From assembly GCF_004765605.1 (NCBI RefSeq), contig NZ_SRLC01000001.1, positions 1,550,001-1,614,000 of the forward strand: DNA of 64,000 nucleotides, in the 5' to 3' direction. Below the pieces are notes generated by a model. The model searched no databases and was not told the origin of the DNA. It was given only the letters and a program-made list of their open reading frames with translations. Both the position numbers and the translations under genes were made by a program. Of this stretch, positions 1-64,000 are shown piece after piece (position 1 is the stretch's first letter; each line of letters begins with the position of its first letter). This DNA comes from Hymenobacter aquaticus (GTDB lineage: Bacteria > Bacteroidota > Bacteroidia > Cytophagales > Hymenobacteraceae).

Positions 1-570
1 GTACCGGCGGGCACCTACAGCGTGTACCTCTACGTCTGGGAAGACAACAACGCGGAAATCTACACCATCCGCCTCGAAGGCCAGATTGTGCAGGCCAACT
101 ACAACAGCGGCACGGCCGGCCACTGGGACCGGCTGGGACCCTACACGGCCGCCATTACCGACGGGGCCATCAACATTGCGTTGTCGGGCGGCTGGGCCAA
201 CTTCTCGGGTATGGAAGTGTGGCAGCAGAACCCGGCGGCTAAAGCTACGACCAGTACCAGCGTAGCCACCGCAACCGGGCTGACGACCCCGAAACCGGGT
301 AGCGCGGTGGCCAGCCCGCCGGCCCGGGTGTACCCCAACCCCTCCGGCACCGGCCGCTACCAGGTGCTGCTGCCCGAGCCCGCGGCGGGCGACCTGACCT
401 ACACCCTGCTCTCGGCCACGGGGGCGCGGCTGGCCCAGGGGCAGCGGCGCGGCGGCAGCCAGCTGCTCCACTTCAACTTCGAGCAGGAAATAACCGCGCC
501 CGGCCTCTACTACCTGCTGCTGGAAGGCCCCGGCGCGCTGCACGCCCGCCTCAAGCTGATGCGCGAGTAA
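1..570 (+). CDS. C-terminal part of a secreted T9SS cargo protein
   Basis: The reading frame is open from base 1, so the gene begins upstream of the window; only about 189 residues are seen. The first part (residues 1-75) is a beta-rich segment with the look of a malectin-like or carbohydrate-binding domain (aromatic and Gly/Asn rich, with GHWDRLGPY and GWANFSGMEVW). A Thr/Ala/Pro-rich linker follows, then a C-terminal domain of about 80 residues starting YPNPSGTGRYQV and ending in a basic Arg-Leu-Lys-Leu tail, typical of type A T9SS sorting domains. The product is therefore probably exported across the outer membrane and attached to the surface or released. A hairpin follows 13 bases after the stop. 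The enzymatic or binding function cannot be told from this fragment. Confidence 0.8.
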   Translation, partial: VPAGTYSVYLYVWEDNNAEIYTIRLEGQIVQANYNSGTAGHWDRLGPYTAAITDGAINIALSGGWANFSGMEVWQQNPAAKATTSTSVATATGLTTPKPGSAVASPPARVYPNPSGTGRYQVLLPEPAAGDLTYTLLSATGARLAQGQRRGGSQLLHFNFEQEITAPGLYYLLLEGPGALHARLKLMRE

Positions 571-582
571 GCAGCCAACCCC

Positions 583-619
583 ACCAGGCCCCGCCCGGTA
601 CTCCCGGGCGGGGCCTGGT
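583..619 (+). terminator. Strong GC hairpin after the T9SS gene
   Basis: A perfect 16-bp inverted repeat (583-598 and 604-619) with a 5-base loop starts 13 bases after the stop codon at 570. There is no clear T run after it, so it may act as a transcript 3' end stabiliser rather than a classical intrinsic terminator. Confidence 0.6.
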
Positions 620-662
620 CACGTCCGAACCGACCCAGCGCACTACCTGGGTTGGGGTATGA

Positions 663-786
663 GGTAGAGACGCAATATGTTGCGTCTCGTCGTTGAACGA
701 AACTGGTGCAGGACACTGAACGAAATCGTTGCACAATCCTTTCGCGAGTCGTTCAACGACGAGACGCAAAATATTGCGTCTCTACC
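663..786. repeat. REP-A inverted pair
   Basis: Two 38-base arms (663-700 and 749-786) are inverted copies with one mismatch. Each arm contains its own small dyad around GAGACGC/GCGTCTC and a TCGTTGAACGA tail. Related copies lie at 5843-5879 (single) and 46654-46760 (pair). This is a dispersed palindromic element of the REP/BIME kind; no coding role is seen. Confidence 0.8.
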
Positions 787-812
787 CCGTAAGTCCGCCC
801 CAGAGCAGCTAT

Positions 813-1020
813 AGGTTCGGAAGGTACCCGGGTAGGTTCCGAAGGTAGCCCGGTAGGTTCCGAAGGTAGCCCGGTAGGTCCGGAAGGTAGTTGGGTAGGT
901 TCGAAAGATACCCAGGTAGGTTCCGAAGATACCCCGGTGGGTTCGGAAGGTACACGGGTAGGTTCGGAAGATACACGGGTGGGTTCGGAAGGTACCCGGG
1001 TAGGTTCAGAAGTGGCCGGC
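813..1020. repeat. 21-bp tandem array, about 10 units
   Basis: Ten degenerate units of exactly 21 bases, built on GGTTCSGAAGRTAcccgGGTA, fill the gap 3' of the globin gene. The period stays at 21 bases in spite of base changes. The period is a multiple of three, so heptapeptide-repeat reading frames open by chance; I do not consider them genes. Confidence 0.85.
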
Positions 1021-1038
1021 CCGCCGATAACGGGGCGG

Positions 1039-1428
1039 CTACAGCAGCGAGAGTGGGTCGCGCTTGCGCAGGCGATACTCAAACATGGTGGCGATGTTGC
1101 GGGCCCGCTCCTTGGCGACGTTGGCCACGGGGCCGGCAAAGAGCTCCTCCACGGTAGCCTCGAACAGCGCCAGCCAGCGGCCGAAGTGGGTGGCATCCAC
1201 GGGCAGGGGCAGGTGCTTGGGAAAGGGCCGGCCGTGGTAGCGCGCGGTGCCCAGCAGCAGGCTGCTCCAGAAATCGTACATGATGGGCAGGTGCCGGGAC
1301 CAGTCGACCTGGGCGAAGCCGTTGAACACCGGGGCGAGCAGCTCGTCCTGGTTGACTTTCTGGTAGAACGTATCGACCAGGCGCTGCACGTCGGCTTCGG
1401 AGTGGATATCGGGGCGAAAAACAGTCAT
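1039..1428 (-). CDS. Group III truncated haemoglobin
   Basis: A 129-residue 2-over-2 globin of the Ctb/trHbP group. The motif FYQKVNQDELLAPVFN (about residues 21-36) carries the B10 Tyr, His46 falls where the E7 His of group III globins lies, and His72 in PFPKHLPL is the likely proximal haem ligand; WSRHLPIMYDFW is also typical. Known members bind oxygen and nitric oxide and support nitrosative-stress or low-oxygen physiology. The gene lies 19 bases downstream of a small membrane protein gene on the same strand and is transcribed away from the copper ATPase gene ccoI, so it should share the divergent regulatory region at 1901-2062. The start is the ATG at 1428. Confidence 0.92.
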   Translation of the reverse strand: MTVFRPDIHSEADVQRLVDTFYQKVNQDELLAPVFNGFAQVDWSRHLPIMYDFWSSLLLGTARYHGRPFPKHLPLPVDATHFGRWLALFEATVEELFAGPVANVAKERARNIATMFEYRLRKRDPLSLL

Positions 1429-1447
1429 CAGCAGAGAAGAAAAGGAA

Positions 1448-1900
1448 TCAGGCCGCTTGCAGGGCCCAGCGGAACACCCGGCTGCCGGTGAGCAGCAGGG
1501 TGAGCAGCTTCACCACTTCCAGCCCGATGTAGACCGAGTGCAGGGCGCTGGGCGGGGCCGGGTGGCCGGCCAGCAGGGCCAGGGCGCGCGCGTCGAGGGC
1601 GGGCAGCAGCCAGTAGGTTTGCAGCAGCAGAATAGCGGCCAGTCCGCCCAGCGGGGCGGCAATGGCCGGGGGCACGCGCACCCACAGCGCACTGCCCACG
1701 GCCACCGTGGCCAGCAGCAGCTCCACCCAGTTCAGGGCCCCGAACACGATGCGCCCGATGCCCAGGCCCAGGGCCACGGTGATGTGGGGCGCGGTAAACT
1801 TCAGGGGCGCTTCCAGAAAGGAAATGCCGGCCACCATGCCCGCCCACACGAACAGCACCAGCACCAGCAGCAACGAGGCGGTAGAAAAGGAACGGGCCAT
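1448..1900 (-). CDS. Small four-helix membrane protein upstream of globin
   Basis: A 150-residue integral membrane protein with about four hydrophobic segments: residues 6-28, 42-70, 78-98 and 120-140. The segment GISFLEAPLKFTAP between the first two helices is the most distinctive stretch. I do not recognise a named function. It is the first gene of a two-gene unit with the truncated haemoglobin and is divergent from ccoI, which points to a role in low-oxygen or nitrosative-stress physiology. The ATG at 1900 was chosen because it starts just before the first hydrophobic helix; much longer open frames upstream on this strand run antisense through ccoI and are shadows. Confidence 0.75.
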   Translation of the reverse strand: MARSFSTASLLLVLVLFVWAGMVAGISFLEAPLKFTAPHITVALGLGIGRIVFGALNWVELLLATVAVGSALWVRVPPAIAAPLGGLAAILLLQTYWLLPALDARALALLAGHPAPPSALHSVYIGLEVVKLLTLLLTGSRVFRWALQAA

Positions 1901-2000
1901 ACGACGCGGGCAACAAAAGCGGGCCGGACCGCCAGCAGCGACGGCCCGACCAGCACGGAACAACCCGACAAAGATGCGGGTTCGGCGCCGGACTTGCGCC

Positions 2001-2012
2001 TGAGATGAATCA
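2001..2012. promoter_or_regulatory. Fnr/Crp-type site, TGA-N6-TCA (first of pair)
   Basis: TGAGATGAATCA matches the half-site geometry of Fnr/Dnr boxes (TTGAT-N4-ATCAA). It lies in the divergent promoter region of the globin unit and ccoI and is exactly 22 bp from a second such site at 2023-2034. The same pair with the same spacing occurs at 7989-8022. Binding is inferred, not shown. Confidence 0.6.
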
Positions 2013-2022
2013 GGGCCGGGGC

Positions 2023-2034
2023 TGACGTTCGTCA
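2023..2034. promoter_or_regulatory. Fnr/Crp-type site, TGA-N6-TCA (second of pair)
   Basis: The sequence CTGACGTTCGTCAG is a near-perfect dyad with TGA-N6-TCA core. It sits two helical turns from the site at 2001-2012, so two dimers would lie on the same face of the DNA. It is about 30-60 bases ahead of the start of ccoI. Confidence 0.6.
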
Positions 2035-2062
2035 GCTTTCGGGCGGGGCCGGCACCGGAGCT

Positions 2063-4522
2063 TTGGGCTTCCAACTGCTTAGCCTGCCCGTGCCTCCCGT
2101 TACTGCCTCTGCTTCCGTTCCGCCCCTCACCCACCGGGCCTGCGCCCACTGCGGCGACGCCTGCCCCGAGCCGGAGCCCATCCGCCTGGCGGCCCGCCCC
2201 GCGCTGTCCTTCTGCTGCCCGGGCTGCCGGGCCGTGTATGAGCTGCTCGACGCCAGCAACCTGTGCACCTACTACCGCCTCGACGAAAACCCCGGCCGCA
2301 AGGTGAAGGCCGTGGAGCTGCCCGGCCGCTTCGACTACCTCGACCTGGAATCGGTGCAGGGCCAGCTGCTCTCGTTTCGCTCCGACACCCACGCCCGGCT
2401 CACCTTCACCATCCCGCAGATGCACTGCGCCTCCTGCATCTGGCTGCTCGAAAACCTGTTCAAACTCAACCCCGGCATCGGCAGCTCGCGGGTGAATTTC
2501 CTGCGCAAGGAGCTGACGGTAAGCTACCAGCCCCGGGTCACCAGCCTGCGCGAGGTGGTCACGCTGCTGGCCTCCATCGGCTACGAGCCCCGGATAACGC
2601 TGGCCGAGCTGGGGGCCCAGCCCCACCGCGCCAGCCGCCGCCTCACCTACCAGCTGGGCCTGGCCGCCTTTGCCTTCGGCAACGTGATGCTGATGGCCTT
2701 CCCCGACTACTTTTCCTTCACCGGGCAGCTCCAGAGCCTGTTTGGCCGCTTCTTCGGGGGGCTGAGTTTGCTGCTGGCCCTGCCGGTGCTGCTGTTCAGC
2801 GCCCGGGACTTTTACCGCTCGGCCTGGCAGGGGCTGCGGCAGCGCTACATCAACCTCGACTTTCCCATCAGCCTGGGGCTCACGGCGCTGTTCACGACCA
2901 GCGTGTTCGACATCGCCACCGGCCGCGGCCCGGGCTACCTCGACTCGTTCACCGGCCTGGTGTTCTTCATGCTCATCGGCAAGTGGGTGCAGCAGCGCAC
3001 CTACGACGCGCTGCGCTTCGACCGGGACTTCACCGCCTACTTCCCCGTGGCCGTGACCCTGCTGACCAAAGACGGCGGCGAGCAGTCGGTGGCGGTGCGG
3101 GAGCTGCGGGCCGGGCAGCGCATCCGGGTGCGGCACCAGGAAATCATTCCCGCCGACGCGGTGCTGCTGCGCGGCTCCGGCCTGATCGACTACAGCTTCG
3201 TCTCGGGCGAGAGTCTACCGGTCGGCAAAGTGGCCGGCGACGTGGTGTACGCCGGGGGCCGGCAGGTGGGCCCGGCCGTGGAGCTGGAAGTGGTGCGGGA
3301 AGTATCGCAGGGCTACCTCACCCAGCTCTGGAACAACCCCGCCTTTGCCAAGGACGCCCGGCCCACGCTGGAAACCTACGCCAACACGGTGGGCCGCTAC
3401 TTCGTGGCCGTGACCCTGCTGCTGGCCGCCGGCGCGGCTTGCTACTGGTTTCCGCGCGACCCGCAGCTGGCCCTGCGGGCCGGCACCTCGGTGCTGGTCA
3501 TTGCCTGCCCCTGCGCCCTGTCGTTGGCCACGCCCTTTGCCCTGGGCGCGGCCCTGCGGGTGCTGGGCCGCCACCAGTTGTATCTGAAAAACGCGGCCGT
3601 GGTCGAAACCCTGGGCCGGGCCACCACCCTGGTGTTCGACAAAACCGGCACCCTGACCGACCCCCAGCGCGCCGCGGTCAGCTTCCACGGGCTGGCGCTG
3701 CGCCCGGCAGACGAGCAGCGCGTGGCCGCCCTGGCCCGCCACTCGACCCACCCGCTCAGCCAGCGGCTCGTCGAGCAGCTCGGCCCCGCGGCCCTGCCGG
3801 TCACTAACTTCCGCGAAACGACGGGCCAGGGCCTCTGCGGCACGGTGGCGGGCCGCGCGGTGCGCCTGGGCTCGGCGGCCTTCGTGGGCCTGCCCCCGGC
3901 CCCGCACGGCGAGCGGCAGGCGCGGGTGTACGTGGCCCTGGATGGCCTGGTGGCCGGCTGGTACGAAGTCAGCAGCGAATACCGGCCCGACCTGGCCCCG
4001 CTGCTGCGCCAGCTGGGCCAGCGCTACCAGCTGGCCCTGCTCACCGGCGACAACGCCGCCGACGAGCCCCGCCTGCGCCAGCTCTTCGGCCCCGCCGCCG
4101 AGCTGCGCTTCCACCAGTCGCCGCTCGACAAGCTGCACTTCGTGGAAGCCCGGCAGCGGCAGGGCCAGCGCGTGGTCATGGTCGGCGACGGGCTCAACGA
4201 CGCCGGGGCCCTGCGCCGCGCCGACGCCGGCCTGGCCCTCTCCGAAACCCTGACCAACTTCTCCCCCGCCTGCGACGCCATGCTGGACGCCGGCAGCCTC
4301 GGGCAGCTCAGCACCTTCCTGCGGTTCGGCCAGGACTGCCTGCACATCGTGCTGGCCACCTTCGTGCTGTCGTTCTGCTACAACGGTATCGGGCTGGGCC
4401 TGGCCGTGCAGGGCCGCTTCACCCCCATCGTGTCGGCCATCCTGATGCCCATCAGCTCGCTGAGCGTGATGGTGTTTGCCACCCTGCTGGTGCGCTACGC
4501 GGCCCATCGGCGCGGCCTGTAA
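2063..4522 (+). CDS. ccoI: Copper-transporting P1B-type ATPase for cbb3 oxidase assembly (CcoI/FixI)
   Basis: An 819-residue P1B ATPase. Numbering from a TTG at 2063, it has an N-terminal Cys cluster (C27-A-H-C30 and C51-C-P-G-C55) typical of CcoI, a heavy-metal domain motif MHCASC at 120-125, the transmembrane CPC at 482-484, the phosphorylation motif DKTGT at 526-530, and the GDGLND hinge motif. The family moves copper out of the cytoplasm to supply the CuB site of cytochrome cbb3 oxidase. No ATG lies near the N-terminus; TTG 2063 and GTG 2090 are both possible and the second removes nine residues with no effect on the domains. ccoS follows after 21 bases, and the cbb3 structural genes lie 3.5 kb downstream. 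Confidence 0.95.
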   Translation: MGFQLLSLPVPPVTASASVPPLTHRACAHCGDACPEPEPIRLAARPALSFCCPGCRAVYELLDASNLCTYYRLDENPGRKVKAVELPGRFDYLDLESVQGQLLSFRSDTHARLTFTIPQMHCASCIWLLENLFKLNPGIGSSRVNFLRKELTVSYQPRVTSLREVVTLLASIGYEPRITLAELGAQPHRASRRLTYQLGLAAFAFGNVMLMAFPDYFSFTGQLQSLFGRFFGGLSLLLALPVLLFSARDFYRSAWQGLRQRYINLDFPISLGLTALFTTSVFDIATGRGPGYLDSFTGLVFFMLIGKWVQQRTYDALRFDRDFTAYFPVAVTLLTKDGGEQSVAVRELRAGQRIRVRHQEIIPADAVLLRGSGLIDYSFVSGESLPVGKVAGDVVYAGGRQVGPAVELEVVREVSQGYLTQLWNNPAFAKDARPTLETYANTVGRYFVAVTLLLAAGAACYWFPRDPQLALRAGTSVLVIACPCALSLATPFALGAALRVLGRHQLYLKNAAVVETLGRATTLVFDKTGTLTDPQRAAVSFHGLALRPADEQRVAALARHSTHPLSQRLVEQLGPAALPVTNFRETTGQGLCGTVAGRAVRLGSAAFVGLPPAPHGERQARVYVALDGLVAGWYEVSSEYRPDLAPLLRQLGQRYQLALLTGDNAADEPRLRQLFGPAAELRFHQSPLDKLHFVEARQRQGQRVVMVGDGLNDAGALRRADAGLALSETLTNFSPACDAMLDAGSLGQLSTFLRFGQDCLHIVLATFVLSFCYNGIGLGLAVQGRFTPIVSAILMPISSLSVMVFATLLVRYAAHRRGL

Positions 4523-4543
4523 CCCTACTTTTCCCCTCGCGCC

Positions 4544-4690
4544 ATGACCATTATCTTTCTGCTGATCGGCATCAGCCTGCTCGTGGCCCTGCTGTTTCTG
4601 GGCGGCTTCCTCTGGGCCGTGCGCTCGGGCCAGTACGAAGACGACTACACGCCCTCGGTCCGCATGCTCTTCGACGACGAGCCGGAGTAG
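4544..4690 (+). CDS. ccoS: Cytochrome oxidase maturation protein CcoS
   Basis: A 48-residue protein starting MTIIFLLIGISLLVALLFLG: one N-terminal membrane helix (residues 2-25) followed by the short acidic tail SGQYEDDYTPS typical of CcoS/FixS. CcoS is needed to insert haem and copper cofactors into the CcoN subunit. It begins 21 bases after the ccoI stop and is probably cotranscribed. It is short and easily missed, but the length, helix and the tail with Gln-Tyr-Asp/Glu-Asp fit the family well. Confidence 0.93.
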   Translation: MTIIFLLIGISLLVALLFLGGFLWAVRSGQYEDDYTPSVRMLFDDEPE

Positions 4691-4718
4691 CTGGTGGATT
4701 GTTAAACGCCGCCGGCGA

Positions 4719-4746
4719 GTAGCGCGAACTAGGCAGTTCGCGCTAC
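4719..4746. repeat. Perfect 12-bp inverted repeat
   Basis: GTAGCGCGAACT (4719-4730) and its exact complement (4735-4746) flank a 4-base loop, 28 bases after ccoS. It could fold as a 3' end hairpin for the ccoIS transcript. There is no T run. Confidence 0.65.
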
Positions 4747-4807
4747 CCGCCCAACCACCGTTGCCGGGGCCCGACTCGCGCGGAACACGCGGGCTACAAC
4801 CGAAGAG

Positions 4808-4958
4808 CCGCAGTCGCTCGGCTGCGCCGAGTGACCACTACGCCGGAGGGGCTCTGCCCCGAGCGTCCCGCGCCGCTGGGTCGTTCTGACGGCGCGGGCT
4901 ACTTCGCAGCACAGCTGCTCAAGCGTAGGCGTCACTCGGCACAGCCGAGCGACTGCGG
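4808..4958. repeat. Long inverted repeat, 28-base arms
   Basis: CCGCAGTCGCTCGGCTG-type arms at 4808-4835 and 4931-4958 are inverted copies with one mismatch, about 95 bases apart. Each arm has an internal dyad (CTCGGC/GCCGAG). I read it as another REP-like element; the intervening DNA shows no gene. Confidence 0.65.
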
Positions 4959-5002
4959 GAATTTAAGAGTAGCGTGAGTTCGAGACGGGCGGCCACCCGG
5001 AG

Positions 5003-5172
5003 CCCGGTCGGCTGGTTAAGAATTATTTTCTTTTTGAGCTTTGCTAACCGCCCAGTTAAGAATTAATTTATTTTCATTTTTTGCTAACCGCCTGGTTAAC
5101 AATTAAGTTATTTTCACTTTTTCTTAACCATCTGGTTAAGAATTATTTTATTTTCGACTATTCCTAACCACC
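5003..5172. promoter_or_regulatory. 40-bp-period operator-like array upstream of the XRE regulator
   Basis: Four AT-rich units repeat at exactly 40 bases. GGTTAAG-type half-sites start at 5014, 5054, 5094 and 5134, and the CTAACC-type halves start at 5044, 5084, 5124 and 5164, so dyads of the form CTAACC-N4-GGTTAA lie at 5043-5060, 5083-5100 and 5123-5140; the last (CTTAACC-ATCT-GGTTAAG) is perfect. The array ends 16 bases before the regulator's start codon. It looks like an operator array for that protein; this is inferred from position. Confidence 0.7.
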
Positions 5173-5188
5173 GTATACCCTGCTGCTT

Positions 5189-5788
5189 ATGGGCCGTCGT
5201 GCATACCACTCTAACAGCTTGTCGGCCCAGGTGCGGCGGCATTTCAGCCTTACCCAGGCCGAGCTGGCCCAGTTTGTGGGCGTGAGTGCGCCCATGCTGG
5301 CCATGGCGGAATCGGGGCGCAAGGCGCTGGGGAAAGCGGCCGACAACCGGCTGTGGGTGCTGGCCCGCCTGCTGCCCCCACCCGATGGCCAGGGCCCCGA
5401 AGCGCCGGCCCCGGCCGCGGAGCCGGTTTCGGACCCGGCCGCGCCCCCGGAGGCGGCCGTGTTGGAGCAGCGCCTGAGCCGCCTGCGCTTCTACGTCATC
5501 AAGGCCCGCTTCGAACTGGGGCAGCGCGGCACGCTGGCCCAGGGGCAGGCCCGCCGCCGCTGGGCCCAGGAGGTGCTGCGCCCCCTGCTGGCCGCCCCGC
5601 CCGTGGAGGCGGTCTGGCTCGGGGCCGACCCCGCCCGTGACCTGTACTGGCTGGAGGGGCTGGTGATTCACACCAACGCCGCCCCCCTCACGCTGAGCGC
5701 CACCGAGCGGGCCCTGCGCCAGGCCCGGCTGCGCGGCCTCGAAGCGGAAGTGGCGGCCCTGGAGCAGGCCCTGGCCCCCAACACGTAG
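5189..5788 (+). CDS. XRE-like helix-turn-helix regulator
   Basis: A 199-residue protein with an N-terminal helix-turn-helix at about residues 10-50 (FSLTQAELAQFVGVSAPMLAMAESG), the classical Cro/C1 pattern in which a Gln-rich turn is followed by a recognition helix. The rest is Ala/Pro/Leu-rich with a predicted helical C-terminal half (residues 90-199) of no known family. The ATG at 5189 lies just after the 40-bp dyad array, so autoregulation is likely. The gene stands alone between ccoS and a REP copy. Its targets are unknown; a link with the respiration genes on each side is only positional. Confidence 0.8.
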   Translation: MGRRAYHSNSLSAQVRRHFSLTQAELAQFVGVSAPMLAMAESGRKALGKAADNRLWVLARLLPPPDGQGPEAPAPAAEPVSDPAAPPEAAVLEQRLSRLRFYVIKARFELGQRGTLAQGQARRRWAQEVLRPLLAAPPVEAVWLGADPARDLYWLEGLVIHTNAAPLTLSATERALRQARLRGLEAEVAALEQALAPNT

Positions 5789-5842
5789 CGACGCAGATTC
5801 GCGGCTCAGGCGGGGCTGAGGTTGTTAGGGCACGTTGCCAAC

Positions 5843-5879
5843 CGTTCAACGAGGAGACGCAATAGGTTGCGTCTCTACC
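5843..5879. repeat. Single REP-A copy
   Basis: CGTTCAACGAGGAGACGCAA followed by TAGGTTGCGTCTCTACC matches one arm of the REP-A pair at 663-786. It lies directly 3' of the thioredoxin-like gene. Confidence 0.7.
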
Positions 5880-5884
5880 CCCGG

Positions 5885-6484
5885 TTAGCGGCCTGGGGCG
5901 GCCAGCTTTTCCAGGGCGGCTTTGAACTCGGGGGTGTCGTAGTCGGCCATGCCCTCGTGGCGGGCGGCTACCTGGCCGTCGGGCCCGAGGATGACGGTGC
6001 TGGGAATGGAGTTGGAATCGAAGGGGGCGGGCAGGGTGGCGGTGGGAAAGTACACCGGGAAGGTGTAGCCCTGGCGCGTGAGCAGCTTGCGGGCCTTGTC
6101 CGGGTTCTGGTCGAGGGAAATCATGACGAAGGCCACCTTCTGCGGGTCCAGCTTTTTGTACAGGGCATGAATGCCGGGCATCTCGGCCACGCAGGGCGGG
6201 CACCAACTGGCCCAGAGGTTGACGAACACCACCTTGCCCCGGAACGCGCTGAGCTGCACTTCCCGGCCGCTGTTATCCAGCAGCGTCAGGTTGTGCGGGT
6301 AGCCGCTGGCGCTGGTAGCTACTACCGGGGCCGGCGCGGGCAGCGTGGGCGTTTCCGCCTTCCACAGGCCCGTAGCCAGCAAGCCGCGCTGCAAACCGCC
6401 CAGCACCGGCGTGCGCAGATCGGTGAACAGCACGAGGGCCAGCAGGGCCAAGGGCAGCCACTGCAACAGGTTTTTACGATTCAT
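5885..6484 (-). CDS. TlpA-like thiol-disulfide oxidoreductase
   Basis: A 199-residue membrane-anchored thioredoxin-fold protein. Residues 8-22 form one hydrophobic anchor, followed by a low-complexity Pro/Ala linker, then an AhpC/TSA-Redoxin domain from about residue 62 with active site WASWCPPC (C95 and C98) and the cis-Pro region NSIPSTVILGPDG. Family members act on the periplasmic side, reducing cysteines of c-type cytochrome apoproteins or copper-site proteins. Its place between the ccoIS genes and the cbb3 operon fits a role in oxidase maturation. Start ATG at 6484. A polytopic membrane protein gene lies upstream on the same strand with a 68-base gap. Confidence 0.88.
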   Translation of the reverse strand: MNRKNLLQWLPLALLALVLFTDLRTPVLGGLQRGLLATGLWKAETPTLPAPAPVVATSASGYPHNLTLLDNSGREVQLSAFRGKVVFVNLWASWCPPCVAEMPGIHALYKKLDPQKVAFVMISLDQNPDKARKLLTRQGYTFPVYFPTATLPAPFDSNSIPSTVILGPDGQVAARHEGMADYDTPEFKAALEKLAAPGR

Positions 6485-6552
6485 AAGCCAAGGGCGCGGG
6501 CCAGGGAAAGAGAACTGCCCGGCTAACAGCGGCGAAGGTACGGTGGTTCGGG

Positions 6553-7257
6553 TTAGCCATTTACAGGCGTGGCCGCCAACCGGCGCGCCCGCACCAGCTG
6601 CCGGATGGCGGCCAGGTGGGCCAGCAGCACCAGGGGCACCACGCAGCCCGGCAGCCACACAAACGGGAAGTGCAGCACGGCCACGTTGGGCTGCCCGAAG
6701 CCGAAGCGCTGCACGGGCGAGGGCACGGCCAGCACCGCGTAGAACACCACGTTCAGCAGCAAAGCCAGGCACAGGCCGTTCCAGACCAGCAGCGCCGTGG
6801 GGCTGAGCCGGGGCCGCCGGAACGCCAGGTACCAGACCACCGGCGCGCTCAGGCCCGAGAGAATATCCCAGTTGCGGCCCTCGAAGGTCATCAGCTGGGG
6901 CACCGCGCCGTGCAGAAACAACCCTAGCAAGACCAGCTCTACCGGCACCCGCACCACGTGCAGCAGCGTGAGCCACTCGGGACGCAGCGCGTCGAGGTAG
7001 GCCCGGCCGCGGGCAGTGAGAAACAGGGTGGCAATCAGCAGCAGGGCCGGGGCCAGCACCAAGGCCAGCCGGGGCGGCAGGGCCTGGGGCGCTCCGCTGA
7101 AGAAGCCCGTGCCGGCTACCGCGCCCTGCCCCGCCAGCCAGGCCAGCAGCAGGTAGAGCGTGGGGCGGGACTGGTGGGCGGCGCGGTAGAACAGCCCCAC
7201 CGCGAGGGCCGTGGTGAGGCCGAAAGCCAGGCTGAGGGCAAGCGGTACGGTTGACAT
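6553..7257 (-). CDS. Polytopic membrane protein of unknown function
   Basis: A 234-residue protein with about seven hydrophobic segments spread over residues 4-225, a conserved-looking GRNWDILSGLSAPVVWYLAF stretch near residue 133, and a basic C-terminal tail. I do not recognise the family by name. It lies between the Crp/Fnr regulator and the TlpA-like gene, all on the minus strand, so it may belong to a unit serving low-oxygen respiration. The ATG at 7257 directly precedes the first hydrophobic helix; an ATG 27 bases upstream would add nine residues. Confidence 0.7.
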   Translation of the reverse strand: MSTVPLALSLAFGLTTALAVGLFYRAAHQSRPTLYLLLAWLAGQGAVAGTGFFSGAPQALPPRLALVLAPALLLIATLFLTARGRAYLDALRPEWLTLLHVVRVPVELVLLGLFLHGAVPQLMTFEGRNWDILSGLSAPVVWYLAFRRPRLSPTALLVWNGLCLALLLNVVFYAVLAVPSPVQRFGFGQPNVAVLHFPFVWLPGCVVPLVLLAHLAAIRQLVRARRLAATPVNG

Positions 7258-7329
7258 GGCGGACGGGGAAATGGTACGCCACAAAGGAACCGGGCCGGCC
7301 GGTTTTTTAGCTTGCCAAATGGCAAGAAA

Positions 7330-7920
7330 TCAGGCGGGGCCGGGGTCTTTGCCGGCGGCCCGGATGCGGCTTAACGACGAATCGGTGACGCCCAGGAAGG
7401 AGGCCACGTGCTTGAGGGGCACGTGCTGCAGAATCTCGGGACTGGCGCTGAGCAGGGCCGCGTAGCGGGCCGAGGCGGTGGCCGTGGTCAGGGCCAGCAG
7501 GCGGCCTTTGAGCCGGCTCAGCTCGCGCACCAGCACCGCGCGGCCGAACTCCCGGAACTCGGGCCGGGCGTGAAACAGGCCATTGAGCTGCTGGTAGGTG
7601 ATGCACCAGCCCCGGCAGTTGGTGAGGGCCTGCAAGTGCTCCTGCGAGGGGGTGCGGTTGAAAAACGAGGCCACTTCCAGCACCACCTGCCCGGCCGAGA
7701 AAAAGCCCGTGGTGACGTCGTGGCCGGCGTCGTCGTAGGCAAAGGCCCGCACGAAGCCCTGCTCCAGGAACAGGTACTCGTTGCTGATGCGGCCGGCGGG
7801 CAGCAGAAACTCGTTTTTGGCCAGCGTCCGGGCGCGGAAGCTCTGGGCAATGTCGGCGGCCTGGGCGGCGCTGACGTTGCCCATACTTTGCAGAAAGCCA
7901 ATCAGCGAGTCTCGGTCCAT
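7330..7920 (-). CDS. Crp/Fnr-family transcription regulator
   Basis: A 196-residue regulator with an N-terminal cyclic-nucleotide-binding-like beta barrel (about residues 25-115, including LPAGRISNEYLFLEQGFVRAF) and a C-terminal winged helix with recognition helix VTDSSLSRIR at about 176-185. There is no N-terminal cysteine cluster like that of E. coli Fnr, so it should not carry an oxygen-sensing iron-sulfur cluster of that type. The Ser-Arg of the Fnr E-x-x-S-R recognition motif is kept but the Glu position is Ser. It is divergent from ccoNO across a region with two TGA-N6-TCA sites and is the natural candidate to control it. Confidence 0.9.
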   Translation of the reverse strand: MDRDSLIGFLQSMGNVSAAQAADIAQSFRARTLAKNEFLLPAGRISNEYLFLEQGFVRAFAYDDAGHDVTTGFFSAGQVVLEVASFFNRTPSQEHLQALTNCRGWCITYQQLNGLFHARPEFREFGRAVLVRELSRLKGRLLALTTATASARYAALLSASPEILQHVPLKHVASFLGVTDSSLSRIRAAGKDPGPA

Positions 7921-7988
7921 AGGCGGGGCGGGGGCGGCACGGCCGCAAGCTACGCCGCGGGGGCCGCCCGGCCAAGCCGCCGGGGGCC

Positions 7989-8000
7989 TGACATCAATCA
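7989..8000. promoter_or_regulatory. Fnr/Crp-type site, TGA-N6-TCA (first of pair)
   Basis: CTGACATCAATCAG carries TGA-N6-TCA between the Crp/Fnr gene and ccoNO. It is exactly 22 bp from the next site and matches the arrangement at 2001-2034, including the GGnCCGGGGC spacer between them. Confidence 0.65.
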
Positions 8001-8010
8001 GGCCCGGGGC

Positions 8011-8022
8011 TGACATTCATCA
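8011..8022. promoter_or_regulatory. Fnr/Crp-type site, TGA-N6-TCA (second of pair)
   Basis: TGACATTCATCA, 61 bases ahead of the ccoNO start codon, is the second member of the pair. Its partner in the ccoI region is TGACGTTCGTCA. The position suits activation of ccoNO. Confidence 0.65.
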
Positions 8023-8082
8023 TCTTTTCGAAAATGGCCCCGCAGGACCTTTGAAGCAGTACAACACCTACTTCTGAAGCCT

Positions 8083-10290
8083 ATGCCCGTCGAACCCCTA
8101 CCCCCGCTAGCGGTGCCCCATCCGCCCCTGGTACCCACGACTCCCGCCCGGGCGGTTGACACCTTTTTCTACGACAACAAGATCGTGCGCGACTTCGGGG
8201 TGGCCACCGTCATCTGGGGTATTATCGGCATGCTGGTCGGCGTGCTGGCGGCCTTCCAGCTGGCCCGGCCCGAGCTGAACATGGGCACGGCCTACACCAC
8301 CTTCGGCCGCATCCGGCCGCTGCACACCAACGCCGTGATTTTCGCCTTCGTCGGCAACGGCATCTTCACCGGGGTGTACTACTCCTTGCAGCGCCTGTGC
8401 AAAGCCCGGATGTTCAGTGGCACGCTCAGCAAAATCCACTTTTGGGGCTGGCAGCTGATTATCCTCTCGGCCGTGGCTACGCTGCCTTTGGGCTTTACCA
8501 CCAGCAAGGAATACGCCGAGCTGGAGTGGCCCATCGACATTGCCATTACCCTGGTCTGGGTGGTGTTTGGCTGGAACATGTTCGGCACCATTGCCCGGCG
8601 GCGCGAGCGGCACCTCTACGTGGGCATCTGGTTCTACATTGCCACCTTCCTGACGGTGGCCGTGCTGCACATCGTCAACTCGCTGGCCGTGCCGGTGTCG
8701 TTTATGAAAAGCTACTCCGTGTACGCCGGCGTGCAGGATGCCCTGGTGCAGTGGTGGTACGGCCACAACGCGGTGGCCTTCTTCCTGACCACGCCCTACC
8801 TGGGCCTGATGTACTACTTCCTGCCCAAGGCCGCCGGCCGGCCGGTGTACTCCTACCGCCTCTCCATCATTCACTTCTGGTCCCTGATTTTCATCTACAT
8901 CTGGGCCGGGCCGCACCACTTGCTCTACACCGCCCTGCCCGACTGGGCCCAGAGCCTGGGCGTGGCTTTCTCCGTGATGCTGATTGCCCCCAGCTGGGGC
9001 GGCATGATCAACGGCCTGCTGACGTTGCGCGGGGCCTGGGACAAAGTGCGCGAGGAGCCCGTGCTCAAGTTCATGGTCGTGGCCGTGACGGCCTACGGCA
9101 TGGCCACCTTCGAGGGGCCCATGCTGAGCCTGAAGAACGTCAACGCCATTGCCCATTTCACCGACTGGATTGTGGCCCACGTGCACGTGGGGGCCCTGGG
9201 CTGGAACGGCTTCCTGACCTTCGCCATGCTCTACTGGCTGTGGCCCCGCCTCTACCGCACCGCCCTGTATTCCAAGAAGCTGGCCACGATGCACTTCTGG
9301 CTGGGCACCATCGGCATCCTGTTCTACGCCCTGCCCATGTACTGGGCCGGCTTCACCCAGGGTTTGATGTGGAAGCAGTTCAACGCCGAGGGTATGCTGC
9401 AATACCCCAACTTCCTGGAAACCGTGATGCATATCGTGCCCATGTACTACCTGCGCGGCATCGGCGGGGTGCTCTACCTGAGCGGGGTGTTCGTGATGCT
9501 GTATAACCTGGTGAAAACGGCCCGGGCCGGCTCCCTGCTGGCCAATGAAAAGGCCCAGGCCGCGCCCCTGCTGCCCGAAGCCCAGGACCCGCACGCCCAG
9601 GGCGGCCACTGGCACCGCTGGCTTGAGCGGCGGCCCTTCCAGCTGGCCGTGGGCGCCACCGTGGCCATTCTCATCGGCGGCGCCATCGAAATGATTCCCA
9701 CGTTTCTGGTCAAGAGCAACGTGCCCACCATTGCCGCCGTGAAGCCCTACACCGCCCTCGAATTGCAGGGCCGCGACATCTACATCAAGGAGGGCTGCTC
9801 GAACTGCCACACCCAGATGGTGCGCCCCTTCCGCTCCGAAACCGAGCGGTACGGCGAGTACTCCAAGGCCGGGGAGTTCGTCTACGACCGGCCCTTCCTC
9901 TGGGGCTCGAAGCGCACCGGCCCCGATTTGCACCGCGTGGGCGCCAAGTACCCCCACTCCTGGCACTACAACCACATGCTGGACCCCACCAGCATGTCGC
10001 CCGGCTCGATTATGCCCGCCTACCCCTGGCTGTTCGAAAACAGCATCGACTACAGCACCCTGCCCAAGAAAATCACCGTGCTGCAAAGTCTGGGTACGCC
10101 CTACCCCGCCGGCTACGACCAGCAGGCCGTGGCCGACGCCCGACGCCAGGCCCGGGGCATTGCCCAGGAGCTGCGCAAAGAGGAAATCGAGGTCAAGTCC
10201 GACAAGGAAATCGTGGCCCTGATTGCCTACCTCCAGCGCCTGGGCACCGACATCAAAGTCAAGCCCGAACAGGTTACGGCCGCCAGGTAA
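8083..10290 (+). CDS. ccoNO: Fused cbb3 cytochrome c oxidase subunits I/II (CcoNO)
   Basis: A 735-residue fusion. Residues 30-500 are the twelve-helix CcoN catalytic subunit, with haem and CuB ligand histidines in segments such as GRIRPLHTNAVIF, WWYGHNAVAFFL, YIWAGPHHLLYTALPDW and VAHVHVGALGWNGF. Residues 545-735 are CcoO, a membrane-anchored mono-haem cytochrome c with CSNCH at 572-576 and the axial Met region. It reduces oxygen with high affinity and pumps protons. The CcoN-CcoO fusion is common in Bacteroidota. The start ATG 8083 follows a region with two Fnr-type sites; ccoQ comes after an unusual 463-base gap that holds a 21-bp array. Confidence 0.97.
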   Translation: MPVEPLPPLAVPHPPLVPTTPARAVDTFFYDNKIVRDFGVATVIWGIIGMLVGVLAAFQLARPELNMGTAYTTFGRIRPLHTNAVIFAFVGNGIFTGVYYSLQRLCKARMFSGTLSKIHFWGWQLIILSAVATLPLGFTTSKEYAELEWPIDIAITLVWVVFGWNMFGTIARRRERHLYVGIWFYIATFLTVAVLHIVNSLAVPVSFMKSYSVYAGVQDALVQWWYGHNAVAFFLTTPYLGLMYYFLPKAAGRPVYSYRLSIIHFWSLIFIYIWAGPHHLLYTALPDWAQSLGVAFSVMLIAPSWGGMINGLLTLRGAWDKVREEPVLKFMVVAVTAYGMATFEGPMLSLKNVNAIAHFTDWIVAHVHVGALGWNGFLTFAMLYWLWPRLYRTALYSKKLATMHFWLGTIGILFYALPMYWAGFTQGLMWKQFNAEGMLQYPNFLETVMHIVPMYYLRGIGGVLYLSGVFVMLYNLVKTARAGSLLANEKAQAAPLLPEAQDPHAQGGHWHRWLERRPFQLAVGATVAILIGGAIEMIPTFLVKSNVPTIAAVKPYTALELQGRDIYIKEGCSNCHTQMVRPFRSETERYGEYSKAGEFVYDRPFLWGSKRTGPDLHRVGAKYPHSWHYNHMLDPTSMSPGSIMPAYPWLFENSIDYSTLPKKITVLQSLGTPYPAGYDQQAVADARRQARGIAQELRKEEIEVKSDKEIVALIAYLQRLGTDIKVKPEQVTAAR

Positions 10291-10324
10291 CTCCGCAGAC
10301 GCCTGTCGTTCCTCACCTGGCATC

Positions 10325-10358
10325 CGCGGCGTGAAGGACCTTCCTCACCTATCCCCCA
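10325..10358. repeat. Single REP-C copy
   Basis: The segment GGCGTGAAGGACCTTCCTCACCTA resembles the arms at 13826-13860 and 13953-13982. It lies 35 bases after the ccoNO stop. Confidence 0.5.
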
Positions 10359-10392
10359 CTTGTAGCAATACCCCCCTAGCTCCCCGTGAGCA

Positions 10393-10665
10393 AGCCCGAG
10401 CACTGCATCAGCACATTCAAGTGTCATGTCAGCTCATTCAAGTCTCATGTCAGCTCATTTGAATGTCATGTCAGCTCATTTGAGTCTGATGTCAGCGCCC
10501 TTGAGTGTCATGTCAGCTCATTCGAGTGCCATGTCAGCGCCCTTGAGTGCCGTGTCAATGCACTTGAGTGTCATGTCAGCTCATTCAAGTGCCGTGTCAG
10601 CGGGCAAAAGCATCCTGTCACCTCATTAAAGCACCCTGTCAGGTCACGAAAGGCTGCTGTCAGCA
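10393..10665. repeat. 21-bp tandem array, about 13 units, inside the cco operon
   Basis: Units of exactly 21 bases built on CATTNRAGTGYCATGTCAGCT begin at 10393, 10414, 10435 and so on to 10645. The last four units are more diverged. The array lies between ccoNO and ccoQ, so it should be transcribed as part of the operon mRNA unless a promoter or terminator intervenes. The period matches the arrays at 813-1020 and 55745-55990, though the sequences are unrelated. Confidence 0.88.
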
Positions 10666-10753
10666 AGCAAAAAGGACGCCTTGGCCTCGCCGAGTAGCCC
10701 CTCCGCAAACCACAGCTACCCGCTAGCGGCCCTTCCCAAACTCTTCTACGCTC

Positions 10754-10963
10754 ATGGACAAGAACGTCTTGCAATCCATTGCCGGCATTGAGATTTACCC
10801 GCTCATTTCCCTGGCCATCTTCTTCCTGTTTTTCGTGGGCCTGCTGGCCTACGTGCTGCTCAGTAGCCGCCAGCACCTGCGCACCATGAGCCGGCTCCCG
10901 CTGGCCCCCGACACCCCCGCCGAAACCCCGAACTACCACCTCAACCCCGACGTGTTATGCTAA
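10754..10963 (+). CDS. ccoQ: cbb3 oxidase small subunit CcoQ-like
   Basis: A 69-residue protein with a single membrane helix (about residues 15-40, with YPLISLAIFFLFFVGLLAYV) and a short polar C-terminal tail. Size, topology and position between ccoNO and ccoP identify it as the CcoQ/FixQ subunit, which stabilises the oxidase complex. Its stop overlaps the start of the next gene (ATGCTAA at 10957), indicating translational coupling. Confidence 0.85.
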   Translation: MDKNVLQSIAGIEIYPLISLAIFFLFFVGLLAYVLLSSRQHLRTMSRLPLAPDTPAETPNYHLNPDVLC

Positions 10964-11280
10964 CCAAGCGCGCCTCCCTGCTGACTATCCTGGGCCTGTT
11001 GACCACCTATCTGGCTTCGGCCCAAACCGCCCCGGCCACCGCTACCAGCGGCCCCCAACCCACCGATATCCTGGGCTGGCTGGCCTGGTTCGTGGCCGCT
11101 GTGGTGCTGCTGTTCGGGATGATGACGGCCGCGTCCCTGGCCGCGGTAGCTGCCGAAGCCGTAGAGGCCGACCGGAATGACCAGCCAGCTACGCCGGTGC
11201 CGGCCGCCGCCGCCGAAGCCCCGGTGGCCGCTCCCGCCCCCGCTCCCGCAGTTTCCACCGAGCAGCTCGTGGCGGCATGA
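10957..11280 (+). CDS. Orphan signal-anchor membrane protein between ccoQ and ccoP
   Basis: A 107-residue protein with a signal-peptide-like N-terminus ending in LASAQT, a short Ala/Thr/Pro linker, one membrane helix (about residues 38-62) and an Ala/Pro-rich tail. It overlaps ccoQ by seven bases and ccoP by four (ATGA), so it is tightly embedded in the cbb3 operon. Its plan (signal, linker, helix with Trp at the start and a T-A pair at the end) mirrors the first 80 residues of CcoP encoded next to it, but it has no haem motif. It may be a duplicated CcoP anchor or an accessory subunit. I know of no named family. Confidence 0.8.
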   Translation: MLTKRASLLTILGLLTTYLASAQTAPATATSGPQPTDILGWLAWFVAAVVLLFGMMTAASLAAVAAEAVEADRNDQPATPVPAAAAEAPVAAPAPAPAVSTEQLVAA

Positions 11281-12158
11281 GGCTAGTTTCAACCCTTCTG
11301 CGCGGCTCCGGCGTCCTGCTGGCCCTGACGACGCTGGCCGCCCGCCCGGCGCTGGCCCAGGCCGCCGAAACCACCGCCCCGGCCGGCCCCGCCGCCCCCG
11401 GCTCCCAGCAGCTGCTGCTCTGGTTTCTGCTCGGCACCCTGGCCCTGGTCATCCTGCTGATCGGGGTGCTCACGGCCACGCTTCTCGTGCGGCTGCGGCC
11501 CCAGCTGCGCCGCCTCTACGAGCTGCCCACCGTGCGCTCCACCTGGAGCGGCCGGGTGCTGGGCCTGGCCGTGGGCGACACCACCCTGGTGCGCGGCGAG
11601 GTGCGCGACGAGCTGCTCGACCACGACTACGATGGTATCCTGGAGTTCGACAACGACCTGCCGCCGTGGTGGAAGTACGGCTTCTACGCCACCATCCTCT
11701 TCGCCATCGGCTACCTGAGCTACTACCACGTTGCCCAGGCTGGCCAGTTGCAGGGGGCCGAATACGCCGCCGAAATGCAGCAGGCCGCCCTGCTCGGCGC
11801 GGCCAACGCCGACGACCCCAACCAGCTCACCACCTACCAGGCCCTGACCACGGCCGCCGACCTGAGCAGCGGCCAGAGCCTGTTCACGACCAACTGCGCC
11901 CCCTGCCACGGCCAGCACGGCGAAGGCAAAGTGGGCCCCAACCTGACCGACGAGTACTGGCTGCACGGCGGCGAGGTCAACCACGTCTACAAAACCATCA
12001 AGTTCGGGGTGCAGGGCAAGGGCATGGTGGCCTGGAAGGGCAAGCTCTCCGGCAAGCAGCTGCTGCAAGTCAGCTCCTACGTGCTGAGTCTGCAGGGCTC
12101 GAAGCCGGCCGGCGCCAAAGAGCCCCAGGGCGAGAAAGAGTCCCCGACCAGGCTGTAA
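11277..12158 (+). CDS. ccoP: cbb3 oxidase cytochrome c subunit CcoP
   Basis: A 293-residue protein: signal peptide (1-28, ARPALAQ), membrane helix (about 45-70), a second helix (about 137-157) following the family motif DNDLPPWWKYGFY, and one cytochrome c domain with CAPCH at 207-211. Proteobacterial CcoP usually has two haem sites; this has one, as in many Bacteroidota. It passes electrons to CcoO/CcoN. The start overlaps the previous gene by ATGA. An inverted repeat follows directly after the stop. Confidence 0.95.
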   Translation: MRLVSTLLRGSGVLLALTTLAARPALAQAAETTAPAGPAAPGSQQLLLWFLLGTLALVILLIGVLTATLLVRLRPQLRRLYELPTVRSTWSGRVLGLAVGDTTLVRGEVRDELLDHDYDGILEFDNDLPPWWKYGFYATILFAIGYLSYYHVAQAGQLQGAEYAAEMQQAALLGAANADDPNQLTTYQALTTAADLSSGQSLFTTNCAPCHGQHGEGKVGPNLTDEYWLHGGEVNHVYKTIKFGVQGKGMVAWKGKLSGKQLLQVSSYVLSLQGSKPAGAKEPQGEKESPTRL

Positions 12159-12310
12159 CCCCACCCCCGGCCCCTCCCCTCTGGGAGAGGGGTGCGTTCA
12201 ACGATTCCTAAGCAAGATTCAGGATTGGTACATCCGCTCTCCATGCTGGCGTCTGGCACCCCTCTCCCGGAGGATTCCGCGCATCAAGCGGAGAAGGGCC
12301 GGGGGTGGGG
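12159..12310. repeat. REP-D inverted pair
   Basis: CCCCACCCCCGGCCC starts immediately after the ccoP stop and its inverted copy GGGCCGGGGGTGGGG ends at 12310, with a second dyad pair (GGGAGAGGGGTG and CACCCCTCTCCC) inside. It occupies nearly the whole gap between ccoP and ccoG. Confidence 0.75.
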
Positions 12311-12339
12311 TCCACGCCTGAAACTATAAAAACCACCTC

Positions 12340-13752
12340 ATGCCGACCACCCAACCCCAGCCCGCCGCGTCGTTCCGCGACTCCATTGCCACGGTCGACG
12401 CGGCCGGTAAGCGGGTGTGGCTTTACCCCAAAAAGCCCGGCGGCCGGCTGTATAGCCGCCGCAAGTGGCTGAGCTACGGCCTGCTGGCGCTGCTCTTGGC
12501 CGGCCCCTGGCTGCGCCTCCACGATTTGCCGCTGCTGCTGCTCAACCTGCCCGCGCGGCGCTTTATCGTTCTGGGGCAAATCTTCTGGCCCCAGGACTTT
12601 TTTATCCTGCTGCTGGCCACGCTCACCTTCGTGCTGTTCATCATCGTCTTCACGGTGGTCTACGGGCGGGTGTTCTGCGGCTGGGTCTGCCCCCAGACCA
12701 TCTTCCTGGAAATGGTGTTCCGCCGCATCGAGTACTGGCTCGAAGGCGACGCGCCCCAGCAGAAGGCCCTCGACCGGGCCACCTGGGACTGGAATAAAAC
12801 CTGGCGCAAGACCACCAAGCACACCCTGTTCCTGCTCCTGTCCTTCCTGATTGCCAACACCTTCCTGGCCTACATCATCGGCTCGGATGAGCTGGTCAAG
12901 ATTGTGACGGACCGGCCCGCCGCGCACCTCGGCGGCCTGGCGTCGATGGTCTTGTTTACGGGCGTGTTCTACGCCGTCTTTGCCCGGTTTCGGGAGCAGG
13001 TCTGCACCATTGCCTGCCCCTACGGCCGGTTGCAGGGCGTGCTGCTCGACAAAAACAGCCTGGTGGTGGCCTACGACTACCAGCGGGGCGAGCCCCGGGA
13101 AAAGCGGCGCAAAAACCAGCCGCGCACCGCCGGCGACTGTATCGACTGCCACCAGTGCGTGCAGGTCTGCCCCACCGGCATCGACATCCGCAACGGGGCC
13201 CAACAGCTGGAATGCACCAACTGCACGGCCTGCATCGACGCCTGCAACACCATTATGCACCTGGTGAACCTGCCCGAGGGCCTGATTCGCCACGCCTCGG
13301 AAAACAACATTGCCCAGGGCACCCAGCCCAAGTTCACCACCCGCATGAAGGTGCTGTCGGGGGTGCTGGCGGTGCTATTGGTGGTGCTGACCGGCCTGCT
13401 CGTGTCGCGGGCCAACGTACAGGCTACCGTGCTGCGCACCCCGGGGCAGCGGTTTCAGAAAACCGACCACGGCACCATCACCAACCTGTATAATATCTCG
13501 GTCATCAACAAAACCAACCGGCCCTACCCGCTCACGCTGCGGGTGCTGGAGCCGGCCCAGGGCAAAATCTCCCTGGTGGGCACCAACGGCGGCCTGCAGC
13601 TGCCGGCCCAGGGCCTGGCCGAGGGCGTGTTCTTCGCCGAGCTGCCCCGCACCGCCCTGACGCGCACCAACCAGCAACTCCGCATCGGCCTGTTCAGCGG
13701 CCCCGAGCTCATTGCCGAAACCACCACCAAGTTTCTGGGCCCGGTGCAGTAA
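12340..13752 (+). CDS. ccoG: Cytochrome oxidase accessory protein CcoG
   Basis: A 470-residue membrane iron-sulfur protein of the FixG/RdxA/CcoG family. It has about five membrane helices (for example residues 45-65, 88-110, 160-180, 195-215 and 345-365), the motifs FCGWVCPQTIF and CTIACPYGRLQGV, two ferredoxin-type cysteine clusters from Cys267 (CIDCHQCVQVCP and CTNCTACIDAC), and a C-terminal Ig-like FixG domain. It is thought to reduce copper during loading of cbb3 oxidase. It sits downstream of ccoP in the same direction. Confidence 0.96.
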   Translation: MPTTQPQPAASFRDSIATVDAAGKRVWLYPKKPGGRLYSRRKWLSYGLLALLLAGPWLRLHDLPLLLLNLPARRFIVLGQIFWPQDFFILLLATLTFVLFIIVFTVVYGRVFCGWVCPQTIFLEMVFRRIEYWLEGDAPQQKALDRATWDWNKTWRKTTKHTLFLLLSFLIANTFLAYIIGSDELVKIVTDRPAAHLGGLASMVLFTGVFYAVFARFREQVCTIACPYGRLQGVLLDKNSLVVAYDYQRGEPREKRRKNQPRTAGDCIDCHQCVQVCPTGIDIRNGAQQLECTNCTACIDACNTIMHLVNLPEGLIRHASENNIAQGTQPKFTTRMKVLSGVLAVLLVVLTGLLVSRANVQATVLRTPGQRFQKTDHGTITNLYNISVINKTNRPYPLTLRVLEPAQGKISLVGTNGGLQLPAQGLAEGVFFAELPRTALTRTNQQLRIGLFSGPELIAETTTKFLGPVQ

Positions 13753-13771
13753 GGCCGCACGTCATTTCTCC

Positions 13772-13985
13772 CGAACGTCATTCCGAGCAGCGCGAGGAAT
13801 CTCGCGGGCTGATGTTGTTTCGGCTGTCATCCTGAGCAACGCGAAGGACCTTCCTCACCTACCCCACTGCTGCTTATCCCATCGTACCAAAGCCTGCTAC
13901 TGCCAGCACACTATAAAGCTTTTGCACGATGAATGCCGCTTGTCACTTCATGGAGGAAGGTCCTTCGCCGGCTCAAGATGACAAG
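13772..13985. repeat. REP-B single copy plus REP-C inverted pair
   Basis: AACGTCATTCCGAGCAGCGC and GAGGAATCTCGCGGG at 13775-13810 match the REP-B family (also 32022-32113 and 60301-60403). GTCATCCTGAGCAACGCGAA with GGACCTTCCTCACC (13826-13860) is inverted at 13953-13982. Together they fill the 293-base gap between ccoG and ccoH. Confidence 0.7.
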
Positions 13986-14045
13986 TAGTAGCACTTCGAC
14001 CAGATCAAGCGGCGCTCTTTTCAACACTTCTCCAAGCTTCCCATT

Positions 14046-14519
14046 ATGGCAATTGCTCCTGCTTCCCAGCGCACGTTCTGGCCCTACGCCATTGTTATAG
14101 CCTTCGTGCTGTTTGCCGGCTACATCGGCTTCATGGTGCAGCAGGCCCTGCGCACCCGCGTCGATTTGGTCAGCCCCGACTACTACCAGCAGGAGCTGGC
14201 TTACCAGCAGCGCCTGGAAACCGAGGTCCGCACCGCCGCCCTGCCCGCGCCCGTGCAGGTGCTGCTCGACGCGCAAGCCCAGCGCCTGACGCTTATCCTG
14301 CCCGCCGCGCTGGCCGGCCCGGCCGTGCGGGGCCAGGTCCACTTCTTCCGGCCCTCCGACCAGCAGCTGGATTTCAGCCTGCCCCTGCGGTTCGGGCCCG
14401 ATAACCAGCAGCAAATCAACACCGGCCGGATGCGGCCCGGCTACTGGCGCGTCCGCCTCACCTTCACCGCCGGCGGGCAGGCGTATTTCGTGGAAAGAAA
14501 TATCACCCTCGGCACCTGA
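14046..14519 (+). CDS. ccoH: FixH/CcoH family cbb3 assembly protein
   Basis: A 157-residue protein with one N-terminal membrane helix (about residues 12-34) followed by LVSPDYYQQELAYQQRLE, the signature of FixH, and a beta-sandwich periplasmic domain ending MRPGYWRVRLTFTAGGQAYFVE. FixH/CcoH works with CcoI in maturation and stability of cbb3 oxidase. The start is the ATG at 14046, after a gap filled with repeats. Confidence 0.93.
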   Translation: MAIAPASQRTFWPYAIVIAFVLFAGYIGFMVQQALRTRVDLVSPDYYQQELAYQQRLETEVRTAALPAPVQVLLDAQAQRLTLILPAALAGPAVRGQVHFFRPSDQQLDFSLPLRFGPDNQQQINTGRMRPGYWRVRLTFTAGGQAYFVERNITLGT

Positions 14520-14595
14520 TTTTCGTCATGGGCAGCTCGACCGTAGCGGCGGAACTTGCCCTCCGTTTCCGTCACGCTTCACTTCGCTTCCACCA

Positions 14596-15324
14596 ATGCT
14601 CTGGGCCGGGTTTGTTTTTGGAATACTGGGCAGCTTTCACTGCGTGGGCATGTGCGGGGCCATTGCCCTGGCCCTGCCCGGCCGCGCCGATGCCGCCGCG
14701 CCTTCGGCCCGCTACGTGGGCGGCCGCCTGCTCTACAACCTGGGCCGCGTCACGACTTACTCGGCACTAGGCGCAGTTACCGGCCTGGTGGGCCACAGCC
14801 TGCGCCTGGCCGGTGTGCAGCAAGGCCTGTCCATTGCCTCGGGCCTGCTGATTCTGCTGCTCGTGGGCCTGCCCCCGCGCTACGCCGATGGGCTGAGTGC
14901 CGGGCTGGGCTTGCAGCGGCCCCTGGCCTGGGTGAAAAATACGCTGGCCCGCTTGTTCCAACAGCATTCGTGGCGGGCGTTGTACCTCACCGGCCTGCTC
15001 AATGGCCTGCTGCCCTGCGGCCTGGTGTACTTAGCGTTGGCCGGGGCCCTAAGCGCGCCGGGCGTGCCGGGGGCCGCCGCCTACATGGCCTGCTTCGGGC
15101 TGGGCACGCTGCCGCTGATGCTGGGCCTTTCCCTGACCGGCCGCCTGGTGCCGCTGCCCTGGCGCACCCGCATGCGGCAGGCCGTGCCCTACGCGGCCTC
15201 CCTGCTGGCGGTGCTGTTCATCGTGCGGGGCCTGGGCCTGGGCATTCCCTACCTGAGTCCGCAGCTGAGTGCGGCGGGTAAAGCGGCGGCGGGCCCGTTG
15301 CGCGCCGGGCACTATTGCCATTAA
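14596..15324 (+). CDS. TauE/SafE-like membrane protein of the cco locus
   Basis: A 242-residue, about six-helix membrane protein with the motif GSFHCVGMCGAIALALP near the N-terminus and a second GLLNGLLPCGLVYLAL repeat. This is the UreH/SafE-like branch often found at the end of cco clusters in Bacteroidota and proteobacteria; paired Cys residues in the helices suggest metal or thiol handling, possibly copper. It follows ccoH by 76 bases in the same direction. The exact substrate is unknown. Confidence 0.88.
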   Translation: MLWAGFVFGILGSFHCVGMCGAIALALPGRADAAAPSARYVGGRLLYNLGRVTTYSALGAVTGLVGHSLRLAGVQQGLSIASGLLILLLVGLPPRYADGLSAGLGLQRPLAWVKNTLARLFQQHSWRALYLTGLLNGLLPCGLVYLALAGALSAPGVPGAAAYMACFGLGTLPLMLGLSLTGRLVPLPWRTRMRQAVPYAASLLAVLFIVRGLGLGIPYLSPQLSAAGKAAAGPLRAGHYCH

Positions 15325-15378
15325 TCTGATCCTGATCCGACATCAGCCTTTCTTTTCCTTTCGCTAAGCCTTCCGTTC

Positions 15379-16299
15379 ATGAAAACCCTTCTCGTCCCCA
15401 TCGACCACACGGCCGCCGCCGAACACACGCTGGCCTATGCCAATAAGCTGGCCGTGCGTTGGCCGGCCGAGGTGGTGCTGCTCTACTGCCACGCCAGCTC
15501 GGCCCCGGCCCCGGCGGCCGCAGCCGAGCTGGCCGAGCAGGAGCAGCGGCTGCGGAGCCTGGTGGAACGCCTGCGCTACCAGCAGCTCGCCCGCCAGGAC
15601 GGCCGCCGGATTCAGTACCGCTACCGCCTCCTGCCCGGCTGCCTCCACGACCAGGTGCAGGCCGAAGCCCAACGGTGCGCCGCCGACCTGGTCGTGATGG
15701 GCCTGGAGCACATTGACTGCGGCCGGCAGGCCCCGCCCGGCAACCACGCCGCGGCCATTGCCGGGCTGGTGAGCTGCCCGGTGCTGGTAGTGCCGCCCGG
15801 TCGCCGCAGCCTGCCCAGCCGCCTGGTGTTTTCGGCCGACTTCAGCACCCTGCCGCCCAGTTTGCTGCCCCGGCTGTCGGCCCTGGAAGGCGCGTTTCCG
15901 GGTCCGCTGGATCTGGTGCAGTTCTATTCCCCGACCGAGCGGGACCGGCGCCGGCCGCTGAAACAGGCGCTCAGCCAAGCGGCGGCCCAGCTCACCTGGC
16001 CGGCCCCGACAACGCACCTGCTCGAAGACGATGCCCCGCTGGAAGGCATCAGCGAGTATTGTGCCCGCACCCAGGCCCAGCTGCTCATCATTGCCCCCGC
16101 CGACCAGGCCCAGCTGCTGCGCTACTTCGACTCGTGCTACACCACCACCCGGGCCTACCACACCCAGATTCCGGTGCTGGTGCTGCGCGCCGTGGAGCGC
16201 CAGCCCGCCGTGGCCTGCTGCGAGCGGTGCGCCGAACGGCTGGAGCAAGCCAAGCCCGCCGCCGTGCTGCCCAACTACCACGCCATCCGCTGGGCCTAG
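15379..16299 (+). CDS. Tandem-domain universal stress protein
   Basis: A 306-residue protein with two UspA folds. The first (residues 1-145) begins MKTLLVPIDHTAAAEHTLAYA and contains VVMGLEHIDCGRQAPPGNHAAAIAGLVSCPVLVVPPG, an ATP-binding-like G-x2-G-x9-G(S/N) region; the second (about 150-280) is more diverged. Usp genes are commonly near cco operons and respond to low oxygen. It lies 54 bases after the TauE/SafE-like gene and 46 bases before hemF, so it may be part of one long transcript. Confidence 0.9.
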   Translation: MKTLLVPIDHTAAAEHTLAYANKLAVRWPAEVVLLYCHASSAPAPAAAAELAEQEQRLRSLVERLRYQQLARQDGRRIQYRYRLLPGCLHDQVQAEAQRCAADLVVMGLEHIDCGRQAPPGNHAAAIAGLVSCPVLVVPPGRRSLPSRLVFSADFSTLPPSLLPRLSALEGAFPGPLDLVQFYSPTERDRRRPLKQALSQAAAQLTWPAPTTHLLEDDAPLEGISEYCARTQAQLLIIAPADQAQLLRYFDSCYTTTRAYHTQIPVLVLRAVERQPAVACCERCAERLEQAKPAAVLPNYHAIRWA

Positions 16300-16345
16300 C
16301 CGCCCGATTTGCCGTTGTTTTCCCCGCCGTTAACGCTTCATTCCC

Positions 16346-17272
16346 ATGTCTGCTTCCACCGCCGCTGTTGCCCCTTCCCGTCTGCTCGTCGAGAACTGGA
16401 TGCGCCAGTTTCAGGACTGGCTGTGCCACCGGCTGGAGCTGGCGGATGGCGGCGGAATACGTTTTGGGGAAGACGCCTGGGAGCACGCCAGCGGGGGTGG
16501 CGGGGCCACGCGGGTGCTGCTGAACGGGGCAGTACTGGAGAAAGGCGGCGTGGCTTTTTCGGCCGTATGGGGCGAGATGAGCGCGCCGGCCGCCCAGCAG
16601 CTGCTCATGCCCGACGCCCGCTACTTTGCCACCGGCGTATCGGTGGTGCAGCACCCGCGCAGCCCCCGGGTTCCGATTTCGCACATGAACGTGCGCTATT
16701 TCGAGGCCGGCAACGGCGAGGCCTGGTTTGGCGGCGGCCTGGATCTGACCCCGATTTACGTCGATGAGCAGCAGGCCCGCTGGTTTCACGAGCAGATCCG
16801 GGAAACCTGCGACCAGCACCACCCCGACTATTACCCGCGCTTCAAGCAGTGGGCCGACGACTACTTTTACCTGGCGCACCGCCAGGAAACCCGCGGCGTG
16901 GGCGGCATTTTCTTCGACCGGCTCGCCGTGGGGCCGGATGGCTCGTTTGAGGAGCTGTTCGCCTTCGTGCAGGACGTGGGCGAAGTTTACGGCCGCGCCT
17001 ACGCCACCATCATGCGCCAGAACCGCGACCTGCCCTACTCGGAGCGGGAAAAGCAGTGGCAGCTGGTGCGCCGGGGCCGCTACGCCGAGTTCAACCTGGC
17101 CATCGACCGGGGCACGCGCTTCGGCCTCGAAACCGGGGGCCGCACCGAGAGCATCCTGATGAGCCTGCCGCCCCAGGCCGAGTGGCACTACAACCTCACG
17201 CCCGAGCCCGGCTCGGCCGAGGAAGCCACCCAGCAGTGGCTGCGCAAGGGCATCGACTGGGTAAGCCAGTAG
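16346..17272 (+). CDS. hemF: Oxygen-dependent coproporphyrinogen III oxidase
   Basis: A 308-residue HemF. Diagnostic stretches include RVPISHMNVRYFE, WFGGGLDLTPIYV, RGVGGIFFDRL, EFNLAIDRGTRFGLETGGRTESILMSLPP and a C-terminal EWHYN. It converts coproporphyrinogen III to protoporphyrinogen IX using oxygen, a late step of haem synthesis. Placement directly after the cbb3 genes makes sense, as the oxidase needs haems b and c. It is notable that the oxygen-requiring HemF and not the radical-SAM HemN accompanies a microaerobic oxidase. Start ATG 16346. Confidence 0.96.
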   Translation: MSASTAAVAPSRLLVENWMRQFQDWLCHRLELADGGGIRFGEDAWEHASGGGGATRVLLNGAVLEKGGVAFSAVWGEMSAPAAQQLLMPDARYFATGVSVVQHPRSPRVPISHMNVRYFEAGNGEAWFGGGLDLTPIYVDEQQARWFHEQIRETCDQHHPDYYPRFKQWADDYFYLAHRQETRGVGGIFFDRLAVGPDGSFEELFAFVQDVGEVYGRAYATIMRQNRDLPYSEREKQWQLVRRGRYAEFNLAIDRGTRFGLETGGRTESILMSLPPQAEWHYNLTPEPGSAEEATQQWLRKGIDWVSQ

Positions 17273-17306
17273 CCCCGCGCCGTTCCGGCACGGCCCCGCC
17301 CAAGCT

Positions 17307-18974
17307 CTACTGCCCGGCCTGCTGATCCAGAAACAGGTAGCGGCGGCGGTTCGACTCGGGCTCGGCTTTCGTTTCGACATCTACGCGCAGCACCTGGCTG
17401 CCAGCGCTTTGCGCGGCGGGCCAGGTAGGCAGGCCGGCGCCATTGGGGTTGCCGGTTTTGATGAAGTTGGCAAAATAGCCTTGCAGCGTTTCCGATACGC
17501 GGTAGTCGGCTGGGGTCCAGGCAAAGGCCGTGTTGGTGGCCAGGTTGCCGAGGGCATACTCTATTTCGGCCGAATGCACCGCCCCGGCCGCGGGGCCCGT
17601 AGCCGCCTCACCAGCCACCGCCGGGCGGGGCCGGGCGTAGAGGTAGCGGTACACCGGCGGCCCGCCCGCGCGTTGGTGCGCCTCGGCCCACTTCCAGGTG
17701 CTGTAGGCAATGAACCGGTCGCCGGCCAGGTCGGTGGCCGACTGTGCCGCCTCGGCATCGGTGGCGGCCGGGTACAGGCGCAGGGCTTCTGCGGCCCGGG
17801 GGCCGTAGAGCTGTTGCACGACGGCGCGGAAATTCTCCGCCGTGGGCGGCTGGTTACCCAGCAAAAAGCCCGCATTCATTTCCTGCGAGTTCCAGCCTAC
17901 CAGCAGCGGCACCGGGGCTTGCTGTCCGGCCGCAAACGTAGCCGCTGGCGGCTGGGCAAAGAAATAACCGTCGATGGTGGGCTGAAACCGGGCCACGCCG
18001 GGCGCCCCGGCCGCCGCCAGCAGCTGGCCGGCCGGCAGGGCCCGCAGCGCCGCCAGCGAAGTAGCCCCCAGCCTGGCCGCAAAAGCCGCGCCGGTGGCTT
18101 CGCCTGCCGCCAGCGCCACGGGCCCGAAGCTGCTGTTCAGCAGCGAGCCACTTTCGCCGATGGCGCGGGCAAACAGGTGCCGGGCTTGCGCGGAAGCCAT
18201 TTGGGCACTCACCGACATAGCCCCGGCCGACTCGCCGGCAATGGTCACCTGCCGCGGGTCGCCGCCGAAAGCCGCAATGTTCTGCTGCACCCAGCGCAGG
18301 GCCGCCGTCTGATCCAGAAAGCCATAGTTGCCGGACGCCTGGCGGCCCGACTCCTGGCTGAGCGCCGGGTGGGCCAGAAAGCCGAACACGCCCAGCCGGT
18401 AGTTGACTGTGACGGCCACGATGCCGCGGCGGGCCATGCTTTCGCCGTCGTAGCGCGGCTCCGACCCGTCGCCGGCCTGGAAGCCGCCCCCGTAGAAGTA
18501 CACCAGCACCGGCCGCCGCTCCCGCCCCGACTTGGCCGGCGTCCAGACGTTGAGGTACAGACAATCCTCGCTGACGGCGGGGGAGCGGAACTGCATGTCG
18601 GCGTAGAGCGGCAGCTGCATGGGCCGGGGCCCGAACTGCCGGGCCGGCCGCACGCCCGACCATTTCGGCACGGGCTGGGGCTCTTTCCAGCGCAACGGGC
18701 CCACCGGTGGCGCCGCAAACGGCACGCCCTTAAACGTGCGGATGCCGGCCGCCGTCGTGCTGCCTTCCAAAATTCCGTCGGTAATCCGCACCTGAGTTGA
18801 CGCCGGGGTGGCCGGTTGTTGCCGGCTGGTTTGGGCTTGCCCGGGTCCGGTAGCCGCCAGCACCAGCCACAGGCCGACTACGCCGCAGAAGCCCGCCCGC
18901 CACCACGGCGGGCGGTTTGCAGTTGAGACAGGAAGCAAATACGCGCCGAAGGACGCCCCACTGGATAACTTCAT
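17307..18974 (-). CDS. Secreted type-B carboxylesterase
   Basis: A 555-residue carboxylesterase/lipase with an N-terminal signal peptide (residues 27-48, ending GPGQAQT). Family landmarks: FKGVPFAAPPVGPLRW (81-96), SEDCLYLNVW (135-144), oxyanion motif YGGGF (161-165), nucleophile elbow GESAG with Ser249, and a C-terminal region with the catalytic His (expected in GAVHSAEIEYALGN). It hydrolyses esters of unknown type in the periplasm or outside the cell. It is transcribed toward hemF and the two genes converge with a 34-base gap. The ATG at 18974 was chosen as it gives a normal signal peptide; longer N-termini lack one. Confidence 0.9.
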   Translation of the reverse strand: MKLSSGASFGAYLLPVSTANRPPWWRAGFCGVVGLWLVLAATGPGQAQTSRQQPATPASTQVRITDGILEGSTTAAGIRTFKGVPFAAPPVGPLRWKEPQPVPKWSGVRPARQFGPRPMQLPLYADMQFRSPAVSEDCLYLNVWTPAKSGRERRPVLVYFYGGGFQAGDGSEPRYDGESMARRGIVAVTVNYRLGVFGFLAHPALSQESGRQASGNYGFLDQTAALRWVQQNIAAFGGDPRQVTIAGESAGAMSVSAQMASAQARHLFARAIGESGSLLNSSFGPVALAAGEATGAAFAARLGATSLAALRALPAGQLLAAAGAPGVARFQPTIDGYFFAQPPAATFAAGQQAPVPLLVGWNSQEMNAGFLLGNQPPTAENFRAVVQQLYGPRAAEALRLYPAATDAEAAQSATDLAGDRFIAYSTWKWAEAHQRAGGPPVYRYLYARPRPAVAGEAATGPAAGAVHSAEIEYALGNLATNTAFAWTPADYRVSETLQGYFANFIKTGNPNGAGLPTWPAAQSAGSQVLRVDVETKAEPESNRRRYLFLDQQAGQ

Positions 18975-19323
18975 AACCCGGAAAAGCAGAAGAAAGGACT
19001 CTATATACGGCGTAAATAACAACCGAATTTGGCTTATCGACCATGCGTCCGGCCTCAGCCACGAAACAGGCCGGAGCGGGGACGCGGCCGAAGTACCGGC
19101 CGAATGCTCCGGAAAGTATGCCCCTCCGCTGCCCGTTGCTTCTTCCTTACCGCGTGGCGAAGGCCATTCTCCTGACAGACATACCCTATGGGCATCATAG
19201 CCCATGACCGGAGGCCGGCTAGTGGACAAAAGCGGCATACTTGTCTGTTTTTGCTAGCTTACAGCACAATGGGGCCCGTTTTTCGCCCTTTGGGTTTGGT
19301 TATCTGATGCCAACAATCGTTTC
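18975..19323. other. Divergent intergenic region without recognised gene
   Basis: 349 bases between the carboxylesterase and the histidine kinase. I see a short dyad (ATGGGC-N6-GCCCAT, 19189-19206) but no convincing promoter match, RNA gene or repeat. Confidence 0.5.
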
Positions 19324-20379
19324 GTGGAACAAACAAAACAGCGGTGGTACTGGGGGTTGCAGCTCATTGGCTGGACCACCTGCGCGCTGGCGCAGCTGTA
19401 TGCGCTAACCAGCTTCGGGCGCTTCCTGCCCGAGCCCCACGCCCTGACGTACGTGCTGACCGTGTCCCTGGCGGGCCTCGTCTGCACGCACGCCTACCGG
19501 GGCCTGCTGCTCCGCTTCGACTTGCTGGGGCGGCCCCTGAGTCAGCAGGCCGGGTTGGCGGCCCTGGCCCTGGTGGGCATCACCCTGCTGATTCAGGCCG
19601 TGGCCTGGCTGCACAGCGCCCTGACCACCCATAGCTGGCACGCTTATTCGCAGCGCACCTTCGTGGTGGGCATCCTGGCCATGGGCCGCTACCTGGTTAT
19701 CTGGCTGCTGACCTACCACCTGTTTGCCGCCGGCCAGCGCCTGACGCGCACCGAGCTGCACCAACTGCGCGTGCAGGCCGCCCTGCGCCAGGCTCAGTTT
19801 GAAACCCTGCGGGCCCAGCTGAACCCGCACTTTCTGTTTAATGCCCTGAACAGCATCCGGGCCCTGACGCTGCTCGACCCCGACGGCGCCCGCGCGGCCG
19901 TCACGCAGCTGGCCGATTTGCTGCGCTACACCCTGCAGCTGGAGCAGTGGCCCCTGATTCCGCTGCACGAGGAGCTGGTGGCTGTCCGGGATTACCTGGC
20001 CCTGGAGCAGGTGCGGTTTGGCCACCGGCTCCGCTGCCGCATTGCCGTGCCGGATGAGGCCCTGGCCTGGCTGGTGCCGCCGGTGATGGTGCTGACCCTG
20101 GTGGAAAACGCCGTGAAGCACGGCATTGCGGCGTGCCCGGCGGGCGGCACGGTTTCCATCGATGCCACGCTCGTTGCCGGCGCCCTCACCCTGCACGTGC
20201 GGCAGCCCGGCAGCCTGCCGCCGGCCGGCCCGGCGCCAGGTGCCGGGCTGGGGTTGGCCAATACCCGGCAACGCCTGCTGGCACTTTATGGCCCGGCCGC
20301 GACGCTGGACCTGCGCGAGGCTCCCGCGGGCGTCGTGCTGGCTACCTTGCACCTTCCTATTGCTCCCGTCACCCGATGA
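19324..20379 (+). CDS. LytS/YehU-type membrane histidine kinase
   Basis: A 351-residue sensor kinase. Residues 10-135 hold about four membrane helices, followed by a short coiled linker and the His_kinase domain with phospho-acceptor motif AQLNPHFLFNALNSIRAL (His169), then an HATPase domain with N-box LVENAVKHGI and G-box GAGLGLANTRQRL. The start is a GTG at 19324; no in-frame ATG lies before the first helix. It overlaps the response-regulator gene by ATGA, so the two form a two-component system. The signal is unknown. Confidence 0.92.
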   Translation: MEQTKQRWYWGLQLIGWTTCALAQLYALTSFGRFLPEPHALTYVLTVSLAGLVCTHAYRGLLLRFDLLGRPLSQQAGLAALALVGITLLIQAVAWLHSALTTHSWHAYSQRTFVVGILAMGRYLVIWLLTYHLFAAGQRLTRTELHQLRVQAALRQAQFETLRAQLNPHFLFNALNSIRALTLLDPDGARAAVTQLADLLRYTLQLEQWPLIPLHEELVAVRDYLALEQVRFGHRLRCRIAVPDEALAWLVPPVMVLTLVENAVKHGIAACPAGGTVSIDATLVAGALTLHVRQPGSLPPAGPAPGAGLGLANTRQRLLALYGPAATLDLREAPAGVVLATLHLPIAPVTR

Positions 20380-21110
20380 AAACCCTGACCACGGTTCTGG
20401 TAGAAGATGAGCCCCTGGCGCGCCAAGAGCTGCGCTACCTGCTGGCGGCCCACCCCGACGTGCAGGTGCTGGGCGAAGCCGCCGATGCCGACCAGGCCCG
20501 GACCCTGCTCACCCAGTGCCGGCCCCAACTGTTGCTGCTCGATATTGCCCTGCCCGGCACCACCGGCTTCGACCTGCTCGAATCCCTGGACGAAGTACCG
20601 CCGGCGGTGGTGTTCGTCACGGCCTACAACCATTTCGCCACCCGCGCCTTCGACGTCAGCGCCCTGGACTACCTGCTCAAGCCCGTGCACCCGGCCCGGC
20701 TGGCACAGGCCCTCACGCGGGCCCGCCAGCTAGTCGGGCCCCAGCCCACCGAGCCGGCCGCGCGCCCGGTGCGCTTGCAGGCCCACAGCCAGGTTTTTCT
20801 TAAAGAAGGGGACCATTGCCACTTTGTGCGGCTGGCCGACATTCGCCTGCTCGAAGCCGAGGGCAATTACGTGCGCGTCCACTTCGGGCAGCAGGCCCTG
20901 CTGCTGCACAAATCCTTGCAGCACATGGAAGAGCGGCTGCCCGCCGACTTGTTTTTCCGCGTCAACCGCCAGCAGATTCTCAACCTGACTACCATCGAAA
21001 AAGTCCACGCGTATTTCAAGGGAGGCTTGCTGCTGGAAGTGCAGGGCGGCCACCGCATCACGGTTTCGACCCGGCAGGCCGTGCGCTTCAAAGAGACCCT
21101 GAGCCTGTAA
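20376..21110 (+). CDS. LytTR-type response regulator
   Basis: A 244-residue regulator with an N-terminal receiver domain (VEDEPLARQELR, phospho-acceptor Asp56 in LLLLDIALPG, conserved Lys in DYLLKPV) and a C-terminal LytTR DNA-binding domain (about 140-244, with IRLLEAEGNYVRVHF and FFRVNRQQILNLTTIEKV). It is translationally coupled to the kinase through ATGA. The gene ends 45 bases before a strong hairpin shared with the convergent T9SS gene. Confidence 0.95.
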   Translation: MKTLTTVLVEDEPLARQELRYLLAAHPDVQVLGEAADADQARTLLTQCRPQLLLLDIALPGTTGFDLLESLDEVPPAVVFVTAYNHFATRAFDVSALDYLLKPVHPARLAQALTRARQLVGPQPTEPAARPVRLQAHSQVFLKEGDHCHFVRLADIRLLEAEGNYVRVHFGQQALLLHKSLQHMEERLPADLFFRVNRQQILNLTTIEKVHAYFKGGLLLEVQGGHRITVSTRQAVRFKETLSL

Positions 21111-21155
21111 GCCCGCAGCGGCCGGGCGACAGACTTACCGCTACCGGCTAAAGCC

Positions 21156-21191
21156 AACCGGCCGTCCTCGTTGCAGCGAGAACGGCCGGTT
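21156..21191. terminator. Bidirectional terminator hairpin
   Basis: AACCGGCCGT (21156-21165) pairs with ACGGCCGGTT (21182-21191), with an inner CTCG/CGAG stem. It is flanked by short A- and T-rich tails and lies between the convergent response-regulator and T9SS genes. Confidence 0.75.
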
Positions 21192-21215
21192 GACTTTACG
21201 GTACTCCGCTACTGC

Positions 21216-22451
21216 TTAGCGCAGCAGCAGTTGTTGCTGCTGGCTGAGGCCGCCGGCGGTCAGCCGAACCACGTACAGGCCCGGCGCTAGCCCCTGGGTA
21301 GGCAGGGCCACCCGCTGCTCGGCGAAGGGCGTGGCCGTGGGCGAAAGGCTGCGCACGACGCGGCCGGCCAGATCGAGCACGTCGATAGTCGCGGCTTCGG
21401 CCCGGGGCAGGCGGAACGTGGCCTGCGCCTGTCCCGCGCTGGCCGGGTTTGGCAGCAGCGTCAGGCCCGCGGCCAGCGCGTGCGCCGAGGCGGTGCCGTT
21501 TACCACCTGGTAGCTGTACTGGTACCGGTAATAGTCTACGTAGGCGCTGCTGGCCGGCTTGTAGAGCTGGGTGGTGATGCTGCTCAGGCTGCCGTTGGCG
21601 TCGTAGGCAAACAGATTCTGGCCGGCGTTGATCCAGGCGTTTCCGTTCCAGCTTTCTACCAGGGTACGGACGACGCGCACGGGCTGCTGGGTGCTGTAGA
21701 AGTACGTTTCCCGCCGGTAATTCTGGTAGGTCGTGCCATTGAGCGGCACCTGCTGGGTAACTTCCTGCTCGATGGCGCCGGCGGCGTTGTAGGTGGAAAG
21801 GTATTTTTCCAGGGGCTGCCACCCTTGCGTGGCATCATCAAACTGCTGCACCTCCTCTACCACGGGCAGGCTCTGGGCATTGTAGGTGAACAGGGAACGG
21901 CTCGAATTGTAATACGAGCCCCCGGAAAACCCCTCCAGCAGCAGCTGGCTGAGCAGATCCTGCGCGCTATAGGTATAAGTGTCGCGGCCGTAGTTCTGCC
22001 AGTTAACTCCCAGCTGCCAGCGCAGGGTCGATTGGGCCAGCTTGCCGCTGGAGGTGTACGAATTGGCTTTGGCAAACCGCGGAGTGGCCGTTCCCGCCGT
22101 GTTAAACGAGAAGGTAGTATCGGTAAGCACGGCATTGGCGGCAGTAAAGCGGCGGTGGTTGCGCCGGGTTGCCGTCCAGCTGCTGCCCCCGTTGCCCGAC
22201 TGCTCCCGCAGAACAACGGCGGGCAGCTGAGCCGCCGTGAAGCGGCTGTTGGTCGTGCGCAGCGTATCCTTCCAGGCGGCAGCCCGGTAGATTTGTTCCA
22301 GCGCCCGGGTTTGCACGTACGCGTCAGTAGACCGCGCCGAGGCCGCCAGCGCGTGCGGGGCGTGGTGTTTTACCAGGTCAGCTTGTTGGGCGGAGGCATG
22401 AAAAGCGCCAGCCAAGCAGGCCAGCAGCGTGGGAGTAAATAGTTTACGCAT
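21216..22451 (-). CDS. Secreted T9SS cargo protein with repeated Tyr-rich segments
   Basis: A 411-residue protein: signal peptide (1-21, ending FHASAQQ), a central region of Tyr/Asn-rich repeats resembling RHS/YD-type or T9SS repeat units (WQNYGRDTYTYSAQDLL, LFTYNAQSLPVVEEVQ, YQNYRRETYFYS), and a C-terminal sorting domain (about 335-411) with LLPNPASAGQAQATF and a terminal LSQQQQLLLR. It should be exported by T9SS. Function is unknown. It has no near neighbour on the same strand; a terminator separates it from the convergent two-component system. Confidence 0.85.
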   Translation of the reverse strand: MRKLFTPTLLACLAGAFHASAQQADLVKHHAPHALAASARSTDAYVQTRALEQIYRAAAWKDTLRTTNSRFTAAQLPAVVLREQSGNGGSSWTATRRNHRRFTAANAVLTDTTFSFNTAGTATPRFAKANSYTSSGKLAQSTLRWQLGVNWQNYGRDTYTYSAQDLLSQLLLEGFSGGSYYNSSRSLFTYNAQSLPVVEEVQQFDDATQGWQPLEKYLSTYNAAGAIEQEVTQQVPLNGTTYQNYRRETYFYSTQQPVRVVRTLVESWNGNAWINAGQNLFAYDANGSLSSITTQLYKPASSAYVDYYRYQYSYQVVNGTASAHALAAGLTLLPNPASAGQAQATFRLPRAEAATIDVLDLAGRVVRSLSPTATPFAEQRVALPTQGLAPGLYVVRLTAGGLSQQQQLLLR

Positions 22452-22697
22452 TGAAGTAGAAAAGGTCAGCGAAACGCGGCTCAGTGGGCAGGGCAGCTTC
22501 CTGGCGGCCCTATCCCCCGGTGATATCCTAAAGAACCGCCGCCCGGAGCCCGGGGCCAACGGCTTTTCCACGAGCGTAGATATTACGGGCCAAGCGCCGC
22601 AATTCCGGGGTAAGGCCAGCGTCGGGGCAGGTTGCTGCGCTGCCGGGCAGACGCGTTTTGCCCGCATTGGCGCGCCAGTCGCTTCGTTTTCGGGCAT

Positions 22698-22723
22698 AAA
22701 AAAAGGACGCCGAATCGACGTCC
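22698..22723 (-). terminator. Orphan intrinsic terminator
   Basis: Read on the minus strand, GGACGTCGATTCGGCGTCC is followed by a run of seven T. No annotated gene ends just upstream of it, since the CHRD gene already has its own hairpin about 200 bases earlier. Confidence 0.7.
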
Positions 22724-22917
22724 CCTTTTCCACAACCAAAACACCTAAAAAACTATTCTTTCAGAATTTTTCATAACAATATCTGTGCCAGAAAACAGAT
22801 TCAACTTCTTAAAAACTGCTTGATTAGCTTTTTTCTACTGCCCGTCGACTCACTCTTTTATCCAGCTTCTGCTTGGCAAAAGCGGCGGGCGGGCAGCAGA
22901 TATTCTTCGCGGCAAAA

Positions 22918-22945
22918 TCGGGGCCGAACTTCTGGCCGGCCCCGA
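22918..22945 (-). terminator. Terminator of the CHRD gene
   Basis: TCGGGGCCG and CGGCCCCGA form a stem flanked by AAA and TTT, 12 bases after the CHRD protein stop codon. Confidence 0.75.
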
Positions 22946-22956
22946 CTTTGCTGGCG

Positions 22957-24822
22957 CTACTGCTTAAGAATGCGGGTAATGACGCTGCTACTGCCTGCCC
23001 GCAGCGTTACCAGGTACACGCCGCTGGGCAGGCTGGCCGCCTCGAGCGGCACCTGGTTGGCACCCGGCCGGACGGCTACCGGAGCCGTAAGGCGCGTGCG
23101 ACCCAGCAGGTCGGTTATCTGCACCACGCCGGCCTCATTGGCGCGGGCCTCGAAGGAGAGCGTGAAGCGGCTCTGGAACGGGCTGGGGAAGGCAGCAAAC
23201 GACTCGGCGGCCACGGCCGGGGCGGCACTCAGCACGGCCTGCAGGTTGCGGGCTCCGCGGAAAACCTGCCCCCGCACCTCGCCGCCGGGAAACTGCGCCG
23301 TATGCAGGTTCACGTACATGCTGTCGGTGCGAAACTGGATGGAGCGGCGGGTGGTGAACGGCTGGGCCGTGTTGCTGGCCTGCCAGTAGCCGTAGGCCGC
23401 CGTGGGGGCCGTGGCATTGTCGAAGAAGGGCACCAGGTTGAACACCACGGGCCCCGACTCGTTGCGCCGACCGGTATGGAAGTGGCCGCCCGTGGGCACG
23501 CCGGTCAGGCCGCGCCACACCAGCATGAAGTGGGCGTTGTTCTGGTCCCGGTCGATGGACACCAGGCCCGAGCCCAGGCCCGGGCTGTTGGTGGGCGTGG
23601 GCCGCTCCTGCGCCCCGTTCAGGCTAAAGGTGTAGCCCTCCCGCGCCACGCGGTAGACCTGCCCCCGGATTTCGCCGTTCGGGTTGGCCGCCGTGTTGAG
23701 CACCAGGTTCACGCCGCCGGTGATAAACGCGTTGGCCGCCGCCGTATTCAGGTTGCTGAACGTGACGGAAAACGCGTTGGTCGTCAGGGTGGTGAGGGCC
23801 ACGCGGCTCAGGCGGGTGGCGCTGGCGTTGGATTGGCCCGCCTCGGCCAGGTACACGTCGAGGCTGGTGGGCGCCCCGCTCAGCCCCGCAAACGACAGGG
23901 TCAGGCGCAGCGTGTCGAGCCCCGCATTCAGCTCGCCCAAAGCTACGGCTTTGGCCGTCGTAGTCACGGCGGGCACCATCTGGGCCCCGTCGAGGCGGGC
24001 GTCGTGGCCCACCAGGCGGGCCCGGCTGGCCAATTGCCCCCGAATTTCGCCGCCGGGATTGGCGGCCGTGTGCACGTTGATGTAGATGTTGCCCGCTTCC
24101 AGGGCCGTGACGAAAGCCGGCGTGACGCCCACCTCGCCCTCAATGACTTTGCCCGAGAGGTAGGGCAGCAAATCCAGAATAACGGGGCCGGCCGCGCCGG
24201 GGGCCGCGTTGTGGAAGTGGGTGTTGGTAATAGCCCCGCTCAGCCCATCGACCACCGTGCGAAACTTCAGCCGGGTTTTATCCTGCGACAACACGAACGT
24301 GCCCACGCCCAGCGCCGGCGTCGAAACAGGCGGGGTTTCCTGGCCGCCGGTCAGGGTGGCAGCGTACAGGAACTCGGTTTCGACTTCAATCTGCCCCCGA
24401 ATTTCGCCCCCGGGGTTGGTAGCCGTGTGCACGTTGATGTAGTAGTCGCCGCGCAGGTAGCGCCGCAGCTTCTGGTTGTCGAGGTCGGCCCCGGTCAGGA
24501 AGCCCACTAGTCGGTTGCCCTGCACGAAGCGCAGCAGATCGGTGACGATGGGCCCGGACGCGCCCCGGCGGCCCAGGTGGGTATGCGCCCCGGTGATGGG
24601 CCCGCTCAGGTTGTTGAACGTCGCATTGAGAAAGAGCGTGTCGCGGGTGGCATTCAGCGTGAAGCTGGCCACGCCCTGCCCGGGCGTATTCACGGCGGGC
24701 ACTTCCTGGGCGCCTTCCAGCTTGGCCGATAAGAGCAGGTGGGCCCGCAGGTGGTCGGCCGGGGCCCGGAGCGCGCCGAGCAGCAGCAACAGGACGAAAA
24801 GCAGCGTACGTTTTGGGTGCAT
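22957..24822 (-). CDS. Secreted four-CHRD-domain T9SS protein
   Basis: A 621-residue protein with a signal peptide (1-22) and four tandem CHRD (chordin-like) domains, each running from a GAQEVPAVNT-like start to an INVHTAxNPGGEIRGQ-like end: about residues 32-148, 150-270, 273-395 and 398-530. A C-terminal T9SS sorting domain (about 545-621) starts FPSPFQSRFTLSFEA and ends in a basic Arg-Ile-Leu-Lys-Gln. CHRD domains in bacteria are of unknown biochemical role but usually extracellular. The third repeat has a diverged ending (NLVLNTAANPNGEIRGQ). Start ATG 24822 gives a good signal peptide. Confidence 0.93.
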   Translation of the reverse strand: MHPKRTLLFVLLLLLGALRAPADHLRAHLLLSAKLEGAQEVPAVNTPGQGVASFTLNATRDTLFLNATFNNLSGPITGAHTHLGRRGASGPIVTDLLRFVQGNRLVGFLTGADLDNQKLRRYLRGDYYINVHTATNPGGEIRGQIEVETEFLYAATLTGGQETPPVSTPALGVGTFVLSQDKTRLKFRTVVDGLSGAITNTHFHNAAPGAAGPVILDLLPYLSGKVIEGEVGVTPAFVTALEAGNIYINVHTAANPGGEIRGQLASRARLVGHDARLDGAQMVPAVTTTAKAVALGELNAGLDTLRLTLSFAGLSGAPTSLDVYLAEAGQSNASATRLSRVALTTLTTNAFSVTFSNLNTAAANAFITGGVNLVLNTAANPNGEIRGQVYRVAREGYTFSLNGAQERPTPTNSPGLGSGLVSIDRDQNNAHFMLVWRGLTGVPTGGHFHTGRRNESGPVVFNLVPFFDNATAPTAAYGYWQASNTAQPFTTRRSIQFRTDSMYVNLHTAQFPGGEVRGQVFRGARNLQAVLSAAPAVAAESFAAFPSPFQSRFTLSFEARANEAGVVQITDLLGRTRLTAPVAVRPGANQVPLEAASLPSGVYLVTLRAGSSSVITRILKQ

Positions 24823-24971
24823 GACGAACAGGGTTAGGTGAGGAAAAAACACGGCACTTCTCCTTTCGCACTCGGCGGCCGGCAGCCCCGGGTTGCCTCG
24901 AACCAGCAAATAATTAGGGCGTTATTTACCGCGGGCATCGTTCCGCCGGCCGGGCTACTCTTGCCCGGGGT

Positions 24972-25003
24972 TTGGCAAAGGCCTGCGGCTTGCTGTATCT
25001 TGC
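24972..25003 (+). promoter_or_regulatory. Bacteroidota-type promoter of the deaminase gene
   Basis: TTG at 24972-24974 and TATCTTGC at 24996-25003 with 21 bases between, 28 bases ahead of the ATG at 25032. The -7 box differs from TAnnTTTG at two positions. Confidence 0.55.
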
Positions 25004-25031
25004 GGGCTTTTCCCTCCTATTCTTTCTCCCT

Positions 25032-25508
25032 ATGGAAGCTCCCCGCGACGAATTCATGCGCGCAGCCATTCGCCTGTCCATTGAAAAAATGCAAGCCGGC
25101 CACGGTGGTCCTTTCGGGGCCGTGGTTGTCAAAGATGGCCGCATCATTGCCCAAGGCTTCAACCAGGTAACCAGCACCAACGACCCCACCTGCCACGCCG
25201 AAGTCGACGCCATTCGCAAGGCCTGCCGCGAGCTGGGCACCTTCCAGCTCGACGACTGCGACCTGTACACCAGCTGTGAGCCGTGCCCGATGTGCCTGGG
25301 CGCCATCTACTGGGCCCGCCCCCGCCGCGTGTTCTACGGCAACACCAAGCAGGACGCCGCCGCCATCGGCTTCGACGACCAGTTTATCTACGACGAAATC
25401 GAGAAGCCCCTCGCGGGCCGCCAGATTCCGATGACCCAGCTGCTGCGCGACGAGGCCCTGGCCGGCTTCCGGGCCTGGGAAAGCAAGGAGGGCAAAACCG
25501 AGTACTAA
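25032..25508 (+). CDS. Nucleoside/guanine deaminase of the cytidine deaminase fold
   Basis: A 158-residue zinc deaminase with the zinc-binding motifs CHAEVDAIR (His55, catalytic Glu57) and EPCPMC (Cys85, Cys88). Length and the motif set resemble B. subtilis GuaD guanine deaminase (DPTCHAEVDAIRKAC and YTSCEPCPMCLGAIYWA are close to it) more than tRNA adenosine deaminase TadA. It would convert guanine to xanthine in purine salvage. The ATG at 25032 is preferred over longer frames because the promoter's -7 box lies inside any longer N-terminus. A terminator follows at 25536-25563. Confidence 0.85.
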   Translation: MEAPRDEFMRAAIRLSIEKMQAGHGGPFGAVVVKDGRIIAQGFNQVTSTNDPTCHAEVDAIRKACRELGTFQLDDCDLYTSCEPCPMCLGAIYWARPRRVFYGNTKQDAAAIGFDDQFIYDEIEKPLAGRQIPMTQLLRDEALAGFRAWESKEGKTEY

Positions 25509-25535
25509 GCGTTGCTTTTCTCTTCTTCGACCTCC

Positions 25536-25563
25536 GCAAAAGGCCTCTTCGGGGGCCTTTTGC
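25536..25563 (+). terminator. Terminator fused to the next promoter
   Basis: GCAAAAGGCC (25536-25545) pairs with GGCCTTTTGC (25554-25563). The next base begins TATCTTCA, the likely -7 box of the following lipoprotein gene, so terminator and promoter abut. Confidence 0.8.
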
Positions 25564-25571
25564 TATCTTCA
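25564..25571 (+). promoter_or_regulatory. Likely -7 box of the small lipoprotein gene
   Basis: TATCTTCA resembles TAnnTTTG and ends only 5 bases before the ATG at 25577. The transcript would have almost no leader. Confidence 0.5.
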
Positions 25572-25576
25572 GGGCT

Positions 25577-25882
25577 ATGAAACACTTCCTTTCCCTTGCG
25601 GCCCTGGCGCTGCTGCTGGCGGGCTGCCACGCCAACCCCGCCGAAGAGCAAAAAGCCATTGCGGCCGTGGAGCAGTACGTGCAGCAGCAGGTGGGCGGCC
25701 CCGTTACGCCGGTGCACTCGGAGGCCCACACCGGCCACCAGCCGGACGCCGAGGGCCGCCGCCGCGCGGGTTACACCGTGGAATATACCTTCGAACTGGA
25801 ACGGACGCCGGGCCGGAAAGAGGAAGTAACGGCCGTGTATTTCGCCGATTCGGCTGGCAACGTTATGCCTTCTACCAAGTAG
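25577..25882 (+). CDS. Small lipoprotein of unknown function
   Basis: A 101-residue protein with a lipoprotein signal peptide: MKHFLSLAALALLLAGC, with Cys17 in the lipobox LLAGC. The mature part is polar and has a conserved-looking end in which an alternating pattern (YTVEYTFELERTPGRKEEVTA) suggests beta strands. It should be attached to a membrane on the periplasmic side. No family was recognised. It begins just after the deaminase terminator and appears to have its own promoter. Confidence 0.75.
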   Translation: MKHFLSLAALALLLAGCHANPAEEQKAIAAVEQYVQQQVGGPVTPVHSEAHTGHQPDAEGRRRAGYTVEYTFELERTPGRKEEVTAVYFADSAGNVMPSTK

Positions 25883-26025
25883 CGCACGACGCCCTAGCCC
25901 GAATACATCCTATTTTTTACCCAAACTGTACGAAACTATTCTCTGCGGCAAAGTCTTATTCAACCAGTATATGCAGCGCCTTACAGGCCATTTTGGTTGG
26001 TATAAGTATAGTTTAGCCGTAGCCC

Positions 26026-29001
26026 TTGCGACACCTCTCCACTACCCTCCTCCTTTTATTAGTACTGATTCACGCCGCCGCCGCCCAAACGGGTAACTGG
26101 ACCCCGCCGGGGGCCGACGCCTCGTTTCCGCGCACCCTGCTGCGAGCCGCCGACGTGCCCCAGGTGCAGACTTCCCTGCTGCGGCCCGCAGCCGGCGCCC
26201 TCTACGCCGGCCTCTACCAAAGCGCCCAGGCCGCTCCCACCACCGATAACACCTCCACCGACGGCCGGCGGGCCCGCGCTACGCTGGCCAAAAACGCCGC
26301 CTTCGTGCTGCTGCTCGACCGGCAAGCCCGCAACGGCACGCTCAGCCCCCTGGCACCGGACGAAAAAGCGGCCCTCCTGACCACGGCCAAAACCCTACTG
26401 GAAAGCGCCAATCCCAACGTGGAGGTCTTTGCCACGCTGACCAGCCCCTCGTCCTACAACGAGTGGCAGTGGCGCTCCAAGGAGCTGATTGACTACCTGA
26501 TAGCCTACGATTTGCTGCGCGGGGCCGGCGAAACGGAAAGCACCCTGGCCCTGGTCCGGCAGCGGCTGCAGGCCTTTGCCGGCAACCTCGACTCGCAGTC
26601 GGTGAAGCCGTTTAAGCCGGTTTCCTTTCTCAGCTACGAGTTTTACAAGCAGGTAAAAAACAACCACACCCTGATGACGGCCGCCGCCCTGGGCATGGCC
26701 GCCGTGGTGCTCAACGACGTGGGCAGCGCCACCTACGTCAGCCGCCGCCCGACTTCCTGGATCAACCACGGGCTGTTCAACCTCGACAACGTGCTCTGGC
26801 AGGACGCGCAGCGGCAGTCGGACCCGGCGGCCGTGGCGGGCTACGCCGAGGGGCCCTACTACTTCAAGTACGCGTTTCTGAACTGCCTGCCCTTTTTCCG
26901 GGCTATGGGCCACTTCCTGCCCGACAATATCCTGAGCTACTCGTTTGGGGGCACCACCCGCGCCATTCGCAACCCGTATTTCGACCCGCGCTACGACCAG
27001 CTCTACGACTGGATAACGGCCATTCTGCTGCCCGATGGCCGCCTGCCGGCTCTGGAAGACTCCTACGTGGACATGGCCATGCCCGAGCTGGCCCTCACCG
27101 GCAAAAGCCGCTACGTGCGGCCCCTGCACCTGAGCAATTTATCAACCCGGCAGCTCAACTCCCTGGCCAGCCAGTTGCGCGACGCCACCGTGGACATGCG
27201 CGCGGCCTACCTGGCGGCCAACCTGCTGCCGGCCGCGCCCACTAACGCGCCGCTGACGGCCCTGCCCCAGAGCGGCAACCTGATTTTCCGCTCCGGCAAC
27301 GACTCGCTGGCCAGCTACCTGCACGTGTACGGCAAAGGCGGCGCGGCCCAGGCCAATTCCGGTGGCCACAGTCAGGCCGATGCCAGCAGCTTCCTGCTGT
27401 ATGCCCACGGCCAGCTGCTGGCCCTCGACCCCGGCTACCTCAGCTACGGCCGCCGCGACTCGCTGGGCCAGGCCGCCAACCACAACCTGATTCTGGTGGA
27501 TAACGCCGGTCCGGCCATCGGCACGCCCGGCGCGCCCAACGACGCCCCGGCCGCCATTCGCAACACCTTCCAGACCGACAAGCTGGCTTATGGCGAGGTG
27601 CAGACTTCCTACCAGACTGCCACCATTACCCGCAAGACGCTCTTTATCCGCAACGAGTATTTCCTGCTGGCCGACTTCGTCAAGGCCTCTGCGGCCCACA
27701 CCTACACCTGGCAGCTGCACGGCTACGGCCTGGAAAACGGCCCGGCCAGCACCGGCACGTTCACCGATAACCTCGCCGGCCACGAAGGCAGCTGGCAGAA
27801 AAACGGGGCCGGGCTACTGGCCCACGTTACGGCTACCGGCGGGGCCAGCACCTACGCCAAAGCCACCAACCGCCACGAGCTGGCCTACAACCTCTCGGAA
27901 AAGCACACCACCTTGCTGGTGCGCAAAAGCGGCGCGGCCCAAACCCAGTTTCTGACCGTATTGGCCCCGTTTACCACCACGCCCCCGGCCGTAACGACCA
28001 CCAGCACCACCACGACGGCCGCCCTGACGGCCAGCTCCGCGTATCAGGACGTCGCCTTTGCCCAGGCCGACACCGTGCTGACCACCCACGCCAGCAACCT
28101 GCTGCCCCAGCCCGTGCAGGCCGATGGACTAATTAACTTTTACTCGGCCGACGCGGCCGGCAGCTTCGCCCAGCTGTTTCTGGAGCAGGGCACGGTGCTG
28201 TCGTACGGGGCCGCGCCGGTGCTCAACTCCACCAAGCGGGCCACCATCAGCTGGCAGCAAACCAGCCCCACGGCGTACAGCGGCTACGTGAGCCGGGCTA
28301 CCATGCTCACCCTGCCGGTCAGCAGCGTGCCCACCGCCGTAACCGGAGCCGGCGTCACGGGCTTCAGCTTCGAGGCGGCCACGCAGCAGCTGCGCATCAC
28401 CCTGGCGCAGGCCACCGACTTTCGGGTGGTGCTGGCTTCGCCCAACGGCAGCGTGCTGCCCGTCGAGCTGAGTAGCTTCAGCGCCGCGCGCCCCGGCAGC
28501 GCGGTGCAGCTCACCTGGAAAACGGCTTCCGAGCACCACAACCGCGGCTTTGCCGTGGAGCGCCGGGCCGCCACCGAAACCCAATTCCGGGAACTGGTCT
28601 TCATCAACGGCGCGGGCAATTCCACTGTCAGCCAAAGCTACCAGTTTCAGGATCTTGCGGCGCCGGCCGCCCAGCTGTACTACCGCCTGAAGCAGGTCGA
28701 TACCGACGGCAAATCGACGTACTCGCCGGTGGCGGTGGTGGCGGCCCTACAAGAAGCGGCCGAGCTGCGCGTAGCCCCGGTGCCGGCCCAGGACGTGCTG
28801 CGGGTGGCTTACGCGGGGCCGGGTCAGCAACTCGAGTTGACGCTGCTGGATCAGCAGGGCCGCGTGGTGCTGCGCCAGGGCTTTACCAATCAGGTAGAGC
28901 TCAACATCAGCAGTCTGGGGCCGGGCCTGTATTTCCTGCGGGCTACTGACGCAGCTGGCCGCCTGGCAGGCAAGCCCCAGAAAGTGCTAATTGCGCGGTA
29001 G
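26026..29001 (+). CDS. Heparinase II/III-like T9SS-exported protein
   Basis: A 991-residue secreted protein. Signal peptide 1-20 (ending HAAAAQT); an alpha-helical toroid-like region (about 35-400) with YNEWQWRSKELIDYLIAYDLL and EGPYYFKYAFLNCLPFFRAM; a heparinase II/III-like beta-sandwich (about 420-780) with the family motif GGHSQADASSFLLYAHGQ; and a T9SS sorting domain (about 905-991) after a SFSAARPGSAVQLTWKTASEHHNRGF module common in Bacteroidota. Such enzymes cleave uronic-acid polysaccharides by beta-elimination. The start is a TTG at 26026: two in-frame stops lie just upstream and no ATG precedes the signal peptide. A strong terminator follows. Confidence 0.88.
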   Translation: MRHLSTTLLLLLVLIHAAAAQTGNWTPPGADASFPRTLLRAADVPQVQTSLLRPAAGALYAGLYQSAQAAPTTDNTSTDGRRARATLAKNAAFVLLLDRQARNGTLSPLAPDEKAALLTTAKTLLESANPNVEVFATLTSPSSYNEWQWRSKELIDYLIAYDLLRGAGETESTLALVRQRLQAFAGNLDSQSVKPFKPVSFLSYEFYKQVKNNHTLMTAAALGMAAVVLNDVGSATYVSRRPTSWINHGLFNLDNVLWQDAQRQSDPAAVAGYAEGPYYFKYAFLNCLPFFRAMGHFLPDNILSYSFGGTTRAIRNPYFDPRYDQLYDWITAILLPDGRLPALEDSYVDMAMPELALTGKSRYVRPLHLSNLSTRQLNSLASQLRDATVDMRAAYLAANLLPAAPTNAPLTALPQSGNLIFRSGNDSLASYLHVYGKGGAAQANSGGHSQADASSFLLYAHGQLLALDPGYLSYGRRDSLGQAANHNLILVDNAGPAIGTPGAPNDAPAAIRNTFQTDKLAYGEVQTSYQTATITRKTLFIRNEYFLLADFVKASAAHTYTWQLHGYGLENGPASTGTFTDNLAGHEGSWQKNGAGLLAHVTATGGASTYAKATNRHELAYNLSEKHTTLLVRKSGAAQTQFLTVLAPFTTTPPAVTTTSTTTTAALTASSAYQDVAFAQADTVLTTHASNLLPQPVQADGLINFYSADAAGSFAQLFLEQGTVLSYGAAPVLNSTKRATISWQQTSPTAYSGYVSRATMLTLPVSSVPTAVTGAGVTGFSFEAATQQLRITLAQATDFRVVLASPNGSVLPVELSSFSAARPGSAVQLTWKTASEHHNRGFAVERRAATETQFRELVFINGAGNSTVSQSYQFQDLAAPAAQLYYRLKQVDTDGKSTYSPVAVVAALQEAAELRVAPVPAQDVLRVAYAGPGQQLELTLLDQQGRVVLRQGFTNQVELNISSLGPGLYFLRATDAAGRLAGKPQKVLIAR

Positions 29002-29033
29002 CGGACCCTTCTTCCAGTTGATAACAGCCAAAC

Positions 29034-29070
29034 AAAAAGCGCCGGATCAACAGCTGATCCGGCGCTTTTT
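29034..29070. terminator. Bidirectional intrinsic terminator
   Basis: AAAAAGCGCCGGATCA and its complement TGATCCGGCGCTTTTT flank a 5-base loop. It separates the convergent heparinase-like gene and ffh. Confidence 0.92.
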
Positions 29071-29088
29071 GCTTGGTGCTAGTCAGGC

Positions 29089-30432
<1,344 letters not shown>

Positions 30433-30710
30433 CGGTAGATGTGCTGCTTAGTTGCGTGGGGAATGGGGCCGCGGCAACGCAATGACGCCTCAGCAGCCCG
30501 CTGAATGTAAGAAGGAGACGGCAAAAAGCATCTTTCAGGCCCCGCAAACCCCGAATCGGGTCCGGGCGCGGGCTAAAATCTCCTTCTGCCATAACAGCCA
30601 GGGTACACGGAACGTCGCCATTCCGCGCCCAAAATTAGCCAGAAAACCCCAAAACCCCGCTGCTGCTTACCTTCGCGGTCCAAAACAGCTCGAAAACCGT
30701 CCCGTAATCT
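30433..30710. other. Divergent gap between ffh and a glycosyltransferase gene
   Basis: 278 bases. A possible -7 box TACCTTCG at 30668-30675 faces the glycosyltransferase gene with a leader of about 35 bases. Nothing else was recognised. Confidence 0.45.
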
Positions 30711-32009
30711 ATGCGCCTGCTCGTCATTACCTATTACTGGCCGCCTTCCGGGGGCGCGGGCGTGCAGCGGACGTTGAAATTCGTCAAGCACCTGCCCGGC
30801 TTCGGCGTGGAGTGCACCGTCGTGACCGTCGACCCCGCAAAAGGCGCGTACCCGGTGCTGGACGAGTCGTTGGCGGCCGAAATTCCGGCCGGGGTGCGGG
30901 TCATTCGCACCGGCACCTCCGAGCCGTTTGGCTCCTACAAGAAGCTCACCGGCCGCCAGCAGATTCCCTACGGCGGCTTCGCCAACGAAAGCAAAACCAG
31001 CCTGCAACAGCAGTTTTTCAAGTTTGTGCGCGGCAACGTGTTCATTCCCGACCCGCGCCGGGGCTGGAACGCCCACGTGCTGCGGGCCGTGGCCGAGCTT
31101 ATCCGCCAGGGCGAAACCTTCGACGCGGTGCTCACCAGCTCCCCGCCCCACTCCACCCAGCTGATCGGTCTGGCGCTGAAAAAGCGCTACGGCCTGCGCT
31201 GGCTGGCCGACATGCGCGACCCGTGGACCGATATTTACTACACCAAGGAGCTCAACAAGACCCGCCTGGCCCGCTGGCTCGACGCGCGCTACGAGCGGCA
31301 GGTGCTGGAGCAGGCCGACGAGGTGCTGGTGACCAGCGCCGACACCAAGCGGCTGTTTCTAGGTAAGTCGCCGGCGCTGACGGCCGCTAAGTTTCACGTC
31401 ATCCCAAACGGCTACGACGAGAGTGACTTCCGCGAGGCGTCTACCCCACCCCGGGATGCGCTGCTGATAACGCACACCGGCACGATTTCGGAAACTTACC
31501 ACGTGGAAGAGTTCCTGCGGGCCTGCGCCGAGTGCGCCCGGCGCTTCCCGGCGGTGCCGCTGCGGCTGCGCTTCGTGGGCAAGGTGTCGGCGGGCGTACA
31601 GGCCCAGATTGAAGCCGCCGGCCTGGCCGAGCGCACCGAGTTTGTGGCCTTCGTGCCCCACGACGAGTCGGTGCGCTACCTGCTGCGGGCCTCGGTGCTG
31701 CTGATGGCCATCCCGGACGTGGCCCACAACTTCGGCATTCTGCCCGGCAAGGTCTTCGAGTATCTGGCCGCCAACAAGCCCATCATCTGCATCGGCCCGG
31801 TGGGCTCCGACGCCGACCATTTGCTCCAGGAATGCCACGCGGGCCACGTGTTTGCCTACGACGCCTACGAGGCCATGCTCACCTACCTGGAGGAGCTGGC
31901 CCGGCAGTGGCAGCAAAACCCCAACCTGGATTTGCCGGCCCTGAGCCACGCCCGTTACTCCCGCCGCGCCCTCACCGAGCGCCTGGCCGGACTGATTGGG
32001 AGCTCATAG
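30711..32009 (+). CDS. GT-B glycosyltransferase (family 4-like)
   Basis: A 432-residue glycosyltransferase. The N-terminal Rossmann half begins MRLLVITYYWPPSGGAGVQR, a glycine-rich loop typical of family 4 enzymes, and includes TSSPPHSTQLIGLALKK and LADMRDPWTD; the C-terminal half has FHVIPNGYDESDF, ITHTGTISETYHVEEFL and a nucleotide-sugar region LPGKVFEYLAANKPIICIGP. It transfers a sugar in surface polysaccharide assembly. It is the first gene of the surface-glycan region and converges with the FkbH-like gene across a REP-B pair. Confidence 0.9.
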   Translation: MRLLVITYYWPPSGGAGVQRTLKFVKHLPGFGVECTVVTVDPAKGAYPVLDESLAAEIPAGVRVIRTGTSEPFGSYKKLTGRQQIPYGGFANESKTSLQQQFFKFVRGNVFIPDPRRGWNAHVLRAVAELIRQGETFDAVLTSSPPHSTQLIGLALKKRYGLRWLADMRDPWTDIYYTKELNKTRLARWLDARYERQVLEQADEVLVTSADTKRLFLGKSPALTAAKFHVIPNGYDESDFREASTPPRDALLITHTGTISETYHVEEFLRACAECARRFPAVPLRLRFVGKVSAGVQAQIEAAGLAERTEFVAFVPHDESVRYLLRASVLLMAIPDVAHNFGILPGKVFEYLAANKPIICIGPVGSDADHLLQECHAGHVFAYDAYEAMLTYLEELARQWQQNPNLDLPALSHARYSRRALTERLAGLIGSS

Positions 32010-32021
32010 CACGTATTGGTA

Positions 32022-32113
32022 GAACGTCATTCCGAACAGAGTGAGGAATCTCGCGGGCAATGGTAATCTGATTACTACGGCACGCGAGATGTCTCCCGCT
32101 GGTCGACATGACG
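32022..32113. repeat. REP-B inverted pair
   Basis: GAACGTCATTCCGAACAGAG and GAGGAATCTCGCGGGC (32022-32058) face the inverted arm GCACGCGAGATGTCTCCCGC (32080-32113). It lies between the convergent glycosyltransferase and FkbH-like genes and could end both transcripts. Confidence 0.75.
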
Positions 32114-32120
32114 GCTTATT

Positions 32121-33968
32121 TTACTTTATCAGCTTCCCCAATAGCCCCTTGAGCTTGGCCGGTACCCGGCTGGCTACTTCGGCCCGCAACTCCACCCAGG
32201 CCGAACGGCCGAGCTGCTGGCCCTGCCACTGCCCGATGGCCGCCGCCGTGCGCTGGGCCAGGGTGCGGTAGTGCTGGCGCTGGTAGTGGCGCAGGTTGTT
32301 GGTCACGTCGGCGGGCGCCAGCACAAAGTCGCGCACGTCGATGATAAAGCAGTTGGCGGCCGAGGCCACGAAGTCGGCCAGGGCCTGGTTCATTTGCTCG
32401 TGCCGCAGCCGGGCCCCGGTTTCGCCCGAGCCGGGCACCTCAATTTCGGCCCCGTTCAGGAAGAAAATCGGGACGCCGGCCGGAATTTGCTGGCGCAGCC
32501 AGGCCAGGTTTTCCTGGAACCGGGCCGGGGAAATCTGGCCGACAAACTCAAACTCCTGCTGGAAGCGGCGCAGAAAATCTTCGTCCAGGCCCCGGAAGCG
32601 ACGCTGGGCGTACCTGGCGGACTGGGCGGCGGGCTCGGCTTGCAGCAGGTTCTGGTAGCCGCCGAAGGGAATTTCTACGCCCGTGGCTTTTTCGCGGTAC
32701 AGCTCCTGGGTGTAGTCCATCAGGGGGCTGTACACCAGCGCGCCGTAGTCGTTGCCCCAGAGTTTGGTATCAAAAGCCTCGCGGCCCAGGAAGGGCAATT
32801 CCACCGCTAGGCGCTGCTTTTCACTGGCCGGCAACTCCCGGCCCTGACGCAGCAGCACGGTGTGCTCCACGTGGACCGGAATCTGGTTTTCGTTGTTGAA
32901 GTTGAACTCCTCCTCCACCGTCAGCTCGTAGGCCTGCAAAAACGGGGTGAGCTGGCCCAGGTCGCAGCCGCCCTTGAGCAGCACGCGCAGCCGCTCGGCA
33001 GCAGGTTTTGGCGCTTCAGCCGCGTCGGCCGCCGCCGCTGCCGACGCGGTTTGCACCGTAATCCAGTCGGGCTTGTCGGTGGTATTGAGCTCGGTGGCCA
33101 CTTCGCCCTGCACTGCCAAGGCCGGGAAGCCCAGCCAAGCGTACGTGAACTGTTCGACGCCCAGATGCAGAATCCGGCAGGAAAACACGAGCTGAGTCAG
33201 GCGGTTTTCGCCCAGCACCAAACAGTACACGCCCACCAGGCCGTAGTCGCCGAACCGGTCTTGCACCCGCACCGTGCCCCAGCGCTGCCCGGGGTCTTGC
33301 AAGTCGAGGCGCAGACTCTCCTTGCTGACGCGCTGCTTGGTGAAATTCAGCTGGTTGGAGCGGTTAATAAGCTCCTCTATCCGGTCGAGGTCGGGCAGCA
33401 CGTCGGCCCCTTCCCGGAACTCGATGCGCACCTGGGAGTCGCGCAGAAAGGCCAGGTTGTCCTGGTAGCCGGAGCGGGCCTGCTGCTGGCGTTCCAGCAA
33501 TTTATACTGCTCCAGGCGACTGAACGTAGGGTCGGGCTTGCCGCTGGCGCGCAGCAGCGGGGCCAGGCGGGCCAGGTCGGCGGGGTCGGCGACCTGCAGC
33601 TGGGGGTTGTAGAACTGGGCCTCGGCCCGATTGATGGGGTTATCGTCCAGAAACAGGGCGTTGGGGGCCCGCAGCTGCATTTTTTCCAGCAGCTCCTTGA
33701 TAATGGGCCCCTTGGGCTGCCAGCTGATCTGGGGAAACACGAACAGGTCGCGGATACCCAGCGCGATGAGCCGGGCTTCGGCCGGGGCGAAGTCGTTCTT
33801 GGACACGATGGTGTGCACGATGCCCCGGGCGGCGGTGTCGCGCACCAGCCGCAGGTTTTCTTCCAGGGCCTCCACGGCGCCTTCCGAGAGCGTGCCGCGC
33901 CAGAACGTGTCGTCCAGGTCCCAGATAACGACTTTAATGGGCTCGGGGAAGGTAAAATCGTGGGTCAT
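32121..33968 (-). CDS. FkbH-like HAD-IIIC family protein with SGNH-like C-terminal part
   Basis: A 615-residue protein. The N-terminal HAD domain has VIWDLDDTFWRGTL (Asp17, Asp19) and LFLDDNPINRAEA, followed by the FkbH-type extension (about 190-300) with LINRSNQLNFTKQR and WGTVRVQDRFGDYGLVG. The C-terminal half (about 330-600) resembles an SGNH/GDSL-like module with HLPIPAG-type and NCFIIDVRDFVL segments. FkbH-like proteins load glyceryl or related three-carbon units onto carrier proteins or occur in glycan loci. A TACTTTTG box on the minus strand (34093-34100) probably drives it. Specific substrate is unknown. Confidence 0.85.
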   Translation of the reverse strand: MTHDFTFPEPIKVVIWDLDDTFWRGTLSEGAVEALEENLRLVRDTAARGIVHTIVSKNDFAPAEARLIALGIRDLFVFPQISWQPKGPIIKELLEKMQLRAPNALFLDDNPINRAEAQFYNPQLQVADPADLARLAPLLRASGKPDPTFSRLEQYKLLERQQQARSGYQDNLAFLRDSQVRIEFREGADVLPDLDRIEELINRSNQLNFTKQRVSKESLRLDLQDPGQRWGTVRVQDRFGDYGLVGVYCLVLGENRLTQLVFSCRILHLGVEQFTYAWLGFPALAVQGEVATELNTTDKPDWITVQTASAAAAADAAEAPKPAAERLRVLLKGGCDLGQLTPFLQAYELTVEEEFNFNNENQIPVHVEHTVLLRQGRELPASEKQRLAVELPFLGREAFDTKLWGNDYGALVYSPLMDYTQELYREKATGVEIPFGGYQNLLQAEPAAQSARYAQRRFRGLDEDFLRRFQQEFEFVGQISPARFQENLAWLRQQIPAGVPIFFLNGAEIEVPGSGETGARLRHEQMNQALADFVASAANCFIIDVRDFVLAPADVTNNLRHYQRQHYRTLAQRTAAAIGQWQGQQLGRSAWVELRAEVASRVPAKLKGLLGKLIK

Positions 33969-34092
33969 GCTGAGGAACGAAGCATCTCTACCGCAGTGGT
34001 ACTCAAATTACTTGGGCAACGAAGCGGTAGAGATGCTTCGGCCGCGCGGACGCCGGATCGGGCAGGACACCCGGAAAATGGCTTCGGTGCCA

Positions 34093-34130
34093 CAAAAGTA
34101 CGGAAGCTAGATTCGGAATGCCTACTTTTG
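34093..34130. promoter_or_regulatory. Divergent -7 boxes for the FkbH-like gene and pseB
   Basis: TACTTTTG on the minus strand (34100 to 34093) faces the FkbH-like gene; TACTTTTG on the plus strand (34123-34130) faces pseB, 47 bases before its start. The two identical boxes are 22 bases apart, back to back. Confidence 0.6.
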
Positions 34131-34177
34131 CCCTCCTTTCGCCCGCCGGCCGGGCGACAACGGCTTTCCTCTACTTT

Positions 34178-35197
34178 ATGAGCCTCGACTTAAATCATAA
34201 ATCCATCCTGGTGACGGGTGGCACCGGTTCTTTCGGCAAAAAGTTCGTGCAGACGGTCTTCGAGAAGTTTCCGCAGGTGAAGCGCCTGGTGGTATACTCG
34301 CGCGACGAGCTGAAGCAATACGAGATGTCGCAGGTGTTTCCGCACGCCAAGTTCCCCGCCATCCGCTACTTCATCGGCGACGTGCGCGACGGCGAAAGGC
34401 TCAAGCGCGCCTGCGAAGGTATCGACGTGATTGTGCACGCGGCGGCCCTTAAGCAGGTGCCCGCCGCCGAGTACAACCCGATGGAGTGCATCAAGACCAA
34501 CATCTTCGGGGCCGAAAACGTCATCAATGCCGCCCTCGACTGCGGCGTGCAGCACGTGGTGGCCCTGAGCACCGACAAAGCCGCCGCGCCCATCAACCTG
34601 TACGGGGCCACCAAGCTGTGCTCGGATAAGCTGTTTGTGGCCGCCAACAACATGAAAGGCTCGCGCGACTTGCGCTTCTCGGTGGTGCGCTACGGCAACG
34701 TAATCGGCTCCCGCGGCTCGGTGGTGCCGTTTTTCCTGCAGCGCCGCCACACCGGCGTGCTGCCCATCACCCACCCCGACATGACGCGCTTCAACATTTC
34801 CCTGGAGCAGGGCGTGGACCTGGTGCTGTATGCGCTGGAGCACGCCTGGGGCGGCGAAATCTTCGTGCCCAAGATTCCGTCCTACAAAATCACGGAGGTG
34901 GCCGAGGCCATCGGCCCCGACTGCCGCCACGAAATCGTGGGCATCCGGCCCGGCGAGAAGCTGCACGAAGCCATGATTACCGAAACCGACGCGCTGAGCA
35001 CCGTGGAGTTGGCCAAGTACTACGTGATTCTGCCCTTCACCCCGCGCTGGGACGTGGAGGAGTTCATCCAGCACTTCGACGGCAAGCGGGTGCCCGACGG
35101 CTTCCACTACGACTCGGCCAACAACCAGGAGTGGCTCACGGCCCAGCAGATCCGGGAGGAAATCCGGCTGCACGTCGACCCGAGCTTTGAGGGGTAG
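34178..35197 (+). CDS. pseB: UDP-GlcNAc 4,6-dehydratase (inverting), PseB
   Basis: A 339-residue short-chain dehydrogenase/reductase with NAD(P)-binding motif GGTGSFGK (14-21), HAAALKQVPAAEYNPMECIKTN region, and catalytic Tyr-x3-Lys in NLYGATKLCSDKL. PseB removes water from UDP-GlcNAc and inverts C5, the first step to pseudaminic acid. Length and motifs match the family closely. The ATG at 34178 is preferred to an upstream frame because the promoter's -7 box would lie inside the longer form. A 31-bp hairpin ends the gene; pseC lies 2.5 kb away across a gene on the other strand. Confidence 0.95.
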   Translation: MSLDLNHKSILVTGGTGSFGKKFVQTVFEKFPQVKRLVVYSRDELKQYEMSQVFPHAKFPAIRYFIGDVRDGERLKRACEGIDVIVHAAALKQVPAAEYNPMECIKTNIFGAENVINAALDCGVQHVVALSTDKAAAPINLYGATKLCSDKLFVAANNMKGSRDLRFSVVRYGNVIGSRGSVVPFFLQRRHTGVLPITHPDMTRFNISLEQGVDLVLYALEHAWGGEIFVPKIPSYKITEVAEAIGPDCRHEIVGIRPGEKLHEAMITETDALSTVELAKYYVILPFTPRWDVEEFIQHFDGKRVPDGFHYDSANNQEWLTAQQIREEIRLHVDPSFEG

Positions 35198-35217
35198 CAC
35201 CGCGCCGGACAACGCTG

Positions 35218-35283
35218 CCCGCTAAGCCCAAAAAAGAGGGCGCCCCCTGCGTAGGGGGCGCCCTCTTTTTTGGGCTTAGCGGG
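35218..35283. terminator. Perfect 31-bp hairpin, bidirectional terminator
   Basis: Bases 35218-35248 are the exact complement of 35253-35283 around a GCGT loop, with A6 and T6 tracts inside the stem. It lies between the convergent pseB and type-B T9SS genes. The 3' end reaches to one base before the stop codon of the T9SS gene. Confidence 0.95.
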
Positions 35284-35284
35284 T

Positions 35285-37366
35285 TTAGCGGACAACTTCC
35301 AGCCAGCCGCGGAACTGGCGGCCATCGGTGGTATGGCGCAGAAGATAGTAGTAAACGCCGGCCGACTGACCCGCCGCGTTCCAGTCGTTGTTGTAGCTGG
35401 CCGTCTGGTAGACGCGGGTGCCCCAGCGGTTGTAGATTTCCAGTTTCCACGCCTGCGGGGCCAGTCCCTTCAACACGAAGAACTCATTGGTTTTGTCGCC
35501 GTTGGGGGTAATGATATTGGGAATCATGAACGGGCAACCCGCGTCGTTTACTACGATTTCCTTCTTGCTACTGCAGCCGGCGGGCGTAGTTACCACCACC
35601 GAGTACGTGCCAGCCGCCACCGCCTCAAATGTGCTGGCCGTCGAGCCATCCTGCCAGCGGTAAGTGCTTCCCGCGGGCTGGGCTCCTACGGAAAGCAGGG
35701 TAGTTTGTCCATCACACAGCTGGCGCGGCTCCGGTCCTAACTCAATTACTGGCGCGGGAAGTACTTGCACACTCGTGCTGGCTCGGCTGCTGCAACCGGC
35801 GGCGGAGGTTACGTCTACGGTATATACACCGGTCACGAAGGCCACCAACGTGGCATTCGTAGAGCCATCCTGCCACCGGTAAGTGGTGCCCGCCAGCTGC
35901 GGACCAGCATTCAGCAGCACCGAACTGCCTTGGCACACCTGCTGCACGGGAAGTCCCAGGCTAACCGTTGGCAGTGCATTTACCACCACTGGCAATGTCG
36001 TCACAATCGGGTTTGGCAGGCCTGCTGCCGTTACGCTCAACGTCACGTTGTAGGTGCCGGCCTGGGCATAGGTATGCGTCGGGGTGGTGCCAGTGCCACT
36101 ATTAGCGGCCCCGGAAGCAGGCTCCCCGAAAGTCCACGCTAGCGTAGTGGACGGCTGCAGGGGATTGACGCTGGCAACGAAACTTGAAGCAGTGCCCAAG
36201 CAAACTGCCGATGCGGCAAATGTAACCGTGGGAGCTACAATCAGGGGGGTACTGGGGAAGTTTGGCAACCCCAGCTGGGATAAGCGCCCGCCCAACGAGA
36301 TGCTGCTACTGCGGAATCCGCAGGCTACACCCAACGTGTTGGGATTGTCAATGCGCCCTAAGGAACTGCTGCCGAACTGCGCCACGTATATTTTCTCATC
36401 CGGCCCTAGCTGTAGCGCGCCGGCATAGGCGCCGAACGGAGTGGTTCCGACCAGGACTGCAGAGTTGGCAATAGCACTGGCCGAGCCCGCCAGCACGTTG
36501 AACTGGTAGATGCTGTTGCCGTCGAGCGTCGTAGTATACAGACGGGAGTTGTCGGCAGAAAACGCAACTCCGTAGCTCCGGTAGAACTGGGGCAGCATAA
36601 CGCCATTGGCTAGCTGCCCCGTGGCATTATTAAAGTCGAACAACTCGACGTTGCTGTCCCGCTTGGCTACCGCCAGCTTGGCACTATTGGGCGAGGCTTT
36701 CATGTACCCCACAGCGTTAGCATTACCAAAGGCACCACCGCCACCCGAATGGACTTGCCCGACACTGGTAGCCACCGGAATAGTCGAAATGCCCAAGCCG
36801 GAAAGCTGGTAGCAGTAAAAGGTGTTTGAGCCCCAGCCATGCGTGATAATCCAGAAGTCGCGGCCGTTGGCGTGCGGCACGGCCGTGACTCTCTCCGTTA
36901 CTGAAATGGCACTCAGCTGTACCGCCCGCTGAGTTACCGCACCTAGGCCCCCATTTTGCGTCATGTCGACCACCGAGTATTTCAGGCCGCCCTGCAGGCG
37001 GTTGTCGCACCCATCGACCACAAAGATGTAGTACTGGTTAGCGTTGGCTGGATTTTTTACGATTACCGCTCCCTGAGCTGCCGACTCATGCCCACCAATG
37101 ACCTGACCGTTGGCCATAGGTTGGTGGTTGCGGTTCCAAACATCAACGCTATTGGTGTAGAACAGCAGCTTGCCCGCCGCGTCCGACACGGAGGCGGTGG
37201 CTTCGTACGTCACCATTGCCCCATTGAGCAGGGGTACTGGCGGGGTGGAAGCAAAGCTGAGTCCAGCGTTATTACCAAAATACCAGTTGTCATTTTCCCG
37301 CTGTGCCAGTACCTGGGTGGAGAAAAAGCCTAACAGAAAAAGTAAGCACGTAAAGAGTTTGTTCAT
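35285..37366 (-). CDS. Secreted T9SS type-B sorting domain protein (gliding-type)
   Basis: A 693-residue protein. Signal peptide 1-21 (STQVLAQ), an N-terminal beta-propeller-like region (22-380) with NDNWYFGNNAGLSF and repeated blades, a PKD-like domain (about 390-480, THTYAQAGTYNVTLSV), two Ig-like repeats each with YRWQDGST followed by a CSS motif (about 485-630), and a C-terminal gliding-motility-associated type-B domain (NIITPNGDKTNEFFVL and LEIYNRWGTRVY). Type-B cargo is secreted by T9SS and held at the surface or released. It uses more A/T at third positions than its neighbours and splits pseB from pseC, which suggests later insertion. Confidence 0.92.
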   Translation of the reverse strand: MNKLFTCLLFLLGFFSTQVLAQRENDNWYFGNNAGLSFASTPPVPLLNGAMVTYEATASVSDAAGKLLFYTNSVDVWNRNHQPMANGQVIGGHESAAQGAVIVKNPANANQYYIFVVDGCDNRLQGGLKYSVVDMTQNGGLGAVTQRAVQLSAISVTERVTAVPHANGRDFWIITHGWGSNTFYCYQLSGLGISTIPVATSVGQVHSGGGGAFGNANAVGYMKASPNSAKLAVAKRDSNVELFDFNNATGQLANGVMLPQFYRSYGVAFSADNSRLYTTTLDGNSIYQFNVLAGSASAIANSAVLVGTTPFGAYAGALQLGPDEKIYVAQFGSSSLGRIDNPNTLGVACGFRSSSISLGGRLSQLGLPNFPSTPLIVAPTVTFAASAVCLGTASSFVASVNPLQPSTTLAWTFGEPASGAANSGTGTTPTHTYAQAGTYNVTLSVTAAGLPNPIVTTLPVVVNALPTVSLGLPVQQVCQGSSVLLNAGPQLAGTTYRWQDGSTNATLVAFVTGVYTVDVTSAAGCSSRASTSVQVLPAPVIELGPEPRQLCDGQTTLLSVGAQPAGSTYRWQDGSTASTFEAVAAGTYSVVVTTPAGCSSKKEIVVNDAGCPFMIPNIITPNGDKTNEFFVLKGLAPQAWKLEIYNRWGTRVYQTASYNNDWNAAGQSAGVYYYLLRHTTDGRQFRGWLEVVR

Positions 37367-37679
37367 AAGGGTAGCCGACGGTGATAAGTGGACGTAGCGC
37401 GGTTTTCTTCGCATCAGATGAATTTCCACCGCGTAAAGGTAGCAACCAGGGCGCATGCCGTTCTATTCCTGTTGTCGATGACTGCGCCACTACCTGCCTC
37501 ATCCAGCGCGCCAAGTACCCGTCAGCGTTGGCTCGATCTACTCACTTTTATGCCACCCTTCTGCCAATAGTGCCGCTCTAACCTTTTGTTGGTAGCTATA
37601 TTTGCGGGCGCCCTTTCGGGCAGCACCTTAAGCAGACCAGGCCGTGGGGCTTTGGCATTCACTCTTTGGTTTAAGCACA

Positions 37680-38843
37680 ATGACTTTTCAGCCCACGCAT
37701 CCTATTCCCTATGGGCGGCAGAATATCACCGACCATGATATCCAAGCTATTACCGAAACGCTACGCTCCGACTTCCTGACCCAGGGCCCGAAAGTGGCCG
37801 AGTTCGAGGAGAAGTTTGCGGCGTATATCGGCGCCCGTTACGCCGTGGCGGTCAGCAACGGGACGGCCGCGCTGCACCTGTGCACGCTGGCGCTGGGCGT
37901 GCAACCTGGTCAGCGGGTTATCACTACTCCCATTACGTTTGCGGCCTCGGCCAACTGCGTGCTGTATTGCGGCGGGGAGGTGCACTTTGCCGACATTGAC
38001 CCCACCACCGCCCTGATTGATCTACGGCAGGTCAGGGCGTTGCTAGAGGCGCATCCCAAGGGATATTTTCACGGCCTGATTCCGGTGGATTTTGCCGGGT
38101 TGCCCGTCGATTTGGCCGCCGCCCGACAGCTAGCCGATGAGTTTGGCCTCTGGATCATCGAAGATGCCTGCCATGCGCCCGGCGGGTTTTTCACCGACCC
38201 CACGGGTCAGGACCAACGGTGCGGCAATGGCCAGTTTGCTGACCTGGCCATCTTTTCCTTCCACCCGGTCAAGCACATTGCCACTGGCGAAGGAGGAATG
38301 ATTACGACCAACAACCCGGAACTGTACGAAAAGCTGTTGCTGCTGCGCACCCACGGCATTACCAAGTCGCCGGCCCTGATGCACAAAAACGACGGGGGCT
38401 GGTACATGGAAATGCAGCTTCTGGGCTATAACTACCGCATGCCGGATATTCTGACGGCATTGGGCATCAGTCAATTGCAGCGCGCGGATGCGGGTTTGGC
38501 CCGGCGGCGCGAGCTAGCCGCCCGCTACGACGCGGCTTTCGCGGCGCGGCCCGCCATTCGTGCTTTGGCTACCGCGCCGGGCCACGCCTATCATTTATAC
38601 GTCATTCAGGTGCCTGACCGCAAGGGCCTGTATGATTTTCTGCGGGAACGGCAGGTATTGGCGCAGGTGCATTATATCCCGGTGCACACCATGCCCTATT
38701 ATCAGGAACTGGGGTGGCACGCCGGCGACTTTCCGCACGCGGAGCAGTACTACGCCCACTGCCTCAGCATTCCGCTTTTCCCTACGCTTACCGATGAGGA
38801 GCAGCAGTATGTCATCGACTGCATTTTGGAGTTTGTAGTATGA
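37680..38843 (+). CDS. pseC: UDP-4-amino-4,6-dideoxy-altrosamine aminotransferase, PseC
   Basis: A 387-residue DegT/DnrJ/EryC1-type PLP aminotransferase. It has SNGTAALHLCTLALGV (59-74), EDACHAPGGFF, and the PLP lysine Lys198 in FSFHPVKHIATGEGGM, the PseC signature. PseC aminates the 4-keto product of PseB. The ATG at 37680 gives the usual N-terminus (IPYGRQNITDHD). The -7-like TATATTTG lies at 37597-37604. The gene starts a tight row pseC-pseF-pseG-pseH-pseI, and overlaps pseF by ATGA. Confidence 0.95.
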   Translation: MTFQPTHPIPYGRQNITDHDIQAITETLRSDFLTQGPKVAEFEEKFAAYIGARYAVAVSNGTAALHLCTLALGVQPGQRVITTPITFAASANCVLYCGGEVHFADIDPTTALIDLRQVRALLEAHPKGYFHGLIPVDFAGLPVDLAAARQLADEFGLWIIEDACHAPGGFFTDPTGQDQRCGNGQFADLAIFSFHPVKHIATGEGGMITTNNPELYEKLLLLRTHGITKSPALMHKNDGGWYMEMQLLGYNYRMPDILTALGISQLQRADAGLARRRELAARYDAAFAARPAIRALATAPGHAYHLYVIQVPDRKGLYDFLRERQVLAQVHYIPVHTMPYYQELGWHAGDFPHAEQYYAHCLSIPLFPTLTDEEQQYVIDCILEFVV

Positions 38844-39577
38844 GCCGCGCCGGTATTATTTCCCAGGCCCGGATGGGCAGCACCCGCCTGCCCGGCAAAG
38901 TGCTGCTCACGGCGCGCGGCATCAGCATGCTGGAGTTTCACGTCGGCCGCCTCCAGTCCAGCGCAATGCCGGTTTACTTAGCCACCACCACGCTGCCCGA
39001 GGACGACGTTCTGGCGCAATGGGCCCAGCAGCACCAGATTCCGTGCTACCGCGGTGATTCGGCCAACGTGCTGAGCCGGTACTATGAAGCGGCCGTTCAG
39101 TTTCAACTCGATACCGTCGTGCGGGTTACCTCCGACTGCCCCCTGATTGACGGGCAGCTGATTGGCCAGGCGGTGCGGCAGTATCAGGCGGCCAACAACC
39201 CGGCGCTGTACCTGTCCAACGGGTTGCAGCGGACGTTTCCGCGCGGACTGGACTTTGAGGTTTTTTCCTTTGCCCTGCTGGAGCAGGCCCAGCAGCACGC
39301 CACCAGTGCGTCGGACCAGGAACACGTGACGCCTTACATTCACCAGAACCGGTCGGGCCACGTTGAATTTGCCCATATCCTGCACCCCACCGACGCCAGC
39401 AAGTACCGCGTCACGCTCGACACGCCCGAAGACTGGGCCCTTATCAAAGAGTTGCTGGAGCACTACCATGCCGACTTGCTGACGGCTGACGAACTCATTG
39501 CCCTGCTGGATCAGCATCCGGAGCTGGTGGCTCTGAATGCGGCCATTGAGCAGAAGAAATACGATTTTACCCGGTAG
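38840..39577 (+). CDS. pseF: Pseudaminic acid cytidylyltransferase-like (SpsF/PseF type)
   Basis: A 245-residue cytidylyltransferase-fold protein beginning GIISQARMGSTRLPGKVLL, the nucleotide-binding signature of the acylneuraminate cytidylyltransferase/SpsF group, with VRVTSDCPLIDGQLI and FPRGLDFEVF. It would attach CMP to pseudaminic acid. Members of this subgroup are shorter and diverged from classical PseF, so the assignment rests on its place between pseC and pseG. Overlaps pseC by four bases. Confidence 0.85.
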   Translation: MSRAGIISQARMGSTRLPGKVLLTARGISMLEFHVGRLQSSAMPVYLATTTLPEDDVLAQWAQQHQIPCYRGDSANVLSRYYEAAVQFQLDTVVRVTSDCPLIDGQLIGQAVRQYQAANNPALYLSNGLQRTFPRGLDFEVFSFALLEQAQQHATSASDQEHVTPYIHQNRSGHVEFAHILHPTDASKYRVTLDTPEDWALIKELLEHYHADLLTADELIALLDQHPELVALNAAIEQKKYDFTR

Positions 39578-39599
39578 CTTTCCGGCAAACCCATAGCTC

Positions 39600-40628
39600 A
39601 TGCGGATTATTTTTCGGGCCGACGGCAATGCTACCATTGGGCTAGGCCACGTAGTGCGGTCCTTGGCGTTAGCCGAAATAGTTCGCCCGGTTGCGGCCTG
39701 CTGGTTTGCTATCCAGAATCCTTCGCCCGCCATCCGGGAGCTGCTACGCCAGCACCGGGTTACGCTCTGGGAATTGCCCGCGCAGCCCATTGCTGAAGAA
39801 GCGCCGTACCTGGCGGCTCAGGTGCAACCCACCGATATCGTGGTGCTGGATGGTTACGCTTTCGATACGGCGTATCAGCGGCTACTGCGGCACAGCGGCT
39901 GCCGGCTGGTGGCCATCGACGACCTGCGCGCCTGGCCTAGCCTGGCCCATCTGCTGATCAATCATTCGCCCGGCGTCACCCCGGCCATGTACCAGGCCAC
40001 ACCAGACACGCACTTTTGCCTGGGACCCGAGTATTCCCTGTTGCGGACTCCTTTTCTAACGCATTTTCATCTGCCCGAAGCCCCTGCTCCCATCCGGAGT
40101 GTGCTGCTCTGCTTCGGCGGCGCCGATCCGCAGCAGCTGACGGCCCGGTTTCTGGCGGCGTTGCTTTCCCTGGGCTCCATCCGGGAAATAGGCGTCATAA
40201 CGGGCAGTGCCTTCCCCTATACTCCCCGGCTAGCGGAGCTGGCGGCCCAGTTTCCGGCCACCACCGTAGCGTTCTACCAAAATGTCGCGGCTCCGGAAAT
40301 GGTGCAGCTGCTGCAGCGCCACGACGCGGTAGTGTGTCCGGCCAGCACCATTCTGATTGAAAGCCTGTTTTTGGGGAAGCCCGTCATTACGGGCTACTAC
40401 GTAGCAAATCAGCGCCACCTGGCCGACTACGTGCAGCAACGGCAGCAGGCCCGCTCCCTGGGCGACTTCACCGCTATTGCCCCCGACGACCTCCAACCGG
40501 CTCTGGTGCAGGCCCTAACGGAGCTGGAACAAGTGCCGCGGCAGCCTTACGTGCGGCAGCCCCAACCCGAGTTGCTGCAAGCGGCTTTCCGCCGCCTGCA
40601 GCAACTCGATCCTTCAGGGCTGGCGTAA
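39600..40628 (+). CDS. pseG: UDP-2,4-diacetamido-2,4,6-trideoxy-altropyranose hydrolase, PseG
   Basis: A 342-residue GT-B-like hydrolase starting MRIIFRADGNATIGLGHVVR; the Gly-x-Gly-His motif with His17 is the PseG catalytic signature. Other family stretches are HLLINHSPGV, GPEYSLLRTPF and VCPASTILIESLFLGKPVITG. It removes UDP to give the free amino sugar that PseI condenses with phosphoenolpyruvate. It lies 22 bases after pseF. Confidence 0.95.
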   Translation: MRIIFRADGNATIGLGHVVRSLALAEIVRPVAACWFAIQNPSPAIRELLRQHRVTLWELPAQPIAEEAPYLAAQVQPTDIVVLDGYAFDTAYQRLLRHSGCRLVAIDDLRAWPSLAHLLINHSPGVTPAMYQATPDTHFCLGPEYSLLRTPFLTHFHLPEAPAPIRSVLLCFGGADPQQLTARFLAALLSLGSIREIGVITGSAFPYTPRLAELAAQFPATTVAFYQNVAAPEMVQLLQRHDAVVCPASTILIESLFLGKPVITGYYVANQRHLADYVQQRQQARSLGDFTAIAPDDLQPALVQALTELEQVPRQPYVRQPQPELLQAAFRRLQQLDPSGLA

Positions 40629-40642
40629 GCTCCGAAGTCAGT

Positions 40643-40650
40643 TATCTTTA
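40643..40650 (+). promoter_or_regulatory. Possible internal -7 box just before pseH
   Basis: TATCTTTA ends four bases before the ATG at 40655. If used, the pseH transcript would be leaderless. It is inside the pse row, so it may be an extra promoter. Confidence 0.4.
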
Positions 40651-40654
40651 CGCA

Positions 40655-41227
40655 ATGGAAGAAGCAGCCCTGATTCAGCTCAGCAAACCGTATGCGTCGG
40701 AACGCCTGGCCTTGCGTAGTCTTACGCCCTCCGATATTGACGAGGCTTTTCTGAGTTGGTTTCAGGATGAGGACCTGATGCGCTTTTATACCAATTCGCG
40801 TCAGACCCACACCCGGGAGTCGCTGTTGCAGAATATCGAGCAGGGCATTGCGTCCGGCACCGTGTACGTTTTCGCCATCATCGACCTGGAAAGCCAACGC
40901 TGCATCGGCACTATCAAGGTGGGCCCCATCAACCACGACCACAAAATTTCCGATTTGGTGGTGCTGATCGGCGACCGGCGCTTTCATGGCAAAGGGCTGG
41001 CGGTAGAGGCCATCCGCCTGGGCAATGCCTTGGCTTTCGGGGAGTTTGGCATTCGTAAGCTGTTCGGGGGCATGTTTGAAACCAACCAAAGCTCCTTCAA
41101 GGCCTACACCCGGGCCGGCTGGGTTGAGGAAGGCCGGTTGAAAGGTCATTACCTGGTAAACAACCAGCCCGTCGACCGGATTCTGGTGGCCTGCTTCAAT
41201 CCCGTGTTCTTCCCGACTGCTGAGTAA
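40655..41227 (+). CDS. pseH: GNAT N-acetyltransferase, PseH-like
   Basis: A 190-residue GNAT protein with ERLALRSLTPSDIDEAFLSWFQDEDLMRFY at the N-terminus, the acetyl-CoA loop region LIGDRRFHGKGLAVEAIRLG, and FETNQSSFKAYTRAGWVEEG. It would acetylate the 4-amino group of the PseC product. It is longer than Campylobacter PseH and closer to RimJ-like acetyltransferases, so the specific role comes from its place between pseG and pseI. Confidence 0.85.
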   Translation: MEEAALIQLSKPYASERLALRSLTPSDIDEAFLSWFQDEDLMRFYTNSRQTHTRESLLQNIEQGIASGTVYVFAIIDLESQRCIGTIKVGPINHDHKISDLVVLIGDRRFHGKGLAVEAIRLGNALAFGEFGIRKLFGGMFETNQSSFKAYTRAGWVEEGRLKGHYLVNNQPVDRILVACFNPVFFPTAE

Positions 41228-41251
41228 GCGCCGGTTAACTTCGTCTTTTTC

Positions 41252-42295
41252 ATGTCTACCGTTTCGATAGGTGGCCGCTTAGTGGGCCCCGACCAACCAC
41301 CGTTTATCATTGCCGAGCTGAGTGGCAACCACAATCAGTCATTGGAGCGCGGGCTGGCCATTGTAGATGCCATGGCTGCCGCCGGTGCCCACGCCATAAA
41401 GCTTCAAACCTACACCGCCGATACGATGACCCTGCCGGGTGTGCATCGGATTATGGACCCCAATTCGCTGTGGTACGGGCGCGAGTTGCACGACCTTTAC
41501 CAGGAGGCGCACACCCCCTGGGACTGGCACAAAGTGCTGTTCGACCGGGCCAAAGAGCACGGCATGCTGGCGTTCAGCTCGCCTTTCGACGAAACGGCCG
41601 TTGACTTTCTGGAAACCCTGAACGTGCCGGCCTACAAAATTGCGTCGTTTGAGAATACGGACTGGCCGCTGCTACGGCGCGTAGCCGCCACGGGCAAGCC
41701 CGTTATTATGAGTACCGGGGCCAGCACCTTGGCCGAGGTGGCGGAGGCGGTAGCCATATTGCAGCAGGCCGGCTGTCAGGAGCTGATTTTGCTGAAGTGC
41801 ACCAGTACGTATCCGGCGACGCCCGAAAACACGAACCTGCGCACCATCGCCCACCTCACCCAGCTGTTCCCAAACTCCCCCATTGGGTTGTCTGACCACA
41901 CGATGGGCGTCGGGGCAGCCGTTGCGGCGGTGGCGCTGGGAGCTTCCGTGGTTGAAAAGCACGTGACCCTGCGCCGGGCCGACGGGGGCGTTGATTCGGC
42001 TTTCTCCCTGGAGCCCGAAGAAGTAGCCCTGCTGGTAACAGAAACCGAACGTGCCTGGCAAGCCTTAGGGCAGATTCAGTACGGCGTGCAACGGGCAGAA
42101 CAAAACAGCCGCCTGTATAAACGCTCGTTGTACGTAGCGCACGATATCAAAGCCGGCGAAATTTTCACCAAGGATAATCTGCGCGTGGTGCGGCCCGGGG
42201 ATGGACTCCCCCCCCGCTACTATGAGCAATTGTTGGGGAAGCCGGCGCGGCAGGACCTTAGTGCCGGGCTGCCCCTGACCTGGGACGCTCTGTAA
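41252..42295 (+). CDS. pseI: Pseudaminic acid synthase, PseI
   Basis: A 347-residue NeuB-family enzyme: an N-terminal TIM-barrel (about 15-270) with IIAELSGNHNQSLERGLAIV, AIKLQTYTADT, KIASFENTDWPLL, LKCTSTYPATPENTNL and IGLSDHTMG, and a C-terminal SAF/antifreeze-like domain (about 285-347) with RSLYVAHDIKAGEIFTKDNLR. It condenses phosphoenolpyruvate with the 6-deoxy-altrose derivative to form pseudaminic acid. The SLWYGRELHDLYQEAHTPWDWH region is typical of PseI and not of sialic acid synthases. Confidence 0.96.
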   Translation: MSTVSIGGRLVGPDQPPFIIAELSGNHNQSLERGLAIVDAMAAAGAHAIKLQTYTADTMTLPGVHRIMDPNSLWYGRELHDLYQEAHTPWDWHKVLFDRAKEHGMLAFSSPFDETAVDFLETLNVPAYKIASFENTDWPLLRRVAATGKPVIMSTGASTLAEVAEAVAILQQAGCQELILLKCTSTYPATPENTNLRTIAHLTQLFPNSPIGLSDHTMGVGAAVAAVALGASVVEKHVTLRRADGGVDSAFSLEPEEVALLVTETERAWQALGQIQYGVQRAEQNSRLYKRSLYVAHDIKAGEIFTKDNLRVVRPGDGLPPRYYEQLLGKPARQDLSAGLPLTWDAL

Positions 42296-42303
42296 GGGCA
42301 GCT

Positions 42304-43593
42304 ATGGCATTGCTGGCGCCGGTGGTGGCGCGCACCCGTGATATTCTGCAGCTTCGATTCACTGCGCTGTTTGCCTCCCTTCCGGCACGAGTGCTGGCCA
42401 ACATTTCCCCGCCCAGCGCCTTCCGCCGCCTGCTGAAAGTACTGGGCTACGCGGCGCTGCGGCTGGTGGGCAACGTGTTCCGGCCCATCCGGAACCCCGA
42501 GCAGCTGCGGGGCGTGGTGTGGCTCTACGTGGTCAGTCAGAATAATTACGAGGCGCTGGAGTTTATCCGCCGGGCCCGGCCCGACAGCGTGCTGGTGGCG
42601 GGCCAGAGCAAGGAAATCGGGCGCTACAACGGGGCCGTGAACCGCCTTTCGCTGCGGCGCAAGCTGCTCTACTACTGGCAGTTTCCGCTGGTACTATGGG
42701 AGCTGCGCCAGACCGAGGGTTCCCGCGCCTGGCGCTTTTTCGACCTGGTTTTCAATGCCATTGGCTACTACGAGGTCTACGTGCGGGCCCTGCGCCACTA
42801 CCGGCCCCGCGCCATCGTGCTGGCCAACGACCACAACGACGACGCCCGGGCCCTGCTGCTGGCCGCCCGCGCCTGCGGCGTGCCCACGGCCTACGTGCAG
42901 CACGCCAGCGTGAGCACCAACTTCCCGCCCCTGGGCTTCGACCTGAGTTTGCTCGAGGGCCAGGATGCGCTGGACAAGTACCGGCAGTGCGGACCGGTGC
43001 GGGGCCGGGTCGAGCTGGTGGGCATGCCCAAGGCCGACGCCTTTCTGGCCCGCAAAAACCAGCAGCCCGCCGTGCGGCGCGTGGGCATTGCCATCAACAC
43101 GCTCGATGAAACGGCGGCCCTGACGACGGCCCTGGCTTACCTGCTGCCGGAGTTCCCGATGCTGACCTTCACCCTGCGCCCCCACCCCGGCGACCGGCGC
43201 GACTTCAGTTTTTTGGCCCGGCAGTACCCGCAGCTGCAATTTTCCGATGCCCGCCAGCAAAACGTGTTCGACTTTCTGGGCGAGCAGGACGCGCTGCTGG
43301 CCGCCGACACCAGCACCCACCTCGAAGCCGTGCTGCTGAACGTGGCCAGCCTGTATTACCGCTTCGGCACCCACGGCGTGGCCGACGACTACTACGGCTA
43401 CGTGGCCCACGGCCTCTCCGAGCGGGCCGACACCCTGCCCGCGCTGGCCGCGCTGCTGCGCCGCTACCAGCAGCACAAGCCCGCCGACCTCTACCAGCGC
43501 GCCGCTTACTACAACGCCACCCTGGGCACCCCCGACGAAGGCCACAGCCAAGAAAGAGCCGTGCGCCTGCTGAGCGAGTGGCTCGACGCCTGA
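42304..43593 (+). CDS. Putative GT-B glycosyltransferase, candidate pseudaminyltransferase
   Basis: A 429-residue protein without a clear named family. The fold looks like GT-B: an N-terminal half with VLANDHNDDARALLLAARACGVPTAYVQHASVS and a C-terminal half with the FTLRPHPGDRR motif and LLAADTSTHLEAVLLNVASLYY, features shared with capsule and CDP-glycerol type transferases. It starts eight bases after pseI, so transfer of pseudaminic acid is a fair guess, but it is only positional. The gene is richer in GC than the pse genes before it. Confidence 0.7.
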   Translation: MALLAPVVARTRDILQLRFTALFASLPARVLANISPPSAFRRLLKVLGYAALRLVGNVFRPIRNPEQLRGVVWLYVVSQNNYEALEFIRRARPDSVLVAGQSKEIGRYNGAVNRLSLRRKLLYYWQFPLVLWELRQTEGSRAWRFFDLVFNAIGYYEVYVRALRHYRPRAIVLANDHNDDARALLLAARACGVPTAYVQHASVSTNFPPLGFDLSLLEGQDALDKYRQCGPVRGRVELVGMPKADAFLARKNQQPAVRRVGIAINTLDETAALTTALAYLLPEFPMLTFTLRPHPGDRRDFSFLARQYPQLQFSDARQQNVFDFLGEQDALLAADTSTHLEAVLLNVASLYYRFGTHGVADDYYGYVAHGLSERADTLPALAALLRRYQQHKPADLYQRAAYYNATLGTPDEGHSQERAVRLLSEWLDA

Positions 43594-43672
43594 ACGCCTC
43601 CGCGCCTTCCGCGAAACCACTGTGCCCTTCTGCGAGAATCGTAAGCAGAACGAGAGTTACCTTACCCCCGCT

Positions 43673-45031
43673 ATGTTGCCACCGTTGCCCGCTATTCCGC
43701 CCATTTCCGCCGAAACCCGCTTGGCTTACGTGCTGCGGCACTTCCACATGGCTTTCCCGGCGGCACCCACCGTCCGCATCAGCTACTCCGACGCGCCGGT
43801 GCGGATTGTGGATGGAGCCGGGGAGTTCTTTGGCCAAACCCAGCCCTACCCTGCGGCCCCCAACTACCGCGACTGGCAGGGGCAGTCGATTCCCTTCTTC
43901 TTCGATGCGGCGCCCGAAAAGCCGCTGCTGGAGCTGCTGCCGAATCAGCGGGCCATTATTCATGCCGACGTGGTTTCGGCGGCTTTCTACCTGCTCAGTG
44001 GCTGGCAGGAGTTTTTCTCGGACGAGCGGGACCGGCACGGACGCTTCCCCTACACGGCCAGCGTGCAGCACCGCTACGGGTTTGTGGATGTGCCGGTCGT
44101 CAACTACTACTTCGACGTGCTGAAAACAGCCGTGGAGCACGCCACGGGCCAGCCCGTGCGCCCGCGCCGCTGGATGAATGACGCGCCCTTCGCCGCCTTC
44201 CTCACCCACGACATCGACAACCTCTACAGCGCCTGGAAACAGCCGGCCAAGGCGGCCCTGAAGGCGGGCAACCTGCTGGGCTTCGGCCGGCAGCTGTGGC
44301 AGCACCTTACCCGGCCCGATGCCTGGGACAACCTCAAGCTAGTGCGCGAAACGGTGGCCGGCTACGGAGCCCAAAGCACGTTTTTTTTCCTACCCGAGCA
44401 CCGCCCCGGCGCGAATGGCACCCCCAACGCCGACTACGACGTAGCGAAAGTGTGGCCCCGGCTGGCCCCGGCCATCGGCGACGCGGAAATCGGGCTGCAC
44501 GCCAGCATTGGGCGGGCCGTACACACCGGCGACCTGAAGCGGGAAGAGCACCGGATGCAGCGCTGCACGGGCCGGGACTTGGTGAAAGGCATCCGGTTTC
44601 ACTACCTGGGCTGGGAACCCCGCCTGACGCCCGTCCTGCTGGACACGCTGCTGTTCCACTACGACACGACCTTGGGCTTTGCCGAGCACTACGGCTTCCG
44701 CAACTCCTATTGCCTGCCCTTTCACCTGTTCGACTTCCGGCAAAGTCAACCCCACGACTTTCTCGAAATCCCGCTCAACGTGATGGACGCCACGCTCCAC
44801 CACCCCAACTACCTGCGCCTGGCCCCCGACGAGATACTACCGGCCCTGACGCCGATGCTACAGCAGATTGAGCGGTTTGGGGGCGTGTGCACCGTGCTCT
44901 GGCACAACGAAAACTTCGACCCGGCCAACCAGCACAATGGCCCGCGCGAGTTCCACGCCATCATGGAGTACCTTCGCAGCCGCCAAGCCGCCTTCGTCAA
45001 CGGCCGGGACATCTGTGAGTTAGTGAGTTAG
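43673..45031 (+). CDS. Polysaccharide deacetylase-like protein
   Basis: A 452-residue protein. The central and C-terminal parts form a NodB-like barrel: AAFLTHDIDNLYSAWKQP (metal-binding Asp-Asp pair), GLHASIGRAVHT (His pair region), RFHYLGWEPRL and LWHNENFDP (C-terminal motif). The family removes acetyl groups from glycans. It may trim the surface polysaccharide made here. An alternate start at 43622 would add 17 residues. The last codons and stop lie inside a GAGTTAGT repeat shared in inverted form with the DNA before the flippase start. Confidence 0.82.
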   Translation: MLPPLPAIPPISAETRLAYVLRHFHMAFPAAPTVRISYSDAPVRIVDGAGEFFGQTQPYPAAPNYRDWQGQSIPFFFDAAPEKPLLELLPNQRAIIHADVVSAAFYLLSGWQEFFSDERDRHGRFPYTASVQHRYGFVDVPVVNYYFDVLKTAVEHATGQPVRPRRWMNDAPFAAFLTHDIDNLYSAWKQPAKAALKAGNLLGFGRQLWQHLTRPDAWDNLKLVRETVAGYGAQSTFFFLPEHRPGANGTPNADYDVAKVWPRLAPAIGDAEIGLHASIGRAVHTGDLKREEHRMQRCTGRDLVKGIRFHYLGWEPRLTPVLLDTLLFHYDTTLGFAEHYGFRNSYCLPFHLFDFRQSQPHDFLEIPLNVMDATLHHPNYLRLAPDEILPALTPMLQQIERFGGVCTVLWHNENFDPANQHNGPREFHAIMEYLRSRQAAFVNGRDICELVS

Positions 45032-45126
45032 TGAGTTAGTGGGTTTGATACCCTGACTGCACAGCTGGCGTGAGCCTGCACAAGTCGAACAACAAGCTCG
45101 CTAAGTCACTAACTCACTAACTCACT
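45022..45126. repeat. Inverted GTGAGTTA microsatellite pair
   Basis: AGTGAGTTAGTGAGTTAGTG (45022-45041) is exactly inverted at 45107-45126. The left arm contains the stop of the deacetylase-like gene; further CATTCACCACTTCACT repeats run to the flippase start at 45153. Confidence 0.75.
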
Positions 45127-45152
45127 CATTCACCACTTCACTCATTCACCAC

Positions 45153-46637
45153 TTGGGTATCGTTCAGCGGCAGGGGCTGCGCAACACGGTTATTTCGTAT
45201 CTGGGGCTGGCGCTGGGCTTCGTGAACACGGCCTTTGTGCTGCCGGCCCTGCTGGCCCCGGCCCAGCTCGGCCTCACCAACCTGCTGGTGTCCATTGCCA
45301 CGGTCTACGCGCAGTTTTCGGCCTTTGGCTTTGCCAGCGTGGGCATCCGGTTCTTTCCCTACTTCCGCAACAAGGAGGCGGGGCACCACGGGTTTCTGCC
45401 CCTGCTGCTGGGGCTGCCCCTGCTGGGCTTTGCCCTGAGTACGGCTATCTACCTGCTGGGCAAGCCCCTGATTCTGGCGCAGTACAAGGCCCACGACGCG
45501 GCCCTGCTGGGGCCCTTCTACGCCTGGGGTAGCCTGCTGGCGCTGTTTACGTTGCTCTACTCCTTGCAGGATGCCTACCTGAAGGGCCTCTACCACACCG
45601 CGTTTTCGTCGTTTCTGCAGGATATCGTGCTGCGGGTGCTCATTGCCGGCCTGGCCCTGCTTTATGGCAAGGGCGTGCTGGCCTTTCCCGAGTTCGTGCT
45701 GGCCTACATCGGGTTGTACGGGGCCATTTCCCTGCTGCTGACGGGCTATCTGGCCTTCATCGGCGAGCTGCACCTGCGCCCCACGCGGGCGGCGCTGCGG
45801 GTGCGGCCCGTGGGCGAAATCGTGCGCTTCGGCGGCTTCGCGTTGCTGTCCAGTCTGTCGGGCAGCATCCTGGGATTCATCGATTCGTGGATGGTCAGCG
45901 CGCAGATCAGCCTGGCGGCGGCCGGGGTCTACGGCATTGCCTACAACATCAGCACCGCCCTGACCATTCCGGCCCGCTCGCTCAACAAGATTGCCTTCCC
46001 CTTGCTGGCCCAATACTGGAAGGATCAGGACCTGCCCCGCATGGCCGACTTCTACCGCGACACGACCCGGCTCAACACCATTCTGGGCTGCTACCTGGCC
46101 CTGGGCATCGGCCTCAACCTGGATTTTATCTACTCGCTCATCAAGAACCCGGCGTACGCCACCGGTACCACGGCCGTTTTGCTGCTGCTGGCCGGCCGCC
46201 TGTTCGACGGCATCACGGGCGTGAACGGCCTGATTGTCGTCACGTCCCCGCGCTACCGCTTCGACTTGATTTTCAACCTGTCCTTGGCTGGCATCACCAT
46301 CCTGCTCAACCGCCTGCTGATTCCGCCGCTGGGCATCACCGGCTCGGCCCTGGCCACGCTCTTCGCCATCGTGGCCATCAACACGGCCCGGACGTGGTTT
46401 GTGTGGTACAGCTACCGGTTGCAGCCCTTCACCTGGCGCATTCCGGTGGTGCTGGCCGTAGCCGTGGCCTCGGGCCTGCTGGTATGGCTGCTGCCAGTCC
46501 TGCCCTCCAAGCTACTGACTATGCTCATGCGCGGCACGGTGCTCACGGCCCTCTACGGCGGGGCCCTGCTACTGCTGGGCCTGGTGCCCGAAGCCCAGCC
46601 CCTGCTGCGCAAGCTGCTGAAACGCCCCCAACAGTAG
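45153..46637 (+). CDS. Polysaccharide flippase (Wzx-like, MOP superfamily)
   Basis: A 494-residue membrane protein with about 12-14 helices. The N-terminus QRQGLRNTVISYLGLALGFVN is typical of Bacteroidota oligosaccharide flippases, and GFALLSSLSGSILGFIDSWMVSAQ of the second half. It would move lipid-linked glycan across the inner membrane. The start is the TTG at 45153, which gives the common MGIxxRQGLxN beginning; there is no ATG in this region. It is preceded by the inverted GTGAGTTA repeat and followed by REP-A and a 42-bp array. Confidence 0.88.
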   Translation: MGIVQRQGLRNTVISYLGLALGFVNTAFVLPALLAPAQLGLTNLLVSIATVYAQFSAFGFASVGIRFFPYFRNKEAGHHGFLPLLLGLPLLGFALSTAIYLLGKPLILAQYKAHDAALLGPFYAWGSLLALFTLLYSLQDAYLKGLYHTAFSSFLQDIVLRVLIAGLALLYGKGVLAFPEFVLAYIGLYGAISLLLTGYLAFIGELHLRPTRAALRVRPVGEIVRFGGFALLSSLSGSILGFIDSWMVSAQISLAAAGVYGIAYNISTALTIPARSLNKIAFPLLAQYWKDQDLPRMADFYRDTTRLNTILGCYLALGIGLNLDFIYSLIKNPAYATGTTAVLLLLAGRLFDGITGVNGLIVVTSPRYRFDLIFNLSLAGITILLNRLLIPPLGITGSALATLFAIVAINTARTWFVWYSYRLQPFTWRIPVVLAVAVASGLLVWLLPVLPSKLLTMLMRGTVLTALYGGALLLLGLVPEAQPLLRKLLKRPQQ

Positions 46638-46653
46638 TAGCCAGGGTATCATC

Positions 46654-46760
46654 GAACGAGGTAGAGACGCGTATTCGCGTCTCAATCGTTGCTGACGTTG
46701 TTACGGCACGCGCCCAGTCGTTCAACGATTGAGACGCGAATACGCTTCTCTACCTCGTTC
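46654..46760. repeat. REP-A inverted pair
   Basis: GAACGAGGTAGAGACGCGTA with TTCGCGTCTCAATCGTTG (46654-46691) and an inverted copy at 46723-46760, one mismatch. It is the same family as 663-786, with a different central dyad (GTATTCGC in place of AATATGTT). Confidence 0.78.
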
Positions 46761-46815
46761 TGGTTAGCAGCTGATCGGCACACGCGCAGACGATGAATAC
46801 TTTGTTTGTATCTAT

Positions 46816-47067
46816 TCTTCTTAAAAGAAGAGTGGCTCTTAAGCCCTTGGTGGTCGTCCTTCTTTTAAGAAGAGCCTATCCTAAGCCCTTGGAAGGCATC
46901 CTTCTTTTAAGAAGAGCCTATCCTAAGCACTTAGGAGGCACCCTTCAGATCTGAAGAGGCTATCCTAAGCCGTTGAGAAGCACTCTTCAGATCTGAAGGA
47001 CGACCAAAAAGCCCTTGGAAGGCACCCTTCAGATCTGAAGGGTGCTTCCCAAGGGCTTTTTGGTCGT
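46816..47067. repeat. 42-bp tandem array of six units with dyad cores
   Basis: Six units start at 46816, 46858, 46900, 46942, 46984 and 47026, each exactly 42 bases. Every unit begins with a dyad: CTTCTT-N2-AAGAAG in the first three, CTTCAGATCTGAAG in the last three. The sequence between dyads keeps CCTAAGCCCTTGGAAGGCA. The last two units face each other and form the terminator at 47000-47067. Confidence 0.9.
47000..47067. terminator. Large hairpin between flippase and APC permease genes
   Basis: ACGACCAAAAAGCCCTTGG pairs with CCAAGGGCTTTTTGGTCGT through an almost perfect 34-bp stem centred on GATC at 47034. It is 12 bases from the stop of the convergent permease and can act in both directions. 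Confidence 0.8.
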
Positions 47068-47079
47068 CGGCGCCTATAC

Positions 47080-48528
47080 TTATTCTGCGGCCTGCTGCTG
47101 CCGCAGCTTGCTGTGCTTCTTGCCGTAGCCGTAGTAGATGGCCAGGCCGATAGCCAGCCAGACGAAGAGGCGAATCCAGGTATCCAGGGGCAGCGACACC
47201 ATCATCAGCAGGCAGGTCAGGATGCCCAGGATGGGGACCAGGGGCACCCAGGGCGTGCGGAAGCCGCGGGGGGCGTTGGGCTCTTTCTTGCGCATGATGA
47301 GCACGCCCAGGCACACCATCACGAAGGCGAGCAGGGTGCCGATGCTGGTCATTTCGCCCACCACCGAAATCGGCACGAAGCCCGCAAACAGGCTGATGAA
47401 CACGCCCAGCAGCAGATTGGACTGCAACGGGGTGCGGAACGTGGGGTGTACCTTGGCAAACACCGGCGGCAGCAGCCCATCCTTCGACATGGAGAAGAAC
47501 ACCCGGCTCTGCCCCATCAGATCAACCAGAATCACGGAGGTGTAGCCAATGAGAATGGCCACGATGATGGCCGAGCTGAGCCAGGCGTAGGGCGTTTTCT
47601 CGATGGCAATGGCCACCGGCGCGGCGCTGTCCTTGAACTCGGTGTAGTTGGCCAGCCCGGTCATGACGTGGCCGAAGAGCACGAACAACACGGTGCACAC
47701 CAGCAACGAGCCGATGATGCCGATGGGCATGTTGCGCTGCGGGTTCTTGGTTTCCTGGGCCATCGTGGCCACGATGTCGAAGCCGATGAAGACGAAGAAC
47801 ACCACCCCGGCCCCGCGCAGGATGCCGCTCCAGCCGAACTCCCCGAACGTGCCGGTGTTCTGCGGAATGTAGGGTTGATAGTTGGCCGGGTCGATGTATT
47901 GCCAGCCCAGGGCAATGAACACGAGCACCACCGCCACCTTGAGGCTCACCACCAGCGCGTTGAACCAGGCCGAGCCCTGGGTGCCGCGCACGATGATGGC
48001 CGTAATGGCCAGCACGATGAGCATGGCCGGCACGTTGACCAGGCCCGAGATGACCGAGCCGTCGGCCAGAGTGGCCTGCTCGAAGGGCGACATCACCAGC
48101 TGGGCCGGAATGTGCAGGTTGAACTTGCCCAGCACCCGCACCAGGTACTGCGACCAGCTGATGGCCACCGTGGCGGCCCCCACCGAGTACTCCAGAATCA
48201 AATCCCAGCCGATGATCCAGGCAAACAGCTCGCCCATCGTGGCGTAGGAATAGGTGTAGGCCGAGCCGGCCACGGGCACCATGGAGGCAAACTCGGCGTA
48301 GCACAGCGCCGAGAAGGCGCAGCCCACCGCCGCTACGAGAAAGGACAGGGTCACGGCCGGGCCGGCGTTGTTGGCGGCGGCAATGCCGGTGAGCGAGAAC
48401 AAGCCCGCCCCAATGATGACGCCGATACCGATGGCAATCAGGCTGAAGCCGCCCAGACTTCGTTTCAGGGTGCCGGCCCCCGTTTCGGCTGCTTCCGCGC
48501 GGAGCAGCTCCAGTGATTTTTTAAGCAT
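47080..48528 (-). CDS. APC-family amino acid permease under a SAM riboswitch
   Basis: A 482-residue, twelve-helix APC permease of the cationic amino acid transporter branch. The first helix carries the substrate-binding motif GVIIGAGLFSLTG, and PVAGSAYTYSYATMGE and GFDIVATMAQETKNPQRNMPIGI are typical. It imports amino acids. A SAM-I riboswitch lies in the leader (48803-48901), which points to methionine, or a sulfur compound linked to it, as the physiological substrate; this is not typical of the family annotation. The ATG at 48528 begins MLKKSLELL; a GC dyad (48541-48559) sits 12 bases upstream. Confidence 0.9.
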   Translation of the reverse strand: MLKKSLELLRAEAAETGAGTLKRSLGGFSLIAIGIGVIIGAGLFSLTGIAAANNAGPAVTLSFLVAAVGCAFSALCYAEFASMVPVAGSAYTYSYATMGELFAWIIGWDLILEYSVGAATVAISWSQYLVRVLGKFNLHIPAQLVMSPFEQATLADGSVISGLVNVPAMLIVLAITAIIVRGTQGSAWFNALVVSLKVAVVLVFIALGWQYIDPANYQPYIPQNTGTFGEFGWSGILRGAGVVFFVFIGFDIVATMAQETKNPQRNMPIGIIGSLLVCTVLFVLFGHVMTGLANYTEFKDSAAPVAIAIEKTPYAWLSSAIIVAILIGYTSVILVDLMGQSRVFFSMSKDGLLPPVFAKVHPTFRTPLQSNLLLGVFISLFAGFVPISVVGEMTSIGTLLAFVMVCLGVLIMRKKEPNAPRGFRTPWVPLVPILGILTCLLMMVSLPLDTWIRLFVWLAIGLAIYYGYGKKHSKLRQQQAAE

Positions 48529-48540
48529 AAGAGGAAATGG

Positions 48541-48559
48541 CGCGAAGCCCGGCTTCGCG
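48541..48559 (-). promoter_or_regulatory. Hairpin just upstream of the permease start codon
   Basis: CGCGAAGCC-C-GGCTTCGCG is a perfect 9-bp dyad 12 bases from the ATG at 48528. It could hide the ribosome-binding region, or be a chance palindrome. Confidence 0.45.
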
Positions 48560-48668
48560 AGAGAGTAAGCGACACCCATCCCGCGCAGCGCAGCCACGCA
48601 GGCGCACACGGCGGGGCCGGCCGGGAACCGGCGCGGGCATCAGAAAAGAGAGACGGAAAAGGCAATGG

Positions 48669-48689
48669 GGCGCGGCCTCAGGCCGCGCC
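48669..48689 (-). terminator. GC hairpin in the permease leader, possible attenuator
   Basis: GGCGCGGCC and GGCCGCGCC surround a 3-base loop, downstream of the riboswitch on the minus strand. The next bases are CCATTGCCTTTTCC, so the T run is weak. It may be the expression platform. Confidence 0.4.
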
Positions 48690-48802
48690 GGGGCTCAGGG
48701 CCCGACGCTTCAACAACAGCAACAACAGCCAGCCAGCCGCGCCCGGCGGCGCACAGGAGCAAGAGAGGAAACGGGGCGGTTGGGGAAGCAGTCCACGGCA
48801 AC

Positions 48803-48901
48803 TTGTTTTTATATGAGCAGGAATTGGCACCGTTCCGGCAGTTGCGGATGGTTGCCGACGCTTCTTCGAGCCTGTCTCTCAGCGCCTCTGTATAAAAACA
48901 A
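48803..48901 (-). ncRNA. SAM-I (S-box) riboswitch
   Basis: Read on the minus strand, P1 is a perfect 11-bp stem (TTGTTTTTATA with TATAAAAACAA). Inside are the core strings CUGAGAGACAGGCUC, GAAGC, GUCGGCAACC and GGUGCCAAUUCCUGC, which match the S-box conserved sequence (GAGGGA-UGGCCC-GAUGAA-GGCAACC ... GGUGCUAAUUCC). The aptamer lies 21 bases after a predicted promoter start and 275 bases ahead of the permease ATG. S-box RNAs bind S-adenosylmethionine and turn genes off when it is plentiful. Confidence 0.92.
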
Positions 48902-48927
48902 TCCTTTGGAGTAAAGAATTGATGGCA

Positions 48928-48960
48928 CAAAGGTAGCCCCGCCCCCACCGGATTTGCAAA
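48928..48960 (-). promoter_or_regulatory. Bacteroidota-type promoter of the riboswitch transcript
   Basis: On the minus strand TTTG (48960-48957) is followed after 21 bases by TACCTTTG (48935-48928), an excellent match to the consensus. Transcription should begin near 48922, shortly before the aptamer. Confidence 0.75.
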
Positions 48961-49077
48961 CCCGACGGCCGGGCCGCCCCCGGCGCGCCCCAACCAATTG
49001 CCCGCAAAAGCAGTAGGTGCCACCACCGGCCCACCCGCGCCCCGCACTTTCCTCTGACCTGGCAACTTCCTCCCGTG

Positions 49078-49845
49078 ATGCATCCAACGCTTAAAAAAAC
49101 GCTTCAGATTACCGGCTACGCCGCCGCCTCGCTCGTGGGCATCGTGGGCGTATACGCGGCTTCGTCCTTTGTTTTGTCGCGCATCCCGGTCAACACCCAC
49201 GACCAGGACCCGGCCGAAGACGTGGATATCTACATTCTCTCCAACGGGGTGCACACCGACATCGTGGTGCCCGTGCGCAGCCGCTACATCGACTGGAGCG
49301 AGCTGGTGCCCTTCCAGAACACGCCCGCTAATGATACGTCGGCGCCCTACGTGGGCTTCGGCTGGGGCGACAAGGGCTTCTACCTCGACACGCCCACCTG
49401 GGCCGAGCTCAAGCCCAGCACCGCCTTCAAGGCCATGTTCTATTTGAGCTCCTCGGCCATGCACGTCACCTTCCACCAGCGCCTGCAGGAGGGCGACGAC
49501 TGCGTGAAGATCCGCATCAGCCAGGCCGAGTACGCCCGCCTGATCGACTACATCAAAGGCAGCTTCGACTACGACGCCCAGGGCCGCCCCCAGCACATCC
49601 GGGGCCACAGCTACGGCCAATATGATGCCTTCTACGAAGCCAAGCGCACCTACAGCTTCCTGTTTACCTGCAACACCTGGGCCAATAACGGCCTGAAAGA
49701 AAGCGGGCAGCGCGCCTGCTTCTGGACGGCCCTGGACTCGGGCATTTTCTACCAGTACCGCCACCGCGGCCCCCACGTGGTGAGCAACATCGTGCGGCGG
49801 GCGGCGTCCTACGCGGGCTTGGCCAGCCCCAGCCGCAGCCGGTAG
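49078..49845 (+). CDS. DUF2459/TIGR02117-like membrane-anchored protein
   Basis: A 255-residue protein with one N-terminal membrane helix (about 12-32) and a conserved domain with VDIYILSNGVHTDIVVPV, YVGFGWGDKGFYLDTPTW, HVTFHQRL and SYGQYDAFYEAKRTYSFLFTCNTWANNGLK. The His, Asp and Cys residues in these motifs suggest a papain-like or transpeptidase-like fold, but no activity is established. I used the ATG at 49078; a GTG one codon earlier is possible. The 3' end overlaps the convergent EcsC-like gene by 37 bases. Confidence 0.85.
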   Translation: MHPTLKKTLQITGYAAASLVGIVGVYAASSFVLSRIPVNTHDQDPAEDVDIYILSNGVHTDIVVPVRSRYIDWSELVPFQNTPANDTSAPYVGFGWGDKGFYLDTPTWAELKPSTAFKAMFYLSSSAMHVTFHQRLQEGDDCVKIRISQAEYARLIDYIKGSFDYDAQGRPQHIRGHSYGQYDAFYEAKRTYSFLFTCNTWANNGLKESGQRACFWTALDSGIFYQYRHRGPHVVSNIVRRAASYAGLASPSRSR

Positions 49846-50537
49846 CAGTTCATGGCCGTGTCGCCGAGCTGCTCGAGCAGCTTGTAGTTGGCCACCGCCC
49901 CCACCGCCGCCCCAATGACGGGCACCAGCTGGGCCAGCTTGGCCAGGTCGATGTAGTCGCGGTACTCCTGCTGAAACGCGCGCCAGTCGAAGGCCTGGGG
50001 GTCGGTGGGCAGCGTGTGGCGGTAGGCGTCCCAGTCGGCCAGCCGGCGGTAGACCTGGTTGCGGCTGTGCTGGCTAGAGAAGGCCAGCTGAAAGACGTGC
50101 AGCAGGTAGAGCCGCTCGGTGTAGTCGTGGGCGTCGAAGCCGTAGAGGGCGGCCACTTCGAAGAGCAGCTTAAGCTTGAGGCTGAGCAGCAGGGGAAAAT
50201 CGGCCAGGCCCAGCAGCAGGCCGCCCGCGCCGGTCACGGCGCCTTCAGCGGCGGCCGTGGTGCGGTAGAGCTTCACGTGCTGGCGCACGGCGTTTTCGCG
50301 CGCCTCCAGGGTGGCATCCTGCAAGGGCCGGCGGGAGGTGTAGCGCGAGCCCAGCAGCACGCCCTGCACCATCTGCCGGATGGCGGCCGTAAGCACGCGG
50401 TGCACTTTTTCGGGCAGCAGGTTATTGAGCCGGATCTGCACCCGGCGGGCAAAGCGGTTCAGATACGACGGGGGGCGCTGCATCTTTTGCTGCCACTGCC
50501 GTAATTCTTCCCGGGCCTGCTCTTCGTAAGTGCTCAT
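49809..50537 (-). CDS. EcsC-family protein
   Basis: A 242-residue protein with the EcsC features: an amphipathic N-terminal helical part, two hydrophobic segments with GAVTGAGGLLLGLADFPLLLSLKLKLLFEVA (about 100-130) and LVPVIGAAVGAVANYKLLEQLG (about 207-228). The molecular role of this family in Gram-negative bacteria is not established. The -7 box TATCTTGG (minus strand 50548-50541) lies three bases before the ATG at 50537, implying a leaderless mRNA. Its 3' end overlaps the DUF2459-like gene. Confidence 0.85.
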   Translation of the reverse strand: MSTYEEQAREELRQWQQKMQRPPSYLNRFARRVQIRLNNLLPEKVHRVLTAAIRQMVQGVLLGSRYTSRRPLQDATLEARENAVRQHVKLYRTTAAAEGAVTGAGGLLLGLADFPLLLSLKLKLLFEVAALYGFDAHDYTERLYLLHVFQLAFSSQHSRNQVYRRLADWDAYRHTLPTDPQAFDWRAFQQEYRDYIDLAKLAQLVPVIGAAVGAVANYKLLEQLGDTAMNCYRLRLGLAKPA

Positions 50538-50540
50538 GGC

Positions 50541-50548
50541 CCAAGATA
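50541..50548 (-). promoter_or_regulatory. -7 box abutting the EcsC-like start codon
   Basis: TATCTTGG on the minus strand is three bases ahead of the ATG. Its first base is also the edge of the preceding terminator stem at 50548-50581, so terminator, promoter and start codon are packed in 45 bases. Confidence 0.5.
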
Positions 50549-50581
50549 GCAAAGGCGGCGCTGTCGGGCGCCGCCTTTGCT
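50548..50581 (-). terminator. Terminator of the outer-membrane-like gene
   Basis: AGCAAAGGCGGCGC and GCGCCGCCTTTGCT form a perfect 14-bp stem with a 6-base loop, 23 bases after the stop of the gene at 50605. Confidence 0.8.
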
Positions 50582-50604
50582 GCCCGCCGCGTGAGCAGCA
50601 AAGC

Positions 50605-51480
50605 CTAGTAGTTGTAGGAAACGCCCACCGACACGCCCGTCGACTTGCCCAGGTTGCGGCCCGCTACGTACTGGCTGGCTCCCAGCACCAGGCCCACGCC
50701 CTTGGCAATGGGCCGGAACACGCTGGCCCCCACGCGGGTGTAGTTGACGCGGGTAGCGGGGAAGTACAAGTCGAAGCCGGGCTGCAGAATGTCGGTGCCC
50801 TTATGGCTCGACTGCTGGAACGAGGCCCAGGCCTCAGCATAGAGCTTCAGGCCGGCGTAGCCCACCTTGGCGTCGGCAATGAAGGCGTTGGGCACCCGGT
50901 TGGTGCGCAGGCTGTAGCCGGCCTGCCCGGTCAGGAACACGCCCGAAGCCGTTTTGAGGTGGGCAATGCCCAGGGTATTGAACTTGGTAGCCCGGTTGCC
51001 GATGGCAATAATGTACTCCAGCCCCTTGTTCGACTGGTAGTTGCTGGCCGGCGTCGTGACGCCCACCACGCCCAGCAGATCCAGCACGCTGTTGCCCACG
51101 GTGGCAGAATAGGCCTTGAACTTGAGCAGGCCCGAAATGTCCTGCAAGCCGCTGCGGCTGTTGGCGTAGCCCTGCCCATTCCCCTCGCCCTCCGACTTAA
51201 TGTAAGGCAGGCTGACCACGGCCTCAATCTCGTCGGTGATACCGTAGTTGGCGTACACGCTCACCGAGGAAACCTTGATTTCCCGGAAAATCGGCACTTC
51301 CCTGACTTTCTCGGGCACCAGGAATACGCTTTTGTACTGCTCGGCCGTGCCCGTAAACGAAACCGAGCCGTGGCCTTTGCCCACCATGAAGCCGCTGACC
51401 AAACTCTGGGCCCGGGCGGGGGAGGCTGCTGCTGCCAGCGCAGTGGCGAGCAGCAGGGAAAACGAGTAAATCTTGTGCAT
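50605..51480 (-). CDS. Outer-membrane beta-barrel-like protein
   Basis: A 291-residue protein with a signal peptide (1-24, ASPARAQ). The mature part shows alternating hydrophobic and polar residues, many Gly and aromatic girdle residues, and ends VSVGVSYNY with a terminal Tyr, a hallmark of outer-membrane barrels. GFMVGKGHGSVSFTGTAEQYKS at the start of the mature chain is shared with transporter-like proteins of Bacteroidota. I do not recognise a specific substrate. It is divergent from the fasciclin lipoprotein gene. Confidence 0.78.
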   Translation of the reverse strand: MHKIYSFSLLLATALAAAASPARAQSLVSGFMVGKGHGSVSFTGTAEQYKSVFLVPEKVREVPIFREIKVSSVSVYANYGITDEIEAVVSLPYIKSEGEGNGQGYANSRSGLQDISGLLKFKAYSATVGNSVLDLLGVVGVTTPASNYQSNKGLEYIIAIGNRATKFNTLGIAHLKTASGVFLTGQAGYSLRTNRVPNAFIADAKVGYAGLKLYAEAWASFQQSSHKGTDILQPGFDLYFPATRVNYTRVGASVFRPIAKGVGLVLGASQYVAGRNLGKSTGVSVGVSYNY

Positions 51481-51725
51481 ACAGGCAGAAAAAGGGAGTA
51501 AACAGGTCGGAAAGAGTGCGTTGCCCCGGAAAAACAATACTACTGGCATACTGTTCAGCTTTCCCGGGCCGCAGATTTACGCGGCGGGTTTCACCGGCGG
51601 ATTTCCGGGCCCGGAAATTATTTTTTTGGGTGGTCCGGACCGGAAAATCCACTGGTACAGCCCGTTCGTTTGTATGCCCAGTTACGGTCCCGTACTCTCG
51701 CCCCTTTTCTAACCGCCTGTTGCCC

Positions 51726-52733
51726 ATGAACTACCCCTTACCCTCCCTGGCCGCCGCCCTTTTTGTGGCCGCTCTCACCTTTTCCGGCTGTTCCAAGAGC
51801 ACGGAGGCCGACCCCTCCATTGCCGGCATTGCCGTAGCCAACGACGACTTCAGCGTGCTCGAAGATGCGGCTATCCGCGGGGGCGTCGTTGAGATATTGT
51901 CCAACAAGAACCCGGCCGACCCCCAGGGCAACTATACCGTCTTTGCGCCCGACAACTCGGCCTTTGCCCGCCTGGGGTTGCGGCAGGCCACCGATTTGCA
52001 GGCCCTGCAAACGAGCTTTCTGACCAGCACCCTGTTCTACCACGTTACGGGGGGCACCCTGGCCGGCAGCGCCCTGCTGCCCGGTTCCTCGTCGGCCTCA
52101 GCCCTGGGCCCGGTGCGCCGCATCGTGAGCCGCAACGGCAGCCGCTACGTGAATGGCTCCCGCATCGTGGCCACTGACGTGAAGGCCTCCAACGGCACGG
52201 TCCACGTCATCGACAAAGTACTGCTGGCCACCGGCGCCGACGTGGTGCAGTCGGCCGTGGCCGTCAGCACCTCCAAGGTGTTTGTCAAGCCCGATTTGCA
52301 GTACCTGGTTTACGCCGTGGTGTACTGCGGCCTGCGCGAGGCTTTGTCGGAAGGCAGCCCCCAACTCACGGTGTTTGCCCCCAACGACCAAGCGTTCAAA
52401 GACCTCTATAAGCAGTTTGGCATCACCCTCACCGAACCCAAGGACCTGGAAAAGCTGCCCAACGCCAAGGAAACCCTGACCAAGGTGCTGCTGGGTCACG
52501 TGGCGCTGGGCAGCCAGAGCGGGCAGTTCACCCAGTTTACCACGGAACTGCCGGCCAATGCCACGCTACCCACGCTGGGCGGCGGCAACCTGCTTTTCGG
52601 CGACTTTAGCAGCGGCTTGCTGCCCGTGCGCGGCGAAGGCAACGGCACCACCAGCGCCGGCATGACTATTCCCGACATCCTCTGCACCAACGGGGTAGTG
52701 CACGTTATTGACCGAGTTCTGCTACCGAAGTGA
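51726..52733 (+). CDS. Fasciclin (FAS1) domain lipoprotein
   Basis: A 335-residue protein with a lipobox at LTFSGC (Cys22) and two FAS1 domains: residues 36-180 (DDFSVLEDAAIRGGVVEIL, TVFAPDNSAFARLG, VHVIDKVLL) and 195-335 (YLVYAVVYCGLREAL, LTVFAPNDQAFKDLY, GVVHVIDRVLLPK). FAS1 domains mediate adhesion or matrix binding. The ATG at 51726 gives a clear lipoprotein signal; longer upstream frames lack one. Confidence 0.92.
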   Translation: MNYPLPSLAAALFVAALTFSGCSKSTEADPSIAGIAVANDDFSVLEDAAIRGGVVEILSNKNPADPQGNYTVFAPDNSAFARLGLRQATDLQALQTSFLTSTLFYHVTGGTLAGSALLPGSSSASALGPVRRIVSRNGSRYVNGSRIVATDVKASNGTVHVIDKVLLATGADVVQSAVAVSTSKVFVKPDLQYLVYAVVYCGLREALSEGSPQLTVFAPNDQAFKDLYKQFGITLTEPKDLEKLPNAKETLTKVLLGHVALGSQSGQFTQFTTELPANATLPTLGGGNLLFGDFSSGLLPVRGEGNGTTSAGMTIPDILCTNGVVHVIDRVLLPK

Positions 52734-52752
52734 TAAACTGAGGTAATATCCC

Positions 52753-52760
52753 TACTTTTG
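52753..52760 (+). promoter_or_regulatory. Possible -7 box upstream of the hydrolase gene
   Basis: TACTTTTG matches TAnnTTTG, 140 bases before the ATG at 52901, just after the fasciclin gene stop. A -33 element was not clear. Confidence 0.4.
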
Positions 52761-52900
52761 CGGCTATATTACACAGGTATAGCCCTATAGGTCAGAAGGC
52801 CATCCTGTTCTGCTTCCAGTTCTTTGCTCTGCCTGCGCTCCTATTGTCACTAGGGCGGTGCCTCATTCCTGAGCGTGCCGGCCCTGCTTACTGTCTTTTC

Positions 52901-54475
52901 ATGAGTAACAAATTTGCCGGCTTGCTGTGGAGCTGGCTACTTCTGCTCACTTTCTCGATCGGGGCTAACGCCCAGAATCAACCGACCACACCGGCCCCGG
53001 CCGCGGCGGCTCCGGCCACCAAAATTGCCCTGGATGGGCAGTGGAAGGGGGAGCTGCCAGTGCCGGGCGGCAGCCTGCCCGTCGTTGTTACGATTACGGA
53101 CCTGGCGGGCGGCGGCTATTTTGCCGTGCTTGACGTGCCGGCTCAGCGCATCAGCCACGCGATTCTGAACGTGCAGCAGCGCGCCGATACGCTGTTCTTC
53201 AGCTCCGATGAACTGGGGTGCCGCTTCACAAGCCAGCGCTCGGCCGACGGCAAGCAGTTGGCCGGCCTTTGGAAGCTCCAAACGTATCAGACTCCGCTTA
53301 CCCTGATATTTTCGGCCAAGTCGGGACCGTCGAAAAACTTCAAGTTTCCGCCGCCCTACCGGGTCGAAGAAGTATCGTTTATCAATACCCAGGACAATAT
53401 CCGCTTGAGCGGTACGCTGAGCGTGCCGCCCGGGGAGGGCCCTTTTCCGGGGGTGGTCCTGATCAGCGACATGGGCCCCCAGGACCGCGACGCGACGCAG
53501 GGGGAATTCAAGATGTTTGGCGCCCTGGCCGACTTCATGGCCCGCCACGGGGTGGCCGTGCTGCGCCTCGACGACCGGGGCGTGGGCCAGTCGCAGGGCG
53601 ACTACACGACGGCGACCACCGCCGACCTGGTGCGGGATGCGCAGTTGGGTTTGAACTTTCTGCGGACCCGGCCCCTGATTGACTTCGGTAAGCTGGGCCT
53701 GATTGGGCACGGCGAAGGCGGCAACGTGGCGCTGCTGGCCGCGGCTCAGCCCCTGCCCCCGGCCTTCGTCGTGACGCTGGCCGCTTCGGGCGTGGCGGGT
53801 AAGGACGTGCTCAGCCAGCAAGCCGCGGGCTTTTTGAAAGCCGGCGAAGCGGATACGGCCCAGGCCGCGCTGGTCAAAAAGCAACTGCACGACCAGTGGA
53901 TGCTCGAGCAGAACATCAAGCAGCTGCGGGCCAAGGGCGCTAATTCAGCCCAGATCCAGACCCTGGAAATTCAGTACAACATGCGCAAGCGGGAAGAAAG
54001 CAAGAAGCTGCAGGAGTCTATTGCCAAGAAGCAGCGGGCGGTGCTGGACGTGATTCAGCAAACTACGGACAATGCCCAGGCTCAGCCGATTGTGGCCAAC
54101 ATGCTGACCCAGTCCAATCCCGGCATGGATGCGTCCCAGATCCAGGCGCTTACCAACGTGCTGATTGGCCGCTGGTACCGCTCCTACCTCAACTTTGATC
54201 CGCAGCTGGAGCTGGGCAAGGTCAAGACGCCGGTCCTGCTGCTGCACGGCACGGACGACAACCAGGTCAACGTCAACAACCTGTCGTTGCTGGAGAAAGG
54301 CCTCAAGAGCAAGGGCAACAAGCTGGTGGAAGCCCGCCGCTTGCCGGGTATCAATCACCAGTTTCAGCCCCCGGCCACGGAATGGCCCCTGATGGGCGGG
54401 GAGCCCAAGCCCGTGCTTTCGCCCCTGGTACAGCAAACCATCCTCGACTGGATCAACCTGAAAGTGGCCAAATAG
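52901..54475 (+). CDS. Secreted alpha/beta hydrolase
   Basis: A 524-residue protein with a signal peptide (1-24, IGANAQ), a beta-rich N-terminal DUF-like domain (about 40-160) and an alpha/beta hydrolase domain (about 175-524) with VLISDMGPQDRD, LDDRGVGQSQGD, nucleophile region LIGHGEGGNVALL and LLLHGTDDNQVNV. The nucleophile position in GHGEGG is Glu, where most hydrolases of this kind have Ser (GHSEGG), so activity is in doubt. A coiled, Lys/Gln-rich insert (about 345-410) separates cap and core. Start ATG 52901. Confidence 0.82.
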   Translation: MSNKFAGLLWSWLLLLTFSIGANAQNQPTTPAPAAAAPATKIALDGQWKGELPVPGGSLPVVVTITDLAGGGYFAVLDVPAQRISHAILNVQQRADTLFFSSDELGCRFTSQRSADGKQLAGLWKLQTYQTPLTLIFSAKSGPSKNFKFPPPYRVEEVSFINTQDNIRLSGTLSVPPGEGPFPGVVLISDMGPQDRDATQGEFKMFGALADFMARHGVAVLRLDDRGVGQSQGDYTTATTADLVRDAQLGLNFLRTRPLIDFGKLGLIGHGEGGNVALLAAAQPLPPAFVVTLAASGVAGKDVLSQQAAGFLKAGEADTAQAALVKKQLHDQWMLEQNIKQLRAKGANSAQIQTLEIQYNMRKREESKKLQESIAKKQRAVLDVIQQTTDNAQAQPIVANMLTQSNPGMDASQIQALTNVLIGRWYRSYLNFDPQLELGKVKTPVLLLHGTDDNQVNVNNLSLLEKGLKSKGNKLVEARRLPGINHQFQPPATEWPLMGGEPKPVLSPLVQQTILDWINLKVAK

Positions 54476-54496
54476 GCGTTTTCCGGGTTACCTCTG

Positions 54497-54561
54497 AAGC
54501 TCCCGGTCCGGTAGCCAGCTCGTTTCGGATGAAGCAGCAGTTGGCACCGGACCGGGAGCTT
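54497..54561 (+). terminator. Terminator after the hydrolase gene
   Basis: AAGCTCCCGGTCCGGT (54497-54512) pairs with ACCGGACCGGGAGCTT (54546-54561), 33 bases apart; the following bases are TGGTTTTG. The next gene ends convergently at 54583. Confidence 0.75.
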
Positions 54562-54582
54562 TGGTTTTGTCGGGGTGCCCGG

Positions 54583-55608
54583 CTATTTCAGGCTATAAAT
54601 CCGCTCGATGATTTCGACCACCTTCAGGCCTTCCAGCGCATTGGTGGTGGCCACGCCCCGCTGCTGCACCGTGTCGACTACGTTGTCGATGACCTGCACG
54701 TGGTTGGCGGCGCTGCCCTGGTAGGGGCCGTAGTCGTTGGCCGGGTTGGTGGGCGGCAGCGCGGGCAGCTGGTAGTCGCGCAGGTGGCAGTACTCCACCT
54801 TGTCCATGTACTGCCCCCCGATGCGCAGGCTGCCGTGCTCGGCCACCACCGTCAGGCTGCTTTCCAGGTTCCGGTCCCACACGGCGGTGCTGTATTGCAG
54901 CGTGCCACTGCCCCCGCGCACCAGATCGAAGGTCACCAGGCCGCTGTCTTCAAACTCGGTGACGTGCTGGTGGTTGAAGTCGCGGAAGCGGGCCGTGATG
55001 TTGGTAATGTCGCCGAACACCCAGTAGAGCAGGTCGACGAAGTGGCTGAACTGGGTGAAGAGCGTGCCGCCGTCCTGGGCGAGGGTGCCCTTCCAGCCGT
55101 CGGCCTGGTAGTAGCGGGCGTCGCGGTTCCAGAAGCAGTTGATCTGAACCAGATACACCTGCCCCAGGCGGCCCTGCTCGTAGATCTGCTTGAGCCAGGC
55201 GGCGGGCGGCGAGTAGCGGTTCTGCATCACCCCAAACACCAGCCGGCCGGTTTGCAGGGCCGTGTGCACGATGTCCTCGGCCTGGGTTTTGGTCAGGGCA
55301 ATGGGCTTTTCGATGACCACGTGCAGGCCGTGGCGCAGGCCTGCCACGGCCTGGGGCGCGTGCAGGTAGTTGGGCGTGGCCACGGTCAGCACGTCGGCGG
55401 CGGGACCGTGGGCCAGGTATTCCTCCAGGGACGTGAAAAAGGGCACGCCGGGAAACTCCGTGGCCAGCGGCTGAGCCAGCTCGGCCCGCACGTCAATCAG
55501 GGCGACGAGCTGGGCGGCGGCGTGGGCCTGAACGAAAGTGGCGTGGCGGCGGCCGATGTGGCCCACGCCGCAAATGGCAAAACGAACGGCGGGTAACGAA
55601 GCAGACAA
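54583..55608 (-). CDS. Gfo/Idh/MocA-family sugar dehydrogenase (WlbA-like)
   Basis: A 341-residue NAD-dependent oxidoreductase: Rossmann start FAICGVGHIGRRHA, VATPNYLHAPQAVAGLRHG, EKPIALT with the catalytic Lys, and a C-terminal half with DGWKGTLAQDGGTLFTQFSHFVDLLYWVFGDI. This resembles WlbA/WbpB, which oxidises C3 of UDP-GlcNAcA in synthesis of diacetamido sugars. The start is the TTG at 55608: the next upstream candidate (55653) lies inside a TAGTTTTG promoter box. An aminotransferase of matching type is at 56335-57486. Confidence 0.85.
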   Translation of the reverse strand: MSASLPAVRFAICGVGHIGRRHATFVQAHAAAQLVALIDVRAELAQPLATEFPGVPFFTSLEEYLAHGPAADVLTVATPNYLHAPQAVAGLRHGLHVVIEKPIALTKTQAEDIVHTALQTGRLVFGVMQNRYSPPAAWLKQIYEQGRLGQVYLVQINCFWNRDARYYQADGWKGTLAQDGGTLFTQFSHFVDLLYWVFGDITNITARFRDFNHQHVTEFEDSGLVTFDLVRGGSGTLQYSTAVWDRNLESSLTVVAEHGSLRIGGQYMDKVEYCHLRDYQLPALPPTNPANDYGPYQGSAANHVQVIDNVVDTVQQRGVATTNALEGLKVVEIIERIYSLK

Positions 55609-55652
55609 CAGGCGGGGATTTGCGGAGAAGAGGGCCCGGCGCGGGCCGGGCA

Positions 55653-55660
55653 AAACTAAG
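55653..55660 (-). promoter_or_regulatory. -7 box of the dehydrogenase gene
   Basis: TAGTTTTG on the minus strand, 44 bases ahead of the TTG at 55608. It decides the start, since a longer protein would begin within it. Confidence 0.55.
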
Positions 55661-55744
55661 GAATATCGGCCGGGGCCGCGCAGCTTTTTGCCCCCGGGCC
55701 AAAGCCGGATACGGGTGGCGCTACGAGTAGCAAGGCAGAGTCCG

Positions 55745-55990
55745 GGCGTTGAACGGCCGCGTCATGGCATTAATCTACCGCGTCGAGGCTTTGGATAATC
55801 GTGACCGGGCTTTGAAGCAGCGAGGCCAGGCGTTGGAGCGTTGCGTCCGGGCTTTGGATGATTGAGGCCAGGCTTTGGACGACTGCGGCCGGGCTTTGGA
55901 GCAACGAGGCTAGGCTTTGTACCATCGAGGCCAAGCATTAGCTGACTGCGGCGAAGCTTTGGAGCCTTGCGGCCACGGTTCGGGGTTTTA
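55745..55990. repeat. 21-bp tandem array, about 11-12 units
   Basis: Units of exactly 21 bases built on GGCTTTGGAnnnnnGnGGCCR begin at 55745, 55766, 55787 and so on. The sequence differs from the arrays at 813 and 10393 but the period is the same. It lies between the dehydrogenase promoter and a small membrane protein gene. Confidence 0.85.
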
Positions 55991-56007
55991 GTCGATATAC
56001 CACTTGG

Positions 56008-56328
56008 CTAGAACCTGATGGCGTACAGGCAGAACAGCAAAAGCAGAATGGTGGGCAGCAGGCCCAGCACCGGCACCCAGTAATTCACGGGAGGGCTGCC
56101 CCGCCGCAGTGCCGGAAAAAAAGCCCCCAGAAAGAACGCAGAAGCAAACAAAGCCGGCCAGAACAAGAATAGCAGCACCAGGCCGGCGGCTTCGCCATCG
56201 GTGCTCCTGCGCAGGTGCTGCGATTCGGAAGTCACTGACCAGAAGACCAGCCAGTAGCTCAGGGTTACTACGCCCAGAATAGCAGCGCTGATGACGTTGC
56301 GGCGGGTGAACGGGCGGCGGGTTTCCAT
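56008..56328 (-). CDS. Small three-helix membrane protein
   Basis: A 106-residue protein with about three hydrophobic helices (residues 13-33, 47-70 and 82-104) and a basic N-terminus METRRPFTRRN. No family was recognised. It starts six bases after the stop of the DegT-like aminotransferase gene on the same strand, so the two are likely cotranscribed. A role in sugar or glycan handling is possible only by position. Confidence 0.68.
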   Translation of the reverse strand: METRRPFTRRNVISAAILGVVTLSYWLVFWSVTSESQHLRRSTDGEAAGLVLLFLFWPALFASAFFLGAFFPALRRGSPPVNYWVPVLGLLPTILLLLFCLYAIRF

Positions 56329-56334
56329 GCCGGG

Positions 56335-57486
56335 TTATACCCCGCGCCGGCAGAAGTAACCCACGGCCTCACCGACGTAGGCCAGCTGAGCTGAAGTAAG
56401 CGTGGGGTGAATGGGCAACGACAGCACGGTGCGGCACAGGGCTTCGGCCACCGGAAACTGCCCGGCCCGGTAGCCCAGGTACTGGTAAGCGGGCTGCAGA
56501 TGCGTGGGCACCGGGTAGTATACCACGCTGGGAATGCCCTGCTCGCGCAAGTGCTGTTGCAGCTCGTCGCGCCGCGCTACAGTGAGGGTGTACTGGTGAA
56601 AGACGTGGGTGCTGCGCGGGTCGCGCACCGGCACTTGCAGGCCCGCGAGGCCGCTGAGGGCCGCATCGTAGAAGGCCGCCACCTGCTGGCGGGCAGTAAT
56701 CCAAGTGGGCAGGTGGCGCAGCTTCACGCGCAGCACGGCGGCTTGTAGCGTGTCGAGGCGGGAGTTCAGGCCGATGTGCTCGTGGTAGTACTTGCGGGTC
56801 TGGCCGTGGTTGGCCAGCTGCCGCAGAAACGTGGCCCGGGCCGCGTCGCGGGTGAACAGCGCGCCCCCGTCGCCGAGCGCACCCAGGTTTTTCGACGGAA
56901 AAAAGGACGTGGTGCCCACTTCGCCCACGGTGCCGGCAAACACGGTTTCATGGTCAGCCAGCCGGTACGTGGCCCCGATGGCCTGGGCATTGTCTTCGAT
57001 TAACGCAATGCCATGCTGCCGGGCCACGGCGCTGAGGGCATGTAAGTCGGCGCACTGACCGAACAGGTGCACGGCAATGATGGCCCCGGTGCGGGGCGTA
57101 AGGGCGGCGGCCACGGCGGCGGGGTCAAGGCCGAAGGTGTCGGGCAGCACGTCGGCGCACACGGGCCGCAGCCCCAGAATAGCCACGGCTTCCATGGTGG
57201 CCACGTAGGTGAAGGCCGGCACGATGACCTCACTGCCGGCGGGCAGACGCAGGCTCATCAAGGCCAGCTGTAAGGCGTCGGTGCCGTTGCCGCAGGGAAT
57301 CACGTCGGCCTGCCCCAGAAACTGGCTCAGCTCGCGGGCAAACTCCCCCACCGCCGGCCCCTGAATGAAGGCCGCCTCCCGGAGCACCGCTTGCAGGGCC
57401 GCGTCCAGCTCGGCCTGAATGGGGGCGTGCTGGGCCGCTAAATCGAGCAGCGAAATGGCAGGGACGGACGCGGGGGATGTTGGCAA
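56335..57486 (-). CDS. DegT/DnrJ/EryC1-family sugar aminotransferase
   Basis: A 383-residue PLP aminotransferase of the sugar type. Landmarks: PCGNGTDALQLAL (64-76), FTYVATMEAVAILG, EDNAQAIGATY and the PLP Lys199 in TSFFPSKNLGALGDGGAL. It resembles WbpE/WlbC or FdtB-type enzymes acting on 3-keto sugars and could follow the Gfo/Idh/MocA dehydrogenase in one pathway. The start is the TTG at 57486; the TATCTTTG promoter box lies at 57521-57514, within any longer N-terminus. Confidence 0.9.
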   Translation of the reverse strand: MPTSPASVPAISLLDLAAQHAPIQAELDAALQAVLREAAFIQGPAVGEFARELSQFLGQADVIPCGNGTDALQLALMSLRLPAGSEVIVPAFTYVATMEAVAILGLRPVCADVLPDTFGLDPAAVAAALTPRTGAIIAVHLFGQCADLHALSAVARQHGIALIEDNAQAIGATYRLADHETVFAGTVGEVGTTSFFPSKNLGALGDGGALFTRDAARATFLRQLANHGQTRKYYHEHIGLNSRLDTLQAAVLRVKLRHLPTWITARQQVAAFYDAALSGLAGLQVPVRDPRSTHVFHQYTLTVARRDELQQHLREQGIPSVVYYPVPTHLQPAYQYLGYRAGQFPVAEALCRTVLSLPIHPTLTSAQLAYVGEAVGYFCRRGV

Positions 57487-57513
57487 GGCGAAAAGGCAAA
57501 ACGGGTTGGGCGC

Positions 57514-57521
57514 CAAAGATA
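57514..57521 (-). promoter_or_regulatory. -7 box of the aminotransferase gene
   Basis: TATCTTTG on the minus strand, 27 bases ahead of the chosen TTG start, a good match to TAnnTTTG. Confidence 0.6.
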
Positions 57522-57649
57522 GAAGCCCCGGGCAAACCCGCCGGAAAAGCCCGGACCGTAACCTCAACGGGAAGGCTTGCGTTAAGCGGGCCAGATGCCT
57601 GTATTAAGCACAGGCTATATTCTTCTTCTCCCACCAACCGTTCCTCACC

Positions 57650-58567
57650 ATGTTCAAAAAGCACCTCTCCATATCTGCTCTGGCCGCCTTTATGCTGCTC
57701 GCGGGCACCACGTTCACGCAAACCAGCTGCTCGCAGGCCGATAAGAAAGAAGTAGCCCAGGAAAGCGACCAGGCCTATGAGGACTTCAAAACCTTCGTGA
57801 GCACCGCCGAAACCCAGGCCGACAACGTCGCCGCCAAGACCGAGGCCGAGTACGAGCAGGAAACCAGCGCCATGAAGAGCGAGTTTGACTCAAAAGTGGC
57901 CGCCGTAGATCAGTACGCCGACCAGTACGACGACGCGCGCCGCCAGGAAATCGAGCAGCTGCGCACCCGCTACACCACGGCCTTCGACAAGCGCGACATG
58001 GCCTGGAAAAACCGCCCCAACAGCGTGGCCGGCACCAGCACGGGCACTACCGCCGGCGGCACCACCACGCGTCTGTATGAGTCGGCGGCCGGGAAATACG
58101 GCGGGCTGACGGCAGCCAACATCCGCGGCACCTACGAGGCCTTCACGGCCCAGATCAAGCAGAATGAGGACCGCTACGGCATCGAGGACTGGCGCGACAT
58201 CAACGCCGACTGGAAAGCCCTGGACGACCGTTACGACCAGATCAAGAAGGACGTGAGCACCGCCGACCGCGCGGAAATTGCCAAGGAAAAGCTCAAGTAC
58301 GCCGCCTTCAAATCGTATGACAAGACCGAGGCCCGCGTAGCCCAGGGCGCCGATGCCGTGGAGGGCGGGGCCCAAAAGGCGGAAATGGAAACGCGCGACG
58401 AGCGGCAGGCCGTGGGTACGGCCGCCTCGAACACGGCTTCCGACGTGAAAGAAGCCGGCAAAACCGTGGGCCAGAAAATTGGCAACGCCGCCAAGAAGGT
58501 CGGCGAGAAAACCAAGGAAGGCTACAAGGAAGTGAAGTCGGAAGTGAAGAACACCGACAACGACTAA
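57650..58567 (+). CDS. Coiled-coil secreted or lipid-anchored protein with a Lys-rich repeat tail
   Basis: A 305-residue protein. The N-terminus (1-27) is a signal peptide ending TQTSCSQA; the Cys27 may be lipidated although the lipobox is poor. The next 70 residues are acidic and helical, rich in Gln/Glu/Asp (EYEQETSAMKSEFDSKVAAV). The C-terminal 75 residues carry Lys/Glu/Ala repeats such as GQKIGNAAKKVGEKTKEGYKEV, similar to late-embryogenesis-abundant or YtxH-like stress proteins. The role is likely structural or protective. It ends near a terminator shared with the convergent glycosyltransferase. Confidence 0.75.
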   Translation: MFKKHLSISALAAFMLLAGTTFTQTSCSQADKKEVAQESDQAYEDFKTFVSTAETQADNVAAKTEAEYEQETSAMKSEFDSKVAAVDQYADQYDDARRQEIEQLRTRYTTAFDKRDMAWKNRPNSVAGTSTGTTAGGTTTRLYESAAGKYGGLTAANIRGTYEAFTAQIKQNEDRYGIEDWRDINADWKALDDRYDQIKKDVSTADRAEIAKEKLKYAAFKSYDKTEARVAQGADAVEGGAQKAEMETRDERQAVGTAASNTASDVKEAGKTVGQKIGNAAKKVGEKTKEGYKEVKSEVKNTDND

Positions 58568-58584
58568 GCGGGAGAAACCCCGCT

Positions 58585-58622
58585 AAAAAGCCCGCCTGGA
58601 GTTACTCCGGGCGGGCTTTTTT
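58585..58622. terminator. Bidirectional terminator with a stop codon in its loop
   Basis: AAAAAGCCCGCCTGGAG pairs with CTCCGGGCGGGCTTTTT around a TTA loop; the loop is the TAA stop codon of the minus-strand glycosyltransferase. It serves both convergent genes. Confidence 0.88.
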
Positions 58623-59528
58623 GGGTTCGGGGCGGCCCAGCTCCTGCAACAGCCAGTAGAGCTTCAGCAGGTCGAACTTCCGCAGGTTGGGCGAGGCCGA
58701 GAGCAGGTTGCGGCGCAGCGCGGGCTGCACCAGTACCACCACGGCCTGCAGAAACTTGCAGAACCTGGTTTTGCGCACTTGCAGGGCCAGGCGCAGCAGG
58801 CGGGTTTCGGCCCCCAGCTTTTCGCGCCGGTACAGCAGGGCCAGGTTGCGGACGGCCTCGTGGCTTTTCTCCAGAAACACCGCCGCCGGCTCCAGCCCGT
58901 CGTGGAGCACGGGGTTATCGAGGTGGCGCACGGGCACCTGGGCCTGGCGCAGCAGCCAGCCAAACTTGGTATCCTCGTGGCCGTAGCGGGTCAGCTGCTC
59001 ATCGAGGCCAAACCGGCGGAACACCTCGGCCTGAATCAGCATGTTGTTGAGCGTGAGCTGGGCGTAGGGCTCCCGCTGCCGGTCTTTGGCCCGGCGCGCT
59101 TCCCGCTGCCGCCCGTATTTCCAGCGCAGGCGCAGCGCGGTTTCGGCCGGGGGCGCGGGGTCGTAGGTCGTGCCCCCGATCAGCACGGGCGCCAGGGCGC
59201 GGGCCTGGGCGTAGCGGGCCAGAAACTGGTCGTCGGGCAGCAGACTATCGTTGTCGAGCAGCAGCAGCCAGGGGTAATGGGCACTAGCGGCCAGCTGGTT
59301 GCGAATGGCCGAGCGGCCCACGTTGCGGGGCAATTCCTGGTAGCGCACGGCGGGCCACACGCGCAGCAGCCGGTTCAGCTCCTGAAACTCCGGCGCGGAG
59401 GCATCGTCGAGGCACACGATTTCGACCGGTCCGCCCCAGTCGGGCAGCTGTTCCAGCAGGGTGCACACCAGCGGCGTCACGTCGCGGTTGTACACCGGAA
59501 TCAGTACCGAAAGCCCGGGCCCCACCAT
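58602..59528 (-). CDS. GT2-family glycosyltransferase
   Basis: A 308-residue GT-A enzyme starting LSVLIPVYNRDVTPLVCTLL, with VCLDDAS and the DXD-like LLLLDNDSLL, and YGHEDTKFGWLL in the acceptor region. It transfers a sugar to a surface glycan or lipid. The C-terminal last residues (PEPKKARPE) are encoded within the terminator. FtsE lies four bases upstream on the same strand (its stop at 59533 precedes the ATG at 59528), so the two form one unit, an unusual pairing. Confidence 0.9.
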   Translation of the reverse strand: MVGPGLSVLIPVYNRDVTPLVCTLLEQLPDWGGPVEIVCLDDASAPEFQELNRLLRVWPAVRYQELPRNVGRSAIRNQLAASAHYPWLLLLDNDSLLPDDQFLARYAQARALAPVLIGGTTYDPAPPAETALRLRWKYGRQREARRAKDRQREPYAQLTLNNMLIQAEVFRRFGLDEQLTRYGHEDTKFGWLLRQAQVPVRHLDNPVLHDGLEPAAVFLEKSHEAVRNLALLYRREKLGAETRLLRLALQVRKTRFCKFLQAVVVLVQPALRRNLLSASPNLRKFDLLKLYWLLQELGRPEPKKARPE

Positions 59529-59532
59529 GTGT

Positions 59533-60237
59533 TTATTCGGGTAGCATAACTGCCGTACGCACCGAGTCGAGCAGCTGCCCGTTCTCGCACTTGAGAATCC
59601 GCTTCGGATACTGGCGGATAATCTGGTAGTTGTGGGTAGCCATCAGCACGGCCGTTCCCGCATTGTTGATTTCCATGAACAGCCGCATGATGCTGTCGGC
59701 CACGTCGGGGTCGAGGTTGCCGGTGGGCTCGTCGGCCAGCAGCAGCACGGGCTCGTTGAGCAGGGCGCGGGCAATAACGACGCGCTGCTGCTCGCCGCCG
59801 GAAAGCTGGTGGGGCATTTTGCTGGCCGCCCCGGCCAGGCCCACGCGCATGAGCACCTCCGAAATACGCTGCTGAATCTTGGCCTTGCCGCTCCAACCGG
59901 TGGCTTTGAGCACGAACAACAGGTTTTCGGCTACCGAACGGTCGAACAGCAGCTGAAAATCCTGGAAGATGATGCCCAGCTTGCGGCGCAGATACGGCAC
60001 TTTGTCGGTGCCCAGCTTGAGCAGGCCGTAGCCGGCCACGGTGCCCACGCCTCCGCCCAGGGGCAGGTCGGCGTACAGGGTTTTCAGCAGGGAGCTTTTC
60101 CCCGAGCCGGTGCGGCCCACCAGGTACGCAAACTCGCCTTTGTCGAGCGTGAAAGAGACTTTCTGCAGAATCGTATTCACGTCCTGCATCACGTACACGT
60201 CGTGAAGCTCAATGACCGGCGCGGAGGAAGTAGGCAT
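59533..60237 (-). CDS. ftsE: Cell division ABC ATPase FtsE
   Basis: A 234-residue ABC ATPase with Walker A GRTGSGKS (41-48), signature [15 protein letters not shown], Walker [14 protein letters not shown] and the H-loop in MATHNYQII. Sequence near the start ([32 protein letters not shown]) is that of FtsE. With FtsX it regulates peptidoglycan hydrolases at the septum. FtsX is not adjacent here. Start ATG 60237. Confidence 0.92.
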
Positions 60238-60277
60238 TCTGGGGGTAGGGCTTGGGGAAAGGAGGGTTTGGAGCGTA

Positions 60278-60296
60278 TTGGGAATGGCATTCCCAA
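60278..60296. promoter_or_regulatory. Short perfect palindrome upstream of ftsE
   Basis: TTGGGAATG-G-CATTCCCAA, 41 bases ahead of the ftsE start. It could be an operator or a hairpin; nothing more can be said. Confidence 0.4.
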
Positions 60297-60300
60297 CCTG

Positions 60301-60403
60301 AACGTCATTCCGAGCTTGCCGAGGAATCTCGCGTGCTGAGGTTGCAAGGCTATTGATTACCATGGCACGCGAGATGTCTCGGCTTCGCTCGGAATGACGT
60401 TCA
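60301..60403. repeat. REP-B inverted pair
   Basis: AACGTCATTCCGAGCTTGCC with GAGGAATCTCGCGTGC (60301-60336) and its inverted counterpart GGCACGCGAGATGTCTCGGC ending GGAATGACGTT at 60403. It lies between ftsE and a 68-residue gene. Confidence 0.78.
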
Positions 60404-60409
60404 ATGTAC

Positions 60410-60616
60410 TCAGGCCAGCTCCAGCTTCTGCAATTTACCAAACGTGAGGCCTTCGATGACGGCCGCCAGCGCCGTTTCCTTGCCCTCCAGCCCGTAGCGG
60501 TGCAGGTCCTTCAGCGGCCGGTCGGCCCGGAAATAGGCAATGAGCACGAAGTTCTCGTCGCGCAGCTGAATGTAGTCCGGAATCTTGGCCTTGCCTTTTA
60601 CCTTGATGATGTACAT
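60410..60616 (-). CDS. Small conserved-looking protein, unknown function
   Basis: A 68-residue soluble protein starting MYIIKVKGKAKIPDYIQL and rich in charged residues, with no membrane segment or known motif. The alternating N-terminal pattern suggests a beta-strand-rich fold. I do not recognise it. It lies between ftsE and the fructose-6-phosphate aldolase gene on the same strand. The ATG at 60616 is followed upstream by the AATGTGCT inverted repeat. Confidence 0.65.
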   Translation of the reverse strand: MYIIKVKGKAKIPDYIQLRDENFVLIAYFRADRPLKDLHRYGLEGKETALAAVIEGLTFGKLQKLELA

Positions 60617-60630
60617 CTTTTTAATGTGCT

Positions 60631-60748
60631 AATGTGCTGATGTGGGAAATGTGCTAATGTGGCAGCAAATCAGAGTATGCAAGCATCTGGTTGGCAAGAT
60701 GTTTAGCACATTCACCCCACATTAGCACATTTCCCACATCAGCACATT
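60631..60748. repeat. Perfect 32-bp inverted repeat
   Basis: Bases 60631-60662 (AATGTGCTGATGTGGGAAAT and following) are exactly inverted at 60717-60748 with a 54-base spacer. It lies just after the aldolase stop and just before the 68-residue gene and could form a large stem in the transcript. Confidence 0.85.
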
Positions 60749-60751
60749 ATT

Positions 60752-61408
60752 TTACGAATTGACGCGCTTGTGGTCGGCCAGGAAGGTGGCCAGGCCGTTG
60801 TCGGTGAGCGGGTGCTTGAGCAGGCCGGTAATCACGCTCAGCGGGCAGGTCACCACGTCGGCCCCGATTTCGGCGCACTGAATCAGGTGGGGTACGTGGC
60901 GCACGGAGGCGGCCAGCACCTGGGTGGGGTAGCCGTAGTTGCTGAAAATATCCACGATCTGCTGCACCAGCACCAGGCCGTCGTGCCCGATGTCGTCGAG
61001 GCGGCCCACGAAGGGCGACACGTAGGTAGCCCCGGCTTTGGCGGCCAGCAGGGCCTGCCCGGCCGAGAAAATCAGGGTGCAGTTGGTTTTGATGCCTTTC
61101 TCGGAGAAGTGCTTGATGGCCTTCACCCCGTCGCGCGTCATGGGTACCTTCACCACGATACTGGGGTGCAGATCGGCCAGCATTTCGCCCTCGCGCACCA
61201 TTTCTTCGAAGTCCACCGCTATTACCTCGGCCGATACGTCGCCGTCCACGATGTCGCAGATCTGCTTGTAGTGGGCCATTACGTTGTCGACGCCCTTGAT
61301 GCCTTCCTTGGCCATCAGCGAGGGGTTGGTCGTCACGCCATCCAGTACGCCCAGGTCAACGGCTTCCTGAATATCCTTGAGGTTGGCAGTGTCAATGAAG
61401 AATTTCAT
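60752..61408 (-). CDS. Transaldolase family: fructose-6-phosphate aldolase-like
   Basis: A 218-residue short transaldolase-type protein: [33 protein letters not shown], the Schiff-base Lys87 in SIVVKVPMT, and [33 protein letters not shown]. The length matches the fructose-6-phosphate aldolase/short transaldolase branch rather than the full-size transaldolase; many such proteins in Bacteroidota are annotated as transaldolase. It works in the pentose phosphate pathway or cleaves fructose 6-phosphate. Start ATG 61408. Confidence 0.93.
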
Positions 61409-61490
61409 GCGGGAATGGGTTAAAAAAAGAATCCCCAAAGCTAACCGTTTGCCGGCAAATGCGGCGGGGCGGAAGCGTTGGGGAAAGGAC

Positions 61491-61497
61491 AAAAAAA
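61491..61497 (-). terminator. U-run after the SRP RNA
   Basis: Seven A on the plus strand (T on the minus strand) follow directly after the closing CTCGCT stem of the SRP RNA, a typical intrinsic end. Confidence 0.7.
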
Positions 61498-61498
61498 T

Positions 61499-61588
61499 AG
61501 CGAGCCAAAATCGCACCGCTCAACCACTTACCCTTGCTACCTTCCGGTCCTGGGGGAGTTCAGCAGGAGCTGGTCGTTCTGACTCGCC
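61499..61588 (-). ncRNA. ffs: Signal recognition particle RNA, small bacterial type
   Basis: On the minus strand the RNA is about 90-95 nt. The SRP domain IV apex is CCCAGGACCGGAAGGTAGCA followed by AGGG, which contains the GGAA-type tetraloop and the symmetric internal loop bound by Ffh. The ends pair (GCGAG with CTCGC). A TATATTTG box (61600-61593) lies just upstream and a T7 run downstream. The protein partner Ffh is encoded at 29089-30432. Confidence 0.95.
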
Positions 61589-61592
61589 GCTG

Positions 61593-61600
61593 CAAATATA
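61593..61600 (-). promoter_or_regulatory. -7 box of the SRP RNA gene
   Basis: TATATTTG on the minus strand directly precedes the SRP RNA, a perfect TAnnTTTG match. Confidence 0.65.
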
Positions 61601-61702
61601 CAAGGCTTATTTGGCAGAAAGCTAGCATGGCGTCAATATTTTCATCCCGACGCCATTTAAGCCCAGAGTATCAGCGGCTTTATTTTTTTCGAAACCCGGT
61701 TT

Positions 61703-62182
61703 TTAGTGCTTCCAGGCCTTGTTGGCGGCTTTGCTTTGCTTTTTCAGCTGCCGCTCGTAGTTCTCAATCGGGTCGAGGCGAAACGTAGTTGGCTGCAGCG
61801 AATTGATGGGCAGTTGCAGCTCCTGGTAGCCCGCGTAGCTGGCTCGCAGCACCGGCGTAGCCGCCGTCGACTGAATCATGAACTGCCCGTCGGCATTGGT
61901 GGTGATGACCTCGCCTTTGTCGGAAATGATGGTGGCACCGGCCAGGGGCTCCCCTTCTTCGTTGAGCACGTAGCCGGTCAGCACTTTGGTGGTGGCTTTG
62001 GCGGCCGGGGCCTTTTTCACGACTTCGGCCGGCTTGGTTTTGGCGGCCGGCTCCAGCACGGCCAGCGACTCGGCACCGGCTTTGGCACGGGCGGCCGGCT
62101 TGGGGGCCGCCGACTGGGCCGCCGCTACGAAGGGCAACAATACGCAGGCAAGGCTGCAAACAGAACGGGTCAAATGCTTCAT
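61703..62182 (-). CDS. Secreted CarboxypepD_reg-like domain protein (1)
   Basis: A 159-residue protein: signal peptide (1-22, PFVAAAQ), an Ala/Lys/Pro-rich linker (23-66), and one CarboxypepD_reg-like beta-sandwich (67-140) with TGYVLNEEGEPLAGATIISDKG and LRASYAGYQELQLPI. Such domains occur at the N-terminus of TonB-dependent receptors but here stand alone. The adjacent gene at 62403 encodes a paralogue with the same plan. The C-terminal tail is basic. Function is unknown. Confidence 0.8.
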   Translation of the reverse strand: MKHLTRSVCSLACVLLPFVAAAQSAAPKPAARAKAGAESLAVLEPAAKTKPAEVVKKAPAAKATTKVLTGYVLNEEGEPLAGATIISDKGEVITTNADGQFMIQSTAATPVLRASYAGYQELQLPINSLQPTTFRLDPIENYERQLKKQSKAANKAWKH

Positions 62183-62328
62183 CCAGACGGGGGTAAGGTG
62201 AACAAACGGAGTGGCGCCGGGGTAGTTAGCCGGGCCGAATGCCCGTCGTATACGCAAGAACGGCACTTGTGGCTTGGTAGGCCCGGGCCACCTCCCCTGC
62301 TTGGCGCCGACTTTGGGCCCTTAACGCC

Positions 62329-62358
62329 AAAAAGCCCCCGGCCGATACAGCCGGAGGC
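62329..62358 (-). terminator. Terminator between the two CarboxypepD_reg-like genes
   Basis: On the minus strand GCCTCCGGC pairs with GGCCGGGGGC around a short loop and TTTTT follows, 44 bases after the stop of the gene at 62403. Confidence 0.7.
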
Positions 62359-62402
62359 AACAGGATTTTGGCCAAAACGGCCCGCGGGCCGCATAGTGAA
62401 GC

Positions 62403-62903
62403 TTAGTGCCGGCTGCTGCGGGCCAGTTTCTTCTTGTTGGCGGCGGGCAGCAGGCGCACGGCCGTCGGCAGGAAATTGCTGGCCTGTAGCTGCTGCTCTT
62501 CGTAGCCGGCGTAGCTGAACGTCAGGGTGTTGACGCCCGAGGGCACTTCCAGGCTGTATTCGCCGTCGGCGTTGGTGCTGGCAATGGCGGCCACGTCTTT
62601 GGCAAACACCACCACCCCGGCCATTGGCTTGTTCTGCTCGTCCAGCACCCGGCCCTTCACCGTGACCAGCGGGGCCGCCGGGGCTTCGGCCGGCGCGGCG
62701 GCAATGGGCGCGGCCGGCACCGTTTCCGGGGGCGTTGTGACGAGCGAATCGGCGCGGGGCGCGGGCGTAGCGGCCGACTGCGGCGAGGCTTTCTTTTGCA
62801 CCTGGGCCGCAATCAGGGAAGGATCGGCTGTCGTCTGGGCCTGGGCGGCGCACACGGGGCCCAGCAGGCAGAAAAGGCCCAATACTCGTAGAACGTGGGA
62901 CAT
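62403..62903 (-). CDS. Secreted CarboxypepD_reg-like domain protein (2)
   Basis: A 166-residue paralogue of the 61703 gene: signal peptide (1-22, VCAAQAQ), a long Ala/Pro-rich linker (25-78), and one beta-sandwich domain (about 80-150) with VKGRVLDEQNKPMAGVVVFAKD and LTFSYAGYEEQQL, ending in a basic KKKLARSSRH tail. The two genes are tandem on the same strand with a terminator between them. The pattern suggests duplication. The role may be in the cell envelope. Confidence 0.8.
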   Translation of the reverse strand: MSHVLRVLGLFCLLGPVCAAQAQTTADPSLIAAQVQKKASPQSAATPAPRADSLVTTPPETVPAAPIAAAPAEAPAAPLVTVKGRVLDEQNKPMAGVVVFAKDVAAIASTNADGEYSLEVPSGVNTLTFSYAGYEEQQLQASNFLPTAVRLLPAANKKKLARSSRH

Positions 62904-63142
62904 GGAGCAGGATTTTAGAGCCAAAGATTTTTCCAAATATGCCCCGGCCCCGGCGGCGGGAAAAGGCCGAAACGCCTGTAGCTGTGAAGGTAACAAAACC
63001 GCTATTACATAGTAAAAAACCTATTTACTGGGTTGATTTCTGATTTTCGTCCGATTTTTCCTTCCCGATTGCCTACCAATTGTGACGTGGAATTTCTTTC
63101 TCCCGGCCCAGGGGCTGCCCGCCAAATGATAACCGGCCCCGG

Positions 63143-63174
63143 TTTGGCTCGTGGGGCGGCGGTCCTTAACTTTG
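63143..63174 (+). promoter_or_regulatory. Promoter of guaA
   Basis: TTTG (63143-63146) and TAACTTTG (63167-63174) with 20 bases between, an excellent Bacteroidota match. The guaA ATG is only three bases after the -7 box, so the mRNA should start at or near the ATG. Confidence 0.75.
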
Positions 63175-63177
63175 CGC

Positions 63178-64000
63178 ATGCCCCAACAGATTTTAATTCT
63201 CGATTTCGGCTCCCAGTACACCCAGCTCATTGCCCGACGCATTCGGGAATTGAACGTCTACTGCGAGATTCATCCGTATACGCACGCCCCGGACCTCACT
63301 GAGGATATCCGGGGCGTTGTGCTTTCGGGTAGCCCCTGCTCGGTGCGCGACCCGGAAGCGCCCAACCCCGACTTGAGCCGCTACCTGGGTAAGGTGCCGG
63401 TGCTGGGCGTGTGCTACGGTGCCCAGCTGCTGGCCCAGCAAGGCGGCGGCGAAGTGCTGCCCGCCACCATCCGGGAGTACGGCCGGGCCCGCCTCAGCCA
63501 CCTAAACGCCAGCAACCCGCTGATGCGGGAGCTGACCAGCGGCTCGCAGGTGTGGATGTCGCACGGCGACACGATTAAGACCCTGCCCGCGGGCTTCGAC
63601 ATCATTGCCAGCACCCCGGAAGTGGCCGTGGCGGCCTACCACGTGGTGGGCCAGGAAACCTACGGCATCCAGTTTCACCCCGAGGTGACGCACTCCACGG
63701 AGGGCAAGCTGCTGATGCGCAACTTCGTGGTCGACATCTGCGGCTGCGACCAAAGCTGGACGCCCGAGCACTTCGTGGATAGCATGGTGCTGGCCCTGCA
63801 AAACACCATCGGCCCCGACGACCAGGTGATTCTGGGTTTGTCGGGCGGCGTCGACTCCTCGGTGGCGGCTTTGCTGCTGCACCGGGCCATCGGGCCCCGT
63901 TTGCACGGCATTTTCGTCAACAACGGGCTGCTGCGCAAGGATGAGTTTGAGAGCGTGCTGCACTCCTATAAGGACCTGGGCCTGAACGTGCGCGGCGTGG
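63178..64000 (+). CDS. guaA: GMP synthase, N-terminal part
   Basis: The first 274 residues of a glutamine-hydrolysing GMP synthase; the gene runs off the window end. It begins MPQQILILDFGSQYTQLIAR. The glutamine amidotransferase triad is visible as Cys79 in LGVCYGAQLL and the His and Glu of GIQFHPEVTHS; the ATP pyrophosphatase domain starts with the PP-loop LGLSGGVDSSVAALLL. It converts XMP to GMP with ATP and glutamine. The guanine deaminase-like gene at 25032 belongs to the same purine network. The promoter abuts the start codon. Confidence 0.98.
   Translation, partial: MPQQILILDFGSQYTQLIARRIRELNVYCEIHPYTHAPDLTEDIRGVVLSGSPCSVRDPEAPNPDLSRYLGKVPVLGVCYGAQLLAQQGGGEVLPATIREYGRARLSHLNASNPLMRELTSGSQVWMSHGDTIKTLPAGFDIIASTPEVAVAAYHVVGQETYGIQFHPEVTHSTEGKLLMRNFVVDICGCDQSWTPEHFVDSMVLALQNTIGPDDQVILGLSGGVDSSVAALLLHRAIGPRLHGIFVNNGLLRKDEFESVLHSYKDLGLNVRGV

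Follow-up and report, generated by a model that had tools for sequence, protein, structure and literature searches.

The question raised by this locus is which regulator reads two pairs of operator-like boxes that lie in front of respiratory genes in Hymenobacter aquaticus. In the window (the whole stretch of DNA analyzed, 64,000 nucleotides), four copies of the palindrome TGA-N6-TCA are arranged as TGAGATGAATCA (2001-2012) with TGACGTTCGTCA (2023-2034) and as TGACATCAATCA (7989-8000) with TGACATTCATCA (8011-8022), all given on the plus strand. The coordinates, core, and spacing reported by the initial annotation proved exact: the centre-to-centre distance was 22 bp in both pairs, and all four boxes matched the palindrome with 0 mismatches, which supports their classification as Crp/Fnr-type operators. 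The first pair precedes a ccoI/fixI-type copper P-type ATPase gene (2090-4522, plus strand; Pfam E1-E2_ATPase, HMA, and ATPase-cat_bd). On its other side is a minus-strand globin unit, comprising a membrane-protein open reading frame (ORF) as first gene (1448-1900, from the ORF call), for which profile searches with Pfam and NCBIfam-type models gave no family match, and a truncated-haemoglobin-like globin (1039-1428; PF01152, E = 3.1e-08). The second pair separates a ccoNO fusion encoding cbb3 oxidase subunits I/II (8083-10290, plus strand; PRK14485 and TIGR00780 above cut-off) from a gene for a Crp/Fnr-family protein (7330-7920, minus strand).

The pairing of the boxes is not due to chance. 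The whole window contained 20 TGA-N6-TCA boxes, including the four paired ones, against 5.77 expected from shuffled sequence, and these two pairs were the only ones with boxes 12 to 60 bp apart. A 22-bp pair did not arise in any of the 400 Markov simulations run on the window. Five perfect 22-bp pairs were present in the complete 5.51-Mb genome, which held no match to the reversed control pattern. The GC-rich spacer, to which the initial annotation had also drawn attention, is alike in the two window copies, but its sequence differs among relatives; because it varies, it was rejected as a functional element.

A search of related genomes for the paired pattern showed that the spacing is conserved; the refuting condition named first by the initial annotation, a lack of such conservation in relatives, is therefore not what was observed. 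Across 80 ccoNO loci, 80 pairs had a spacing of 22 bp and 6 a spacing of 23 bp, compared with a mean of 0.87 at 47 other spacings. The corresponding values for the genus loci were 82, 15, and 0.09 per other spacing. It should be noted that the genus set was not genome-wide and consisted of 82 stretches: 46 around hits to REC-Crp (a receiver-Crp fusion protein described below) or ccoN, 30 ccoN loci, five stretches of the H. aquaticus genome chosen for holding boxes, plus the window, with the ccoN locus of G074 belonging to another family. A pair was located just upstream of ccoN in 29 of the 80 ccoNO loci; in the other 51, the 420 bp before this gene contained no pair free of mismatches. Within the genus, a perfect pair (22 or 23 bp) preceded ccoN in 22 of 29 promoters, the remaining 7 having one mismatch, and ccoI in 26 of 28. 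Genes behind pairs also include hemN, ferrochelatase, glutamyl-tRNA reductase, hemerythrin, and Usp genes. In a sample of 247 genomes of the phylum, a pair followed by the tetranucleotide TTTG was found in only 1 of 186 genomes outside the class of Hymenobacter, and the reversed control of the pair pattern was found in none of the 247. The pattern is mainly confined to this class of Bacteroidota.

Most pairs are accompanied by TTTG, which forms the core of the Bacteroidota -7 element. According to PMC9723704, the flavobacterial -7 element TAnnTTTG spans positions -12 to -5. TTTG began exactly 28 nt past the pair in at least one direction for 67 of the 86 pairs from the 80 ccoNO loci and for 80 of the 97 pairs from the genus loci. 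Of the 172 strands, 74 had it at this offset, whereas each of the other offsets averaged 1.22 occurrences. Combined with the published coordinates, this offset places the near box at a predicted centre of -41.5, the position of a class II activator. The geometry of the -7 element relative to the box pair is a new observation.

For the ccoI promoter, the near box at 2023-2034 (assigned by box match and genus consensus) has its predicted centre at -41.5 and the far box at -63.5. The -7 element GAGCTTTG (2058-2065, plus strand) carries TTTG from 28 nt past the pair and predicts a transcription start at 2070; since a start codon at 2063 would precede this position, the GTG at 2090 was taken as the ccoI start. 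For the ccoNO promoter, the near box (8011-8022) and far box (7989-8000) have the same predicted centres, and the -7 element GACCTTTG (8046-8053, plus strand) predicts a start at 8058. GACC was constant in 23 of 23 genus promoters; such letter-by-letter comparisons covered only promoters selected for TTTG at offset 28. Toward the globin unit, an opposite -7 element, CATCTTTG (1969-1976, minus strand), carries TTTG from 29 nt past the pair, with a predicted start at about 1964, and the far box of ccoI would be the near box of this promoter. TTTG flanked the ccoI pairs on both sides in 19 of 26 genus promoters; a 27th, from G040, had been counted as ccoI but is probably the promoter of a thioredoxin-like gene and was left out. 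With TTTG on both sides of most ccoI pairs, the globin unit may be under the control of this pair as well. In the H. aquaticus genome itself, only three of the five perfect pairs had TTTG at offset 28.

Of the three candidate regulators compared with pair number, the one most closely associated with the pairs is encoded 12 to 15 kb upstream of the window, where the genes for a 350-amino-acid protein, REC-Crp, and a PAS histidine kinase lie at C1:1535372-1538036. REC-Crp combines Response_reg, cNMP_binding, and HTH_Crp_2 domains in a single protein rather than in a separate FixJ and FixK, and no NCBIfam model scored above its cut-off among the best 25 of 107 matches. The kinase gene adjoined REC-Crp in 70 of 72 loci. 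Invariant Asp, Thr, and Lys residues in the receiver of all 72 REC-Crp proteins point to a functional phosphorylation domain, and the Glu and Arg residues of the recognition helix were likewise invariant in all 72. The only cysteine in the H. aquaticus protein is in the receiver domain; an FNR-type N-terminal cysteine cluster is absent. The kinase PAS domain matched FixL structures with E values of 3.7e-12 for the H. aquaticus protein and 1.3e-29 for a Pedobacter homologue. The PAS columns corresponding to His200 and Arg220 of FixL were set by alignment with FixL. The His200 equivalent was present in 67 of 70 kinases; the equivalent of Arg220 was retained in 45 of them, including 28 of the 47 from the genus. 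These totals are given over all 70 because a FixL-like group of 14 kinases had been drawn after inspection.

Co-occurrence links REC-Crp with the pairs. Of 99 genomes, 60 encode REC-Crp, and 53 of these had at least two 22-bp pairs; of the 39 genomes without it, only 3 did. The same difference was apparent in the genus alone (39 of 45 versus 3 of 16) and outside the genus (14 of 15 versus 0 of 23). An association with pairs was seen for ccoNO too (41 of the 55 genomes with the gene versus 15 of 44 without). As the sole cause of the association, ccoNO was rejected: 12 genomes with ccoNO and without REC-Crp averaged 0.25 pairs, and 17 with REC-Crp and without ccoNO averaged 2.53. In the 247-genome sample, REC-Crp was limited to the same class, with 38 of 61 genomes there and none of the other 186 encoding it, and a fair comparison must therefore stay within the class; pairs with TTTG occurred there in 24 of 38 genomes with REC-Crp and in 2 of 23 without. 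The match is incomplete in both directions, given that 3 of the 27 genomes with a pair and TTTG had no REC-Crp, and 14 of the 38 REC-Crp genomes had no pair with TTTG. Of the 12 ccoN upstream regions from other families whose genomes encode REC-Crp, 4 lacked a pair even when one mismatch was allowed. Of 12 pair-bearing loci picked for having no REC-Crp in the stretch, four had none genome-wide; all four genomes are metagenome bins, and two of them have an FNR-like gene in the locus. Hit lists were inspected by hand to score REC-Crp, the FNR-like protein, ccoNO, and the neighbouring Crp/Fnr protein in each genome; two frames in G008 counted as REC-Crp, whereas a receiver-only fragment in G036 did not. 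Co-occurrence does not amount to binding, and the related genomes in these counts are not independent.

Several alternatives to REC-Crp as sole reader of the pairs were weighed. The strongest, although unlikely, is shared use of the pairs by REC-Crp and the FNR-like protein, which would integrate the kinase signal with cytoplasmic oxygen. This FNR-like protein (241 amino acids; C2:523108-523830) has an N-terminal cluster of cysteines at positions 16, 19, and 30 and the helix GTAKETASR, whose E-T-A-S-R residues are of the FNR kind (E-x-x-S-R). Both proteins have Glu...Arg recognition helices, they are encoded together in 31 of 99 genomes, and pairs are found beside FNR-like genes too. Once REC-Crp is present, however, the FNR-like protein adds no clear rise in pair number (4.0 versus 3.83). 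It is more doubtful still that the FNR-like protein, sensing oxygen directly, is the main regulator. Apart from its helix, this idea draws on the position of a pair 158 to 468 bp past its gene in H. aquaticus and six more genomes of the genus, on the proximity of the gene to ccoN in some lineages, and on three REC-Crp-free genomes of one genus with a single ccoN box and TTTG at 28. It was rejected, as pairs do not track the presence of the protein: at least two pairs occurred in 31 of 55 genomes with it and in 25 of 44 without (means, 2.56 versus 2.55; 99 genomes), and outside the genus the association was weakly negative (2 of 14 versus 12 of 24). The 24 genomes with only the FNR-like protein averaged 0.71 pairs, whereas the 29 with only REC-Crp averaged 3.83.

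Very little speaks for one of the genome's four remaining Crp-type proteins (C1:485851, C1:1762291, C3:452935, or C3:639992). Each of them has the recognition-helix Glu that is also found in REC-Crp and the FNR-like protein, but in the 80 loci no ORF near ccoN had any of the four as its best match, whereas REC-Crp or the FNR-like protein frequently came out best. Slightly less credible again is the proposal of the initial annotation, that the Crp/Fnr protein encoded at 7330-7920 binds the pairs. In 3 of the 10 orthologue loci its gene diverges from a pair, and one of these loci (G054) has no ccoN alongside. The coordinates put it next to ccoN in only two genomes, that of the window and G017. 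Its recognition helix (GVTDSSLSR) has no Glu, and the 10 orthologues examined, of 17 found, all showed D-S/T-S-L-S-R. At the cut-off we set, 44 of the 61 genus genomes had no orthologue, with no effect on pair number (mean of 3.1 with and 3.25 without; P = 0.88), the protein was never the best match of any ORF across the 80 ccoNO loci, and the 70 nt flanking the pair toward its gene contain no TTTG. The neighbouring gene is probably not the regulator, and the candidate was rejected on its helix, its absence from relatives, and the lack of an 80-locus best match; the pairs follow REC-Crp, which is encoded elsewhere. Chance, or a recent promoter duplication inside the H. aquaticus genome, has practically no standing: the two window 34-mers agree at 29 of 34 bases, but the simulations produced no such pair and the idea is refuted by the pairing of the same promoters throughout the genus, with core letters differing from promoter to promoter, and also in other families.

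We conclude that the pairs are probably read by REC-Crp, acting with the FixL-like kinase at a double class II operator. Two abutting Crp/Fnr-type activator dimers would occupy the 34-bp pair on the same face of the DNA, with the near box at about -41.5 and the far box at about -63.5 before the -7 element, allowing class II contact with RNA polymerase. Where TTTG lies on both sides, as between ccoI and the globin unit, one pair could serve both directions, with the boxes exchanging roles. The kinase would bind haem and sense oxygen; as it is FixL-like, low oxygen would increase phosphorylation of REC-Crp, the most likely activator. Phosphorylated REC-Crp would then turn on the cbb3 oxidase, the copper pump, the globin unit, and genes for haem synthesis and stress. 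The earlier suggestion of one regulator common to the oxidase, the copper ATPase, and the globin unit is supported by this inference.

REC-Crp perhaps also activates its own operon. Of 42 kinase operons in the genus, 28 were preceded by a perfect pair with 22- or 23-bp spacing and 10 had no pair; the pair of the H. aquaticus kinase has a 23-bp spacing and no TTTG at offset 28. Self-control is weakly supported, because a recount of 29 kinase pairs gave only 6 with TTTG toward the kinase, and 15 with TTTG toward a divergent thioredoxin-like gene.

Low-oxygen induction of the cbb3 oxidase has a precedent in the phylum: in PMC9723704, the oxidase of a flavobacterium is reported to be strongly upregulated under oxygen limitation. 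Our searches of an open-access library found no regulator or operator for this rise in Bacteroidota, and those on tandem FNR sites, REC-Crp fusions, or FixL with cbb3 in Bacteroidetes were unproductive. In the available portion of PMC8510549, different regulators are assigned for Flavobacteriales and Saprospiraceae and the word "tandem" is absent; PMC9083452 places a fixL gene next to a cbb3 oxidase in one genome bin. On the sequence evidence, we regard the case as evenly balanced for the whole of a condensed FixL-FixJ-FixK circuit, in which a haem-PAS kinase, a receiver-Crp fusion, and paired boxes would form a bidirectional double class II activator of micro-oxic respiration, haem, and stress genes. 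If true, a three-protein relay has been shortened through gene fusion, and two divergent class II promoters can be served by one operator. The fixed pair and -7 geometry also provide a testable operator for predicting micro-oxic regulons across many genomes.

The FNR, FnrL, and ANR oxygen regulons contain cbb3 oxidase, hemN, and Usp-type genes. The target set predicted here is similar, but REC-Crp has a receiver domain and, in this genome, no N-terminal cysteine cluster. FNR sites bound in tandem occur in E. coli. As in the class II Crp/Fnr promoters of E. coli (PMC5449483), the near box is predicted to cover -35/-33, a second dimer would be placed upstream, and the core is of the Crp/Fnr type. 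Here, in contrast, the spacing is fixed over many genera at 22 bp, equal to one Crp site, the arrangement may sometimes be usable in both directions, and the promoter is of the TAnnTTTG type. Rhizobial FixK has cbb3 oxidase and fixGHI-type genes as part of its target list, which the targets predicted here resemble. The closest known system is the FixL-FixJ-FixK cascade of rhizobia (PMC4999443), which, like the system proposed here, has a PAS kinase of the oxygen-sensor type, a receiver regulator, and a Crp/Fnr activator reading a TGA...TCA palindrome. It differs from the present system, in which receiver and Crp output are joined in one protein with no FixJ-to-FixK transcription step, the boxes form a fixed 22-bp pair before a Bacteroidota -7 element, and the match to the FixL Arg is not universal.

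The paired TGA-N6-TCA boxes reported in the initial annotation, spaced 22 bp from center to center, were correct at both positions. They read TGAGATGAATCA-N10-TGACGTTCGTCA before ccoI/globin (2001-2034) and TGACATCAATCA-N10-TGACATTCATCA before ccoNO (7989-8022), each with zero mismatches to TGA-N6-TCA-N10-TGA-N6-TCA. Single boxes were over-represented in the window (20 versus 5.77 expected), and the 22-bp pair did not arise in any of 400 Markov simulations of it. The whole genome (5.51 Mb) contains five perfect pairs, compared to none for a reversed version of the pattern used as control. One lies at L037 10903-10936 (G000:C1:316903-316936) in a cluster of stress-type genes, flanked by a cation P-type ATPase gene and by an ORF that is globin-like by eye and matches no Pfam family. 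TTTG, the core of the -7 element, is absent within 60 nt on either side of it. At 6109-7083 of L041 (contig C2), the gene for an FNR-like protein has a perfect pair behind it, and TTTG lies 28 nt out toward a small downstream gene; a pair beyond the FNR-like gene is also found in six other Hymenobacter genomes.

The window also contains repeats. At 812-1012, next to the globin gene, a 21-bp unit (TAGGTTCGGAAGGTACCCGGG) is repeated in tandem about 9.6 times, and at 10408-10652, between ccoNO and the cbb3 genes that come next, a 21-bp unit is present in about nine copies. A 40-bp AT-rich unit occurs four times at 5012-5169, upstream of a helix-turn-helix gene (5189-5788), and may form its operator array.

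Conservation of the spacing in relatives, which had been set as a test, was evident when boxes 12 to 60 bp apart were counted. In 80 ccoNO loci, mostly from Bacteroidota, the 22-bp spacing occurred 80 times and the 23-bp spacing 6 times, with a mean of 0.87 for each other spacing; the corresponding values for loci of the genus were 82, 15, and 0.09. Across 99 genomes, 61 of them from the genus (own genome included), 253 perfect pairs were found, and the reversed control gave 11. Of the 80 ccoNO loci, 47 contained pairs with a spacing of 22 or 23 bp, and 29 had them no more than 420 bp upstream of ccoN. Within the genus, 22 of 29 genomes had a perfect pair with either spacing ahead of ccoN, and a single mismatch in one of the boxes was seen in the remaining seven. 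For ccoI the count was 26 of 28, with one further single-mismatch pair and one case without a pair. An operon encoding a histidine kinase and a receiver-Crp fusion response regulator (REC-Crp) was preceded by such a perfect pair in 28 of 42 (four more with one mismatch, 10 without). The pairing is conserved well beyond the window, mainly within the class. One Crp binding sequence is 22 bp long (PMC5449483); at a spacing equal to this length, two dimers would lie next to each other, separated by about two turns of the helix.

By eye, CTTTG follows both window pairs at an equal distance. In a count over pairs not selected for TTTG, 67 of the 86 in the 80-locus set had this motif starting exactly 28 nt past the pair on one side or both, 7 of them on both; in the genus set this held for 80 of 97, including 16 with it on both. 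TTTG stood at offset 28 on 74 of 172 strands, versus a mean of 1.22 for other offsets. A contrary point is the organism's own genome, where this offset holds for only three of five perfect pairs. According to PMC9723704, the sigma-A -7 box of flavobacteria (TAnnTTTG) occupies positions -12 to -5. With these coordinates, transcription is predicted to start at 2070 for ccoI and at 8058 for ccoNO, which would put the center of the near box at -41.5 and that of the far box at -63.5. When promoters were selected for TTTG at 28, GACCTTTG was present in 23/23 ccoN promoters, of which only one had an opposite-side TTTG 27 to 29 nt out; 20 of 27 ccoI promoters had one (19 of 26 minus one doubtful entry). 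The window's ccoI/globin region has it at offset 29. With TTTG on both sides, the ccoI/globin pair may serve both directions, and the ccoN pair appears to be oriented toward ccoN, away from the Crp/Fnr gene.

The genome holds nine cNMP-binding family matches, eight above the cutoff. The neighboring Crp/Fnr protein (7330-7920, reverse strand), proposed initially as the regulator, is probably the wrong candidate: its recognition helix reads GVTDSSLSR, Glu is replaced in all 10 orthologues examined, and pair number is unrelated to the presence of orthologues, which occur in 17 of 61 Hymenobacter genomes. Two other proteins stand out as candidates, the FNR-like protein and REC-Crp; four further Crp-type proteins of the genome retain this Glu as well. 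Many of the 80 loci around ccoNO contain a REC-Crp or FNR-like gene, and no ORF there had another Crp type as its closest match. For the FNR-like protein (241 amino acids, N-terminal cysteines), at least two 22-bp pairs were found in 31/55 genomes with it versus 25/44 without (outside the genus, 2/14 versus 12/24). REC-Crp (350 amino acids, C1:1536984-1538036) is encoded directly downstream of a PAS histidine kinase gene. For this protein the corresponding values were 53/60 versus 3/39 over the 99 genomes, 39/45 versus 3/16 in the genus, and 14/15 versus 0/23 outside it. Grouping by ccoNO gave 41/55 versus 15/44, and the 12 genomes with ccoNO and without REC-Crp had a mean of 0.25 pairs. Outside the genus, the 12 ccoN upstream regions from genomes with REC-Crp comprised four with a perfect pair, four with one mismatch in the second box, and four with neither; perfect or one-mismatch pairs occurred in 0/12 regions from genomes without REC-Crp, three of which, all from one genus, had just one box, with TTTG at offset 28.

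In a second sample of 247 genomes, the stricter pattern of pair plus TTTG occurred in 24/38 genomes with REC-Crp versus 3/209 without (control, 0/247), and in 21/33 versus 3/208 after removal of six previously sampled genomes. REC-Crp was confined here to the class of the window organism, which makes the within-class comparison the fair one: 24/38 versus 2/23 (P = 3.6e-5). Among the 186 genomes outside the class, the pattern was seen in one. Twelve pair-bearing ccoN loci were picked that lack REC-Crp in the stretch; in eight cases it is encoded elsewhere in the genome, and it was absent genome-wide for the other four, all metagenome bins. REC-Crp appears in G008 as two overlapping frames, broken near query residue 225-227, twice (C64:735-1783 and C52:52670-53718), and second or third paralogues (50 to 81 percent identity to the query) occur in G026, G056, G057, G034, G011, and G051.

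Genes behind TTTG-directed pairs were tallied for the 80 loci and 29 loci from the 247-genome sample. The 107 directions led to ccoNO (24), ccoI (11), 2-hydroxyacid dehydrogenase (10), FixG (5), Usp (4), and thioredoxin-like, FixL-type kinase, and BON genes (1 each); the remaining 50 had no ORF or no match to the reference proteins. Pfam searches with 20 of 40 unrecognized ORFs returned no match for seven; the rest included ferrochelatase, glutamyl-tRNA reductase, hemerythrin (2), radical SAM (2), Usp, HSP20, YceI, and others. One radical SAM protein and a further gene of Hufsiella (L106) passed the HemN cutoff. This gene set looks like a micro-oxic regulon. In L105, L103, and L106 (Sphingobacteriales), a pair overlaps the end of the REC-Crp gene, with TTTG at 28 toward 2-hydroxyacid dehydrogenase; in L106, hemN is next.

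The PAS domain of the kinase matches FixL (PDB 1d06, E = 3.7e-12) and DosP structures, and the kinase of a Pedobacter homologue matches FixL at E = 1.3e-29. A kinase gene adjoins REC-Crp in 70 of 72 REC-Crp loci. The equivalent of FixL His200 is retained in 67/70 kinases and that of Arg220 in 45/70 (28/47 in the genus). All 72 REC-Crp proteins retain the residues for phosphorylation as well as Glu and Arg of the recognition helix. Self-control of the kinase/REC-Crp operon is suggested only weakly, because TTTG faces the kinase in just 6 of 29 recounted pairs (15 toward the divergent thioredoxin-like gene). Judging from sequence, the most likely system is a variant of FixL-FixJ-FixK with REC-Crp as the putative regulator. 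The FixL-FixJ-FixK relay is described in PMC4999443. The kinase/REC-Crp system would be the same relay, with the difference that the FixJ receiver and the FixK output are here in a single protein.
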